Below are positions 1-34,975 of a stretch of 34,975 bases of DNA, piece by piece. A program made the translations under genes and the position numbers. Position 1 is the first letter of the stretch; every line of letters begins with the position of its first letter. Under the pieces are notes generated by a model. It saw only the letters and a program-made list of their open reading frames with translations, made no database searches and had not been told where the DNA came from. Source of the stretch: a virus; IMG/VR virus record IMGVR_UViG_3300025759_000305, positions 1-34,975 of that record. One strand, written 5' to 3'.

Positions 1-58
1 ATTATAAGATAACAATAAGTTAGGGTTTATTTTGTGAACCCTGGCCTTTTGGAGTTAG

Positions 59-86
59 CTGCCTCAGAAATGGGGCAGTTTTTTTT
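59..86 (+). terminator. Rho-independent terminator
   Basis: The stem CTGCCTC (59-65) pairs with GGGGCAG (72-78), with one G-T wobble, around the loop AGAAAT. Eight T residues follow (79-86). It would end rightward transcription from the replication-side operon of the preceding unit, just before the late genes begin. An extra 6-bp hairpin, AGGGTT/AACCCT, lies just upstream at 22-42. Confidence 0.9.
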
Positions 87-106
87 GTCCGAATATAGGA
101 CTTGTC

Positions 107-129
107 AGCGTATATAAAAATATACACAA
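107..129 (+). promoter_or_regulatory. 23-bp late-promoter/operator-like element, copy 1
   Basis: The element reads AGCGTATAT, five A/T bases, then TATACACAA. It ends 7 bases before the start of the 125-aa gene and lies directly after the terminator. The same 23-bp pattern occurs at 4944-4966 upstream of the portal gene and, with one core change, at 33669-33691. The arms GTATAT and ATATAC are inverted repeats, which suits binding by a dimeric regulator or a dedicated sigma factor. The role as promoter or activator site is inferred from position and repetition. Confidence 0.6.
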
Positions 130-136
130 TTGATTC

Positions 137-514
137 ATGTCAAAAGCAGAAAGGCTCAAATGGGTTAGGGAGACTCTTGGATTAAGACCAAGTGATGTGT
201 ATTTTCCACTAGATATTAAGCGAATCACATTTTTTACTAGGGAAAAGAATCTACAAGGGGTAAATCTCCTGGACCTTGCATCAATGATTGAATTCTACAA
301 TTCAAGATGGCAGAAGAAGTTCCAATCTGAATACCCAAAGTACCACAATAGGACTATTAGACGCATAACATTTGAGTTTATTGTGTTCGGAGTTGATCGG
401 GGTGATGCTGAAAATGAGCGCATAATCAAGATGCTAAAAGATAATTACAAAGAAAAGGAAGAGATTTTGAATAAGAGAATAATCGAATTAAAAGTGGAGT
501 TGATGAAAAAATGA
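137..514 (+). CDS. Small HTH-like protein upstream of the terminase (copy 1)
   Basis: This is a 125-aa protein of unknown function. The N-terminal part (about residues 5-55) is helical, and the stretch RLKWVRETLGLRPSDV resembles the first helices of Xre-type DNA-binding domains; that is a weak resemblance only. The C-terminus (about 95-125) is a charged, probably coiled-coil helix. It is the first gene of the late operon, directly downstream of the terminator and 23-bp element. The second copy at 33699 differs at about seven residues (for example E5G and T34S), clustered around 56-65. It may be a regulator of late genes or a packaging accessory. Confidence 0.75.
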   Translation: MSKAERLKWVRETLGLRPSDVYFPLDIKRITFFTREKNLQGVNLLDLASMIEFYNSRWQKKFQSEYPKYHNRTIRRITFEFIVFGVDRGDAENERIIKMLKDNYKEKEEILNKRIIELKVELMKK

Positions 515-544
515 GAATCGAATGTAAGTATTATGAGTTAAAGA

Positions 545-979
545 ATGCCGCAGAATAGCAAAAAAGAGTATCTGCCGGAAAAAGCCCCCTTTAGCTGGGA
601 CAAGCTTGACGGGCTACTGGCATTCAAATCAAGTCTTTTGGTTTGCTCAGACATATTAGAAGTGTCAGAAAGAACAATAAGAAATCACATCAAAGAAAGA
701 TACGGATTAACCTTCACTGATTATGCAGAAAAAAAATTATCCAGGACTAAAGTAAAACTAGTTCAAAAAGCCATTGAGATGGCAACTGGTGGCAACACCG
801 CAATGATGATCTTTTGTCTTAAGAATATAAACAAGTGGGCAGATAGATCAGAAAGCACAATAGATGTGAAAAATAAAACAGTAGAAGACCTGGTGATTGA
901 GGCAAAAAAGAAAAAGCAGCCAAAAGAGATTGAGGATGCACAATATAAGGAAAACAAAGGAAAAAACAAATGGAATTAA
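545..979 (+). CDS. terS: Terminase small subunit-like protein, variant A
   Basis: This 144-aa protein sits immediately before the HeH/SAP-like gene and the large terminase. An HTH-like segment lies near residues 30-55 (DILEVSERTIRNHIKERYG). A region near 77-100 (KAIEMATGGNTAMMIFCLKN) resembles the helix found in phage small terminases and related DNA-binding proteins. The charged tail (about 105-144) contains KTVEDLVIEAKKK. That tail is shared with the otherwise unrelated protein in the same place in the second unit, so it probably contacts the large subunit. The reading frame overlaps the next start by 10 bases. Its role would be recognising the packaging site. Confidence 0.7.
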   Translation: MPQNSKKEYLPEKAPFSWDKLDGLLAFKSSLLVCSDILEVSERTIRNHIKERYGLTFTDYAEKKLSRTKVKLVQKAIEMATGGNTAMMIFCLKNINKWADRSESTIDVKNKTVEDLVIEAKKKKQPKEIEDAQYKENKGKNKWN

Positions 980-1659
980 AAGAGTTAAAAAAACTAGCAA
1001 GTGACAACGGACTAGAGTTTGCTAAAAACGCTACAAGAGATCAAGTTAAAGCATTACTAGACGCAGCCGAAATCCCTTACAATGATGAGCCAATGCCAAG
1101 AGACTTTCAATTAGAGGCGATTGAGTCAGAAGTTAAGAAGAGTAACTACACAAGCTCAGAATATGACATTGATGAATTAATCAGTGAGTACAAAATGGCA
1201 GAGTCTTCAATTGACATTAAAAGAGCTGATCAAAAAAGAGCTGTAATCAAAAAGAAAATAGCTGAAGACAAAGAGGCATTGAAAAAGCTTTTAATTTGGG
1301 AAAGAAGGCGGGGAATTATTAGTGTATCAGATGATTACTTGCTTAATGAAATTGAAGAGTCTGAATGCACTAAAGTATGTGAGTGTACCAATAGAATCCC
1401 TAGTGGTGGTAGCTTTGCCGAGGAAGGGCAAGAGTATAAGTACAAATCTTACTATGATGAAAGCCGAAATAAAGAAGTATTTGTCGTTTTTGTCAAAAGA
1501 GAAATTGCTCCTGAAGATCAAATAAGCAAAGAGCTTGCATGGAAGATGTCTCAGGGGTTTATGCCAACAATGGACGATTATGCTCCTGCTAAAACTCAAG
1601 TAAGAAGAGTAGCAATGGTAGAATCAGAGTTTAATAAATATTTTAAAATAGAGATCTAG
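970..1659 (+). CDS. HeH/SAP-like domain protein between terS and terL
   Basis: This 229-aa protein opens with a motif (ELKKLASDNGLEF...DQVKALLDAA) typical of HeH/LEM/SAP helix-extension-helix domains, which often bind nucleic acid. The rest is charged and unrecognised. Cysteines cluster near residues 134-140 (CTKVCEC). It overlaps the small terminase and its stop is 2 bases before the probable start region of the large terminase, so translational coupling is likely. A partial second copy begins at 34532. A packaging accessory role is inferred from position only. Confidence 0.75.
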   Translation: MELKELKKLASDNGLEFAKNATRDQVKALLDAAEIPYNDEPMPRDFQLEAIESEVKKSNYTSSEYDIDELISEYKMAESSIDIKRADQKRAVIKKKIAEDKEALKKLLIWERRRGIISVSDDYLLNEIEESECTKVCECTNRIPSGGSFAEEGQEYKYKSYYDESRNKEVFVVFVKREIAPEDQISKELAWKMSQGFMPTMDDYAPAKTQVRRVAMVESEFNKYFKIEI

Positions 1660-1661
1660 TC

Positions 1662-3275
1662 ATAAAAGAATTAGAAGACTTCTATTTTTACAGTGAAAAT
1701 TGGCTGAAAATCCAGACGAAAGTTGACGGTCGTCAGCCTTTTTTACTTAGAAGGTATCAGAAGGAATTTGTTAACCTTGTTCAAAGCATTAAAGGGCCGA
1801 AAAGGCTTGTAGTTTTGAAACCTAGGCAATGTGGGTTTAGTACTTTAGTCGGTGGAATGTTTAGTCACAGAATGTTTACTGATCTAAATTTCTATGGTCT
1901 AGCTATGGCAGATAAACATGACAGGACTCAAAGCATAGCCTCTATTTATAAATATTTCTATGAAAACTTGCCCGATCAATTAAAACCGTCTGTGACTAAG
2001 TTTAATACTGAAGAAGTTTATTTTGATATATTCAAATCGGGCATAAGCTTTATGACAGGTAATGATCCTCAAGCTGGTCGGTCTGGCACGAGGAAATTTG
2101 GTCATTTGTCTGAATGGGCGTTCATTAGGTATACAAGCGAAATAGATGAAGGTGTTCAAAACTCTATTCCTCTTGATCCTGATACCTACATAATTAAAGA
2201 ATCAACAGCTAATGGTAAATCAGGTTTAGGCAAAGCCTTTTATGATCTTTGGAATGCTGCTAAACGTGGTGACTCTATCTATAAGCCTTTCTTTGTTGCC
2301 TGGTATGAAGTGGACGATTATAAATTACCTCTTGAGCCAGGATTCAGCTTGTCAAGGGAAGAAAAAGACTTAATTAAAAGAATTCCTCCCTTGACGAAAG
2401 AAAATTTGCAGTGGCGTAGAATGAAAATCACTGAATATGCTACTGATGAAAACTCTCTTCTTTCTCCTGAAGAAAGATTTAATCAAGACTTTCCTGTGGA
2501 TGATGTTACGGCATTCCTTTCAACAGGTAGTCCACTTTTTGACCAAATTGAACTAGATAAGAAAATAAACATGCTTAAGCAGTCTCCCAAAAGGGAGATA
2601 CAAAATATTCTCACCTATAAAAATCAATTCATTAGAGACAATATTCAAAATATAAAAATATATTCTCCTCCCAGGGAGAATAAGCAATACTTTCTAGGAG
2701 CTGATGTGTCTGAAGGTTTGGCGGTAGGGGACGCCTCAACCATTAGTATAATAGACCATGAATATACTCAGGTAGCCTCATATTATGGAAAGCTTGATCC
2801 TGATCTTTTCGGGCATTTAATTATCGCTATGGCAGAGTTCTACAATAATGCTTTAGTAGTTCAAGAAGTAAACAATATGGGTCATACAACTATGACCACA
2901 ATTAGAAATGAAGGCTACTCCCATGTTTATCGGAAAGTTATTGAAGACAAGATAACTAAAGAGAAAACAACTAAGCTTGGATGGAGAACAACTAAAGAGA
3001 GTAAACAAGATATGTTAAATCATTTTGTTAAGCTTTTCAGAGATAGTGGACTAAAGATCTTTGATGTTAGCTTGCTTATTGAAATGACCGCTATTACCAG
3101 GGGAGACAATGGGATAGTTGAATTAAATGGAAAGGATAGAGTTGTTGCCATGGGGCTTGCTTGCATGGGCAGGAAAGCTACTCAAAAACTAACAATAAAG
3201 ACAGATAGAAATAAAACACCACTAGACATCATGAAACAATTCTCCAAAAATAAGAAAAAAGATAGGATATTCTAA
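1662..3275 (+). CDS. terL: Terminase large subunit (ATPase-nuclease)
   Basis: This is the DNA-packaging motor. Numbering from 1662, Walker A (KPRQCGFST) is at about 53-61 and the Walker B-like segment (FGHLSEWAF) at about 147-154. The C-terminal RNase H-like nuclease has acidic residues near D348 (LGADVSEG), E402 (VVQEVNN) and D492 (KDRVVAMGLA). The open frame begins at 1647 and contains no ATG, GTG or TTG before the TTG at 1815, which lies inside Walker A and would delete the N-terminal adenine-binding region. The upstream residues look like a genuine terminase N-terminus (RRYQKEFV). I therefore place the start near the ATA at 1662, 3 bases after the upstream stop, with GAG 8 bases before it. 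The exact start is uncertain; a sequence error is possible. Confidence 0.9.
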   Translation: MKELEDFYFYSENWLKIQTKVDGRQPFLLRRYQKEFVNLVQSIKGPKRLVVLKPRQCGFSTLVGGMFSHRMFTDLNFYGLAMADKHDRTQSIASIYKYFYENLPDQLKPSVTKFNTEEVYFDIFKSGISFMTGNDPQAGRSGTRKFGHLSEWAFIRYTSEIDEGVQNSIPLDPDTYIIKESTANGKSGLGKAFYDLWNAAKRGDSIYKPFFVAWYEVDDYKLPLEPGFSLSREEKDLIKRIPPLTKENLQWRRMKITEYATDENSLLSPEERFNQDFPVDDVTAFLSTGSPLFDQIELDKKINMLKQSPKREIQNILTYKNQFIRDNIQNIKIYSPPRENKQYFLGADVSEGLAVGDASTISIIDHEYTQVASYYGKLDPDLFGHLIIAMAEFYNNALVVQEVNNMGHTTMTTIRNEGYSHVYRKVIEDKITKEKTTKLGWRTTKESKQDMLNHFVKLFRDSGLKIFDVSLLIEMTAITRGDNGIVELNGKDRVVAMGLACMGRKATQKLTIKTDRNKTPLDIMKQFSKNKKKDRIF

Positions 3276-3409
3276 TGGACAAGAAATTAAAGAAATCATG
3301 GTTAATTGTTATTTTAGGCGCATTAATCACCGCTATTGGAGGTGGTATAACCTACATAGGCTTAGAGCAAGTTCAAGAATACAAGCTTGATGAATATAAA
3401 CTGCCTTAA
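3275..3409 (+). CDS. Tiny single-pass membrane protein (44 aa)
   Basis: Its ATG shares the final A of the large terminase stop codon (TAATG), so it is probably translationally coupled. A basic N-terminus (MDKKLKKS) precedes one hydrophobic segment (about residues 9-28, WLIVILGALITAIGGGITYI), followed by a short charged tail. Its stop overlaps the start of the next small gene. No function recognised; it is one of three consecutive small membrane proteins. Confidence 0.65.
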   Translation: MDKKLKKSWLIVILGALITAIGGGITYIGLEQVQEYKLDEYKLP

Positions 3410-3555
3410 TGTGGGATTTATTTAAGACAGGTATATACTCTCTATTAGTATTGCTTTTTGTTAGCTGGCTTTGCTATATGTCAGTTAGTGCATTTAAAGA
3501 GCTTCAAAGGTATGAGCTAGAAAGAAAGAAAAATGGAGTGATAATCTATGATTGA
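3409..3555 (+). CDS. Tiny single-pass membrane protein (48 aa)
   Basis: The ATG overlaps the previous stop (TAATG). One hydrophobic segment spans about residues 9-27, followed by a charged helix (KELQRYELERKK). Its final codons overlap the start of the next gene at 3548. The chained overlaps support expression of all three. Function unknown; a holin-like or virion role cannot be judged. Confidence 0.6.
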   Translation: MWDLFKTGIYSLLVLLFVSWLCYMSVSAFKELQRYELERKKNGVIIYD

Positions 3556-3778
3556 TATTTTTATCATTTGTGTAATTGTTTGGACCATCTCAAGTTTAGC
3601 TGTTTTCTCTTATTTCTGCTTTTATTTCCTCCCAGGTTTGATTAATCCTGAGCAAGCTCAGAAGCTTGAACTAGAAAGGAAGGCAAAAAAGATAGAAAAG
3701 AAAAAAGGGAAGGTTTACAACCCTAGCCAAGATTTAGATAGGACAATGAGGAAGGGAAAGCCTAAGATATTTGATTAA
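3548..3778 (+). CDS. Small membrane protein with basic tail (76 aa)
   Basis: The N-terminus is strongly hydrophobic (about residues 2-32), and the C-terminus is rich in lysine and arginine (KAKKIEKKKGK). This suggests an N-out, C-in single-pass protein. It ends the rightward run after the large terminase, and its last 17 bases overlap the end of the convergent methyltransferase gene. No family recognised. Confidence 0.6.
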   Translation: MIDIFIICVIVWTISSLAVFSYFCFYFLPGLINPEQAQKLELERKAKKIEKKKGKVYNPSQDLDRTMRKGKPKIFD

Positions 3779-4517
3779 TCCTTTCTTTTGCTATGTTAAA
3801 ATACTTCTCTTCTTTTTCTATTCCGATGAATTTTCTATTCAAGTTTTTACAAGCGACACCTGTACTCCCACTTCCCATTGTAAAGTCTAAAACAGTTTCA
3901 TTTTTTAGTGTGTAGGTTTTGACTAAATATTCGAGTAGTGTAACTGGCTTTTGTGTTGGGTGCAGTCTTTTATCTCCATATAGAGCGTGTTTAAATTCAA
4001 TAATTCTTTTAGGGTATTTTAAAGACGGGTCATAATTTTTAGAATATTCTCTTTTTCCATTACTTATAATTTTTGCTCCGTCTAATGTATTTTTCCCGTT
4101 TTTATAACTGACTTCATTTCTTCTATCTCTAATTTTACCTATTACTTTTATCATTTGTGGATAATAAAAAGATTTTTTTTGAAAAAACACAGATATTAAT
4201 TCGTGGGTGCAATGAGGTATAGTTTTAGCATGAACAAATGTTGACGATTTTCCTTTTTCCCATATCCAGTCATACTTAAACATTTTAACATTAGATATCC
4301 TAAGAGCGCTACTAAATGGCTCACTCCCAAACAAACAAATAGCACCATTATCTTTAGTAATTCTTTTAAGTTCATTCCACATAGGTTCAAAAGGTATGAC
4401 AGTATCCCACTTGCACGCTGTCGTCCCATAAGGAGGATCGGTCAATATCATGTCTATAGACTTATCGGGAATACTTTTCATGACCTCAAGACAATCGCCC
4501 AAATGTAAGCCAATCAT
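3762..4517 (-). CDS. Orphan DNA adenine methyltransferase (beta-class order)
   Basis: This 251-aa enzyme probably methylates the N6 of adenine using S-adenosylmethionine. The catalytic motif TDPPYG is at residues 26-31. The motif LHPTQKP lies near 184-190, and the AdoMet-binding motif I (LDFTMGSGSTG) near 210-220. Catalytic motif first and AdoMet motif last is the beta-class order of the N6_N4_Mtase family. There is no restriction enzyme beside it, so protection from host restriction or a regulatory role is likely. It is transcribed against the late genes and starts at the stop codon of the zinc-finger gene. Confidence 0.9.
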   Translation of the reverse strand: MIGLHLGDCLEVMKSIPDKSIDMILTDPPYGTTACKWDTVIPFEPMWNELKRITKDNGAICLFGSEPFSSALRISNVKMFKYDWIWEKGKSSTFVHAKTIPHCTHELISVFFQKKSFYYPQMIKVIGKIRDRRNEVSYKNGKNTLDGAKIISNGKREYSKNYDPSLKYPKRIIEFKHALYGDKRLHPTQKPVTLLEYLVKTYTLKNETVLDFTMGSGSTGVACKNLNRKFIGIEKEEKYFNIAKERINQIS

Positions 4518-4930
4518 TAATAAAGCCCTTCAATCTTGCCATCTCCAATAGCGTCAAGCTCTCTGTCACCAAAGCCAATTCCCATATCATGAAGCTTCTT
4601 TAACAATTCAGGGGTCCAGTACTTGGTCTTATTCTCGCTCTCTGGTAAGTCCTCATAACCAATCTCGACTAATCCCATATTCTTTAGATGCTGTTTGTAT
4701 TCCCCATAAGTAGCGCAGTGCTTTCTTATGTTTCTTTGAAAGCCAGGGACAAAGCTATCTCTAACCATAACTTTAGACCTAATAACTGCCATCTTAGGAT
4801 AGCCACAGCTAAAGCATTGATGCCCATTAATAGAGTATTGAGTTTTTTCAAATTCCTCTATGCTTAGCCTTCTCAAAAACTCTTCATTGCACTTGCGACA
4901 TTTAAAGCGATAATTTTCATGTTTTTCCAT
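4517..4930 (-). CDS. Zinc-finger protein upstream of the methyltransferase
   Basis: This 137-aa protein has two CxxC pairs (C10/C13 in FKCRKCNEEF and C39/C42 in QCFSCGYP) that should form one zinc ribbon. It is followed by a basic region and a C-terminal helix. The layout resembles small phage proteins of unknown function with an N-terminal zinc ribbon. It overlaps the methyltransferase start, so the two form an inverted two-gene cassette. Its start faces the portal gene across a 72-base gap holding the 23-bp element. Confidence 0.75.
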   Translation of the reverse strand: MEKHENYRFKCRKCNEEFLRRLSIEEFEKTQYSINGHQCFSCGYPKMAVIRSKVMVRDSFVPGFQRNIRKHCATYGEYKQHLKNMGLVEIGYEDLPESENKTKYWTPELLKKLHDMGIGFGDRELDAIGDGKIEGLY

Positions 4931-4943
4931 GAGTGAAATTCTA

Positions 4944-4966
4944 AGCGTATATTTTTATATACACAA
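4944..4966 (+). promoter_or_regulatory. 23-bp late-promoter/operator-like element, copy 2
   Basis: This matches the element at 107-129 at the outer nine bases on each side (AGCGTATAT and TATACACAA) and differs only in the 5-base A/T core. It lies between the divergent zinc-finger gene and the portal gene, 36 bases before the portal ATG. That is where rightward late transcription must restart after the inverted cassette. A 6-bp hairpin (AGGCAG/CTGCTT, 4981-5002) lies between the element and the portal start. Confidence 0.6.
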
Positions 4967-5002
4967 GTTTTTTACTTAACAGGCAGCAATAAAAATCTGC
5001 TT

Positions 5003-7000
5003 ATGGATAAAAAGAAAAAGCCACTTGATATAGTAAAACAAGTTAAAAAAGACCTTTCAAAGTATCGGAAAAACTTCGAGACTCTTTGGGAGGATGAAGA
5101 AGACGCATATTATGGGAAAATCTGGAAAAATACTCCTGAATTTCGTCCCTATGAAAATATGTGCTTCCAAATTGTCGAATCAGAAGTTCCGATATTAAGT
5201 GATTCTTATCCAGGTGTTGCCGTAAAGGTAACTGATCCAGAATTTTTAGAACAATCTAAGATATTACAAAAAGGCATTGACTGGGTTCTAGAGTCCCAAA
5301 ACTTCCAAATTAAATTTCCTAATGTAGTGAGAAAATCACTCATATCCGCACCGTCCTACCTTCACCCATATTATGATGCCAATGCTAAAAATGGAGAAGG
5401 CGAAAATAGAATCGAGCAAATCGATTGGCGTTTCGTCTGGCTTTCAGGAAATAGCGAGTACATCGAAGACTGCGACAAGGCTCGCATTGAATTGAAAAGA
5501 TCCCGTGAATGGTTAAAGCTTAACTATAAGAATTTCACAAAAGAGATTGAAAATCAAAAACCGGACATAATCGAAAAGTCCGAGCGAGACCATCAGCTAG
5601 AGCGTTTTGATTCAATGGAATACGCTCGAAGAAAGAAGCCAGCTATGTATCAAGATGATGATATGCTTAAGCTGGTTAAGACTTATATTCGTGACTACTC
5701 ACTTGAGGAAATACCTCAAGAAGAGACAATTGAAGACATTGAAAAAGAAAAAGAGCAATTAGCCGAGGGCATGAGCCCTGATATTAATCTCTATGAAGAC
5801 CATAACTATCACATAGAGGCTCACTCTCAAGAAATAATGGAAATCTTTGCCCAGGTAGGGGCTCAAGATGAAGAATCCTTTCAAATGGCAATCGAGCAAA
5901 TTCTAGCCGAGTCACCTGAAAGCGGAGTTGAAGAGCTAGTGTTTAAAGTTGAGCTACTCAAAAGCCACATTGAAGAGCATCAAGTTCTACAAAAAGAAAA
6001 TCCGAAAGGTGGAAGACCTAAATATAAAAATGGCTTAAGAGTCATTGAAACACTAGAGGATAAAACCGTCCTTTACGATGGACCCTCTCAAGATGATCAT
6101 GCAGAAATTCCACTAGTCCCCTTCTATGCTTATAGAGATGGGACTATTTATGGCTATGGTGAAATAAGAAATATTATTGACTCCGAGAGAATGAAAGCAG
6201 AGCTTCAATATAAAGAATATGAAGGCCTAAGAAAAGTAGCCAACCCAGGCTTAATAGTTGATGAAGAATCAGGATTAACTGAAGACGATATAACTAATGA
6301 AGACGGTGCCATCTACGTTCTACCTCAAGGGACTAACGTTAGATACCTTCAACCTGGAAGTGTTAGCCCGCAGATCGGACAGTTTAACCAAGATCGAAAA
6401 AGATCAATTCTGGATATCTCAGGAGTCAATGAAGCTACTCAAGGAAAGATGCCAGCTCCAAACGCAGCTGCCTACACTGTTGAGAAAATCAACCAACAAG
6501 CTGTTGGCAGGATAAGATTAAAAGATCGGCAAAATCAAAGATACTCAATTAAAAGACTTGGTAAACTTTTAGCAAGCAATATTATTCAATATTGGACTAA
6601 TGACAAAGTTCTTTACTTAACTGAAGAGGGCGATCAAATAGATCAAATCGTCTTCAATCCTATTGGGATGCAAGAGTTAGAATATGAAGTTGAGATAAGT
6701 GAAGGATCAATGGCAGGGATTGATAAGGACTCCTACAATGCCATGCTGTTTAACTTACTTAATGCCGGTCAAATCACCTTAAAAGATATTCTAGAATTAG
6801 GTGATATTCCTAAAGCTAAAAAACTAAAAGCAATTGTAGCAGAAAGAGAAAATACTGAAGCTCAATTGCAGCAAATGCAACAAGAAAATATTTTATTAAA
6901 GGGACAATATGCTCCGCAAAGCCTCACTGAAGAGGAAGCAGAGATATTTGCCCAGTTACAATCTGAAGCACAAATGACCCCCAATGATGGGCAAGTCTAG
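5003..7000 (+). CDS. Portal protein
   Basis: This 665-aa protein fits the P22-like type of podovirus portal: size, position after the terminase and before the scaffold, and a core with FYAYRDGTIYGYGEIRN near residues 375-390. The portal is the dodecameric ring through which DNA enters and leaves the head. The C-terminal ~60 residues are rich in Gln and Glu and predicted to be helical. No strong Shine-Dalgarno lies at normal spacing from the ATG; the only AGG is about 20 bases upstream within a small hairpin. Confidence 0.85.
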   Translation: MDKKKKPLDIVKQVKKDLSKYRKNFETLWEDEEDAYYGKIWKNTPEFRPYENMCFQIVESEVPILSDSYPGVAVKVTDPEFLEQSKILQKGIDWVLESQNFQIKFPNVVRKSLISAPSYLHPYYDANAKNGEGENRIEQIDWRFVWLSGNSEYIEDCDKARIELKRSREWLKLNYKNFTKEIENQKPDIIEKSERDHQLERFDSMEYARRKKPAMYQDDDMLKLVKTYIRDYSLEEIPQEETIEDIEKEKEQLAEGMSPDINLYEDHNYHIEAHSQEIMEIFAQVGAQDEESFQMAIEQILAESPESGVEELVFKVELLKSHIEEHQVLQKENPKGGRPKYKNGLRVIETLEDKTVLYDGPSQDDHAEIPLVPFYAYRDGTIYGYGEIRNIIDSERMKAELQYKEYEGLRKVANPGLIVDEESGLTEDDITNEDGAIYVLPQGTNVRYLQPGSVSPQIGQFNQDRKRSILDISGVNEATQGKMPAPNAAAYTVEKINQQAVGRIRLKDRQNQRYSIKRLGKLLASNIIQYWTNDKVLYLTEEGDQIDQIVFNPIGMQELEYEVEISEGSMAGIDKDSYNAMLFNLLNAGQITLKDILELGDIPKAKKLKAIVAERENTEAQLQQMQQENILLKGQYAPQSLTEEEAEIFAQLQSEAQMTPNDGQV

Positions 7001-7016
7001 CAAAGGATAGATATAT

Positions 7017-8027
7017 ATGAGCGATTTAGAAAAGTACATGGATGATGCCAACCTAAGTGACTTAGGCGCAGAGACCAGTGCTAGTGAATCCACCGAGGCA
7101 AGCGTAGAGAGCCCCTCAACTAGTGAAGTTGAAAGTCAAGCAAGTGAGAGCGAGTCACCAAGCTTAGAGGATCAACTTAATGACTTTAATTCTCAAGAAA
7201 CTAATCAAGAGAATGAAGGTCAACCATCCAATGCTTTATTAGACCAATTAAATGATCTTGGCGTTATCCGACAAGGGATGCCAGTTGAGTTTGATGATGT
7301 TGATAAGGTTAAGGAGTATTTGTCTAAAGGTTTCGACTACACAGCTAAAACAATGGAATTAGCTGACCAGCGAAAAGAGTTTGAATCTCAAATGCAAGCG
7401 CAGCAAGAAGAGATCCAACAGATTCGCCAGGAAGCTGAGACTTTTAGAAATGAGAATCAAGAAAAATTAACCGAAAACGAGGTTATGGGACAGGTTCTAT
7501 CTGAGTTAAGAGATTCAGATCCCGATGCTTTTAATTACATTGCTAACGCCTACAGTAGAATGATGGGTACTATTCAAATGCAGAATAATAATCCTGTTTT
7601 ACAAGGTGTTAATCAAAAGATCAGTGAACTAGAAAAACAACTTCAGAGCAAAAACCAAGAGCAAGAGCAGAATGAAATTAGCAACATTCAACAGGAATGG
7701 ACTAATGGATTACAAGAAGTTCAATCAAGTTTTGGACCTAAGCTTAGACAGCTAGGAATAAAACCAAATTGGCAAAAAGTTCAAAACAATTGGAAAAGCG
7801 ACAAGTCAGGGCAAACCTCTGTAAAGGAAGCTTTTTTTGCTGTTCATGGAGACCAAATACATAAAGCTTTAGAGGCTCAAAGTAGGCTTAACGCCACAAG
7901 GGCTAAAAGCAATAGTCGTATGGGTCCACAGAAAACTGAAGAGGTTAAAACTGATCAAAATAAAAGCGTCCATGGCTCTGGTACTTACTTGAAAGATCTT
8001 GAGTCCATAGCTGCAAAGTATGTATAA
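7017..8027 (+). CDS. Scaffolding-like protein
   Basis: This 336-aa acidic protein lies between portal and capsid, the usual scaffold position. Residues 1-75 are low-complexity Ser/Glu-rich. Residues about 110-160 and 190-225 form Gln/Glu-rich coiled coil. The C-terminus is more basic, as in scaffolds whose C-terminal helix binds the coat protein. An AGGATA ribosome binding site precedes the ATG. Identification rests on composition and position. Confidence 0.75.
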   Translation: MSDLEKYMDDANLSDLGAETSASESTEASVESPSTSEVESQASESESPSLEDQLNDFNSQETNQENEGQPSNALLDQLNDLGVIRQGMPVEFDDVDKVKEYLSKGFDYTAKTMELADQRKEFESQMQAQQEEIQQIRQEAETFRNENQEKLTENEVMGQVLSELRDSDPDAFNYIANAYSRMMGTIQMQNNNPVLQGVNQKISELEKQLQSKNQEQEQNEISNIQQEWTNGLQEVQSSFGPKLRQLGIKPNWQKVQNNWKSDKSGQTSVKEAFFAVHGDQIHKALEAQSRLNATRAKSNSRMGPQKTEEVKTDQNKSVHGSGTYLKDLESIAAKYV

Positions 8028-8041
8028 CAAAAGGATAAGTT

Positions 8042-9252
8042 ATGGCGTTTACTTACACACAAGTCACGGCTAGAGTGTTGGCCGCTTAATATAGGGATAT
8101 ATTAATATGAACTGGGGAAAAAACGGGAAGGCTAAAATTCAAAAGAATCATGCTAATCCGAACGGAAGTATCGGGAGTAACAACCCCTTACACGTGCAAC
8201 GCATAGGCAATGAAACTGCAATAGCAGAATATAACTTGCCCACGAGTCTCCGGCACCTAGAACAGGTGAAAAGGTATGCTGAACTTATGGGAAACCATAA
8301 GAACTAGAGGATAAAAAGCCTTTAGGGTAACAAATTGATCACTAACGATCTAATTAAGGATAAATTAAGTGAAGGCGTTTTCAATTCAAATGCTTTCTTA
8401 GCACGTCTAAGAGAAAAACAAATGTTAGAGGAAGGCGGGAATAAGATTCTTTGTCCTTTAATGACAGTAGATGATACTGGGTCAACAGGTGAGTTCTACT
8501 CTCCACGAGATGCTCTGTCTCTAAATGAATATGATGGAATTTCGGCGTCTGAGCATGACTGGAAATACATCGTAGAGAGCGTTGTAGTTTACAAGGCTGA
8601 CATTGCTAAAAATGCTGGTAAACTAGGTGTTTTAAAGCTTATTGACAGCAAAGTTCGTCAAGCTGAAATGGCAATGAGACAAAGAATGGCTAAAAGTGCT
8701 GTTGGTGATGGAACTGGTGCTAATGAGTTCATCGGTCTAGATGCTATTATCGCTTCATCTGGTTCTTACGGCGGGATTGCATCTACTGATCTTCCTAGCT
8801 GGGTTTCTTATGTAGATGACAATAGCGATGTTGCTAGGGCTTTAACTCAAGCGATCGTTGACAAGGCTTACGACCAAGCTGCTGAATTTGGAATTGGTGC
8901 GCCTACTCTTGGTATCATGGGTAAAGGTGTTTTCTCTAAGTTCAAAGGACTTTTAACAGGTATTCAAAGAACTACTCGTGAAAATACTCTTGATGGTCTA
9001 GGACATAAGGGACAAGCTCTTGTCTACAATGGGATCGACCATATTATTGAGAACAATATGAATTCTGGGGAATTATATTATATTGACGAGGGTCATTTCC
9101 GTCTTCATGTGCATCAGGACCATAACATGCGTCGTCAATCGATCAAAGATCTTGAGACAGCTGATGCATTGCTTGAAAGAATTTTCCTTTACGGTGCTGT
9201 TGTTGCTTCAGAGAGAAAATTTCACTCAAGAATTAATGATATTACAGTTTAA
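8042..9252 (+). CDS. Major capsid protein, split by a group I intron
   Basis: The start is ATG 8042, 6 bases after a good AGGA ribosome binding site. The first exon encodes MAFTYTQVTARVLAA and then runs into TAA at 8087. The second exon continues in frame from 8338 (ITNDLIKDKLSEG) to 9252. Joining 8086 to 8338 gives a 319-aa protein. The body has hallmarks of an HK97-fold coat family: about SEHDWKYIVESVVVYKADI, KVRQAEMAMRQRM, and GTGANEFIGLDAIIASSG with a following YGGI. The TTG at 8335 has no ribosome binding site and would give a truncated N-terminus, so intron splicing explains the gene best. Exact splice junctions are uncertain by a few bases. Confidence 0.85.
8087..8337 (+). ncRNA. Group I intron in the capsid gene (no homing endonuclease)
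   Basis: About 250 nt between two in-frame parts of the capsid gene fold into a group I core in the canonical order. P3 is 8112-8117 with 8248-8253 (CTGGGG/CTCCGG, two wobbles). P4 is 8124-8127 with 8157-8160. A P5 hairpin is 8137-8148 (ATTC/GAAT). P7 is GCATA 8201-8205 with TATGC 8275-8279. A P7.1-like extension is 8206-8240 (GGCAA/TTGCC, inner CTGC/GCAG). P8 is CACCT 8254-8258 with AGGTG 8264-8268, then a 6-nt J8/7 (AAAAGG). P9 is 8284-8301, seven bp with a GAAA loop. A further hairpin is 8304-8325. A hairpin with a GGGA loop covers the 5' end (8086-8105). P1 and the exact U/G splice sites could not be fixed. Confidence 0.8.
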
Positions 9253-9267
9253 TTAAAGGGGTATAGA

Positions 9268-9762
9268 ATGAAATTATTACTTTTATCTTTCGTTTTGACC
9301 TTCTCTGCCTTTGGTAAGGTATGTTTAGAAGGTCGTTCAACTACTGAAGACGGTACAGGGTCTATCAAGTCTCAAGAGATTTGTTATATCAATGTAAAAA
9401 ATGGTTCCGGTGGATCTTTAGCTAAAGGTGCTGTGACTATCTTAGATGAAGACGCAGCTAATGGGTTCACTGTAAACACAAGTACAACAGCTGGTGCCGT
9501 TCCTCATTGTGTTTTAATGGAAGCTTGTGCATCTAACAAAGTTTGTAAGTGTCAAACTTACGGATATGCTAGTTTTGTAGATTTTGATGTAACGAACTCA
9601 AATGCTACAAAAGGAAACTTGGCTTTTATCTCTGAAAATAACGCTGGTTATATTCAAGGTGAAGCTGAAGGCTCTTATGCTGCTTCAGATGTTCCAGTTG
9701 GTGTTTTCCTTGAAACTGCTTCAGCTTCAGGAGAAATCAAAGTTTGGCTTAAGCTCGACTAA
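9268..9762 (+). CDS. Signal-peptide protein in the head-decoration position
   Basis: This 164-aa protein starts with a clear Sec signal peptide (MKLLLLSFVLTFSAFG, cleavage probably after residue 16). The mature part is Gly/Ala/Ser/Thr-rich and beta-like. The segment around LAKGAVTILDEDAANGFTV resembles small phage head-decoration domains of the DUF2190 type. Six cysteines (C18, C37, C81, C87, C92, C94) suit disulfides outside the cytoplasm. It directly follows the capsid gene and overlaps the next start (TAATG). A signal peptide on a capsid-neighbour protein is unexpected. It may be a secreted host-surface factor rather than a virion part. Confidence 0.75.
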   Translation: MKLLLLSFVLTFSAFGKVCLEGRSTTEDGTGSIKSQEICYINVKNGSGGSLAKGAVTILDEDAANGFTVNTSTTAGAVPHCVLMEACASNKVCKCQTYGYASFVDFDVTNSNATKGNLAFISENNAGYIQGEAEGSYAASDVPVGVFLETASASGEIKVWLKLD

Positions 9763-10856
9763 TGTTTAATCACATAATTGGGGGTGGGTTGATACTCACT
9801 CCCTTTTTATTCAGATTTTCTCATGGAATGAGTCAACCAAGGATTTCAAAAGCCTTTTTCTTGTACTTTGTCTGTGCAATAGCGGTCTTTTTCTATGAGA
9901 AGTCAAAAGATATCGATATCAAGCATAAACTTGCTATGGTGTCGATTATTGCCATAAGCTTATTTAATACAAATATGTTTATGAGCAATAGATTCTGGCT
10001 ACAATTTCAGCTCTTAAGCAGCTTTTTATTCTTGTTTTACATGATGATTACTAGTGATCTAAAAAAAGAAGTTCTTATAAGATATATAATTGCTTTATGC
10101 TTTATCGAATCTTTCTGGGTCTTCTCCGCTTCGTTAGGACATAATTTTTACGACTATCTCGCCATGCTTTTCCCAGGTGTCGAAGTCGCTGAAAAGTCTA
10201 TTTCTTATCAGAAGTATCCTTTAGGAAGTTTGAATAATCCAAATTTATCAGGGGCTTTAATTGCTGTGACTATGCCCTTCTTCTTCAAAAAAGATGTATG
10301 GCCATGGCTTATCTTGCCAGCGACTAGTTTATATTTATGTGATTCAGCAATGAGCTTTTTAACCTTAATTGCTGGTGTATCATTTTATCTATGGAATAGG
10401 TTTACTAAAGATAAATTAACTCCCTATATAAGCTTTGCAGCTCTAGGGATTCTTTTTTTAGCAATAGGACTACCAGAATCGGGATTTTTTAGTGGACAGT
10501 CTAGATATCAAGCATGGATGAAGTCACTTGATTATTTTACTAGTCCTCTTTTCGGTCATGGATTAGGTTGGACAGGGGACATTTTTAGAGAAAATGTCTT
10601 TGGTCGAGAGTACTTTGTGCAGCTTCATAATGAATACTTGCAAACTCTATTAGAGATGGGAATAGTCGGACTATTTTTCTTTGTAGCAGCCTGGATGATA
10701 TGCGCTCTAAGATCAAGAAATATTCTAGTATCCTCCTCAATGTTTGCTATCGCTGTAAACTCTTATGGGAATTTTTATTTTCATATCTCTCTGCTTAGTT
10801 TTGTCGCTTTAATTATTGCTGCAATTGCCTATAATAATAAAGAAGGTGTTTTATGA
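9762..10856 (+). CDS. O-antigen ligase/polymerase-like membrane protein
   Basis: This 364-aa integral membrane protein has about ten hydrophobic segments. A large non-membrane loop at about 238-298 contains SRYQAW and then HNEYLQTLLEMGIVG, the pattern of the Wzy_C/O-antigen ligase superfamily (WaaL and Wzy). A second family-like motif, GSLNNPNLSGALIA, is at 155-168. The enzyme would join or polymerise lipid-linked surface polysaccharide at the periplasmic face. It overlaps the genes on both sides (TAATG upstream, ATGA downstream), so it is translated as part of the virion operon. Likely roles are changing the host surface to block superinfection or re-adsorption; this is inferred. Confidence 0.8.
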   Translation: MFNHIIGGGLILTPFLFRFSHGMSQPRISKAFFLYFVCAIAVFFYEKSKDIDIKHKLAMVSIIAISLFNTNMFMSNRFWLQFQLLSSFLFLFYMMITSDLKKEVLIRYIIALCFIESFWVFSASLGHNFYDYLAMLFPGVEVAEKSISYQKYPLGSLNNPNLSGALIAVTMPFFFKKDVWPWLILPATSLYLCDSAMSFLTLIAGVSFYLWNRFTKDKLTPYISFAALGILFLAIGLPESGFFSGQSRYQAWMKSLDYFTSPLFGHGLGWTGDIFRENVFGREYFVQLHNEYLQTLLEMGIVGLFFFVAAWMICALRSRNILVSSSMFAIAVNSYGNFYFHISLLSFVALIIAAIAYNNKEGVL

Positions 10857-11902
10857 GTCAACAATGGAATGGTAAGGCTTTAATTGATTGGTTTGGAGTT
10901 AGACTATGGGACTCATCAACTACTTTTAGAGGCTATATAATCGATTGGATAAATGAAATCCAGAATGATCTAGTGGCTGATTTGCCTATTGATCATTATC
11001 TTTTTCAAATGAAAAAGCTCCTCCCTACAGAGCAGGAAATAATTGATTTATCTCCTCAAATTCCAAGTGCTGCTTCAGCTGCTATTGCTAGTGGCGGAAA
11101 TTTGACGGAAGACTCAAGCTATAAAGTTTATTTTACGTTCATTCTATGGGATGCAGACCAGAAAAAATATATAGAATCAGAATTATCAGAGGCAGCAACA
11201 GAAGTGACTGCCACAGCAACAGATAAAACAATCAATTTAACTTCTATTGATGTTTACGATGGCACAGCTACAATTGAGCCCCAAACAATTTGGCGAAGAG
11301 TTTACGTTGCGACAAAAGCAGATGGTGAAACTAGCTATGGTGAAGCTTTTTACTCCCAGGACATTGAAGACAATACAACTACCACTTTAAGCATCACAGC
11401 TGAGCCAAGTTCAACAATAACCGCTCCTAGCTACACTGAAGTTGGAGAGTTATCAAGTAAGCATTCATATTTTAGCCCTGGTAATCGATTCTTAAGAAGA
11501 GAAGACATGAACAGGATTAAGAGATTCGATCCTGATAGTTCAACCAGCTCAACACCTAGCTATTTTGATTTTGTAGGAAGTGAAAGAATAATTCTTTACC
11601 CGAAATTATCCAGCACAGCTACAACAGATCAAAGAACGCTTAGTTATTATGTCTATAGAAGACCACACGAGATCTTTTATGATGTTACTCGCCCAGTTGA
11701 TCTGCCAATTGATTTTAGAAAAGCATTAGTTGAGGGAGTTGATTGGAAGGCTTACGAGTTTAGAGATAGAGCAGGCAAAGAGTCTAAGGCTCAAAACTAT
11801 GAAGCTTACAAGAGACAAATAATAAGAAAATACAAAAGACAAAAACAAAGACCGTCAACCATTAGAGATGTTAATGGTGATTTTAGAGGCTATGAGGTCT
11901 AG
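10853..11902 (+). CDS. Head-tail adaptor with inserted Ig/FN3-like domain
   Basis: This 349-aa protein is placed as the ring that joins portal to tail (T7 gp11/P22 gp4-like position). The helical adaptor core is split: residues about 1-70 and 205-349, the latter with RKALVEGVDWKAYEFRDRAG. Between them (about 74-190) lies a beta-rich domain. The same type of domain recurs in the next gene (compare YKVYFTFILWD here with YQVGFTWYASS there). It overlaps the O-antigen ligase-like gene by 4 bases. Family assignment rests on order, size and core features. Confidence 0.7.
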   Translation: MSQQWNGKALIDWFGVRLWDSSTTFRGYIIDWINEIQNDLVADLPIDHYLFQMKKLLPTEQEIIDLSPQIPSAASAAIASGGNLTEDSSYKVYFTFILWDADQKKYIESELSEAATEVTATATDKTINLTSIDVYDGTATIEPQTIWRRVYVATKADGETSYGEAFYSQDIEDNTTTTLSITAEPSSTITAPSYTEVGELSSKHSYFSPGNRFLRREDMNRIKRFDPDSSTSSTPSYFDFVGSERIILYPKLSSTATTDQRTLSYYVYRRPHEIFYDVTRPVDLPIDFRKALVEGVDWKAYEFRDRAGKESKAQNYEAYKRQIIRKYKRQKQRPSTIRDVNGDFRGYEV

Positions 11903-13885
11903 ATGCCACAAAGACTAAGGCAAACATTTAAATTCAAAGATTTTAGCATACCTGTAAGCTATGAATCAGATGCTCAAGGCAGAATGAGAGATGCCAGGAA
12001 TGTTTATACTAATAAAAATAGGCTGGACACTCGTCATGGAATACAAAGATTTAATACTTATGCTCTTGGGGCTTATGGTTTCTTTCTTGACATATCAACA
12101 CTGGACGTAAATAAGCTTGACACTGAAAACAGCATCGACAATGAATCAGTTTTGTCTGACTGTGACTCTGTTACCTTTTTCAAAAAGACTGATGGAACTA
12201 GCTACACAATAGTAAAGGCCGGTATTACTCTTTGGTCTATTGCCAGTGATGGAAGCCATACAGCTTTAAAAACAAACTTATCAGCTACAGCAAAGCATAG
12301 AGCTATCACAATGACCGATAGACATATTATTGCTATTGGTACATCGGGATTATTCACTTACGATGGTGTCACATTTACCCAACTTGGGCAGGATAGCAGT
12401 GATACGGCCGTAACAGTAGCCGCAAGTGGATCAGGAAATAGCTTAACTGCTTCTGATTATCAAGTGGGCTTTACTTGGTATGCAAGCTCAATAGGTTTCG
12501 AATCTAATTTATCAACAGCAAGCGCAACAGTGACAGTCGCAAGTGGTGAGCAAATAGACGTCTCAGGAATTCCCACAAGTGCAGATAATGAATTGATTGA
12601 TAAGAAAAGAATATATTTTAAAGATGTCACAAATGAAGGTGCATGGCTTTTTTGGGATGAGATTAACTTAGATGTGACAACAGAGACAATTGATAACGAT
12701 GCCTCAAGCACACAAACTCCTCCCACTAAAAATGCACGTCCTTTAGGAAATGGTGCCAAGTTTATTGAGAGATTTGGCAATAAAGCAGTTATTTCTGGTA
12801 TAGATAGCTTTCCTTCTGATGTTTTATTTAGTGAAGAATATTTACCCGATGCTTTTGATGATTCAACTAGTACAAGATTAGTTTTTAAGGCTAACGGAAA
12901 TGGACCGATAACAGGGATTAAAGTTGGATATTATACAAGCGATAATCTTAATCCTTATATTTGTGTCTTTAAGAAAAGAGGGATTGATGTTTATTCAGAA
13001 CTTGGAGGAAATCCAAGCTATTCTACTGTTAGTTCTACTGTCGGCTGTGTCGCTCCTGATTCTTTACAAGAAATAAATGGGGACATTTACTTCATGTCTG
13101 AGTCTGGCTGGCATGTTATTAGTAATGGTCGATTAGTTGAGAAAAAGAATAAAGCTTTTAAGCTTGGCGATGGTGATATTGATTCTATCTTTACTGAAGA
13201 GGGCTTCACTTACGAGTTAAACAAATCAAATTTTGATAATTTCTTTAGTGTCTATTATCAGACCTTAAACCAATACTTAACTTTTGTTAGTGAGTCTGGG
13301 AATTCAAGAATCGAGAAAGCCTATAATTATGAATTTGATATAAATGGTTTTCGTCCCTATGAGTTCAATCTTGAGTATACTTGTGGGTGTATTGGCGAAG
13401 ACTCCCAGGGCAATGAAATAGTGATTTTGGGTGGTAAAAATGGGCGTTTGTATAAGCATGGAACTAGCATAACAAAGCATGATGTAGATGCAGATAACAA
13501 TAGTGTATCAATCCCTGCCTTTGCTCAGTTGTATTGGTTAGCCCATGAGGATCTAGATGCTAGTCTAAATTTTGGAACTATGATTTTCAAAGCTCTAAGC
13601 AATGAACAAGATATAACTGTCAGATGTTGGCTAGATTACAAGCTAAGTGACTTAACTTCTAAAACGTATAGTTTTACTGACACAAGTGGATCATTTATCC
13701 TAGATGTAAGCAAGCTAGATGAGCAGGTGTTAAGTGATGGGCGAACAATAGTAAGAAGTTTAGGAAGTGGAATATATAAAACAAGTCAGAGCTTATTAGT
13801 TGGTTTTTATATGGATGGGATTGATTACGATATGAAATTAATTTCAGGGCAGATCGATGCAAGCAAAAATGGCAACCCTAATTAG
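11903..13885 (+). CDS. Tail nozzle/stabilisation protein (beta-propeller type)
   Basis: This 660-aa beta-rich protein has the expected place and look of T7 gp12 or P22 gp10-type nozzle proteins. It has a short basic N-terminus, an early ARNVYTNKNRLDTRHG segment typical of such proteins, and repeated propeller-like strands. An Ig/FN3-like domain is inserted at about residues 172-275, related to the one in the adaptor. It begins one base after the adaptor stop. It forms the distal tube that closes the packaged head and contacts fibres. Confidence 0.75.
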   Translation: MPQRLRQTFKFKDFSIPVSYESDAQGRMRDARNVYTNKNRLDTRHGIQRFNTYALGAYGFFLDISTLDVNKLDTENSIDNESVLSDCDSVTFFKKTDGTSYTIVKAGITLWSIASDGSHTALKTNLSATAKHRAITMTDRHIIAIGTSGLFTYDGVTFTQLGQDSSDTAVTVAASGSGNSLTASDYQVGFTWYASSIGFESNLSTASATVTVASGEQIDVSGIPTSADNELIDKKRIYFKDVTNEGAWLFWDEINLDVTTETIDNDASSTQTPPTKNARPLGNGAKFIERFGNKAVISGIDSFPSDVLFSEEYLPDAFDDSTSTRLVFKANGNGPITGIKVGYYTSDNLNPYICVFKKRGIDVYSELGGNPSYSTVSSTVGCVAPDSLQEINGDIYFMSESGWHVISNGRLVEKKNKAFKLGDGDIDSIFTEEGFTYELNKSNFDNFFSVYYQTLNQYLTFVSESGNSRIEKAYNYEFDINGFRPYEFNLEYTCGCIGEDSQGNEIVILGGKNGRLYKHGTSITKHDVDADNNSVSIPAFAQLYWLAHEDLDASLNFGTMIFKALSNEQDITVRCWLDYKLSDLTSKTYSFTDTSGSFILDVSKLDEQVLSDGRTIVRSLGSGIYKTSQSLLVGFYMDGIDYDMKLISGQIDASKNGNPN

Positions 13886-13897
13886 GAGAAATATACA

Positions 13898-14803
13898 ATG
13901 AAAAAGTTTTTATTAATTACAATGATGCTAGTAGGGACGGTTTACGCTACTTGTTCCTCTCCTATTAGCCGTTCAAACTTTGGTGCTAACTCAATTTTAA
14001 CAAGTAGTGATTTGAATACTCAGTTTAATACTGTTTACAATCACTCAAATGATTTAAGCGGTACTTGTATCACTGATGCGACTTTAACTAATGATAAGTT
14101 TGCAACAGGAGCAATCGCCAATAGTACAGTAACTTCAAAAAGTGCTGCTTACACAATTACAACAAGTGATCAAATCAATTTAGGGAACGCCTCAGGTGGT
14201 GCTTTTACTTATACTCTTCCTACAGCGAGTGGGAATTCAGGATTAAGACTAGTTATCAAGAAAACTGATAGCTCAGAGAATGCCATCACAATTAATGGTA
14301 ATGGTAGTGAGACAATTGATGGAGATACAACACTTCTCTTAAACTCAGAAAATGATTTTGTTGAGATTGTATCAGATGGATCAAACTGGGCGATTATTGA
14401 TAATGGAATAAAAAACAGATCAGAAACCAAGCTTTTAACGGCTGATGTTACAGCTCAAACAGATTTATCAGACCTTACCTTTACAGGATTAACTGTAGGG
14501 AAAATATATCATGTTACAGGTCAAATGAGGGGTAACTTTACAGATGGTCAAGACGTGGGTGTTAAATTCTTTTCAGCTGCTTCAGGAAGTGGGACTCAAT
14601 ATGGATTTACTTTTGGAGATACTGGTGGGGTCACAGTTAATGACTTAACTAGGGCGGTGTCTTTAAAGTTTGTCGCTACGAGTACAGCTCTTTATGTTTA
14701 TAAACAAAATGCTAACAAAATATTTTACGGTAATAGCACAAAAAATGAATCGTTTTTAACTATTACTGAATTAAACGATGAAGTAGAAACAACAGACTTT
14801 TAA
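13898..14803 (+). CDS. Signal-peptide protein in the tail module, fibre-like
   Basis: This 301-aa protein starts with a Sec signal peptide (MKKFLLITMMLVGTVYA, then TCSSP). Residues about 30-75 (ILTSSDLNTQFNTVYNH...NDKFATGAI) resemble the N-terminal region of phage tail fibres. Residues about 80-170 are repetitive beta (TINGNGSETIDG), as in fibre shafts. The C-terminal third is another beta domain. A strong AGGAG site lies 9 bases before the ATG. A signal peptide on a tail-module protein is odd; the protein could be exported and act at the cell surface. Confidence 0.7.
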   Translation: MKKFLLITMMLVGTVYATCSSPISRSNFGANSILTSSDLNTQFNTVYNHSNDLSGTCITDATLTNDKFATGAIANSTVTSKSAAYTITTSDQINLGNASGGAFTYTLPTASGNSGLRLVIKKTDSSENAITINGNGSETIDGDTTLLLNSENDFVEIVSDGSNWAIIDNGIKNRSETKLLTADVTAQTDLSDLTFTGLTVGKIYHVTGQMRGNFTDGQDVGVKFFSAASGSGTQYGFTFGDTGGVTVNDLTRAVSLKFVATSTALYVYKQNANKIFYGNSTKNESFLTITELNDEVETTDF

Positions 14804-14815
14804 TAAGGACTAACT

Positions 14816-15598
14816 ATGTTAGGTGGATTATTTGGAAAAAAAGGTAAAGACAGAGCAAAGGGCGGATTACTTGGCGGTGCTTTAGGCGGTGCCGGTGGCG
14901 CATTAATGGGTGCCGGAATAGGTGGTGAAAGCCTTAGTGGCATGCTCTTTGGTAAAGATCGAAAGATTAAAGCTCCTAAGATGATGATGACTCCTCTTGA
15001 TCCAAGAGCGAATGAGCTTATCAATGCTTCAATGCCAGCTAGAAAAAAGCTACTTCATGAATATCAAGATGAAATATTAAAAGCTAAAAGACAAGCCGAC
15101 CCATTAGAACTGGCCAAGCAAATAACTGGGACTCGAATGGCCCAAACTGAAAGAGGTTTACTAGGTTCAAGAGAAGATCAGTTAAGACAGCTTAAGGAAA
15201 TGACAGCAAGAAGAGGTTTAGGAAATAGCTCGATAGGCATAGGAGCTGCTTTAGGTGTCAATAGAGACATTGGACAAAGAATGGCACAAGCAAGAGCAGA
15301 TATAAGAGGCGGAGAAAGCTTGTTAGGTCAAGATATTAGCAGACAACAGGCAGCTGATAGAATGAGAGCTTTGCAAGGTGCTAGTGCTGGGATTGGATCA
15401 ATTTTATCAGGGATGCCGGTTCAAAGAAATATGTATCAACAGCAAAGAGATCAAACTGTCAGAGGTCCAGGGCTTATAAATGCATTAGCTCCGATTGGTG
15501 GTGCTTTAATCGGTGGAAAACTTGGTGGAGCACAAGGGGCAGCTGTTGGAATGCAAGCAGGGTCAGGCATTGGAAGAATTATGCAGGGGATGTATTAA
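14816..15598 (+). CDS. Ejection-type internal virion protein 1 (Gly-rich)
   Basis: This 260-aa protein has glycine-zipper-like hydrophobic segments at both ends (GGALGGAGGALMGAGIGG near 20-38 and GGALIGGKLGGAQGAAVG near 227-244). A polar, Gln/Arg-rich helical middle separates them. This is the pattern of small podovirus ejection proteins (P22 gp7/gp20 or T7 gp14 type), which leave the head and build a channel across the cell envelope. It is followed by two more proteins of similar character. Confidence 0.65.
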   Translation: MLGGLFGKKGKDRAKGGLLGGALGGAGGALMGAGIGGESLSGMLFGKDRKIKAPKMMMTPLDPRANELINASMPARKKLLHEYQDEILKAKRQADPLELAKQITGTRMAQTERGLLGSREDQLRQLKEMTARRGLGNSSIGIGAALGVNRDIGQRMAQARADIRGGESLLGQDISRQQAADRMRALQGASAGIGSILSGMPVQRNMYQQQRDQTVRGPGLINALAPIGGALIGGKLGGAQGAAVGMQAGSGIGRIMQGMY

Positions 15599-15599
15599 A

Positions 15600-16622
15600 A
15601 TGAATGGTTTAACGGCAAGAGAAAGAGCTTTTCAAGAAGGCTTAGACATGTTGCAAGGAGCTGCTCAGCAAGGGTTTAAAGCCTATGAGCAAAATCAACA
15701 GGCTAAAAGAGATAGAGCATTGCAAGCATTAAACTTGCAGAATCAACTAGCTCAAACTGGAATGGAAATAACTCCTGAAGTTCAACAACAAGTTAGCCAA
15801 GCAGTTGAAAGTGGTGAATACGGTTCACTTGGTGGAGTCTTCAGTCAAGCTCGCCAAGGACAAATGCAAAGACAAAGAGATCTTGAAGCTCAAAAGCTGC
15901 AAAGAGAGCAAGATCGATTAGCACAACAGCAAAGAGAGCGTGAACTAGATAGACAATTTAGACAACAGCAATTGGCACAACAGCAAAGCCAATTTGAGCA
16001 AAGAATGGGCCAGCAAGAAGCCGACAGATTAGCTAAGCAACAATTAATGCAGCAACAAGCAATGCCAACTCCTCAAAAGAAGTTAGCTAAATTAGGCGCA
16101 GAGGCAAAAAGTAAAGTTGGTTCGCTTGCTAGTGGGATTGATGCAATAAACAAAATGGAAAAGTCTTTGTTAAGTGGTCAAGGGGATGCTGACTATATTA
16201 CTTCAGACACTCCTTTTATTGGTGGGCTAATATCAGACAATCCTTTCACTGAAAATCAAAGAGTTTTAACTGAAGTGGTTGGGAGACTACAATCAGGTGG
16301 GGCGATCAATAAAGATGAAGAAAAAAGATTTGCCGATATGGGTCCACGTCCAGGTGATAACATGGAGACTCAAAAAAGAAAATTAGAAAATCAAAGAAGA
16401 TTTTTACAAAATAAATTAAATGCTTTTGGGTTTCAATCAGGTGAGTTAGCCGATTTAGGATTTGAGGTTTCACCTAGATATAATCCCAGTCAACAATTTG
16501 CTTTAAACCCAGTAAATGTGCCAGGAATGGATGGGCAAGCGGTAGCCGGTCAAGGCGTATTTACAAGAAATGAGCAAAGAAGACAAAGAATAGAAGAGTT
16601 AAGAGCAAAAAGAGGTCGTTAA
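15600..16622 (+). CDS. Ejection-type internal virion protein 2 (Gln-rich)
   Basis: This 340-aa protein begins at ATG 15600, two bases after the previous stop, with GGGGA about 8 bases before it. An upstream in-frame ATG at 15513 would lie inside the previous gene and is less likely. Residues about 90-200 are a very Gln/Arg-rich coiled coil. The C-terminal part is more globular (RVLTEVVGRLQSGGAINKDEEKRF), similar in style to P22-like DNA-injection proteins. Its last base overlaps the next start. Confidence 0.65.
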   Translation: MNGLTARERAFQEGLDMLQGAAQQGFKAYEQNQQAKRDRALQALNLQNQLAQTGMEITPEVQQQVSQAVESGEYGSLGGVFSQARQGQMQRQRDLEAQKLQREQDRLAQQQRERELDRQFRQQQLAQQQSQFEQRMGQQEADRLAKQQLMQQQAMPTPQKKLAKLGAEAKSKVGSLASGIDAINKMEKSLLSGQGDADYITSDTPFIGGLISDNPFTENQRVLTEVVGRLQSGGAINKDEEKRFADMGPRPGDNMETQKRKLENQRRFLQNKLNAFGFQSGELADLGFEVSPRYNPSQQFALNPVNVPGMDGQAVAGQGVFTRNEQRRQRIEELRAKRGR

Positions 16623-18535
16623 TGTTAACTCCTGAAGAAGAAAAAGAATTAGCATTATTAGAGCAAGAAGAAGCACAGTTTCAACAAATGAACACTGGTT
16701 TAACTCCTGAAGAAGAGGCGGAGCTGGCACAATTAGAAGCTGAAGAAGCTCAAATGAGCAATTTCCAAATTGACCCTACTCAGGAAGCTGATTTAGGCTT
16801 TGCTCTTAGATCAAGATTCGCTATTGAACCACTTCAAACAAATAGAGCAGCTTTATTAATTGAAGAACTTGGTCAAGAAAATGTTATGCAAGACCAAGAG
16901 GGAAATCTATTTGTTCGTGATGAAAATAATATATTTAAGCCAGTAAATGCCCCTGGAGTAAGTCCAGCCGATATTGCAGACATAGCCGGTGCATTGCCCG
17001 AATCAGTCGGTGGATTAATCGGAGGAGCTGGCGGAGCTGTTGGGGGTGCAGTTGGTGGAGCAGGTGTCGGTGCCATTCCAGGTGCTATCGCTGGCGGTGT
17101 TGCAGGTGGGGCAGCCGGATCAGCGGCTAGACAAGGCTTATCAGCATTATTAGGGACTCCTCAAGTGGCGGATATTGGCGAAAGGGCAAAGGAAGTTGCT
17201 TTAAGTGGTGCCTTTGGTGGTGTTGCGGCCGGATTAGGATCAGGTGCTAAAACAGTTGCAAGAAAGGTCTTCCCTAAAGTTGGAATAGATAAAGCCTTTA
17301 AAAATGCTTCTAAAAGAGTAGGAATAAAGGCTACTAAGGGGCAGTTGGCAGGAGGTAGAGAGCTAGATTTAGAAAAGCAACTTGCTGAAACTCCTTTTTT
17401 TGGACGTGGAATAAAGAATAAAATTAATAAGCAAATCACTCAAATAAAGACAAATCTAAAAGACGATTTTAGCAACTTTGATGAAATAGATTTTGATAGA
17501 ACTGGAGCTGGTGGGCTACTTAAAGATAATGTAGATCAAATAAACTCAGCTATAAAATTTAAAGCAAGTGATCTATTTGATGAGGTAGCAGAAAAAGGAA
17601 CTAATGTTAATGTGAGAAGTGATGTAGTCAGAAAATCACTTGCTAAAAACTTAGGTGATATAAAAATTCTAGATGATGCTGGAATGCCACTTAATTACAA
17701 CGCTAAATCAGGTTTAACTAGGGACCAATTTAATAAGGTTCAAAGTGTTGCTATGGATGTTTTAGACAGCCTTGATGAGACTGCAAAAATGTCAAATGGT
17801 TTAGTAAATGCCAATGAGATAAACACCCTTAGAAAAGTTATAGACTCAAATATTAGAGAAACTGGAAAACAAGGCTTAGATGATGTTGCACTTTTAAGAC
17901 TTCGTGAAGGTTTTATGAATGTTACTGAGGATATGTTGGGGGCTCAAAGCAAAGGTCTTAAAAAAGACTTTCAAGCTGCCAGGGGTCTTTGGTCAAGATA
18001 CTTAAAGAATAAAAGGCTTATTGAAAAAGACTTAAAGATAGGCGGAGTTAAAGACTTATCAGATGAGAAGGTTCTTCAAAGAGTTTTTAGAGATAAAAAA
18101 TCATTAGAACAACTTAAAGAAATTGCTGACGATAGAATGATTGAAGAGGCAGGGACAGATTACGTTAAATCAATTCTAAGCAAAAGGTTGGGCGCAGATG
18201 AACAAATATCTGCTATTGGAGCATTAAAGGCACTGAGAGATAAAAGAGAAGTATTGCAAGCTGCTTTAGGAAATAGGAAATATCAAAGATTAATTGATAA
18301 TCTTGAGGTTTTAGACAGAATAGGTAAACCAATTAATCCAAGTAGAACAGCAATTACTCAGCTTCAAACTGAAGTATTAAAAGGGCTAGGATTAATGGCA
18401 AGGCGAGCAGGTAAATCAGTTGCCGAACCGAGTGCGGATGCGCTTGCTAGTTTTCTTAAGCCATCAGCTCCATTAATCAGCGAACCAATATCAAGAGACT
18501 TAACTTTTCAAAACTTATTTAACCAGGAAAAGTAA
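16622..18535 (+). CDS. Ejection-type internal virion protein 3 (large)
   Basis: This 637-aa protein opens with two acidic repeats (LTPEEEKELALLEQEEAQF and LTPEEEAELAQLEAEEAQM). A long Gly/Ala-rich segment follows (about 125-170), able to cross membranes as glycine zippers. The rest is a long alpha-helical, charged body. Size and order match the largest of the three ejection proteins in P22-like phages. I see no lytic transglycosylase motif. Starts and stops overlap on both sides. Confidence 0.65.
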   Translation: MLTPEEEKELALLEQEEAQFQQMNTGLTPEEEAELAQLEAEEAQMSNFQIDPTQEADLGFALRSRFAIEPLQTNRAALLIEELGQENVMQDQEGNLFVRDENNIFKPVNAPGVSPADIADIAGALPESVGGLIGGAGGAVGGAVGGAGVGAIPGAIAGGVAGGAAGSAARQGLSALLGTPQVADIGERAKEVALSGAFGGVAAGLGSGAKTVARKVFPKVGIDKAFKNASKRVGIKATKGQLAGGRELDLEKQLAETPFFGRGIKNKINKQITQIKTNLKDDFSNFDEIDFDRTGAGGLLKDNVDQINSAIKFKASDLFDEVAEKGTNVNVRSDVVRKSLAKNLGDIKILDDAGMPLNYNAKSGLTRDQFNKVQSVAMDVLDSLDETAKMSNGLVNANEINTLRKVIDSNIRETGKQGLDDVALLRLREGFMNVTEDMLGAQSKGLKKDFQAARGLWSRYLKNKRLIEKDLKIGGVKDLSDEKVLQRVFRDKKSLEQLKEIADDRMIEEAGTDYVKSILSKRLGADEQISAIGALKALRDKREVLQAALGNRKYQRLIDNLEVLDRIGKPINPSRTAITQLQTEVLKGLGLMARRAGKSVAEPSADALASFLKPSAPLISEPISRDLTFQNLFNQEK

Positions 18536-19668
18536 TGCAATTTCAAAACAGAGAATCAACATTAAATAAAACAAATACAGCTCTTGATAATGGGGCTACT
18601 TACGAGGGTACGTGGGAAGACGTTAGCGAGTTTTCAGAGATTAGGGCATATTGTAAAACCGATCAAACTTCTTTGATGAAACTACAATTTTCTCCTGATG
18701 GCAATAATGTTGATAGCTCTTTAAATTATGAAGTTAACGGATCAATCCCTTCGGTGCATAGATTAGCAGTAACAAGACCTTATTTTAGAATAATCATTGA
18801 AAATAATTCTGGTTCAAATCAAACTTTTCTTCGAGCAGGTGTATTGCTTTTTAATGTGCATGGGACTTTGACATCTCCTTCTAATACTAATCAAAATCAA
18901 TATGCTGATGCAATTAACACAAGACCGTCAGTTTACGAGGATGAAGTAGTAATTGGAAGAAGAAGAGGGGTTAGGGCGTTTTCAAAGTTTGCTTATAATA
19001 ATGATGTTGATACAGGTACAGAGCAAATATGGCCTAATGGGGCAGCTTTTACTCCTTTGGATGCGGCTAGTACTTTTACAATAGCTTATACTCAAGCTAA
19101 TGATGGGTCATCGTCTGAGGGGGCTAAAACTCTTTTTTTTCAATATCTAGATTCTAATGGTGAGTATGCCGAGGCTACGCATACGCTTGGAGATGATGGG
19201 AGTGATGTAACTTCTTTTTCAGGACTAGGCATAAATAGAGTAGCAGTAGCAAGCTCTGGTTCTACTGATACTAATGGAAATAATATTACTATCACAGCGA
19301 CAACTGGAGGATCTCAGCAAGCTTTTATCCCTACTGGGAAAGGTGTTACACAGCAAGCGATTTACCATGTTGCTCACAATGCCAATGCTATTGTTAGAAG
19401 TTTACTCTTTAATAGTCGTAAACTCTCCGGTAGTTCTCCACAAGTTGAAATTTTGGGCTGGGTTTACAATAGAAATGTCCAAACAAAATTTGAGGTTTAC
19501 AGAATTGAGATAGATACAAGCGTAGAGAATAATATACCTATAACTAACCTAGTAGGATTCAAATTAAATTCTAGTGATGTCTTATATTTTGAAGCTACGA
19601 CAAACACTGATAATACCCCAGTTGTGATTAGGTTTACACTTATGGAATATGAAAACGTAGCAAGTTAA
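18535..19668 (+). CDS. Tail/receptor-binding candidate (beta-rich)
   Basis: This 377-aa protein is rich in Asn, Ser, Thr and Gly with no hydrophobic segment. Residues 1-115 look like a beta-sandwich attachment domain (VTRPYFRIIIENNSGSNQ). Residues about 130-377 contain further beta domains. It is the last gene of the virion operon, where fibres and spikes often lie, and it starts overlapping the stop of the largest ejection protein. Function as a receptor-binding or fibre protein is inferred from place and composition. Confidence 0.6.
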   Translation: MQFQNRESTLNKTNTALDNGATYEGTWEDVSEFSEIRAYCKTDQTSLMKLQFSPDGNNVDSSLNYEVNGSIPSVHRLAVTRPYFRIIIENNSGSNQTFLRAGVLLFNVHGTLTSPSNTNQNQYADAINTRPSVYEDEVVIGRRRGVRAFSKFAYNNDVDTGTEQIWPNGAAFTPLDAASTFTIAYTQANDGSSSEGAKTLFFQYLDSNGEYAEATHTLGDDGSDVTSFSGLGINRVAVASSGSTDTNGNNITITATTGGSQQAFIPTGKGVTQQAIYHVAHNANAIVRSLLFNSRKLSGSSPQVEILGWVYNRNVQTKFEVYRIEIDTSVENNIPITNLVGFKLNSSDVLYFEATTNTDNTPVVIRFTLMEYENVAS

Positions 19669-19685
19669 AGCCATGGAGGGCTTAT

Positions 19686-19958
19686 ATGAAAATACTAGAT
19701 CAACTAATGGAACATGTTAGCGGTGGTATAAAGCTTTTAGTTCTAATCGTAAGCCTGGCGTTTTCTGCTTATAATTTTATCGTTAAGTCCTTAAGATCAG
19801 AGATAAATGAAGTTGAGCAAAAGATTATGATAATCCGAAACAAAGATATAGAGCTGCTTGACACAAAGCTAGATAGCCTAGGGGTGGACTTAGTGGACAT
19901 TAAGGAACAAAATAAAGTTATAATGAATCACTTGCTCCGGCAAAAACAAGGAAGGTAA
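19686..19958 (+). CDS. Membrane-anchored coiled-coil protein, lysis region
   Basis: This 90-aa protein has one transmembrane helix (about 15-35) followed by a coiled coil (about 40-88). That topology fits a phage inner-membrane spanin or a pinholin-like accessory. It opens the lysis region, 17 bases after the last virion gene, and precedes the amidase by about 0.9 kb. It is the better inner-spanin candidate here; the call is tentative. Confidence 0.6.
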   Translation: MKILDQLMEHVSGGIKLLVLIVSLAFSAYNFIVKSLRSEINEVEQKIMIIRNKDIELLDTKLDSLGVDLVDIKEQNKVIMNHLLRQKQGR

Positions 19959-19960
19959 TT

Positions 19961-20206
19961 ATGCAAGACAATGACAAATTATTAAAGCTCGCTAACTCTA
20001 TCAACAGCTTAGTTGACATTGGTGAGGAAGTATTCAAAGACGGCAAAGTTGATTTTGCTGACGTTGCACAGATTGGACCTCTACTTAAAGAAGTAGGAGA
20101 CTTGGTAGATGTTTTTAAAGCACGTCAAGAATTGCTTGAAGAAGTTAAAGATCTTGATGCTAGTGAAGCCGTTGAATTTATCCAAGCTTTACTTGAGAAA
20201 AAGTAA
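19961..20206 (+). CDS. Small helical protein of unknown function
   Basis: This 81-aa acidic protein is predicted to be all-helical, with no membrane segment and no recognised family. It lies 2 bases after the coiled-coil membrane protein and overlaps the next start by one base, so it is part of the same operon. Similar small soluble helical proteins occur beside phage lysis genes. Confidence 0.65.
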   Translation: MQDNDKLLKLANSINSLVDIGEEVFKDGKVDFADVAQIGPLLKEVGDLVDVFKARQELLEEVKDLDASEAVEFIQALLEKK

Positions 20207-20418
20207 TGTGGGAAAAAATACTTGCAGTATTTTCAAAAGATATAATTGGTCTAGTAAAAGAGGGATTTATTTCCCTCTCTAGATCAATTAAAAGATGGTG
20301 GAAGGCTAGGCAAGCTAGAAAGAGACAAAAAAAGCAATTTAAAGACATAGAAAAAGAATACAAAAGGAAGCATGATGATTATAAAGATGATCGCTCTACT
20401 AGGGATTCTCTGCCTTAG
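20206..20418 (+). CDS. Small basic amphipathic protein
   Basis: This 70-aa protein has an amphipathic N-terminal half (about 1-28) and a very basic C-terminus (KRWWKARQARKRQKKQ). The last 47 bases overlap, in another frame, the start of a lipoprotein gene, which is the classic arrangement of phage inner/outer spanin genes. However, the N-terminal segment is not a convincing transmembrane helix, so the spanin reading is only one possibility. Confidence 0.55.
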   Translation: MWEKILAVFSKDIIGLVKEGFISLSRSIKRWWKARQARKRQKKQFKDIEKEYKRKHDDYKDDRSTRDSLP

Positions 20419-20662
20419 TTCATGCAAACATGGTAGGCCAGGCGGAACTACTGATAGAGATCTGCAAAGAGAACACAAGGACGAACAGTGCTTAATTGAG
20501 TTTTCTTATGATGAAGACGGCAAAATAATAACTGATAAAAGCGTATGTTTTTGCAGAGACAAAGAATGGTCTATCTTTAGAGTTGGCCCTACTTCAAGAT
20601 TCGAAGCTTGCCAGCTGCTTATTGTGATGGGATGCTTGGTTATCCTAAATCAGATAGAGTAG
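20372..20662 (+). CDS. Lipoprotein, possible outer spanin
   Basis: This 96-aa protein starts with a short signal sequence and a lipobox-like ending (LCLSSC, lipidated Cys about residue 18). The mature part is charged, with four further cysteines. The start is embedded in the upstream basic gene in another frame, as in Rz/Rz1 pairs. An outer-membrane lipoprotein in the lysis region suggests a spanin for Gram-negative outer membrane disruption. The C-terminal hydrophobic stretch is unusual for a spanin. Confidence 0.6.
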   Translation: MMIIKMIALLGILCLSSCKHGRPGGTTDRDLQREHKDEQCLIEFSYDEDGKIITDKSVCFCRDKEWSIFRVGPTSRFEACQLLIVMGCLVILNQIE

Positions 20663-20716
20663 ATGCTTTTATCGAGCAAACAAGATTATTAATATTAAAG
20701 GGAGTAGGGTGGTAAT

Positions 20717-20902
20717 ATGAGTTTTATAGCTGCTATTTTATTTATGAGTGCAATGGGTTTTGGTGGATATAACCTCCAAGAAAGATACGAGCTTTGTAAA
20801 CTAGATAAGAACAAAGATCAAAAAGAGTGCGATATTTTTTACAAAGAAGAGTGTGTTTGCAGAATTAAAACATGCGAAAAGAAGCTTATAAAAAGTAAGT
20901 GA
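20717..20902 (+). CDS. Small secreted or membrane-tethered Cys-rich protein
   Basis: This 61-aa protein has an N-terminal hydrophobic segment (about 3-20) that may be a signal peptide. A lysine-rich tail contains five cysteines (C27, C38, C45, C47, C52). A GGGAG site precedes the ATG. Its stop overlaps the GTG of the amidase, so the two are likely co-translated. No family recognised. It could help the amidase reach the periplasm or the wall. Confidence 0.6.
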   Translation: MSFIAAILFMSAMGFGGYNLQERYELCKLDKNKDQKECDIFYKEECVCRIKTCEKKLIKSK

Positions 20903-21324
20903 TCAAGAGAAAAATATCACGCATAGACTCTATTATAGTTCATCACACAGGATTCATGCCAAAACCTGAGCAAGATGACATTTCTTTTATCAGACATATT
21001 CATAAACAAAGAGGGTTTGAAGATGCTGGCTATCATTTCTATGTTAGGACAGATGGCGAGGTTCAAGCTGGAAGAGATATAAAGTTTGCTGGGGCTCACT
21101 GTAAAGGGAAAAATAAATACTCAATTGGGGTAGTAATGGCCGGGAACTCAGCCTTTACTGCCAATCAATTCTTTGCATTATATCGATTACTTGAGTTTTT
21201 AATTCAAAAATATGAAATCAATCCCGACAAAATAACTAGGCATTGTGACCACCACAATACACTTTGCCCAGGGTTCCAATTGAGCAAAGCGTTTTTAAAT
21301 GACATGAAAAAGAAGTATACTTAA
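20899..21324 (+). CDS. N-acetylmuramoyl-L-alanine amidase (endolysin)
   Basis: This 141-aa enzyme cleaves the amide bond between muramic acid and the peptide of peptidoglycan. It is an Amidase_2/T7-lysozyme-type domain with no binding domain. Likely zinc ligands are H15 (SIIVHHTG), H115 (TRHCDHH) and C123 (TLCPG). GYHFYVRTDG at 44-53 supplies the conserved Tyr. It starts at GTG overlapping the previous stop (GTGA). It is short and lacks a signal peptide, so it would need a holin-type partner. Confidence 0.9.
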   Translation: MIKRKISRIDSIIVHHTGFMPKPEQDDISFIRHIHKQRGFEDAGYHFYVRTDGEVQAGRDIKFAGAHCKGKNKYSIGVVMAGNSAFTANQFFALYRLLEFLIQKYEINPDKITRHCDHHNTLCPGFQLSKAFLNDMKKKYT

Positions 21325-21331
21325 ATGGTGG

Positions 21332-21349
21332 TAGCAAATGGATTTGCTA
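21332..21349 (+). promoter_or_regulatory. Hairpin at a leader-peptide start
   Basis: TAGCAAAT (21332-21339) pairs perfectly with ATTTGCTA (21342-21349) around GG. The last A is the first base of an ATG at 21349. A related structure, TAGCAA/TTGCTA, surrounds the ribosome binding site and start of the metallopeptidase at 22656. The shared form hints at common translational control. Confidence 0.4.
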
Positions 21350-21387
21350 TGATCTCCTCAAACAGTGTTCCAAGGGGTGTCTTTTAG
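21349..21387 (+). CDS. Possible 12-aa leader peptide
   Basis: The ORF reads MISSNSVPRGVF and stops at TAG 21385-21387, with the next gene's ATG at the very next base (21388). Its last five codons run through the 5' arm of the 21372-21396 hairpin. Translation of this peptide would melt the hairpin that hides the downstream start. No convincing ribosome binding site is visible, so the reading is tentative. Confidence 0.35.
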   Translation: MISSNSVPRGVF

Positions 21388-21396
21388 ATGCCCCTT
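21372..21396 (+). promoter_or_regulatory. Stem-loop hiding the start of the 50-aa gene
   Basis: AAGGGGTGTCT (21372-21382) pairs with AGATGCCCCTT (21386-21396) over 11 bp with two G-T wobbles and a TTT loop. The ribosome binding site (AAGGGG) and the ATG at 21388 are both in the stem. There is no long T-run after it, so it looks like a translational switch more than a terminator. Confidence 0.5.
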
Positions 21397-21540
21397 TCTA
21401 AGAAAGAGAAACAAGATCTTAACGAAAGTATAGCTAGGATGCAAGATACTTTAATGATAGCGAAAGAAGAAAATAACACTACTCTAGTAAAGATAATTGA
21501 GAAGTGTCTGAAAGCACTGGAGCGCAAGAAAGATCAATGA
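21388..21540 (+). CDS. Small helical protein (50 aa)
   Basis: This charged, probably coiled-coil peptide (MPLSKKEKQDLNESIARMQ...) is encoded right after the leader ORF. Its last 62 bases overlap the convergent RusA gene antisense. Lysine/glutamate-rich heptads and the AAGGGG site support a real gene, but the hairpin and the antisense overlap lower confidence. No function recognised. Confidence 0.5.
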   Translation: MPLSKKEKQDLNESIARMQDTLMIAKEENNTTLVKIIEKCLKALERKKDQ

Positions 21541-21919
21541 TTGTTACTTCACATCTAGGGTTTTCTTTATCGATCCCACCTGTTCTATGGATAGAGTATT
21601 GAACAAATTTGTCTGAGTCGTCCTCAATGCAGTTAATCTCAACTAAAGCATCACAAAAGAATTTTTCTATTATCGAGGTTATGTTTGCTCTATCTCTTTT
21701 TCTTTTATCTTTATAATAGACGACAAATTCAAGACCTATTTTATCTGAAAACCTAACCCCTTTTAAACTATGAGAAACAAGTTCTTTGAATTGCCTTTTT
21801 AACTTGTTATTGATTTGATAATGAAGGTTTCTGTAAACATTTAGATTAAGATAATACTTCTTGGCATTAGATTTTTTGCTTATCTGTAAATAGAGTGGGC
21901 ATGATATTGTAATATTAAT
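21479..21919 (-). CDS. rusA: RusA-like Holliday junction resolvase, ATT start
   Basis: The 147-codon frame has no ATG, GTG or TTG at all. From the ATT at 21919 it encodes 146 aa (INITISCPLYLQISK...). The RusA signature is present: KRKRDRANITSIIEKFF (D76, N79), then D90 and EDD (D100, D101). These match the DxxN...DAL...DD pattern of the dimeric resolvase that cuts four-way junctions before packaging. The ATT overlaps the upstream stop as ATTAA, so reinitiation at a rare start, as in infC, is plausible. A lost or mis-read ATG is the alternative. Confidence 0.8.
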   Translation of the reverse strand: MNITISCPLYLQISKKSNAKKYYLNLNVYRNLHYQINNKLKRQFKELVSHSLKGVRFSDKIGLEFVVYYKDKRKRDRANITSIIEKFFCDALVEINCIEDDSDKFVQYSIHRTGGIDKENPRCEVTIIDLSCAPVLSDTSQLSLLE

Positions 21920-22109
21920 GGAGGGTAGCTCTTGGATTGAAGTTCATTAACAGCTCTTTATTGCTATTAATTGTCGATTCGATGAATTTTCTCTTAATAG
22001 GGGACTTCTCTTTTGCAAGCTTATTTTCAAGTTCAATAATTCTATTGTTTATATGCAAGATAAGCTCTTCCCTTGAGCTTAATTTATAGATCTCTTTAGT
22101 TTTGTTCAT
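21915..22109 (-). CDS. Small coiled-coil protein (64 aa)
   Basis: This is a charged helical protein with heptad-like Leu/Ile spacing (ELILHINNRIIELENKLAKEK). It overlaps the metallopeptidase upstream by 14 bases and the RusA start downstream by 5, placing it in a three-gene leftward operon. No family recognised. Confidence 0.6.
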   Translation of the reverse strand: MNKTKEIYKLSSREELILHINNRIIELENKLAKEKSPIKRKFIESTINSNKELLMNFNPRATLH

Positions 22110-22593
22110 TATAATTAACCAAGTCTTGAATAGTCATTTTTCCTGAAATTAAATAGCCTATGAAATATGGCCAACTGTATTTCTTTTTCTTAGTCCAGTA
22201 ATTGTTGCCATGACCATATCCAACCATGTGTCCTAAAATTTCATGAGCAATATGACCGGCATAATCATCAACAGATAAGCTATTTATTTTTCTTGAATTG
22301 ATAGTTATGTTTTGTCCTTTTGTATATCCAATTACTCGGCTCCACCATTTCCATGGGCGATATGAATAGATCTTTACTTCTCGATCAGAGTTTAAGAAAT
22401 GTCTCACTTTTGCCACAACTTCGTTGTTTGTATCCTCAGTGTAAGTAAAGTATTTGTCTTCAGGAAGTTGATAAATTTCGTCAAGCTGTTCGCCTATTCT
22501 TTCCCAGAAAAGCTCAATTGCTTGATCAATTTTCTTAAAACCTGTTTTGTTAACTATTTGTATATTCATCTGATAATTATTTCTAAAAAACAT
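22096..22593 (-). CDS. Small zincin-like metallopeptidase with irregular motif
   Basis: This 165-aa protein contains AHEILGHMVGYGHG at about 116-129. H117, E118, H122 and H128 recall a metzincin-type HExxHxxGxxH site. However, one extra residue sits between E118 and H122, so the spacing is H+5/H+11 and not H+4/H+10. Gly and the third His are kept. The rest is unrecognised. An internal ATG (MNIQIV, residue 9) is an alternative start. It faces another small metallopeptidase gene across a 62-base gap. Confidence 0.65.
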   Translation of the reverse strand: MFFRNNYQMNIQIVNKTGFKKIDQAIELFWERIGEQLDEIYQLPEDKYFTYTEDTNNEVVAKVRHFLNSDREVKIYSYRPWKWWSRVIGYTKGQNITINSRKINSLSVDDYAGHIAHEILGHMVGYGHGNNYWTKKKKYSWPYFIGYLISGKMTIQDLVNYNEQN

Positions 22594-22639
22594 GAGTTTT
22601 ACAATGGTTTTTTAAGCTGAGACAATTAAATAAAAGTTG

Positions 22640-22658
22640 TAGCAAAGGAGTTGCTATG
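22640..22658 (+). promoter_or_regulatory. Ribosome binding site presented in a hairpin loop
   Basis: TAGCAA (22640-22645) pairs with TTGCTA (22651-22656). The 5-base loop is exactly AGGAG, the Shine-Dalgarno sequence, and the stem includes the A of the ATG at 22656. The arrangement may tune initiation of the metallopeptidase gene. The stem sequence is shared with the hairpin at 21332-21349. Confidence 0.5.
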
Positions 22659-22973
22659 TATTTGCAGGCCATACCTATAAAGGGACAGAAATACAAAGTT
22701 TACATGGACGAAACAGATCACTACACACTAGGTTATTGTGACAAAAACGATAAAAAAATAGTCATATCTAATAAATGCCCAAAAGATAAATTTATTGCCA
22801 CCTTAGCTCATGAAATTTCGCACGCTTTTATTCATGAATGCTTTCTAGATCAAACCTTAGACCCAACACAAGAGGAAATATTTTGCGAAATTGTTTCTTG
22901 CATAATCGAACAATTTGGAGATTTCTTTTTAGATCTTAAAGAAATAGCCTTTTCTCTAAAGGCGGTGCAGTGA
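22656..22973 (+). CDS. Small HExxH metallopeptidase-like protein
   Basis: This 105-aa protein has AHEISHAF at about 51-58, a canonical HExxH zinc site (H52, E53, H56), followed by EEIFCEIVS near 73-81, which could give the third, acidic ligand as in gluzincins and SprT/ImmA-like proteins. It is shorter than most such enzymes. Its stop overlaps the GTG of the metallophosphoesterase. It may act on a host or phage protein; the substrate is unknown. Confidence 0.7.
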   Translation: MYLQAIPIKGQKYKVYMDETDHYTLGYCDKNDKKIVISNKCPKDKFIATLAHEISHAFIHECFLDQTLDPTQEEIFCEIVSCIIEQFGDFFLDLKEIAFSLKAVQ

Positions 22974-23713
22974 AATCAGCATTACTTTTAGGTGACATTC
23001 ATTTTGATGCAGAAGACAAAAAGCTGTTAAAGAAAACTTTTGAAATATCTAAAGCTGAAAAGGTGGATCATATTTATTTCTTGGGAGATGTTTTAGATGC
23101 ATACGCCTTAAGTAGCCATGAAAAACATCCCGATATAAAAACAACCTTTCAGTATGAAATAGATTATACAAAAGAGCAGTTTTCTAAAATAAGGAAGATG
23201 TTTCCTAAAACAAAGATCACAATAATATTTGGTAACCATTGCTCTAGAATATATAAATATATGCAAAAGAATTGTCCTGAAATCTATCATTTCTTGAGAA
23301 TTGAAGAACTATTAGAATTAGAAAAATTCAATATTAAATACGTTCCTTTTGGGCATAGGCAAGGATTACAAATATTAAATACCGATTTATACGGCCGTCA
23401 TATTCCTTACAGTGGTGGTCAAAATCATTCACTAGGCAGTATTAAAAAAGGACTTCATTCGTTAGTGTATGCCCATCTACATACTTACCAATACGCTGTT
23501 CACGTTGCAAAGGATGGAACTTTATTAAGATCATTTTGTAATATGTGTTTGGTCGATGTTAACAACCCCAAGTTTAACTATGTTTCTATGCATCCTAATT
23601 GGGTTCAAGGTTTTTCATTAATTCATGCTGACAGAAATGGTTCATGGTTTGATGAAAAAGCTATGGTGGTAGATGGCAAGCTTAGATTCAGAGATAAGTC
23701 TTACCGGCTTTAG
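22970..23713 (+). CDS. Metallophosphoesterase
   Basis: This 247-aa calcineurin-like phosphoesterase carries the family motifs in order: GDIH (8-11), GDVLD (39-43), GNH (88-90) and AHLH (168-171, in place of the usual GHxH). It binds two metal ions and hydrolyses phosphomono- or diesters; the substrate could be nucleic acid, nucleotide or protein. It starts at GTG overlapping the upstream stop (GTGA), and so is coupled to the metallopeptidase gene. Confidence 0.85.
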   Translation: MKSALLLGDIHFDAEDKKLLKKTFEISKAEKVDHIYFLGDVLDAYALSSHEKHPDIKTTFQYEIDYTKEQFSKIRKMFPKTKITIIFGNHCSRIYKYMQKNCPEIYHFLRIEELLELEKFNIKYVPFGHRQGLQILNTDLYGRHIPYSGGQNHSLGSIKKGLHSLVYAHLHTYQYAVHVAKDGTLLRSFCNMCLVDVNNPKFNYVSMHPNWVQGFSLIHADRNGSWFDEKAMVVDGKLRFRDKSYRL

Positions 23714-23715
23714 TA

Positions 23716-23943
23716 TTAACTTCCTAAATCAACCCATCTTTGCATTTCATGAATTAAATCTTTTACAAGAGTTCGGGGGACTCCGTTTAATGTATACTCG
23801 GCATATTCAGGGTAGGTTACTTCAATCTTAATGTCTAAAGAATAACCATCGTCGTAAAAATGAGATTGTTCTAAATTTATTTTGTATTCAACATCATTGT
23901 AAGAACTAGTGTTGTGGTTTTTGGTGATTTTATACACTTTCAA
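23716..23943 (-). CDS. Small protein of unknown function (75 aa)
   Basis: This beta-rich protein has no cysteine, no membrane segment and no recognised family (VEYKINLEQSHFYDDGYSLD...). It is the last gene of the long leftward cluster, ending 2 bases from the convergent phosphoesterase. Its start lies within the end of a 32-aa membrane peptide gene, suggesting coupling. Confidence 0.6.
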   Translation of the reverse strand: MKVYKITKNHNTSSYNDVEYKINLEQSHFYDDGYSLDIKIEVTYPEYAEYTLNGVPRTLVKDLIHEMQRWVDLGS

Positions 23944-24028
23944 TACCCACTACTATTGACCACCCCATAATCAGTAAACTACCGCAAAGTAAAGCAAACA
24001 TAATGTAGGCTATTAAGTTTTTAATCAT
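23930..24028 (-). CDS. Tiny single-pass membrane peptide (32 aa)
   Basis: The ORF starts at ATG 24028, overlapping the end of the upstream gene by 8 bases, and runs 14 bases into the next gene. It is almost wholly hydrophobic (MIKNLIAYIMFALLCGS then LLIMGWSIVVGIESV). The double overlap supports translation. Function unknown. Confidence 0.5.
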   Translation of the reverse strand: MIKNLIAYIMFALLCGSLLIMGWSIVVGIESV

Positions 24029-24209
24029 CTAAGCATTCCGGCGTTTCTGGCAATTCAGGGATACTCTCTTCATAAACAAAGTGAAGCATGTCTGATTGAA
24101 CAATCTCTATTCGATCCCTTGCCCATCTCTTAAATGATTCATTCACATTGCTGTTAATAACATTGTGAAGTCTATCAAGTTCATTGTTAAATAATTCATT
24201 TCTGTTCAT
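24021..24209 (-). CDS. Small acidic protein (62 aa)
   Basis: This is a helical N-terminus (about 1-45) followed by an acidic, Pro/Glu-rich tail (SIPELPETPECLDD). It overlaps the zinc-finger gene upstream by 14 bases and the membrane peptide downstream by 8. No family recognised. Confidence 0.55.
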   Translation of the reverse strand: MNRNELFNNELDRLHNVINSNVNESFKRWARDRIEIVQSDMLHFVYEESIPELPETPECLDD

Positions 24210-24474
24210 TTTCTATTTCCTCGCATTCTTCTAAAGCTTCTAGCGCAAGACGTCTTAAGTGTGAAGTGTTATAGGCAACCCACTTCGACCAAGAATTATG
24301 GTCTTCTGTTTTATAAATCTTTTTCAAAGCCTCACGCATGATTTTGTTTTGCTCTATAAGCTCTTTGATGTTCCCAATATCGTCCTCGCAATCTGCGCAG
24401 AAAGCTCTTTGATTATAATAGTAATGTTTTACATCGCCGCACGTAGGACAATGGATGTGTTCTTTATTGTTCAT
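24196..24474 (-). CDS. Small zinc-ribbon protein
   Basis: This 92-aa protein has two CxxC pairs (HCPTCGD at 8-14 and FCADCEDD at 25-32), forming an N-terminal zinc ribbon. The remaining two thirds are helical and charged. Such proteins are common in phage early regions and may bind nucleic acid or host proteins. Its end overlaps the next gene by 14 bases. Confidence 0.65.
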   Translation of the reverse strand: MNNKEHIHCPTCGDVKHYYYNQRAFCADCEDDIGNIKELIEQNKIMREALKKIYKTEDHNSWSKWVAYNTSHLRRLALEALEECEEIENEQK

Positions 24475-24494
24475 TATTTCCTCTCAAATCTGAA

Positions 24495-25367
24495 TTATAT
24501 TATTTCCCAGTTTATCTCTCTTTCGGTTTTATTGTTTGGGCTTAAGTCATTTACACCACAAAAACCGTTGCAATCTTGTAGCGGCTTTACTTCTCTACCC
24601 TTCATGTCATCTAGAGATTTCAACTCAGGGTAGTCGAGGTGCGGTTTTAAAAAAACCAAGTTTGCATATTTCCATTTTTTAGCTTTATCCTTAGATTTTT
24701 TTGACTGATCTTTCAGCATTGTAACTGGGACACCCTTTTGATCTGTTATATCATGTTCAACCTTCGCCATTTTTTCAAATAACTTAGGAAATTCCTTTTG
24801 TATTTTCTTCCAATACCCAATCCCACCTTGAACACAACCTGTTTTTAAACAATTATTATTGTGAAAACCCAATGAATAAGCGAGGGGGACTTCTATGCCT
24901 GCCTCTTTTAGATACTTAAAACAGTCTCCTTTGTTCATTTTTTTCTCTATAAGGGGAAATAATGGTCTTGTGTGGGGGTGATTAAGTTCTAAAGCATTGG
25001 CCCTATTTATCTCTTTTTTGCTAAACTCAAATCCGAAAACTTGATGGTTGTATTCGTTTTCTTTTTCCCATTTTTCTCTGACACGCCTTTTAAGCATATA
25101 AGAGCAAATTGCACCAGTCGCAGTATTTAAACTGTTATGCCGAAACCAAGTGTCCTCAATATTTTTATAATCATTAGATTTTAACATCTTAATATCTAAC
25201 CCATACCATTGTTCACAATCTTTAAGAAATCTATAAGTATCTAAATGCTCGTTCCCAGTGTCTAGCATAATTACTTCACAATTATTTTTACTATATTTTT
25301 CAATAGCTAACTTGCAAGCAACCGAACTTGTGACTCCTCCAGACCACCAGCAAATTATTTTTTTCAT
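24495..25367 (-). CDS. PP-loop ATPase, PAPS-reductase-like
   Basis: This 290-aa protein starts MKKIICWWSGGVTSSVACK; SGGVTSS (9-15) is the PP-loop that binds ATP pyrophosphate. It matches the adenine nucleotide alpha-hydrolase/PAPS reductase family, whose members activate or reduce sulfur compounds or modify bases. Multiple cysteines occur in the second half (CLKTGCVQGG near 170 and CNGFCG near 268), as in relatives holding iron-sulfur clusters. The four-residue overlap with the membrane protein upstream (ATGA) suggests they work together. Possible roles: DNA sulfur modification (DndC-like), tRNA thiolation, or amino-acid supply. Confidence 0.8.
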   Translation of the reverse strand: MKKIICWWSGGVTSSVACKLAIEKYSKNNCEVIMLDTGNEHLDTYRFLKDCEQWYGLDIKMLKSNDYKNIEDTWFRHNSLNTATGAICSYMLKRRVREKWEKENEYNHQVFGFEFSKKEINRANALELNHPHTRPLFPLIEKKMNKGDCFKYLKEAGIEVPLAYSLGFHNNNCLKTGCVQGGIGYWKKIQKEFPKLFEKMAKVEHDITDQKGVPVTMLKDQSKKSKDKAKKWKYANLVFLKPHLDYPELKSLDDMKGREVKPLQDCNGFCGVNDLSPNNKTEREINWEII

Positions 25368-25771
25368 ATACCCTCTTTCCTCTCAAATACATAACTAAAA
25401 AACAGCGTAAACACGCCACCATATACAACTTTAAATAATATAAAATTAAGTCCAATCATAATCCACATATTTTCATGGAAGATTGGTAAGCTGAAAAAGA
25501 AAACTGAGATAATGGCTAGTTGGAAAAAGCTAGTGTGAAAGAAATTGCTCAAATGATAAAAATCCGTAAACATAACAAGCGCAGTTGAACTTAGAGGAAA
25601 CTTCTCACCTTGTTCCTTATCACCATTTTTCCATTTGTTTTTCCAGCTAATATCGTTATTAAAAAACATCGGATTGAAGTTTTTAAAAATACTTTTACTA
25701 TAATGAAATAAAGCCTTATCGTTTCCAGCTTTGAATATCGCTGCAAGTGCTATTAATATTGTGCTAACCAT
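25364..25771 (-). CDS. Membrane protein coupled to the PP-loop enzyme
   Basis: This 135-aa protein has about three hydrophobic segments (near 1-13, 80-97 and 103-127). Between them is a polar loop rich in Phe, Asn and Lys. It overlaps the PP-loop gene by 4 bases and the upstream small gene by 8. No family recognised. Confidence 0.6.
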   Translation of the reverse strand: MVSTILIALAAIFKAGNDKALFHYSKSIFKNFNPMFFNNDISWKNKWKNGDKEQGEKFPLSSTALVMFTDFYHLSNFFHTSFFQLAIISVFFFSLPIFHENMWIMIGLNFILFKVVYGGVFTLFFSYVFERKEGI

Positions 25772-25958
25772 CTTTTAACTCTTTTATTACTTGGTATTCT
25801 TTTTTTATTTGATCGTCGTAGCCGGTCAAATCATACCCTCCCCAATTGTCCACACCATTACATTCGAGAATATCTAATTTAATGTCTCGACAAATTAAAG
25901 CAAAATATTCTTTCTTACTAATAGTAATTTTCTCATTTGCATCAAATTCAAATTTCAT
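25764..25958 (-). CDS. Small acidic protein (64 aa)
   Basis: A strong ribosome binding site (AAGGAGG) precedes the ATG at 25958. The protein is mixed alpha/beta and acidic (MKFEFDANEKITISKKEYFA...). It overlaps the membrane protein start. No recognised family. Confidence 0.65.
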   Translation of the reverse strand: MKFEFDANEKITISKKEYFALICRDIKLDILECNGVDNWGGYDLTGYDDQIKKEYQVIKELKDG

Positions 25959-25987
25959 AAAACCTCCTTAATATTGTGCTAGTCATT

Positions 25988-26119
25988 TTAAAGCCACCCT
26001 ATAAAGTCAGAGCAATTCGTTAAAGAGTAAAAAGAGGGTTCTGGGTCTCTGTAATCTGCTAACCAAGACCAATTCCCATTCTCATATTTATCGATAATAA
26101 ATATGAAGTTTTGGACATA
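25988..26119 (-). CDS. Possible small protein (43 aa)
   Basis: The ORF from ATG 26119 reads MSKTSYFIIDKYENGNWSW then LADYRDPEPSFYSLTNCSDF and ends IGWL. The sequence is rich in aromatic and polar residues and looks protein-like, with no other gene over it. No good ribosome binding site lies at normal spacing, so the call is tentative. Confidence 0.45.
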   Translation of the reverse strand, partial: YVQNFIFIIDKYENGNWSWLADYRDPEPSFYSLTNCSDFIGWL

Positions 26120-26145
26120 GTTATAAAATATCAAAACAAACTCCT

Positions 26146-26250
26146 CAACCATTCAAGCAATTGCCCATCATATTGCTGATTGAAAAATACTACTGCTAAA
26201 AGCAAAATAGTGGTGAATAAAATAAAAGTGCTTATTCTTTCAATTGTCAT
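26146..26250 (-). CDS. Tiny membrane peptide (34 aa)
   Basis: The ATG at 26250 overlaps the stop of the upstream 61-aa gene (ATGA), a common coupling arrangement in this genome. Residues about 8-23 are hydrophobic (TFILFTTILLLAVVFF). GGGGAG lies just before the ATG. Function unknown. Confidence 0.5.
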
Positions 26251-26432
26251 AGTCTCCCCAATAAGCTCACTCTTAGAACTAAGTCAAATGGACCTAAAGA
26301 AAGATGAGGGTTAAGTGCGAAGTTACCTGAAACTCTATCATTAACAACACGTATTTCACTCAAAACTAATTCGTTGTTTTTATAAACTTCGTAATAAATA
26401 ACCCACGCATGTAAGTTTGTATCAGTTATCAT
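26247..26432 (-). CDS. Small protein (61 aa)
   Basis: This short, beta-rich protein (MITDTNLHAWVIYYEVYK...) has no recognised family. It overlaps the upstream Cys-containing gene by 11 bases and the membrane peptide downstream by 4. Gene order and overlaps support it. Confidence 0.55.
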   Translation of the reverse strand: MITDTNLHAWVIYYEVYKNNELVLSEIRVVNDRVSGNFALNPHLSLGPFDLVLRVSLLGRL

Positions 26433-26607
26433 TTAAAAACTCCAAAACATTCATTACTGCTTTTTCTATCTCTTCGCTAGTCGGTAAGATTGTTCTACAT
26501 GAAACAAGTTTATTATGATGGTTATCACATTGCTTGCACCACTCATCGTTATCCTTATTGTTAACATATGAAATCGATACTTGTTTCAATTTCTTTTTTC
26601 CTGCCAT
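26422..26607 (-). CDS. Small Cys/His protein (61 aa)
   Basis: I choose the ATG at 26607 (MAGKKKLKQVSISYVNN) because AAGG lies 8 bases before it; a longer frame from 26658 exists without a site. CKQC, HH and a later Cys suggest a small zinc-binding domain. It begins inside the end of the exonuclease gene. No family recognised. Confidence 0.55.
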   Translation of the reverse strand: MAGKKKLKQVSISYVNNKDNDEWCKQCDNHHNKLVSCRTILPTSEEIEKAVMNVLEFLNDN

Positions 26608-27154
26608 TATAAAACCTTTTGAATAATTCAAAGCAAGCTTTAGTGTCTGACTCTGCATTGTGATGATTTAACTCTATGTCGAAATATTCACAACACTTAT
26701 CGAGACTCAATTTTTTCTTCTCTTCTTTTTTAAGTTTACCATATTTATAAACTAGATCATAAGTGGATATACACCATTTAAAAGTTCTATTAAATTCCAT
26801 TTCCATATTAGCTAGGTAGCATTCAATAGAAAGGAAGCCATAGTCGAAGTACCCAAGAGCTTTTCGACTATGGCAGACCATTATGGAATCATCAGGGATA
26901 AAATTGAGTAGTAATTCTAATTGTGGATGCTTTAATGGATGTTTACGAGCTTCCTCAATTGTTATCCCATGAATCTTATATGCCTTATGATAATCAGGCC
27001 TAAATTTGGTTGGCTTAAATTTAAAACCTTTTTCATCAAGCGTTTTCTCACCATCTGTTAAAATAACATAAGCAGTTAGTAGCTCATGTTTACCTGGAGT
27101 AAATCCCGTCGTTTCTAGGTCGATGACACTAAAAAGGTATTGAGTCACCTTCAT
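26561..27154 (-). CDS. DnaQ-like 3'-5' exonuclease (DEDDh)
   Basis: This 197-aa protein has ExoI VIDLETTG (D12, E14), an ExoII-like segment near D104 (ALGYFDYGF), and ExoIII HHNAESD (H165, D170). This is the full DEDDh set of proofreading or RNase T-like exonucleases, which remove nucleotides from 3' ends using two metal ions. It overlaps the SSB gene by 26 bases. In this cluster it probably serves recombination or end processing, since no DNA polymerase is present. Confidence 0.85.
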   Translation of the reverse strand: MKVTQYLFSVIDLETTGFTPGKHELLTAYVILTDGEKTLDEKGFKFKPTKFRPDYHKAYKIHGITIEEARKHPLKHPQLELLLNFIPDDSIMVCHSRKALGYFDYGFLSIECYLANMEMEFNRTFKWCISTYDLVYKYGKLKKEEKKKLSLDKCCEYFDIELNHHNAESDTKACFELFKRFYNGRKKEIETSIDFIC

Positions 27155-27611
27155 ATCCTGCGCTACTTTGAGGTGAATGAGAGCCTCCTAAATAGCCTTC
27201 TTTTTTCTTAGCCTCAATTAGCTTATAAGGCTTAAAGTAGTAGATTGAGTTTTTCTCAACACCCTCTTTAGTCTTATAAGTAGATACCTGAATATTGCAT
27301 TGCTTATTAACAAATGATGCTTCATCAAGCTTGTTATCGTTGGTGGGAATGGAAAAAGCAGCTGCCATTCTTTTAACTCTATTAATTGCTTTCAATCTTA
27401 AAGCTTCATCTTTTGTATTTAAGTCATATTGAGCAAATAACACTCTATTTTTATACGTTGGTCCTGTGATTCTTACTTGATAGCTTAAAACTTTATGAGT
27501 CTTTTCATAGTTATCTTTCCACTCAAGTTTCTCAACTAAAGCATTGTATTCACCTTCTGGGATTACATCATAGCCAGTCTCAATATCGTCAGATCCGGTT
27601 AAATCAATCAT
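27129..27611 (-). CDS. Single-stranded DNA-binding protein (DUF669-like)
   Basis: This 160-aa protein has an OB-fold-like beta core (about 18-125; PEGEYNALVEKLEW...LSYQVRITGPTYKNRVLF). Its C-terminus ends in GDSIPF, matching the acidic DDDIPF-type tip by which SSBs recruit partner proteins. Phage SSBs of the DUF669 type commonly neighbour Sak4-like ATPases, as here. A disordered Gly/Ser linker precedes the tip. An AGGAGG site lies just before the ATG. Confidence 0.8.
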   Translation of the reverse strand: MIDLTGSDDIETGYDVIPEGEYNALVEKLEWKDNYEKTHKVLSYQVRITGPTYKNRVLFAQYDLNTKDEALRLKAINRVKRMAAAFSIPTNDNKLDEASFVNKQCNIQVSTYKTKEGVEKNSIYYFKPYKLIEAKKKEGYLGGSHSPQSSAGYEGDSIPF

Positions 27612-27622
27612 AAAACACCCTC

Positions 27623-28162
27623 CTATTTAACGTGCTTCCACGTTCTATTTTTTATTATGTCACACAAGGTAGCCTCAGTTACTGAGTATATCTGAGATAA
27701 TTCCCTGTAGGTTACCTTGGTTCTCATTTTTAATTTTCTAATATCTCTCACCATTTCATCATCCAGCTTTCTATGAGGATGATCCTCACCTCTGGCTACA
27801 TTGCCATTTTGCAAACCATTTTCCCATGCATGTAATTGGTTTTCTCTATTATCACACCACTCTAAATTTTCAACTCTGTTATCTTTTTTATTGCCATTTA
27901 TATGATTAACTTGAGGTTTGCCATTCGGATTTTCTATAAAGGCTATTGCTACTAACCTGTGGACTTTAAGTGTTTTTTTCTTACTATTTTTAGATAAGTA
28001 AACACGCTCATAGCTTTTTTTGGTGATAGCTTTCTTTAACTTTATTCTTTTAAAACTGGCGATTCGACCATCTTTATAAGTTATATCTTTATGAGAATAA
28101 ACATCTCCATTGGATGAAACGCTGTAGTGACCCTCGTAACCTTTTACTGGAAGAATTTTCAC
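27623..28162 (-). CDS. HNH homing endonuclease (NUMOD4-HNH)
   Basis: This 179-aa enzyme has an N-terminal NUMOD4-like segment (VKGYEGHYSVSSNGDVYS, about 6-23). An HNH core follows at about 67-112 (VHRLVAIAFIENP...VNHINGNKKDNRVENLEW). A C-terminal helix-turn-helix is at about 130-175 (HRKLDDEMVRDI...TYRELSQIYSV). This is a free-standing homing endonuclease, inserted between SSB and the Sak4-like ATPase. Its stop and start overlap or abut neighbours closely. It spreads its own gene by cutting related genomes; it may also serve the endonuclease-free capsid intron in trans (speculative). Confidence 0.9.
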   Translation of the reverse strand: MKILPVKGYEGHYSVSSNGDVYSHKDITYKDGRIASFKRIKLKKAITKKSYERVYLSKNSKKKTLKVHRLVAIAFIENPNGKPQVNHINGNKKDNRVENLEWCDNRENQLHAWENGLQNGNVARGEDHPHRKLDDEMVRDIRKLKMRTKVTYRELSQIYSVTEATLCDIIKNRTWKHVK

Positions 28163-28818
28163 GCAAAAACCTTTTTTAATATTTCACAAAAATCAGGTTT
28201 TTCATAAAGGTCTAACTTACCTGAGCGATCTTTACATATATATCCTTCAACTGGCTGAGTTAAAAAAGCTCTTATTTTTTCCCCATCCTCTTTTTCAATT
28301 ACCTGTAGACTAAAAACAAAATCAAAGAATGCCGGTAGCTTTTTAGAGAGCTGTCCTTGAACATCAGGGACATTAAACCTACGACCCAAATTATCCTCTG
28401 TTGTTTTTTCCAAACAAGTGAAGACAACATTTTTATTTAAATCTCTAGTAAATTTTATAAATTTAGTTAGTGAGTCACCAAAGTATCCCCATTTTTTTAA
28501 TGCTTGCCTGTCGTCGGGATAAACTGACTGGGCTTCCTCTAAAAACATTGAAGCTATTTCAGTTAATGAATCAAAGGCTATATTGTCATACTCGCTAATG
28601 TCATTTGATACAAGTAGTTTACGAATATCACTCAGTGAACTAGGTTCCACATAATCTATATTAAAATCTTTTAAAGACAATAGGCCCGACTCTTTTGAAA
28701 CGATTAAAGTTTTATTTGGAAGGGTTGATATGGCCGTTGTTTTACCACTGCCGCTTGATGAGTATATTAAAACATTCAGTTTAGTTGGTTGAATATCTTT
28801 AGTTGATTTAACTTTCAT
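28159..28818 (-). CDS. Sak4-like RecA-fold ATPase (AAA_24)
   Basis: I use the ATG at 28818 (MKVKSTKDIQPTKLNV), with AAGGAG 5 bases before it. A longer frame adds a hydrophobic, unlikely N-terminus. The 219-aa protein has Walker A SSSGSGKTT (20-28) and Walker B IAFDS (80-84). Size and neighbours (SSB, exonuclease) match Sak4-type phage annealing/recombination ATPases, which work with SSB to pair single strands. It is the first gene of the leftward operon. Confidence 0.8.
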   Translation of the reverse strand: MKVKSTKDIQPTKLNVLIYSSSGSGKTTAISTLPNKTLIVSKESGLLSLKDFNIDYVEPSSLSDIRKLLVSNDISEYDNIAFDSLTEIASMFLEEAQSVYPDDRQALKKWGYFGDSLTKFIKFTRDLNKNVVFTCLEKTTEDNLGRRFNVPDVQGQLSKKLPAFFDFVFSLQVIEKEDGEKIRAFLTQPVEGYICKDRSGKLDLYEKPDFCEILKKVFA

Positions 28819-29071
28819 GAAACTCCTTAGTAAATAATTAACAGGTGAAATTTTTATATAGATTAAAAAATAGAAAAGCAAGCAAAAAAAAGAGGGGAAA
28901 TACATCCCCTCTTTAAAACCTGCTAATCTTTACAAAGAAGCAAAGACTATGTAATTTCTTCAGTGTTACCAAAAGAATTTACATTGAAACCTAAATAGCA
29001 ACCCCACGCTAAAAAATCAACTTAAATTCTTTTTGAACTACCTAAAATATAAATCTTACAAAGGAGAGGTT
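28819..29071. other. Divergent early control region
   Basis: This 253-base AT-rich gap separates the leftward recombination operon from the rightward replication operon. It holds the leftward terminator at 28884-28914, AT-rich stretches suitable for promoters on both strands (for example TTGCTT and TATATA on the minus strand between 28880 and 28845), and strong ribosome binding sites at both edges. No repeated operator is visible. Confidence 0.5.
28884..28914 (-). terminator. Leftward rho-independent terminator or attenuator
   Basis: AAAGAGGGG (28889-28897) and CCCCTCTTT (28906-28914) form a perfect 9-bp stem with an 8-base loop. On the minus strand it is followed by a T-run (28891-28884). 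It lies upstream of the Sak4-like gene. It would stop leftward transcripts started in 28915-29071, so it may act as an attenuator or keep the two operons apart. Confidence 0.7.
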
Positions 29072-29326
29072 ATGCAAATTATCGACAAACTTATTCAAAC
29101 AAACTGTTTTAATAAAGAAGAACAGCTTCTACTACTGGCCATTAAAGCCTGTGAACTAGAGGAATGTGGGGGACCAGTATCGCAAGTTGTTTACAGTGGT
29201 AAAATGCCTGGGTTTGAAAATATCGATGTTATTCAAACGCTAAGTAGATTCGTTAAAGATAAGCACATAGATAGATATATTATAGAATCTCGCGGCGAGG
29301 ACGCTATCATAACCATCTACCCTTAG
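29072..29326 (+). CDS. Small helical protein opening the replication operon
   Basis: The start is ATG 29072, with a strong GGAGAGG site 2-3 bases before it; a TTG at 29033 lacks one. The 84-aa protein has a helical first half (LIQTNCFNKEEQLLLLAIKA) and a beta-like second half. It could be a small winged-helix regulator, but no family is certain. It leads the replication operon. Confidence 0.6.
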   Translation: MQIIDKLIQTNCFNKEEQLLLLAIKACELEECGGPVSQVVYSGKMPGFENIDVIQTLSRFVKDKHIDRYIIESRGEDAIITIYP

Positions 29327-29335
29327 GAGATAAAA

Positions 29336-30079
29336 ATGCCAAAAAAAACAAGCAGTAGAAACAATCAAGAACTAGAAAACCATTGGTTTAAGCACCCAGT
29401 CAACCTTAGAGCTATGCCGCAGTTAGTAGAATTAGTTCAAGGAAAAAACAAAAATAAAAAGCTTTTTGCTGATTTTTATATCATTTTAGAGCTGTTTTTT
29501 GATCGACCACACAGCAAAAACAGCAAAGTTTTAAAGATACATTCAGCAAAATTACGTCAAGAATTGGGCTTGACGCAAGCATCATTGATCAAAAACTTGC
29601 AAAAATTAGAGCGTTTTACGTTAATTTTTTACGAAATTGACAATTTTTTGGTCTCGTTGCGGTTGGCAAAGTCTATGGAATTATTGATTTTCGATAATAC
29701 AGAAAGAGAAGAAAGAATAGAGTATAATAGAGGAGAGGAGAATAAAGAAGAGAGACAAGATAGAAGCTATTCTTCTTCTTCTTTTCCTCCCCCCCCTGAC
29801 CACACTAGTCAAGAAATAACAGAATTATGGGATGAGAGTTATTTGAAACTTTATTCTGAGGAGTTTCTTCGGAAGTATTGGCATAGTGCAAAAGAGTTTT
29901 ACATAAAATCAAAAATGAAAAAGCCATTTAAAGCCTTTATGCTAGATTCATTTTCCAGAACAAAAGAAAAATTTGGGGATCCTAATTTTAGACCTAATGG
30001 GGGCAGATTGACTGAAGCCGAGCTAGAAGTAGCAAGATTAGGAGATGAATTATTTAAAAACGCAAGGAGTATTGAATGA
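29336..30079 (+). CDS. Replication protein with winged-helix-like N-terminus
   Basis: This 247-aa protein has a helix-turn-helix-like region at about 45-100 (KLRQELGLTQASLIKNLQKLE), a charged low-complexity linker (about 122-155), and a C-terminal helical domain. This layout recalls phage O-type initiators or helicase loaders with a DNA-binding N-domain. It precedes the helicase and primase genes. The linker DNA switches from purine-rich (29700-29765) to pyrimidine-rich (29770-29800), which might mark an origin, though no iterons are visible. Confidence 0.65.
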   Translation: MPKKTSSRNNQELENHWFKHPVNLRAMPQLVELVQGKNKNKKLFADFYIILELFFDRPHSKNSKVLKIHSAKLRQELGLTQASLIKNLQKLERFTLIFYEIDNFLVSLRLAKSMELLIFDNTEREERIEYNRGEENKEERQDRSYSSSSFPPPPDHTSQEITELWDESYLKLYSEEFLRKYWHSAKEFYIKSKMKKPFKAFMLDSFSRTKEKFGDPNFRPNGGRLTEAELEVARLGDELFKNARSIE

Positions 30080-30933
30080 GTTTGTTTAGTGATTTCTTTT
30101 ATACCGATGATAAAACTCTTGATGCTCCAAAGGAGTTAACGGATAGGGTAGTACAAGAATATGAGTCTAGCCCTTATGGATACACTCAATTTAATTTCCT
30201 TAATGACCATAGATCACTTAGACCTGGGAAAAAGCATTTGCTTATAGGAACTACAGGAACAGGTAAAACAACATTAACTAGATCAGTTATTTTCCAATTA
30301 GCCAAAGGAGCTAAAATACTTTGGTATTCAACTGAAGAATCCTTTGATGATATGGTTTATATGATGTCAAAAGCTGATATAGGGCAAGATGAAAGATCCA
30401 AGATTCATTTTAGACATGAGATGGAAGCTGACAAGTGGATTAATGAGAACGAAAGTAGTTTATCCAATTATCTAGCTGATGCAGTTACAAGAACTAAAAG
30501 TGAAATTATTGTTTTTGATAATTTAACTACTAGTAAGTTTTATAGTGGGAACATTGATGTTATTGTCAAAATGTTTGATGAGCTATCAACTGTTGTTAAA
30601 AGATTAAATGTCCCGATAATAATAATTGCCCATACTGCCAGTGGGGTTAAAGATATGCAGTCAGAGCTTTTTACTGGAGATGATATTAAGGGCCCTAAAA
30701 TTGTTTCAAATAGATGCGAGTATGTTTATGCTTATCAACTTATAACTTACATGAAAGATGAAGGCGAGCATAAGCAGGGGATTGTTAGGATATTAAAATC
30801 AAGAATAGGGGGAGCCTCTAACAGTGTTTATGCTTTAACTTATAACCATAAAGAAAATAGTTACCTCAATGACATTAAAATAACCTTTGAGCAGTTCAAA
30901 GGATTTTATGAAAAAAGGATTAAGCTTAAATGA
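30076..30933 (+). CDS. DnaB-like RecA-fold helicase/ATPase
   Basis: This 285-aa protein has Walker A GTTGTGKTT (58-66), a following STEES segment (85-89), Walker B IIVFDNLTT (D148) and a C-terminal KSRIGG segment near 250. This is the RecA-like core of DnaB-family replicative helicases without the usual N-terminal domain. It overlaps both neighbours by 4 bases. It probably unwinds the fork for the adjacent primase, although it could be a non-hexameric RecA-like ATPase. Confidence 0.8.
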   Translation: MSLFSDFFYTDDKTLDAPKELTDRVVQEYESSPYGYTQFNFLNDHRSLRPGKKHLLIGTTGTGKTTLTRSVIFQLAKGAKILWYSTEESFDDMVYMMSKADIGQDERSKIHFRHEMEADKWINENESSLSNYLADAVTRTKSEIIVFDNLTTSKFYSGNIDVIVKMFDELSTVVKRLNVPIIIIAHTASGVKDMQSELFTGDDIKGPKIVSNRCEYVYAYQLITYMKDEGEHKQGIVRILKSRIGGASNSVYALTYNHKENSYLNDIKITFEQFKGFYEKRIKLK

Positions 30934-31778
30934 AAGTAGCAATCCATGATTGGAATAGAGAGTGCCCCGTTATTCAAATTAAAAACAAAGACCATGCTAA
31001 AGAATTAAATAAAGATGGTTACGCTATTTACCAAACAGTAAATACTTTTGAAGAGTATAGAAGAGAGACTCATCTTAAAAAGCTTAATTATTTTTATGTG
31101 GAGTTTGATGATTGCAATAAATTAGATCAAGCTATGAGGTTAAAGCCTTTTTTAGAGCCTACAAAAATAATTGAATCAAAAGCGGGTTATCATGTTTATT
31201 GGGAAATTGAGGATGATCTAGTAAAGAATGAGGGAAAGGATAGGGCAATAATTATTTACAAAGCAATTCTAAACCAAATGGTTTATCACTTTAACTCTGA
31301 TGATGCTGTTAAGGATGTAACTAGGATTCTTAGAGTGCCAGGGTATTATCATCAAAAGAATCCTGAGGACCCATTCATGATAAAAAAAGTTTATCAATCA
31401 AAAGCAAAATATCTTTCTCATCAGTTTTTAACTTGCCTTAAACCTTTGCCAATTAAGAAAAAGAAAAAGCCAACAGCAAAAGATGATAATGCATCAACAG
31501 AGTTTTGGGATAAAGCTCACAAATTTGATGTCTATGAAGGATTAAGAAGAATATCAGGCGCACCTGAGTTAGGGGGAGAGGTTATTGAAGTTAAAAATAA
31601 TCAAATATGGGTTAACAATAAACCAACAGCAAACTGGATTGATGATGATGGGTTCATTGGCTCACATGGTGGAGGAGGTCCAAACCTTAGTACATGGATT
31701 AAATGGTACACAGGAAGTTGGGGAGAGACCTATAAAATATTAGTTAAATATATACCTGAATTAAATGTTGACACCTAA
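30930..31778 (+). CDS. Archaeo-eukaryotic-type primase (AEP)
   Basis: This 282-aa protein contains the AEP catalytic series: YVEFDD (56-61, metal-binding acids), SKAGYHVYW (83-91) and TRILRVPGYYHQK (131-143). The linker 175-187 is lysine-rich. The C-terminal domain has a DDDGF and a GGGGPN segment and may bind DNA or the helicase. It would make primers, and perhaps extend them, for phage replication. It overlaps the helicase gene by 4 bases. Confidence 0.8.
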   Translation: MKVAIHDWNRECPVIQIKNKDHAKELNKDGYAIYQTVNTFEEYRRETHLKKLNYFYVEFDDCNKLDQAMRLKPFLEPTKIIESKAGYHVYWEIEDDLVKNEGKDRAIIIYKAILNQMVYHFNSDDAVKDVTRILRVPGYYHQKNPEDPFMIKKVYQSKAKYLSHQFLTCLKPLPIKKKKKPTAKDDNASTEFWDKAHKFDVYEGLRRISGAPELGGEVIEVKNNQIWVNNKPTANWIDDDGFIGSHGGGGPNLSTWIKWYTGSWGETYKILVKYIPELNVDT

Positions 31779-31853
31779 AAGCTAGTTTAATAAAAGTCCT
31801 CTGTGCAGAGATGCCAATTTAATTATTATTATTCAGATTACAAAGGAGGATTT

Positions 31854-32174
31854 ATGCTATTAAAGATAGTTGAAAATAAATCACAACAATTTTCATTCAC
31901 AGTTAAAGAAGTCTGTGCCTTTGCTAATGCAGACAAACCAATTGATCCAAAAATAATATTAAATATGTTATCTCCACCAGATCCATTTGAGCCAGATGAT
32001 GAGTTTATTAGGAACGACAAGCTAGATGAATTTGGTATGGGGACCACAATTTTTTTAACCGATATCCCTATAAAAAAATGCTACTGCATAACCAATGAAG
32101 GATTTAGAATAATCAACTTTACTGGTACTGCTTATGTAGTTACGGATAACGGTGACACCATTAATAAATTCTAA
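31854..32174 (+). CDS. Small protein of unknown function (106 aa)
   Basis: The start is ATG 31854, with AAAGGAGG just before it; a longer frame from 31803 has no site. The protein is mixed alpha/beta, with an acidic Pro-rich middle (PPDPFEPDDEF). No family recognised. It follows the primase by 75 bases and precedes the HNH-type gene. Confidence 0.65.
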   Translation: MLLKIVENKSQQFSFTVKEVCAFANADKPIDPKIILNMLSPPDPFEPDDEFIRNDKLDEFGMGTTIFLTDIPIKKCYCITNEGFRIINFTGTAYVVTDNGDTINKF

Positions 32175-32224
32175 TTAAATAAATATCTCTGCACATTTAA
32201 CCAAGCTAAAATAGGAGTCTATAA

Positions 32225-32836
32225 ATGATAGAACTAGGTGAAGTACAATTTAAATATAAAAAACAAGCAATGGAGTATGTTAGAGAGTTTCTTCAAAGAC
32301 ATGAAGGAAGCATCTTTGATCAACAAAGCTCTTATTTCAATTTCTTTAATGATTTAGTTAAAAGACATCCCGAAAGAGAAATAAATAACCTTGAGCAAGT
32401 TGAGGTTATTAAAAACTTTGGTGGATATCCTGCCATAAACATAAAAGAAGTTGGGAAAGACTTTGTTTCTATTTCTTGGAATAAATGCATTACAGGGAAT
32501 AAAGCTAGCTACAAACTAAAACTGCGTATGGCCATGAGAAGAGCAATTATTGATCAGATAATGGACTTTAAAGACAGTTGCAATGAGTATACATGCTCAA
32601 TATGTAATGAAGACCTAACTGAAAAAGTAATCCATGTTGATCATGAAAAGTACTTTGAAGAGATTGCCAAAGAGTTTGAAGAGACCTTTGGGAAGGAATG
32701 GGAGTTAGTAAACTTGAGGGATCATAATGGATGGCAGTTCAAAAATGACAGTGACTCAAGTAATTGGCAAAAGTTTCATCAAGAAAAAGCTACATTAAGG
32801 CTAACTTGCTCAAAATGTAATCTTTCTAGAAGGTAG
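32225..32836 (+). CDS. DUF3223-HNH protein
   Basis: This 203-aa protein opens with a domain resembling DUF3223/DCL (FKYKKQAMEYVREFLQRH... DLVKRHPE, about 9-75). It ends with an HNH-type nuclease region containing two zinc CxxC pairs (CSICNED near 124 and CSKC near 197) and HVDHEKYF between. The fused architecture occurs in phage and bacterial proteins of unknown function. It may be a homing or recombination nuclease. AGGAGT lies before the ATG. Confidence 0.75.
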   Translation: MIELGEVQFKYKKQAMEYVREFLQRHEGSIFDQQSSYFNFFNDLVKRHPEREINNLEQVEVIKNFGGYPAINIKEVGKDFVSISWNKCITGNKASYKLKLRMAMRRAIIDQIMDFKDSCNEYTCSICNEDLTEKVIHVDHEKYFEEIAKEFEETFGKEWELVNLRDHNGWQFKNDSDSSNWQKFHQEKATLRLTCSKCNLSRR

Positions 32837-32892
32837 TTGAGGAATATCCAAAGCTATGGTATATTCCTATTAACTTCAAAAGGAAATGCTAA

Positions 32893-33093
32893 ATGACTCC
32901 AAAATCTTATTTTAAGCGTTTTTCTAATTCTATGAACCTTATTACCTTCAAAAGCACAGAAAGTGCTTTAAAATCAATTCTCGTGGTCCTGGTGATGATT
33001 TCTACAGCTAATTGGTTCCATGGAAGCTGGATAGTGGGCTTTTTATGCTTTCCGTATATTACAAACTACTGTTTTAAAGGAGAGTTAGTATGA
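32893..33093 (+). CDS. Small membrane protein (66 aa)
   Basis: The protein has a basic N-terminus and two hydrophobic segments (about 26-38 and 44-60). Its end overlaps the start of the lipoprotein gene by 4 bases. The pair may act at the envelope, for example in superinfection exclusion; this is only a suggestion. Confidence 0.55.
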   Translation: MTPKSYFKRFSNSMNLITFKSTESALKSILVVLVMISTANWFHGSWIVGFLCFPYITNYCFKGELV

Positions 33094-33563
33094 AAATGGT
33101 ACTATTAATGGTTTTTATGATCGGATGTACAACAAAGGCAATGAAGAATAGAAAGCCAAGACCAAAGAGTGTTGAACTAGGTATGAGCATAATCCAGGTT
33201 GAAAGGTATTTTAGAAGTGATCCTATCGCTAAATCGATTAACAAGAATGGAAAAACTTTAATCTTTGAAGAGACCAAAGGTTTTAGTGATACCTATGAGC
33301 ATATATGTAAGTTCAATAAAGAAGGTAAGCTGATAAGTTTAGATGTTAGGAGACAAGCTCCAAGGTCTTCAGGAGGTGGTGCTTTTTACATAAATAATAA
33401 CAACTTAGCCGATCAAATAGCTGAACCAGCAATGAGAGAACAAAGAATTATTGAAGACATGAATCAAAGAGCACACGAGTTCAATATGATGCAACAGAGC
33501 AAGCAGCAAACATGCACTAGTAATCCCGATATGATGGGTGGATTTACAACAACTTGCTACTAA
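33090..33563 (+). CDS. BamE/SmpA-like lipoprotein
   Basis: This 157-aa protein starts MKMVLLMVFMIGC, a short lipoprotein signal with lipidated Cys at residue 13. The next region (VELGMSIIQVERYF, about 28-41) resembles the SmpA/OmlA (BamE) fold start. The C-terminus is Gln/Met-rich with a CTSNPD...TTTCY end. BamE relatives bind outer-membrane machinery, so a role in changing the host surface is possible. Its stop codon's last base begins the diverged repeat. Confidence 0.65.
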   Translation: MKMVLLMVFMIGCTTKAMKNRKPRPKSVELGMSIIQVERYFRSDPIAKSINKNGKTLIFEETKGFSDTYEHICKFNKEGKLISLDVRRQAPRSSGGGAFYINNNNLADQIAEPAMREQRIIEDMNQRAHEFNMMQQSKQQTCTSNPDMMGGFTTTCY

Positions 33564-33620
33564 TTATAAGATAACAATAAGTTAGGGTTTATTTTGTGAA
33601 CCCTGGCCTTTTGGAGTTAG

Positions 33621-33648
33621 CTGCCTCAGAAATGGGGCAGTTTTTTTT
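33621..33648 (+). terminator. Rho-independent terminator, copy 2
   Basis: The sequence is identical to 59-86: a CTGCCTC/GGGGCAG stem, loop AGAAAT and eight T residues. Here it clearly follows the replication-side operon, 57 bases after the BamE-like gene, and so ends that transcript. Confidence 0.9.
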
Positions 33649-33668
33649 GTCCGAATATAGGACTTGTC

Positions 33669-33691
33669 AGCGTATAAAAAAATATACACAA
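33669..33691 (+). promoter_or_regulatory. 23-bp late-promoter/operator-like element, copy 3
   Basis: This is AGCGTATA, then an A-run, then TATACACAA. It corresponds to the element at 107-129 with a single T-to-A change at the ninth base, again 7 bases before the start of the 125-aa gene. Confidence 0.6.
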
Positions 33692-33698
33692 TTAATCC

Positions 33699-34076
33699 AT
33701 GTCAAAAGCAGGAAGGCTCAAATGGGTTAGAGAAACGCTTGGTTTAAGACCAAGTGATGTGTATTTTCCACTAGATATCAAGCGAATTACATTTTTTAGT
33801 CGAGAAAAGAATCTGCAAGGGGTGAATCTCCTAGACCTTGCTTCAATGATTGAATTCTATAATGAAAAATGGCAAGAGAAGTTCCAATCTGCATATCCAA
33901 AGTACCATAATAGGACTATTAGACGCATAACATTTGAGTTTATTGTGTTTGGCGTTGATCGGGGTGATGCTGAAAATGAGCGTATAATCAAGATGTTAAA
34001 AGATAATTATAAAGAAAAAGAAGAGATTCTTAATAAAAGAATAATGGAATTAAAAGTGGAGTTGATGAAGAAATGA
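33699..34076 (+). CDS. Small HTH-like protein upstream of the terminase (copy 2)
   Basis: This is a 125-aa homologue of the protein at 137-514. It differs at about seven residues, with a cluster at 56-65 (NEKWQEKFQSAY against NSRWQKKFQSEY), while residues 66-115 are identical. The clustered changes next to the swapped terminase suggest the two vary together. Function unknown. Confidence 0.75.
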   Translation: MSKAGRLKWVRETLGLRPSDVYFPLDIKRITFFSREKNLQGVNLLDLASMIEFYNEKWQEKFQSAYPKYHNRTIRRITFEFIVFGVDRGDAENERIIKMLKDNYKEKEEILNKRIMELKVELMKK

Positions 34077-34113
34077 TGCACAAGCTCGCACAGTACTATA
34101 AAGAGACTAATTA

Positions 34114-34569
34114 ATGTATGGCACAAAATACAAGCCTGAATATTGTAAGAAACTGGTTGAGCATATGTCTGAGGGGTACAGTTTCACAACATTTGGAGCG
34201 GTGGTCATGTGTGGGCGTAGAACTCTTTATGAGTGGCTTGATAGGCATGAGGAGTTTAGAGAAGCAAAGCAATTAGGGGAAGCTCTTTGTCAGAGATATT
34301 ACGAAAACCTTAATAAGAGGCGATTGGAAGGTGACAAGGATATTGATGGCTATATGCTTCAATTCACCATGAGGACTCGTTTCTATAAAGACTATGGAGA
34401 CAAGTCCAAGCTGCAAATAGATGTGCAGAATAAAACCGTAGAAGATCTAGTGATTGAAGCCAAGAAAAAGCAATTAGAAAACAAACCCATCGAAGAGGTT
34501 GAATATAAGGAAGTAACAAAGGAAAAAACAAATGGAATTAAAAGAACTAAAAGAGTTAGCAAAAAGTAA
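34114..34569 (+). CDS. terS: Terminase small subunit-like protein, variant B
   Basis: This 151-aa protein occupies the place of variant A but has an unrelated body. Residues about 8-50 (KLVEHMSEGYSFTTFGAVV...TLYEWLDRHEEF) are a typical small-terminase HTH of another family. From about residue 103 (IDVQNKTVEDLVIEAKKK) it shares the tail of variant A, with a frame shift near the end that lengthens it. It overlaps the next gene by 38 bases, against 10 in variant A. Confidence 0.8.
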   Translation: MYGTKYKPEYCKKLVEHMSEGYSFTTFGAVVMCGRRTLYEWLDRHEEFREAKQLGEALCQRYYENLNKRRLEGDKDIDGYMLQFTMRTRFYKDYGDKSKLQIDVQNKTVEDLVIEAKKKQLENKPIEEVEYKEVTKEKTNGIKRTKRVSKK

Positions 34570-34975
34570 TGGATTAGAGTTTGCTAAAAACGCCACAAGA
34601 GATCAAGTTAAAGCATTACTAGACGCAGCTGAAATCCCTTACAATGATGAGCCAATGCCAAGAGATTTTCAATTAGAGGCAATCGAGTCAGAAGTTAAAA
34701 AGAATAACTACACTAGCTCAGAGTATGACATTGATGAATTAATCAGTGAGTACAAAATGGCAGAGTCTTCAATTGATATTAAAAGAGCTGATCAAAAAAG
34801 AGCCGTTATCAAAAAGAAAATAGCTGAAGACAAAGAGGCACTAAAAAAGCTTTTAATTTGGGAAAGAAGACGAGGAATTATTAGTGTATCAGATGATTAC
34901 TTGCTTAATGAAATTGAAGAGTCTGAATGCACTAAAGTATGTGAGTGTACCAATAGAATCCCTAGTGGTGGTAGC
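34532..34975 (+). CDS. HeH/SAP-like domain protein (copy 2, cut by window end)
   Basis: Only the first 148 codons are inside the window. It is nearly identical to the protein at 970-1659, including the ELKELAKSNGLEF opening and the CTKVCEC cluster, and differs mainly at residues 8-12 and around 58. The frame is still open at the last base. Confidence 0.75.
   Translation, partial: MELKELKELAKSNGLEFAKNATRDQVKALLDAAEIPYNDEPMPRDFQLEAIESEVKKNNYTSSEYDIDELISEYKMAESSIDIKRADQKRAVIKKKIAEDKEALKKLLIWERRRGIISVSDDYLLNEIEESECTKVCECTNRIPSGGS

What the first reader, a model, noticed from the sequence alone, without database searches (positions are those of the whole stretch)
8042..8337. Unannotated group I intron splits the major capsid gene
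The capsid ORF has no proper start: its TTG (8335) lacks a ribosome binding site. About 250 bases upstream, a well-placed AGGA-ATG opens a 15-codon ORF that ends at once in TAA. The RNA between folds into the ordered group I core: P3 (CTGGGG/CTCCGG), P4, P5, P7 (GCATA/TATGC), P8 (CACCT/AGGTG), J8/7 AAAAGG and P9 with a GAAA loop, forming the P3-P8/P7 pseudoknot. Several U/G splice choices restore the frame: 8086 to 8338, 8087 to 8327, 8079 to 8328. The intron is minimal and carries no endonuclease gene, in the essential coat gene. I could not define P1, and so cannot fix the junctions.
Basis: partly seen in the sequence, partly recalled or inferred. Interest (0 to 1): 0.85.

Follow-up and report, generated by a model that had tools for sequence, protein, structure and literature searches.

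The report
Self-splicing intron in phage capsid gene
A 266-base self-splicing RNA (a group I intron) interrupts this phage's major coat-protein gene after its tenth codon; it is almost certainly real and was left unannotated, but introns of this kind, even in coat genes, are already known from other phages.

Summary
The finding holds. Ten distinct intron-less capsid relatives run through this junction with no indel (e.g. MSFSYNQVTA-ITHDLIKNKMTEGVF). P1 (exon CGGCU / guide GGCCG, U.G at T8071), omega-G (G8337) and P10 all fall at the same place. The Rfam group I model matches end to end, though below its curated cut-off (21 of 50 bits). The intron's 3' half is homologous to introns in over 100 phage records; in a 25-sequence alignment 26 of 33 proposed pairs show compensatory changes, and a profile built without the window finds it at E 5e-33. 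P7.1/P7.2 place it in subgroup IA, the usual phage type. It has no homing endonuclease. Capsid-gene group I introns are documented already (mycobacteriophage LittleE, crAss-like phages), so this is a new member of a known kind. Splicing itself was not tested.

The parts
8032..8035 (+). AGGA, likely ribosome-binding site of the spliced capsid mRNA
   Evidence: sequence, 6 nt before ATG 8042
8042..8071 (+). Exon 1 of the major capsid gene, codons 1-10: MAFTYTQVTA
   Evidence: aligns without indel to N-termini of intron-less homologues
8072..8337 (+). Group I intron, 266 nt, IA-type, no homing endonuclease
   Evidence: RF00028 hit 8062-8301; homology to phage introns; covariation
8067..8084 (+). 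P1: exon CGGCU 8067-8071 with guide GGCCG 8080-8084, U.G at the 5' splice site
   Evidence: 5 of 5 pairs; the RF00028 alignment also places P1 here
8086..8105 (+). P2 hairpin UUAAUAUA/UAUAUUAA
   Evidence: 8 of 8 pairs
8112..8117 (+). P3 5' strand CUGGGG (pairs with 8248-8253 CUCCGG)
   Evidence: compensatory changes seen in L031 and L074
8248..8253 (+). P3 3' strand CUCCGG
8124..8160 (+). P4 (CGGG/UCCG) enclosing P5 (GGC/GCU, 8130-8154)
8162..8195 (+). P6 (ACG 8162-8164 / CGU 8193-8195) with P6a (GUA/UAC, GGG/CCC)
   Evidence: ACG/CGU becomes GUG/CAC in L047 and GCG/CGC in L049 (by eye)
8201..8205 (+). P7 5' strand GCAUA (pairs with 8275-8279 UAUGC)
   Evidence: 100% paired in 25 sequences, 2 pairs with double changes
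8206..8240 (+). P7.1 (GGCAA/UUGCC) and P7.2 (CUGC/GCAG), IA-subgroup insert between P7 and P3
   Evidence: double changes at all 5 pairs of P7.1 and 3 of 4 of P7.2
8254..8268 (+). P8 CACCU/AGGUG
   Evidence: 93% paired, all 5 pairs with double changes
8269..8274 (+). J8/7 AAAAGG
   Evidence: RF00028 alignment
8275..8279 (+). P7 3' strand UAUGC
8284..8301 (+). P9 CUUAUGG-GAAA-CCAUAAG
   Evidence: outer six pairs 100% paired in 25 sequences, 4 of them with double changes; loop-closing pair 84%
8304..8325 (+). P9.1 CUAGAGG/CCUUUAG
   Evidence: 98% paired, 6 of 7 pairs with double changes
8337..8337 (+). Omega-G, last intron base
   Evidence: relatives share the 3' end GRTAACAAAWTG or close variants; protein junction
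8338..8343 (+). 3' exon start AUCACU, P10 partner of guide bases 8074-8079 AGUGUU (5 of 6 pairs)
8338..9252 (+). Exon 2 of the major capsid gene (304 codons and stop); spliced protein 314 aa
   Evidence: PHROG_9953 major head protein, E 1.9e-40

Best explanation
The major capsid gene (8042-9252) is interrupted after codon 10 by a 266-nt IA-type group I intron at 8072-8337. In the transcript the intron folds into the P3-P8/P7 ribozyme core. Its internal guide pairs with the last five bases of exon 1 (P1, U.G at the splice site) and with the first bases of exon 2 (P10). An external guanosine attacks after T8071, the freed exon then attacks after G8337, and the exons join in frame to give MAFTYTQVTA-ITNDLIKDKLSEGVF..., 314 aa. 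Unspliced mRNA gives only a 15-residue peptide from the proper start. The element has no endonuclease of its own, so it is either a degenerate (formerly mobile) copy or one moved by recombination. Shown here: anatomy, homology, covariation, in-frame junction. Inferred: catalysis, splicing in the cell, loss of mobility.
For: RF00028 match over the whole model, E 5.6e-5 for the record, 21.2 bits. Intron-less homologues L004-L007, L009-L011, L055, L058, L064 cross the junction without indel, e.g. L058 MSFSYNQVTAITHDLIKNKMTEGVF and L011 FTYGQVTAITHDLIKDKMTEGVF against the joined window exons MAFTYTQVTA|ITNDLIKDKLSEGVF. P1 5/5, P10 5/6 and all core helices pair. Blastn similarity of the intron to 118 phage records at E<=1e-3, several of them interrupting TerL, portal, tape measure, DNA polymerase or capsid genes, with three loci above the Rfam gathering score. 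Covariation: 95.0% of cells paired, 26 of 33 pairs with double changes, none of 500 shuffles as high, slid structures at most 46%. Window-free profile E 4.7e-33. Fold energy z -2.75.
Against: The Rfam score is below the curated cut-off (21 versus 50 bits), although most homologous introns in other phages also fall below it. There are no RNA reads and no in vitro test. Intron-bearing copies are known from one phage population only (window, L002, L003, all 100% identical over the intron).
Confidence: 0.96

Rival explanations
1. The insertion is a ribozyme remnant that no longer splices, and the capsid is translated from TTG 8335 without its true N-terminal residues.
For: TTG 8335 is in frame and AGGG lies 7 nt upstream; the ORF finder lists this start.
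Against: Every core helix is intact, including P1, P10, P7 and omega-G; a dead intron in an essential gene would be expected to decay. Exon 1 keeps a good ribosome-binding site and a conserved protein N-terminus. The AGGG-TTG stretch belongs to the conserved intron 3' end found in unrelated genes, so it did not evolve as a start.
Confidence: 0.02
2. A group I intron is present but the junctions differ from 8071/8338 (for example omega-G at G8325, or one of the reader's 5' sites).
For: G8325 is preceded by UUUA, which can pair with UGAA 8280-8283 (P9.0-like), and exon 2 from 8326 would stay in frame (GNKLITNDLI).
Against: 8319-8325 is the 3' strand of P9.1, which covaries in relatives; relatives share the intron end 12 bases further on; GNKL or RVLAA would be insertions absent from all intron-less homologues.
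Confidence: 0.015
3. Translational bypassing or a split capsid made from two reading frames, with the RNA structure being incidental.
For: The exon 1 ORF ends at a stop and the second ORF resumes in the matching frame 266 nt on.
Against: Homology of the insert to introns in many unrelated genes and the group I anatomy explain it fully; known bypassing gaps are far shorter (own knowledge: T4 gene 60, 50 nt).
Confidence: 0.005

Closest known systems
IA-type group I introns of low-GC Gram-positive phages (e.g. TerL intron of Streptococcus phage 2972, AY699705; portal-gene intron of Streptococcus phage Javan576, MK448987; Staphylococcus 6ec and PT1-1; Alicyclobacillus MMB025 DNA polymerase)
   Same: Same core, P9 and P9.1 hairpins and 3' end, P7.1/P7.2 insert in most; 70-90% nucleotide identity over the 3' third to half. 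Those of 2972 and Javan576 are also short and carry no annotated ORF.
   Different: Different host gene and insertion site; the window is in a phage with an Mx8-type capsid (PHROG_9953).
Mycobacteriophage LittleE capsid-gene intron (PMC3706429)
   Same: Group I-type intron in the major capsid gene, U at the end of exon 1 and G at the end of the intron, removed from RNA (RT-PCR in that paper).
   Different: About 819 bp with a LAGLIDADG endonuclease; capsid of HK97 type; not shown to be related in sequence.
Capsid-gene introns of crAss-like and related gut phages (cr128_1, bajarodcaudo virus 1, Dulem virus 41; review PMC10136315)
   Same: Group I introns in the major capsid gene; the matching stretches are 71-79% identical to the window's intron.
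   Different: Endonuclease genes are annotated within or beside them and some capsid genes hold several introns; other capsid families.

Membership tests
Group I intron | Ordered core P3-P9 with the P3-P8/P7 pseudoknot | tested here: met
   helices found in order, RF00028 match to model 1-253, covariation in P7, P7.1, P7.2, P8, P9, P9.1, compensatory changes in P3 and P6 (by eye)
Group I intron | 5' splice site after a U that pairs with G in P1 | tested here: met
   T8071.G8080 closes CGGCU/GGCCG
Group I intron | Intron ends in omega-G | tested here: met
   G8337 at the protein-defined junction
Group I intron | Guanosine-binding G-C pair in P7 | tested here: met
   G8201-C8279 invariant in 25 of 25 sequences; its equivalence to Tetrahymena G264-C311 is inferred from the GACUA/UAGUC members of the alignment
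Group I intron | Removal joins the exons into the gene's normal product | tested here: met
   joined exons align to ten distinct intron-less homologues without indel
Group I intron | Self-splicing by two guanosine-initiated transesterifications | not testable with these tools
   needs in vitro transcription or RNA sequencing
Group I intron | Rfam RF00028 gathering score (50 bits); a curated reporting threshold, not a defining feature of the ribozyme | tested here: not met
   21.2 bits; most homologous phage introns scanned also miss it
IA subgroup of group I introns | P7.1/P7.2 between P7 and the P3 3' strand | tested here: met
   8206-8240, covarying
Mobile (homing) group I intron | Encoded homing endonuclease | tested here: not met
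   266 nt; its only listed ORF (8107-8307, 66 aa) has no PHROG match

The most novel reading that the evidence does not exclude
An intron lineage that circulates in phages of Gram-positive hosts and in gut crAss-like phages has entered a new site in the Mx8-type capsid family of an unrelated phage, without an endonuclease of its own, which would make it a recent cross-host transfer by recombination or by an endonuclease acting in trans. The host of this phage is not known, so the breadth of the jump is unproven.
Probability: 0.4. Interest if true: 0.4.

Novelty: new member of a known kind. Interest (0 to 1): 0.3.

Why it matters
Automatic annotation calls the capsid from a TTG inside the intron's 3' end, giving a protein with a false start and without its true first ten residues, and a standard Rfam scan misses the intron because of its cut-off. 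It indicates that compact ORF-less phage introns are under-annotated in metagenomic phages, and it adds an insertion site in a gene that must be highly expressed, where splicing has to be very efficient.

Tried and rejected
A second intron in TerL (its listed ORF 1815-3275 begins at TTG next to Walker A): rejected, the frame is open upstream and model R1 finds no other intron in the window. A prophage copy in bacterial genomes to name the host: none found. tRNAs as a host clue: none. The 66-aa ORF 8107-8307 as a gene: no family match and it lies wholly on the ribozyme core. Omega-G at 8325: rejected, see rivals. Introns in the related phages: nine other related records have no match to R1.

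Full report
Setting. The window is a 34,975-base IMG/VR virus record of a tailed phage: TerS, TerL, P22-like portal (PF16510), scaffold (PHROG_3927), then the major capsid protein (PHROG_9953, E 1.9e-40). The nearest capsids in named phage records are those of Myxococcus phages Mx8 and Mx9, at about 26% identity.

Observation. AGGA-ATG at 8032/8042 opens a 15-codon ORF ended by TAA; the capsid ORF is listed from TTG 8335. One detail is too strong: AGGG lies 7 bases upstream of that TTG, so a weak ribosome-binding site cannot be excluded.

RNA family test. RF00028 matches 8062-8301 from the first to the last model position, 21.2 bits, E 0.0067 against all 4227 families in a 1-kb search and E 5.6e-5 as a single-family search of the record. 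It is below the gathering score of 50, so a default scan reports nothing.

Protein test. Ten distinct related capsids from viral contigs (L004-L007, L009-L011, L055, L058, L064; L008 has the same N-terminal region as L007) lack any interruption. Their N-termini read MAFTYGQITALTNK (L004), MALTYTQITALTNK (L006), MALTYGQITAVTHD (L055), MSFSYNQVTAITHD (L058)..FTYGQVTAITHDLIKDKMTEGVF (L011). Joining window codons 8042-8071 to 8338 onward gives MAFTYTQVTA-ITNDLIKDKLSEGVF, which aligns without an indel.

Junctions from the RNA side. P1 pairs exon CGGCU (8067-8071) with GGCCG (8080-8084) with the expected U.G at the splice site; P10 pairs AUCACU (8338-8343) with AGUGUU (8074-8079) at 5 of 6 positions. 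The last intron base G8337 is omega-G. Homologous introns in other genes share the 3' end (..GATAACAAATTG or close variants) up to or within a few bases of this point. Thus RNA and protein evidence place both ends at the same bases.

Anatomy. P1; P2 8086-8105; P3 CUGGGG/CUCCGG; P4 CGGG/UCCG; P5 GGC/GCU; P6 ACG/CGU; P7 GCAUA/UAUGC; P7.1 GGCAA/UUGCC; P7.2 CUGC/GCAG; P8 CACCU/AGGUG; J8/7 AAAAGG; P9 with GAAA loop; P9.1 CUAGAGG/CCUUUAG. (P6 as given was read; the variant tried first did not pair.) The P7.1/P7.2 insert marks the IA subgroup (established knowledge), to which phage introns are traditionally assigned (PMC11878797).

Relatives and covariation. Blastn finds the intron, mainly its 3' half, in 118 phage records at E<=1e-3, 63 of Streptococcus and 33 of Staphylococcus. 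The host genes include TerL (2972, IMEP5, 6ec, S-CoN_Ph1), portal (Javan576), tape measure (6ec), DNA polymerase (MMB025) and the capsid (bajarodcaudo virus 1, cr128_1). A scan of viral contigs for the P9-P9.1 motif found 11 further contigs besides two that carry the window's own intron. On 25 sequences (A2) the helices P7 to P9.1, drawn from the window, are formed in 95.0% of cells against 76.7% in shuffles and at most 45.7% when slid; 26 of 33 pairs have double changes and the covariation score is 0.486 against 0.158. P3 and P6, read by eye in L031, L074, L047 and L049, also change in compensation. A profile built without the window finds 8198-8337 at E 4.7e-33; 50 simulated windows gave no hit. 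The minimum-energy fold contains most of these hairpins and is better than shuffles (z -2.75).

Distribution. The intron is 100% identical in two further contigs, L002 and L003; the second belongs to a contig that differs from the window elsewhere (94% identity over 859-5272). It is absent from nine other related records searched and occurs once in the window. That fits a single acquisition in this phage lineage, or loss in the others; the records are fragments and I cannot tell which, though acquisition is the simpler reading (inference).

Mobility. The intron carries no endonuclease. A free-standing HNH gene of PHROG_59 lies at 27623-28162 on the minus strand, but nothing links it to this site.

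Novelty. Group I introns in major capsid genes are documented: mycobacteriophage LittleE, with splicing shown by RT-PCR, and lactococcal Tuc2009 as cited there (PMC3706429); crAss-like phages, up to three in one capsid gene (PMC10136315). Self-splicing of phage introns in vitro has been shown in Bastillevirinae, most of whose introns resemble the IA subgroup (PMC11878797), and the authors note that the Rfam model is incomplete. This is therefore a well-supported new member of a known kind, at an insertion site for which I found no precedent among the capsids searched.

Noticed in passing
1647-1817: The TerL frame is open upstream of its listed TTG 1815 (NRDLVIKELEDFYFYSENW...) with no ATG/GTG/TTG. 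Relative L068 has TTG-AAA-GAA-TTA at the matching place (L069 also offers a TTG), where the window and its close contigs L067 and L070 read ATA-AAA-GAA-TTA, suggesting an AUA start codon.
   Followed up: partly
1-1413 and 33563-34975: The two ends of the window repeat each other imperfectly (90-93% identity over about 514 and 563 bases) and carry two different TerS versions (545-979 and 34114-34569). Contigs L067 and L070 join the right-hand version to TerL. Probably a near-complete permuted genome assembled from two co-occurring strains.
   Followed up: partly
27623-28162 (-): Free-standing HNH endonuclease of PHROG_59, a family that also occurs inside phage introns.
   Followed up: no
L007, L011 and L064 capsid N-termini: These relatives have an extra hydrophobic N-terminal stretch (e.g. 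MLKFILNFLSASFRILFNESG) before the FTYxQV-like motif.
   Followed up: no
2500-3500, window against L067: Between otherwise near-identical contigs, divergence is concentrated around TerS and its neighbour and in the second half of TerL and just beyond (2500-3500), a mosaic pattern suggesting recombination between strains.
   Followed up: no
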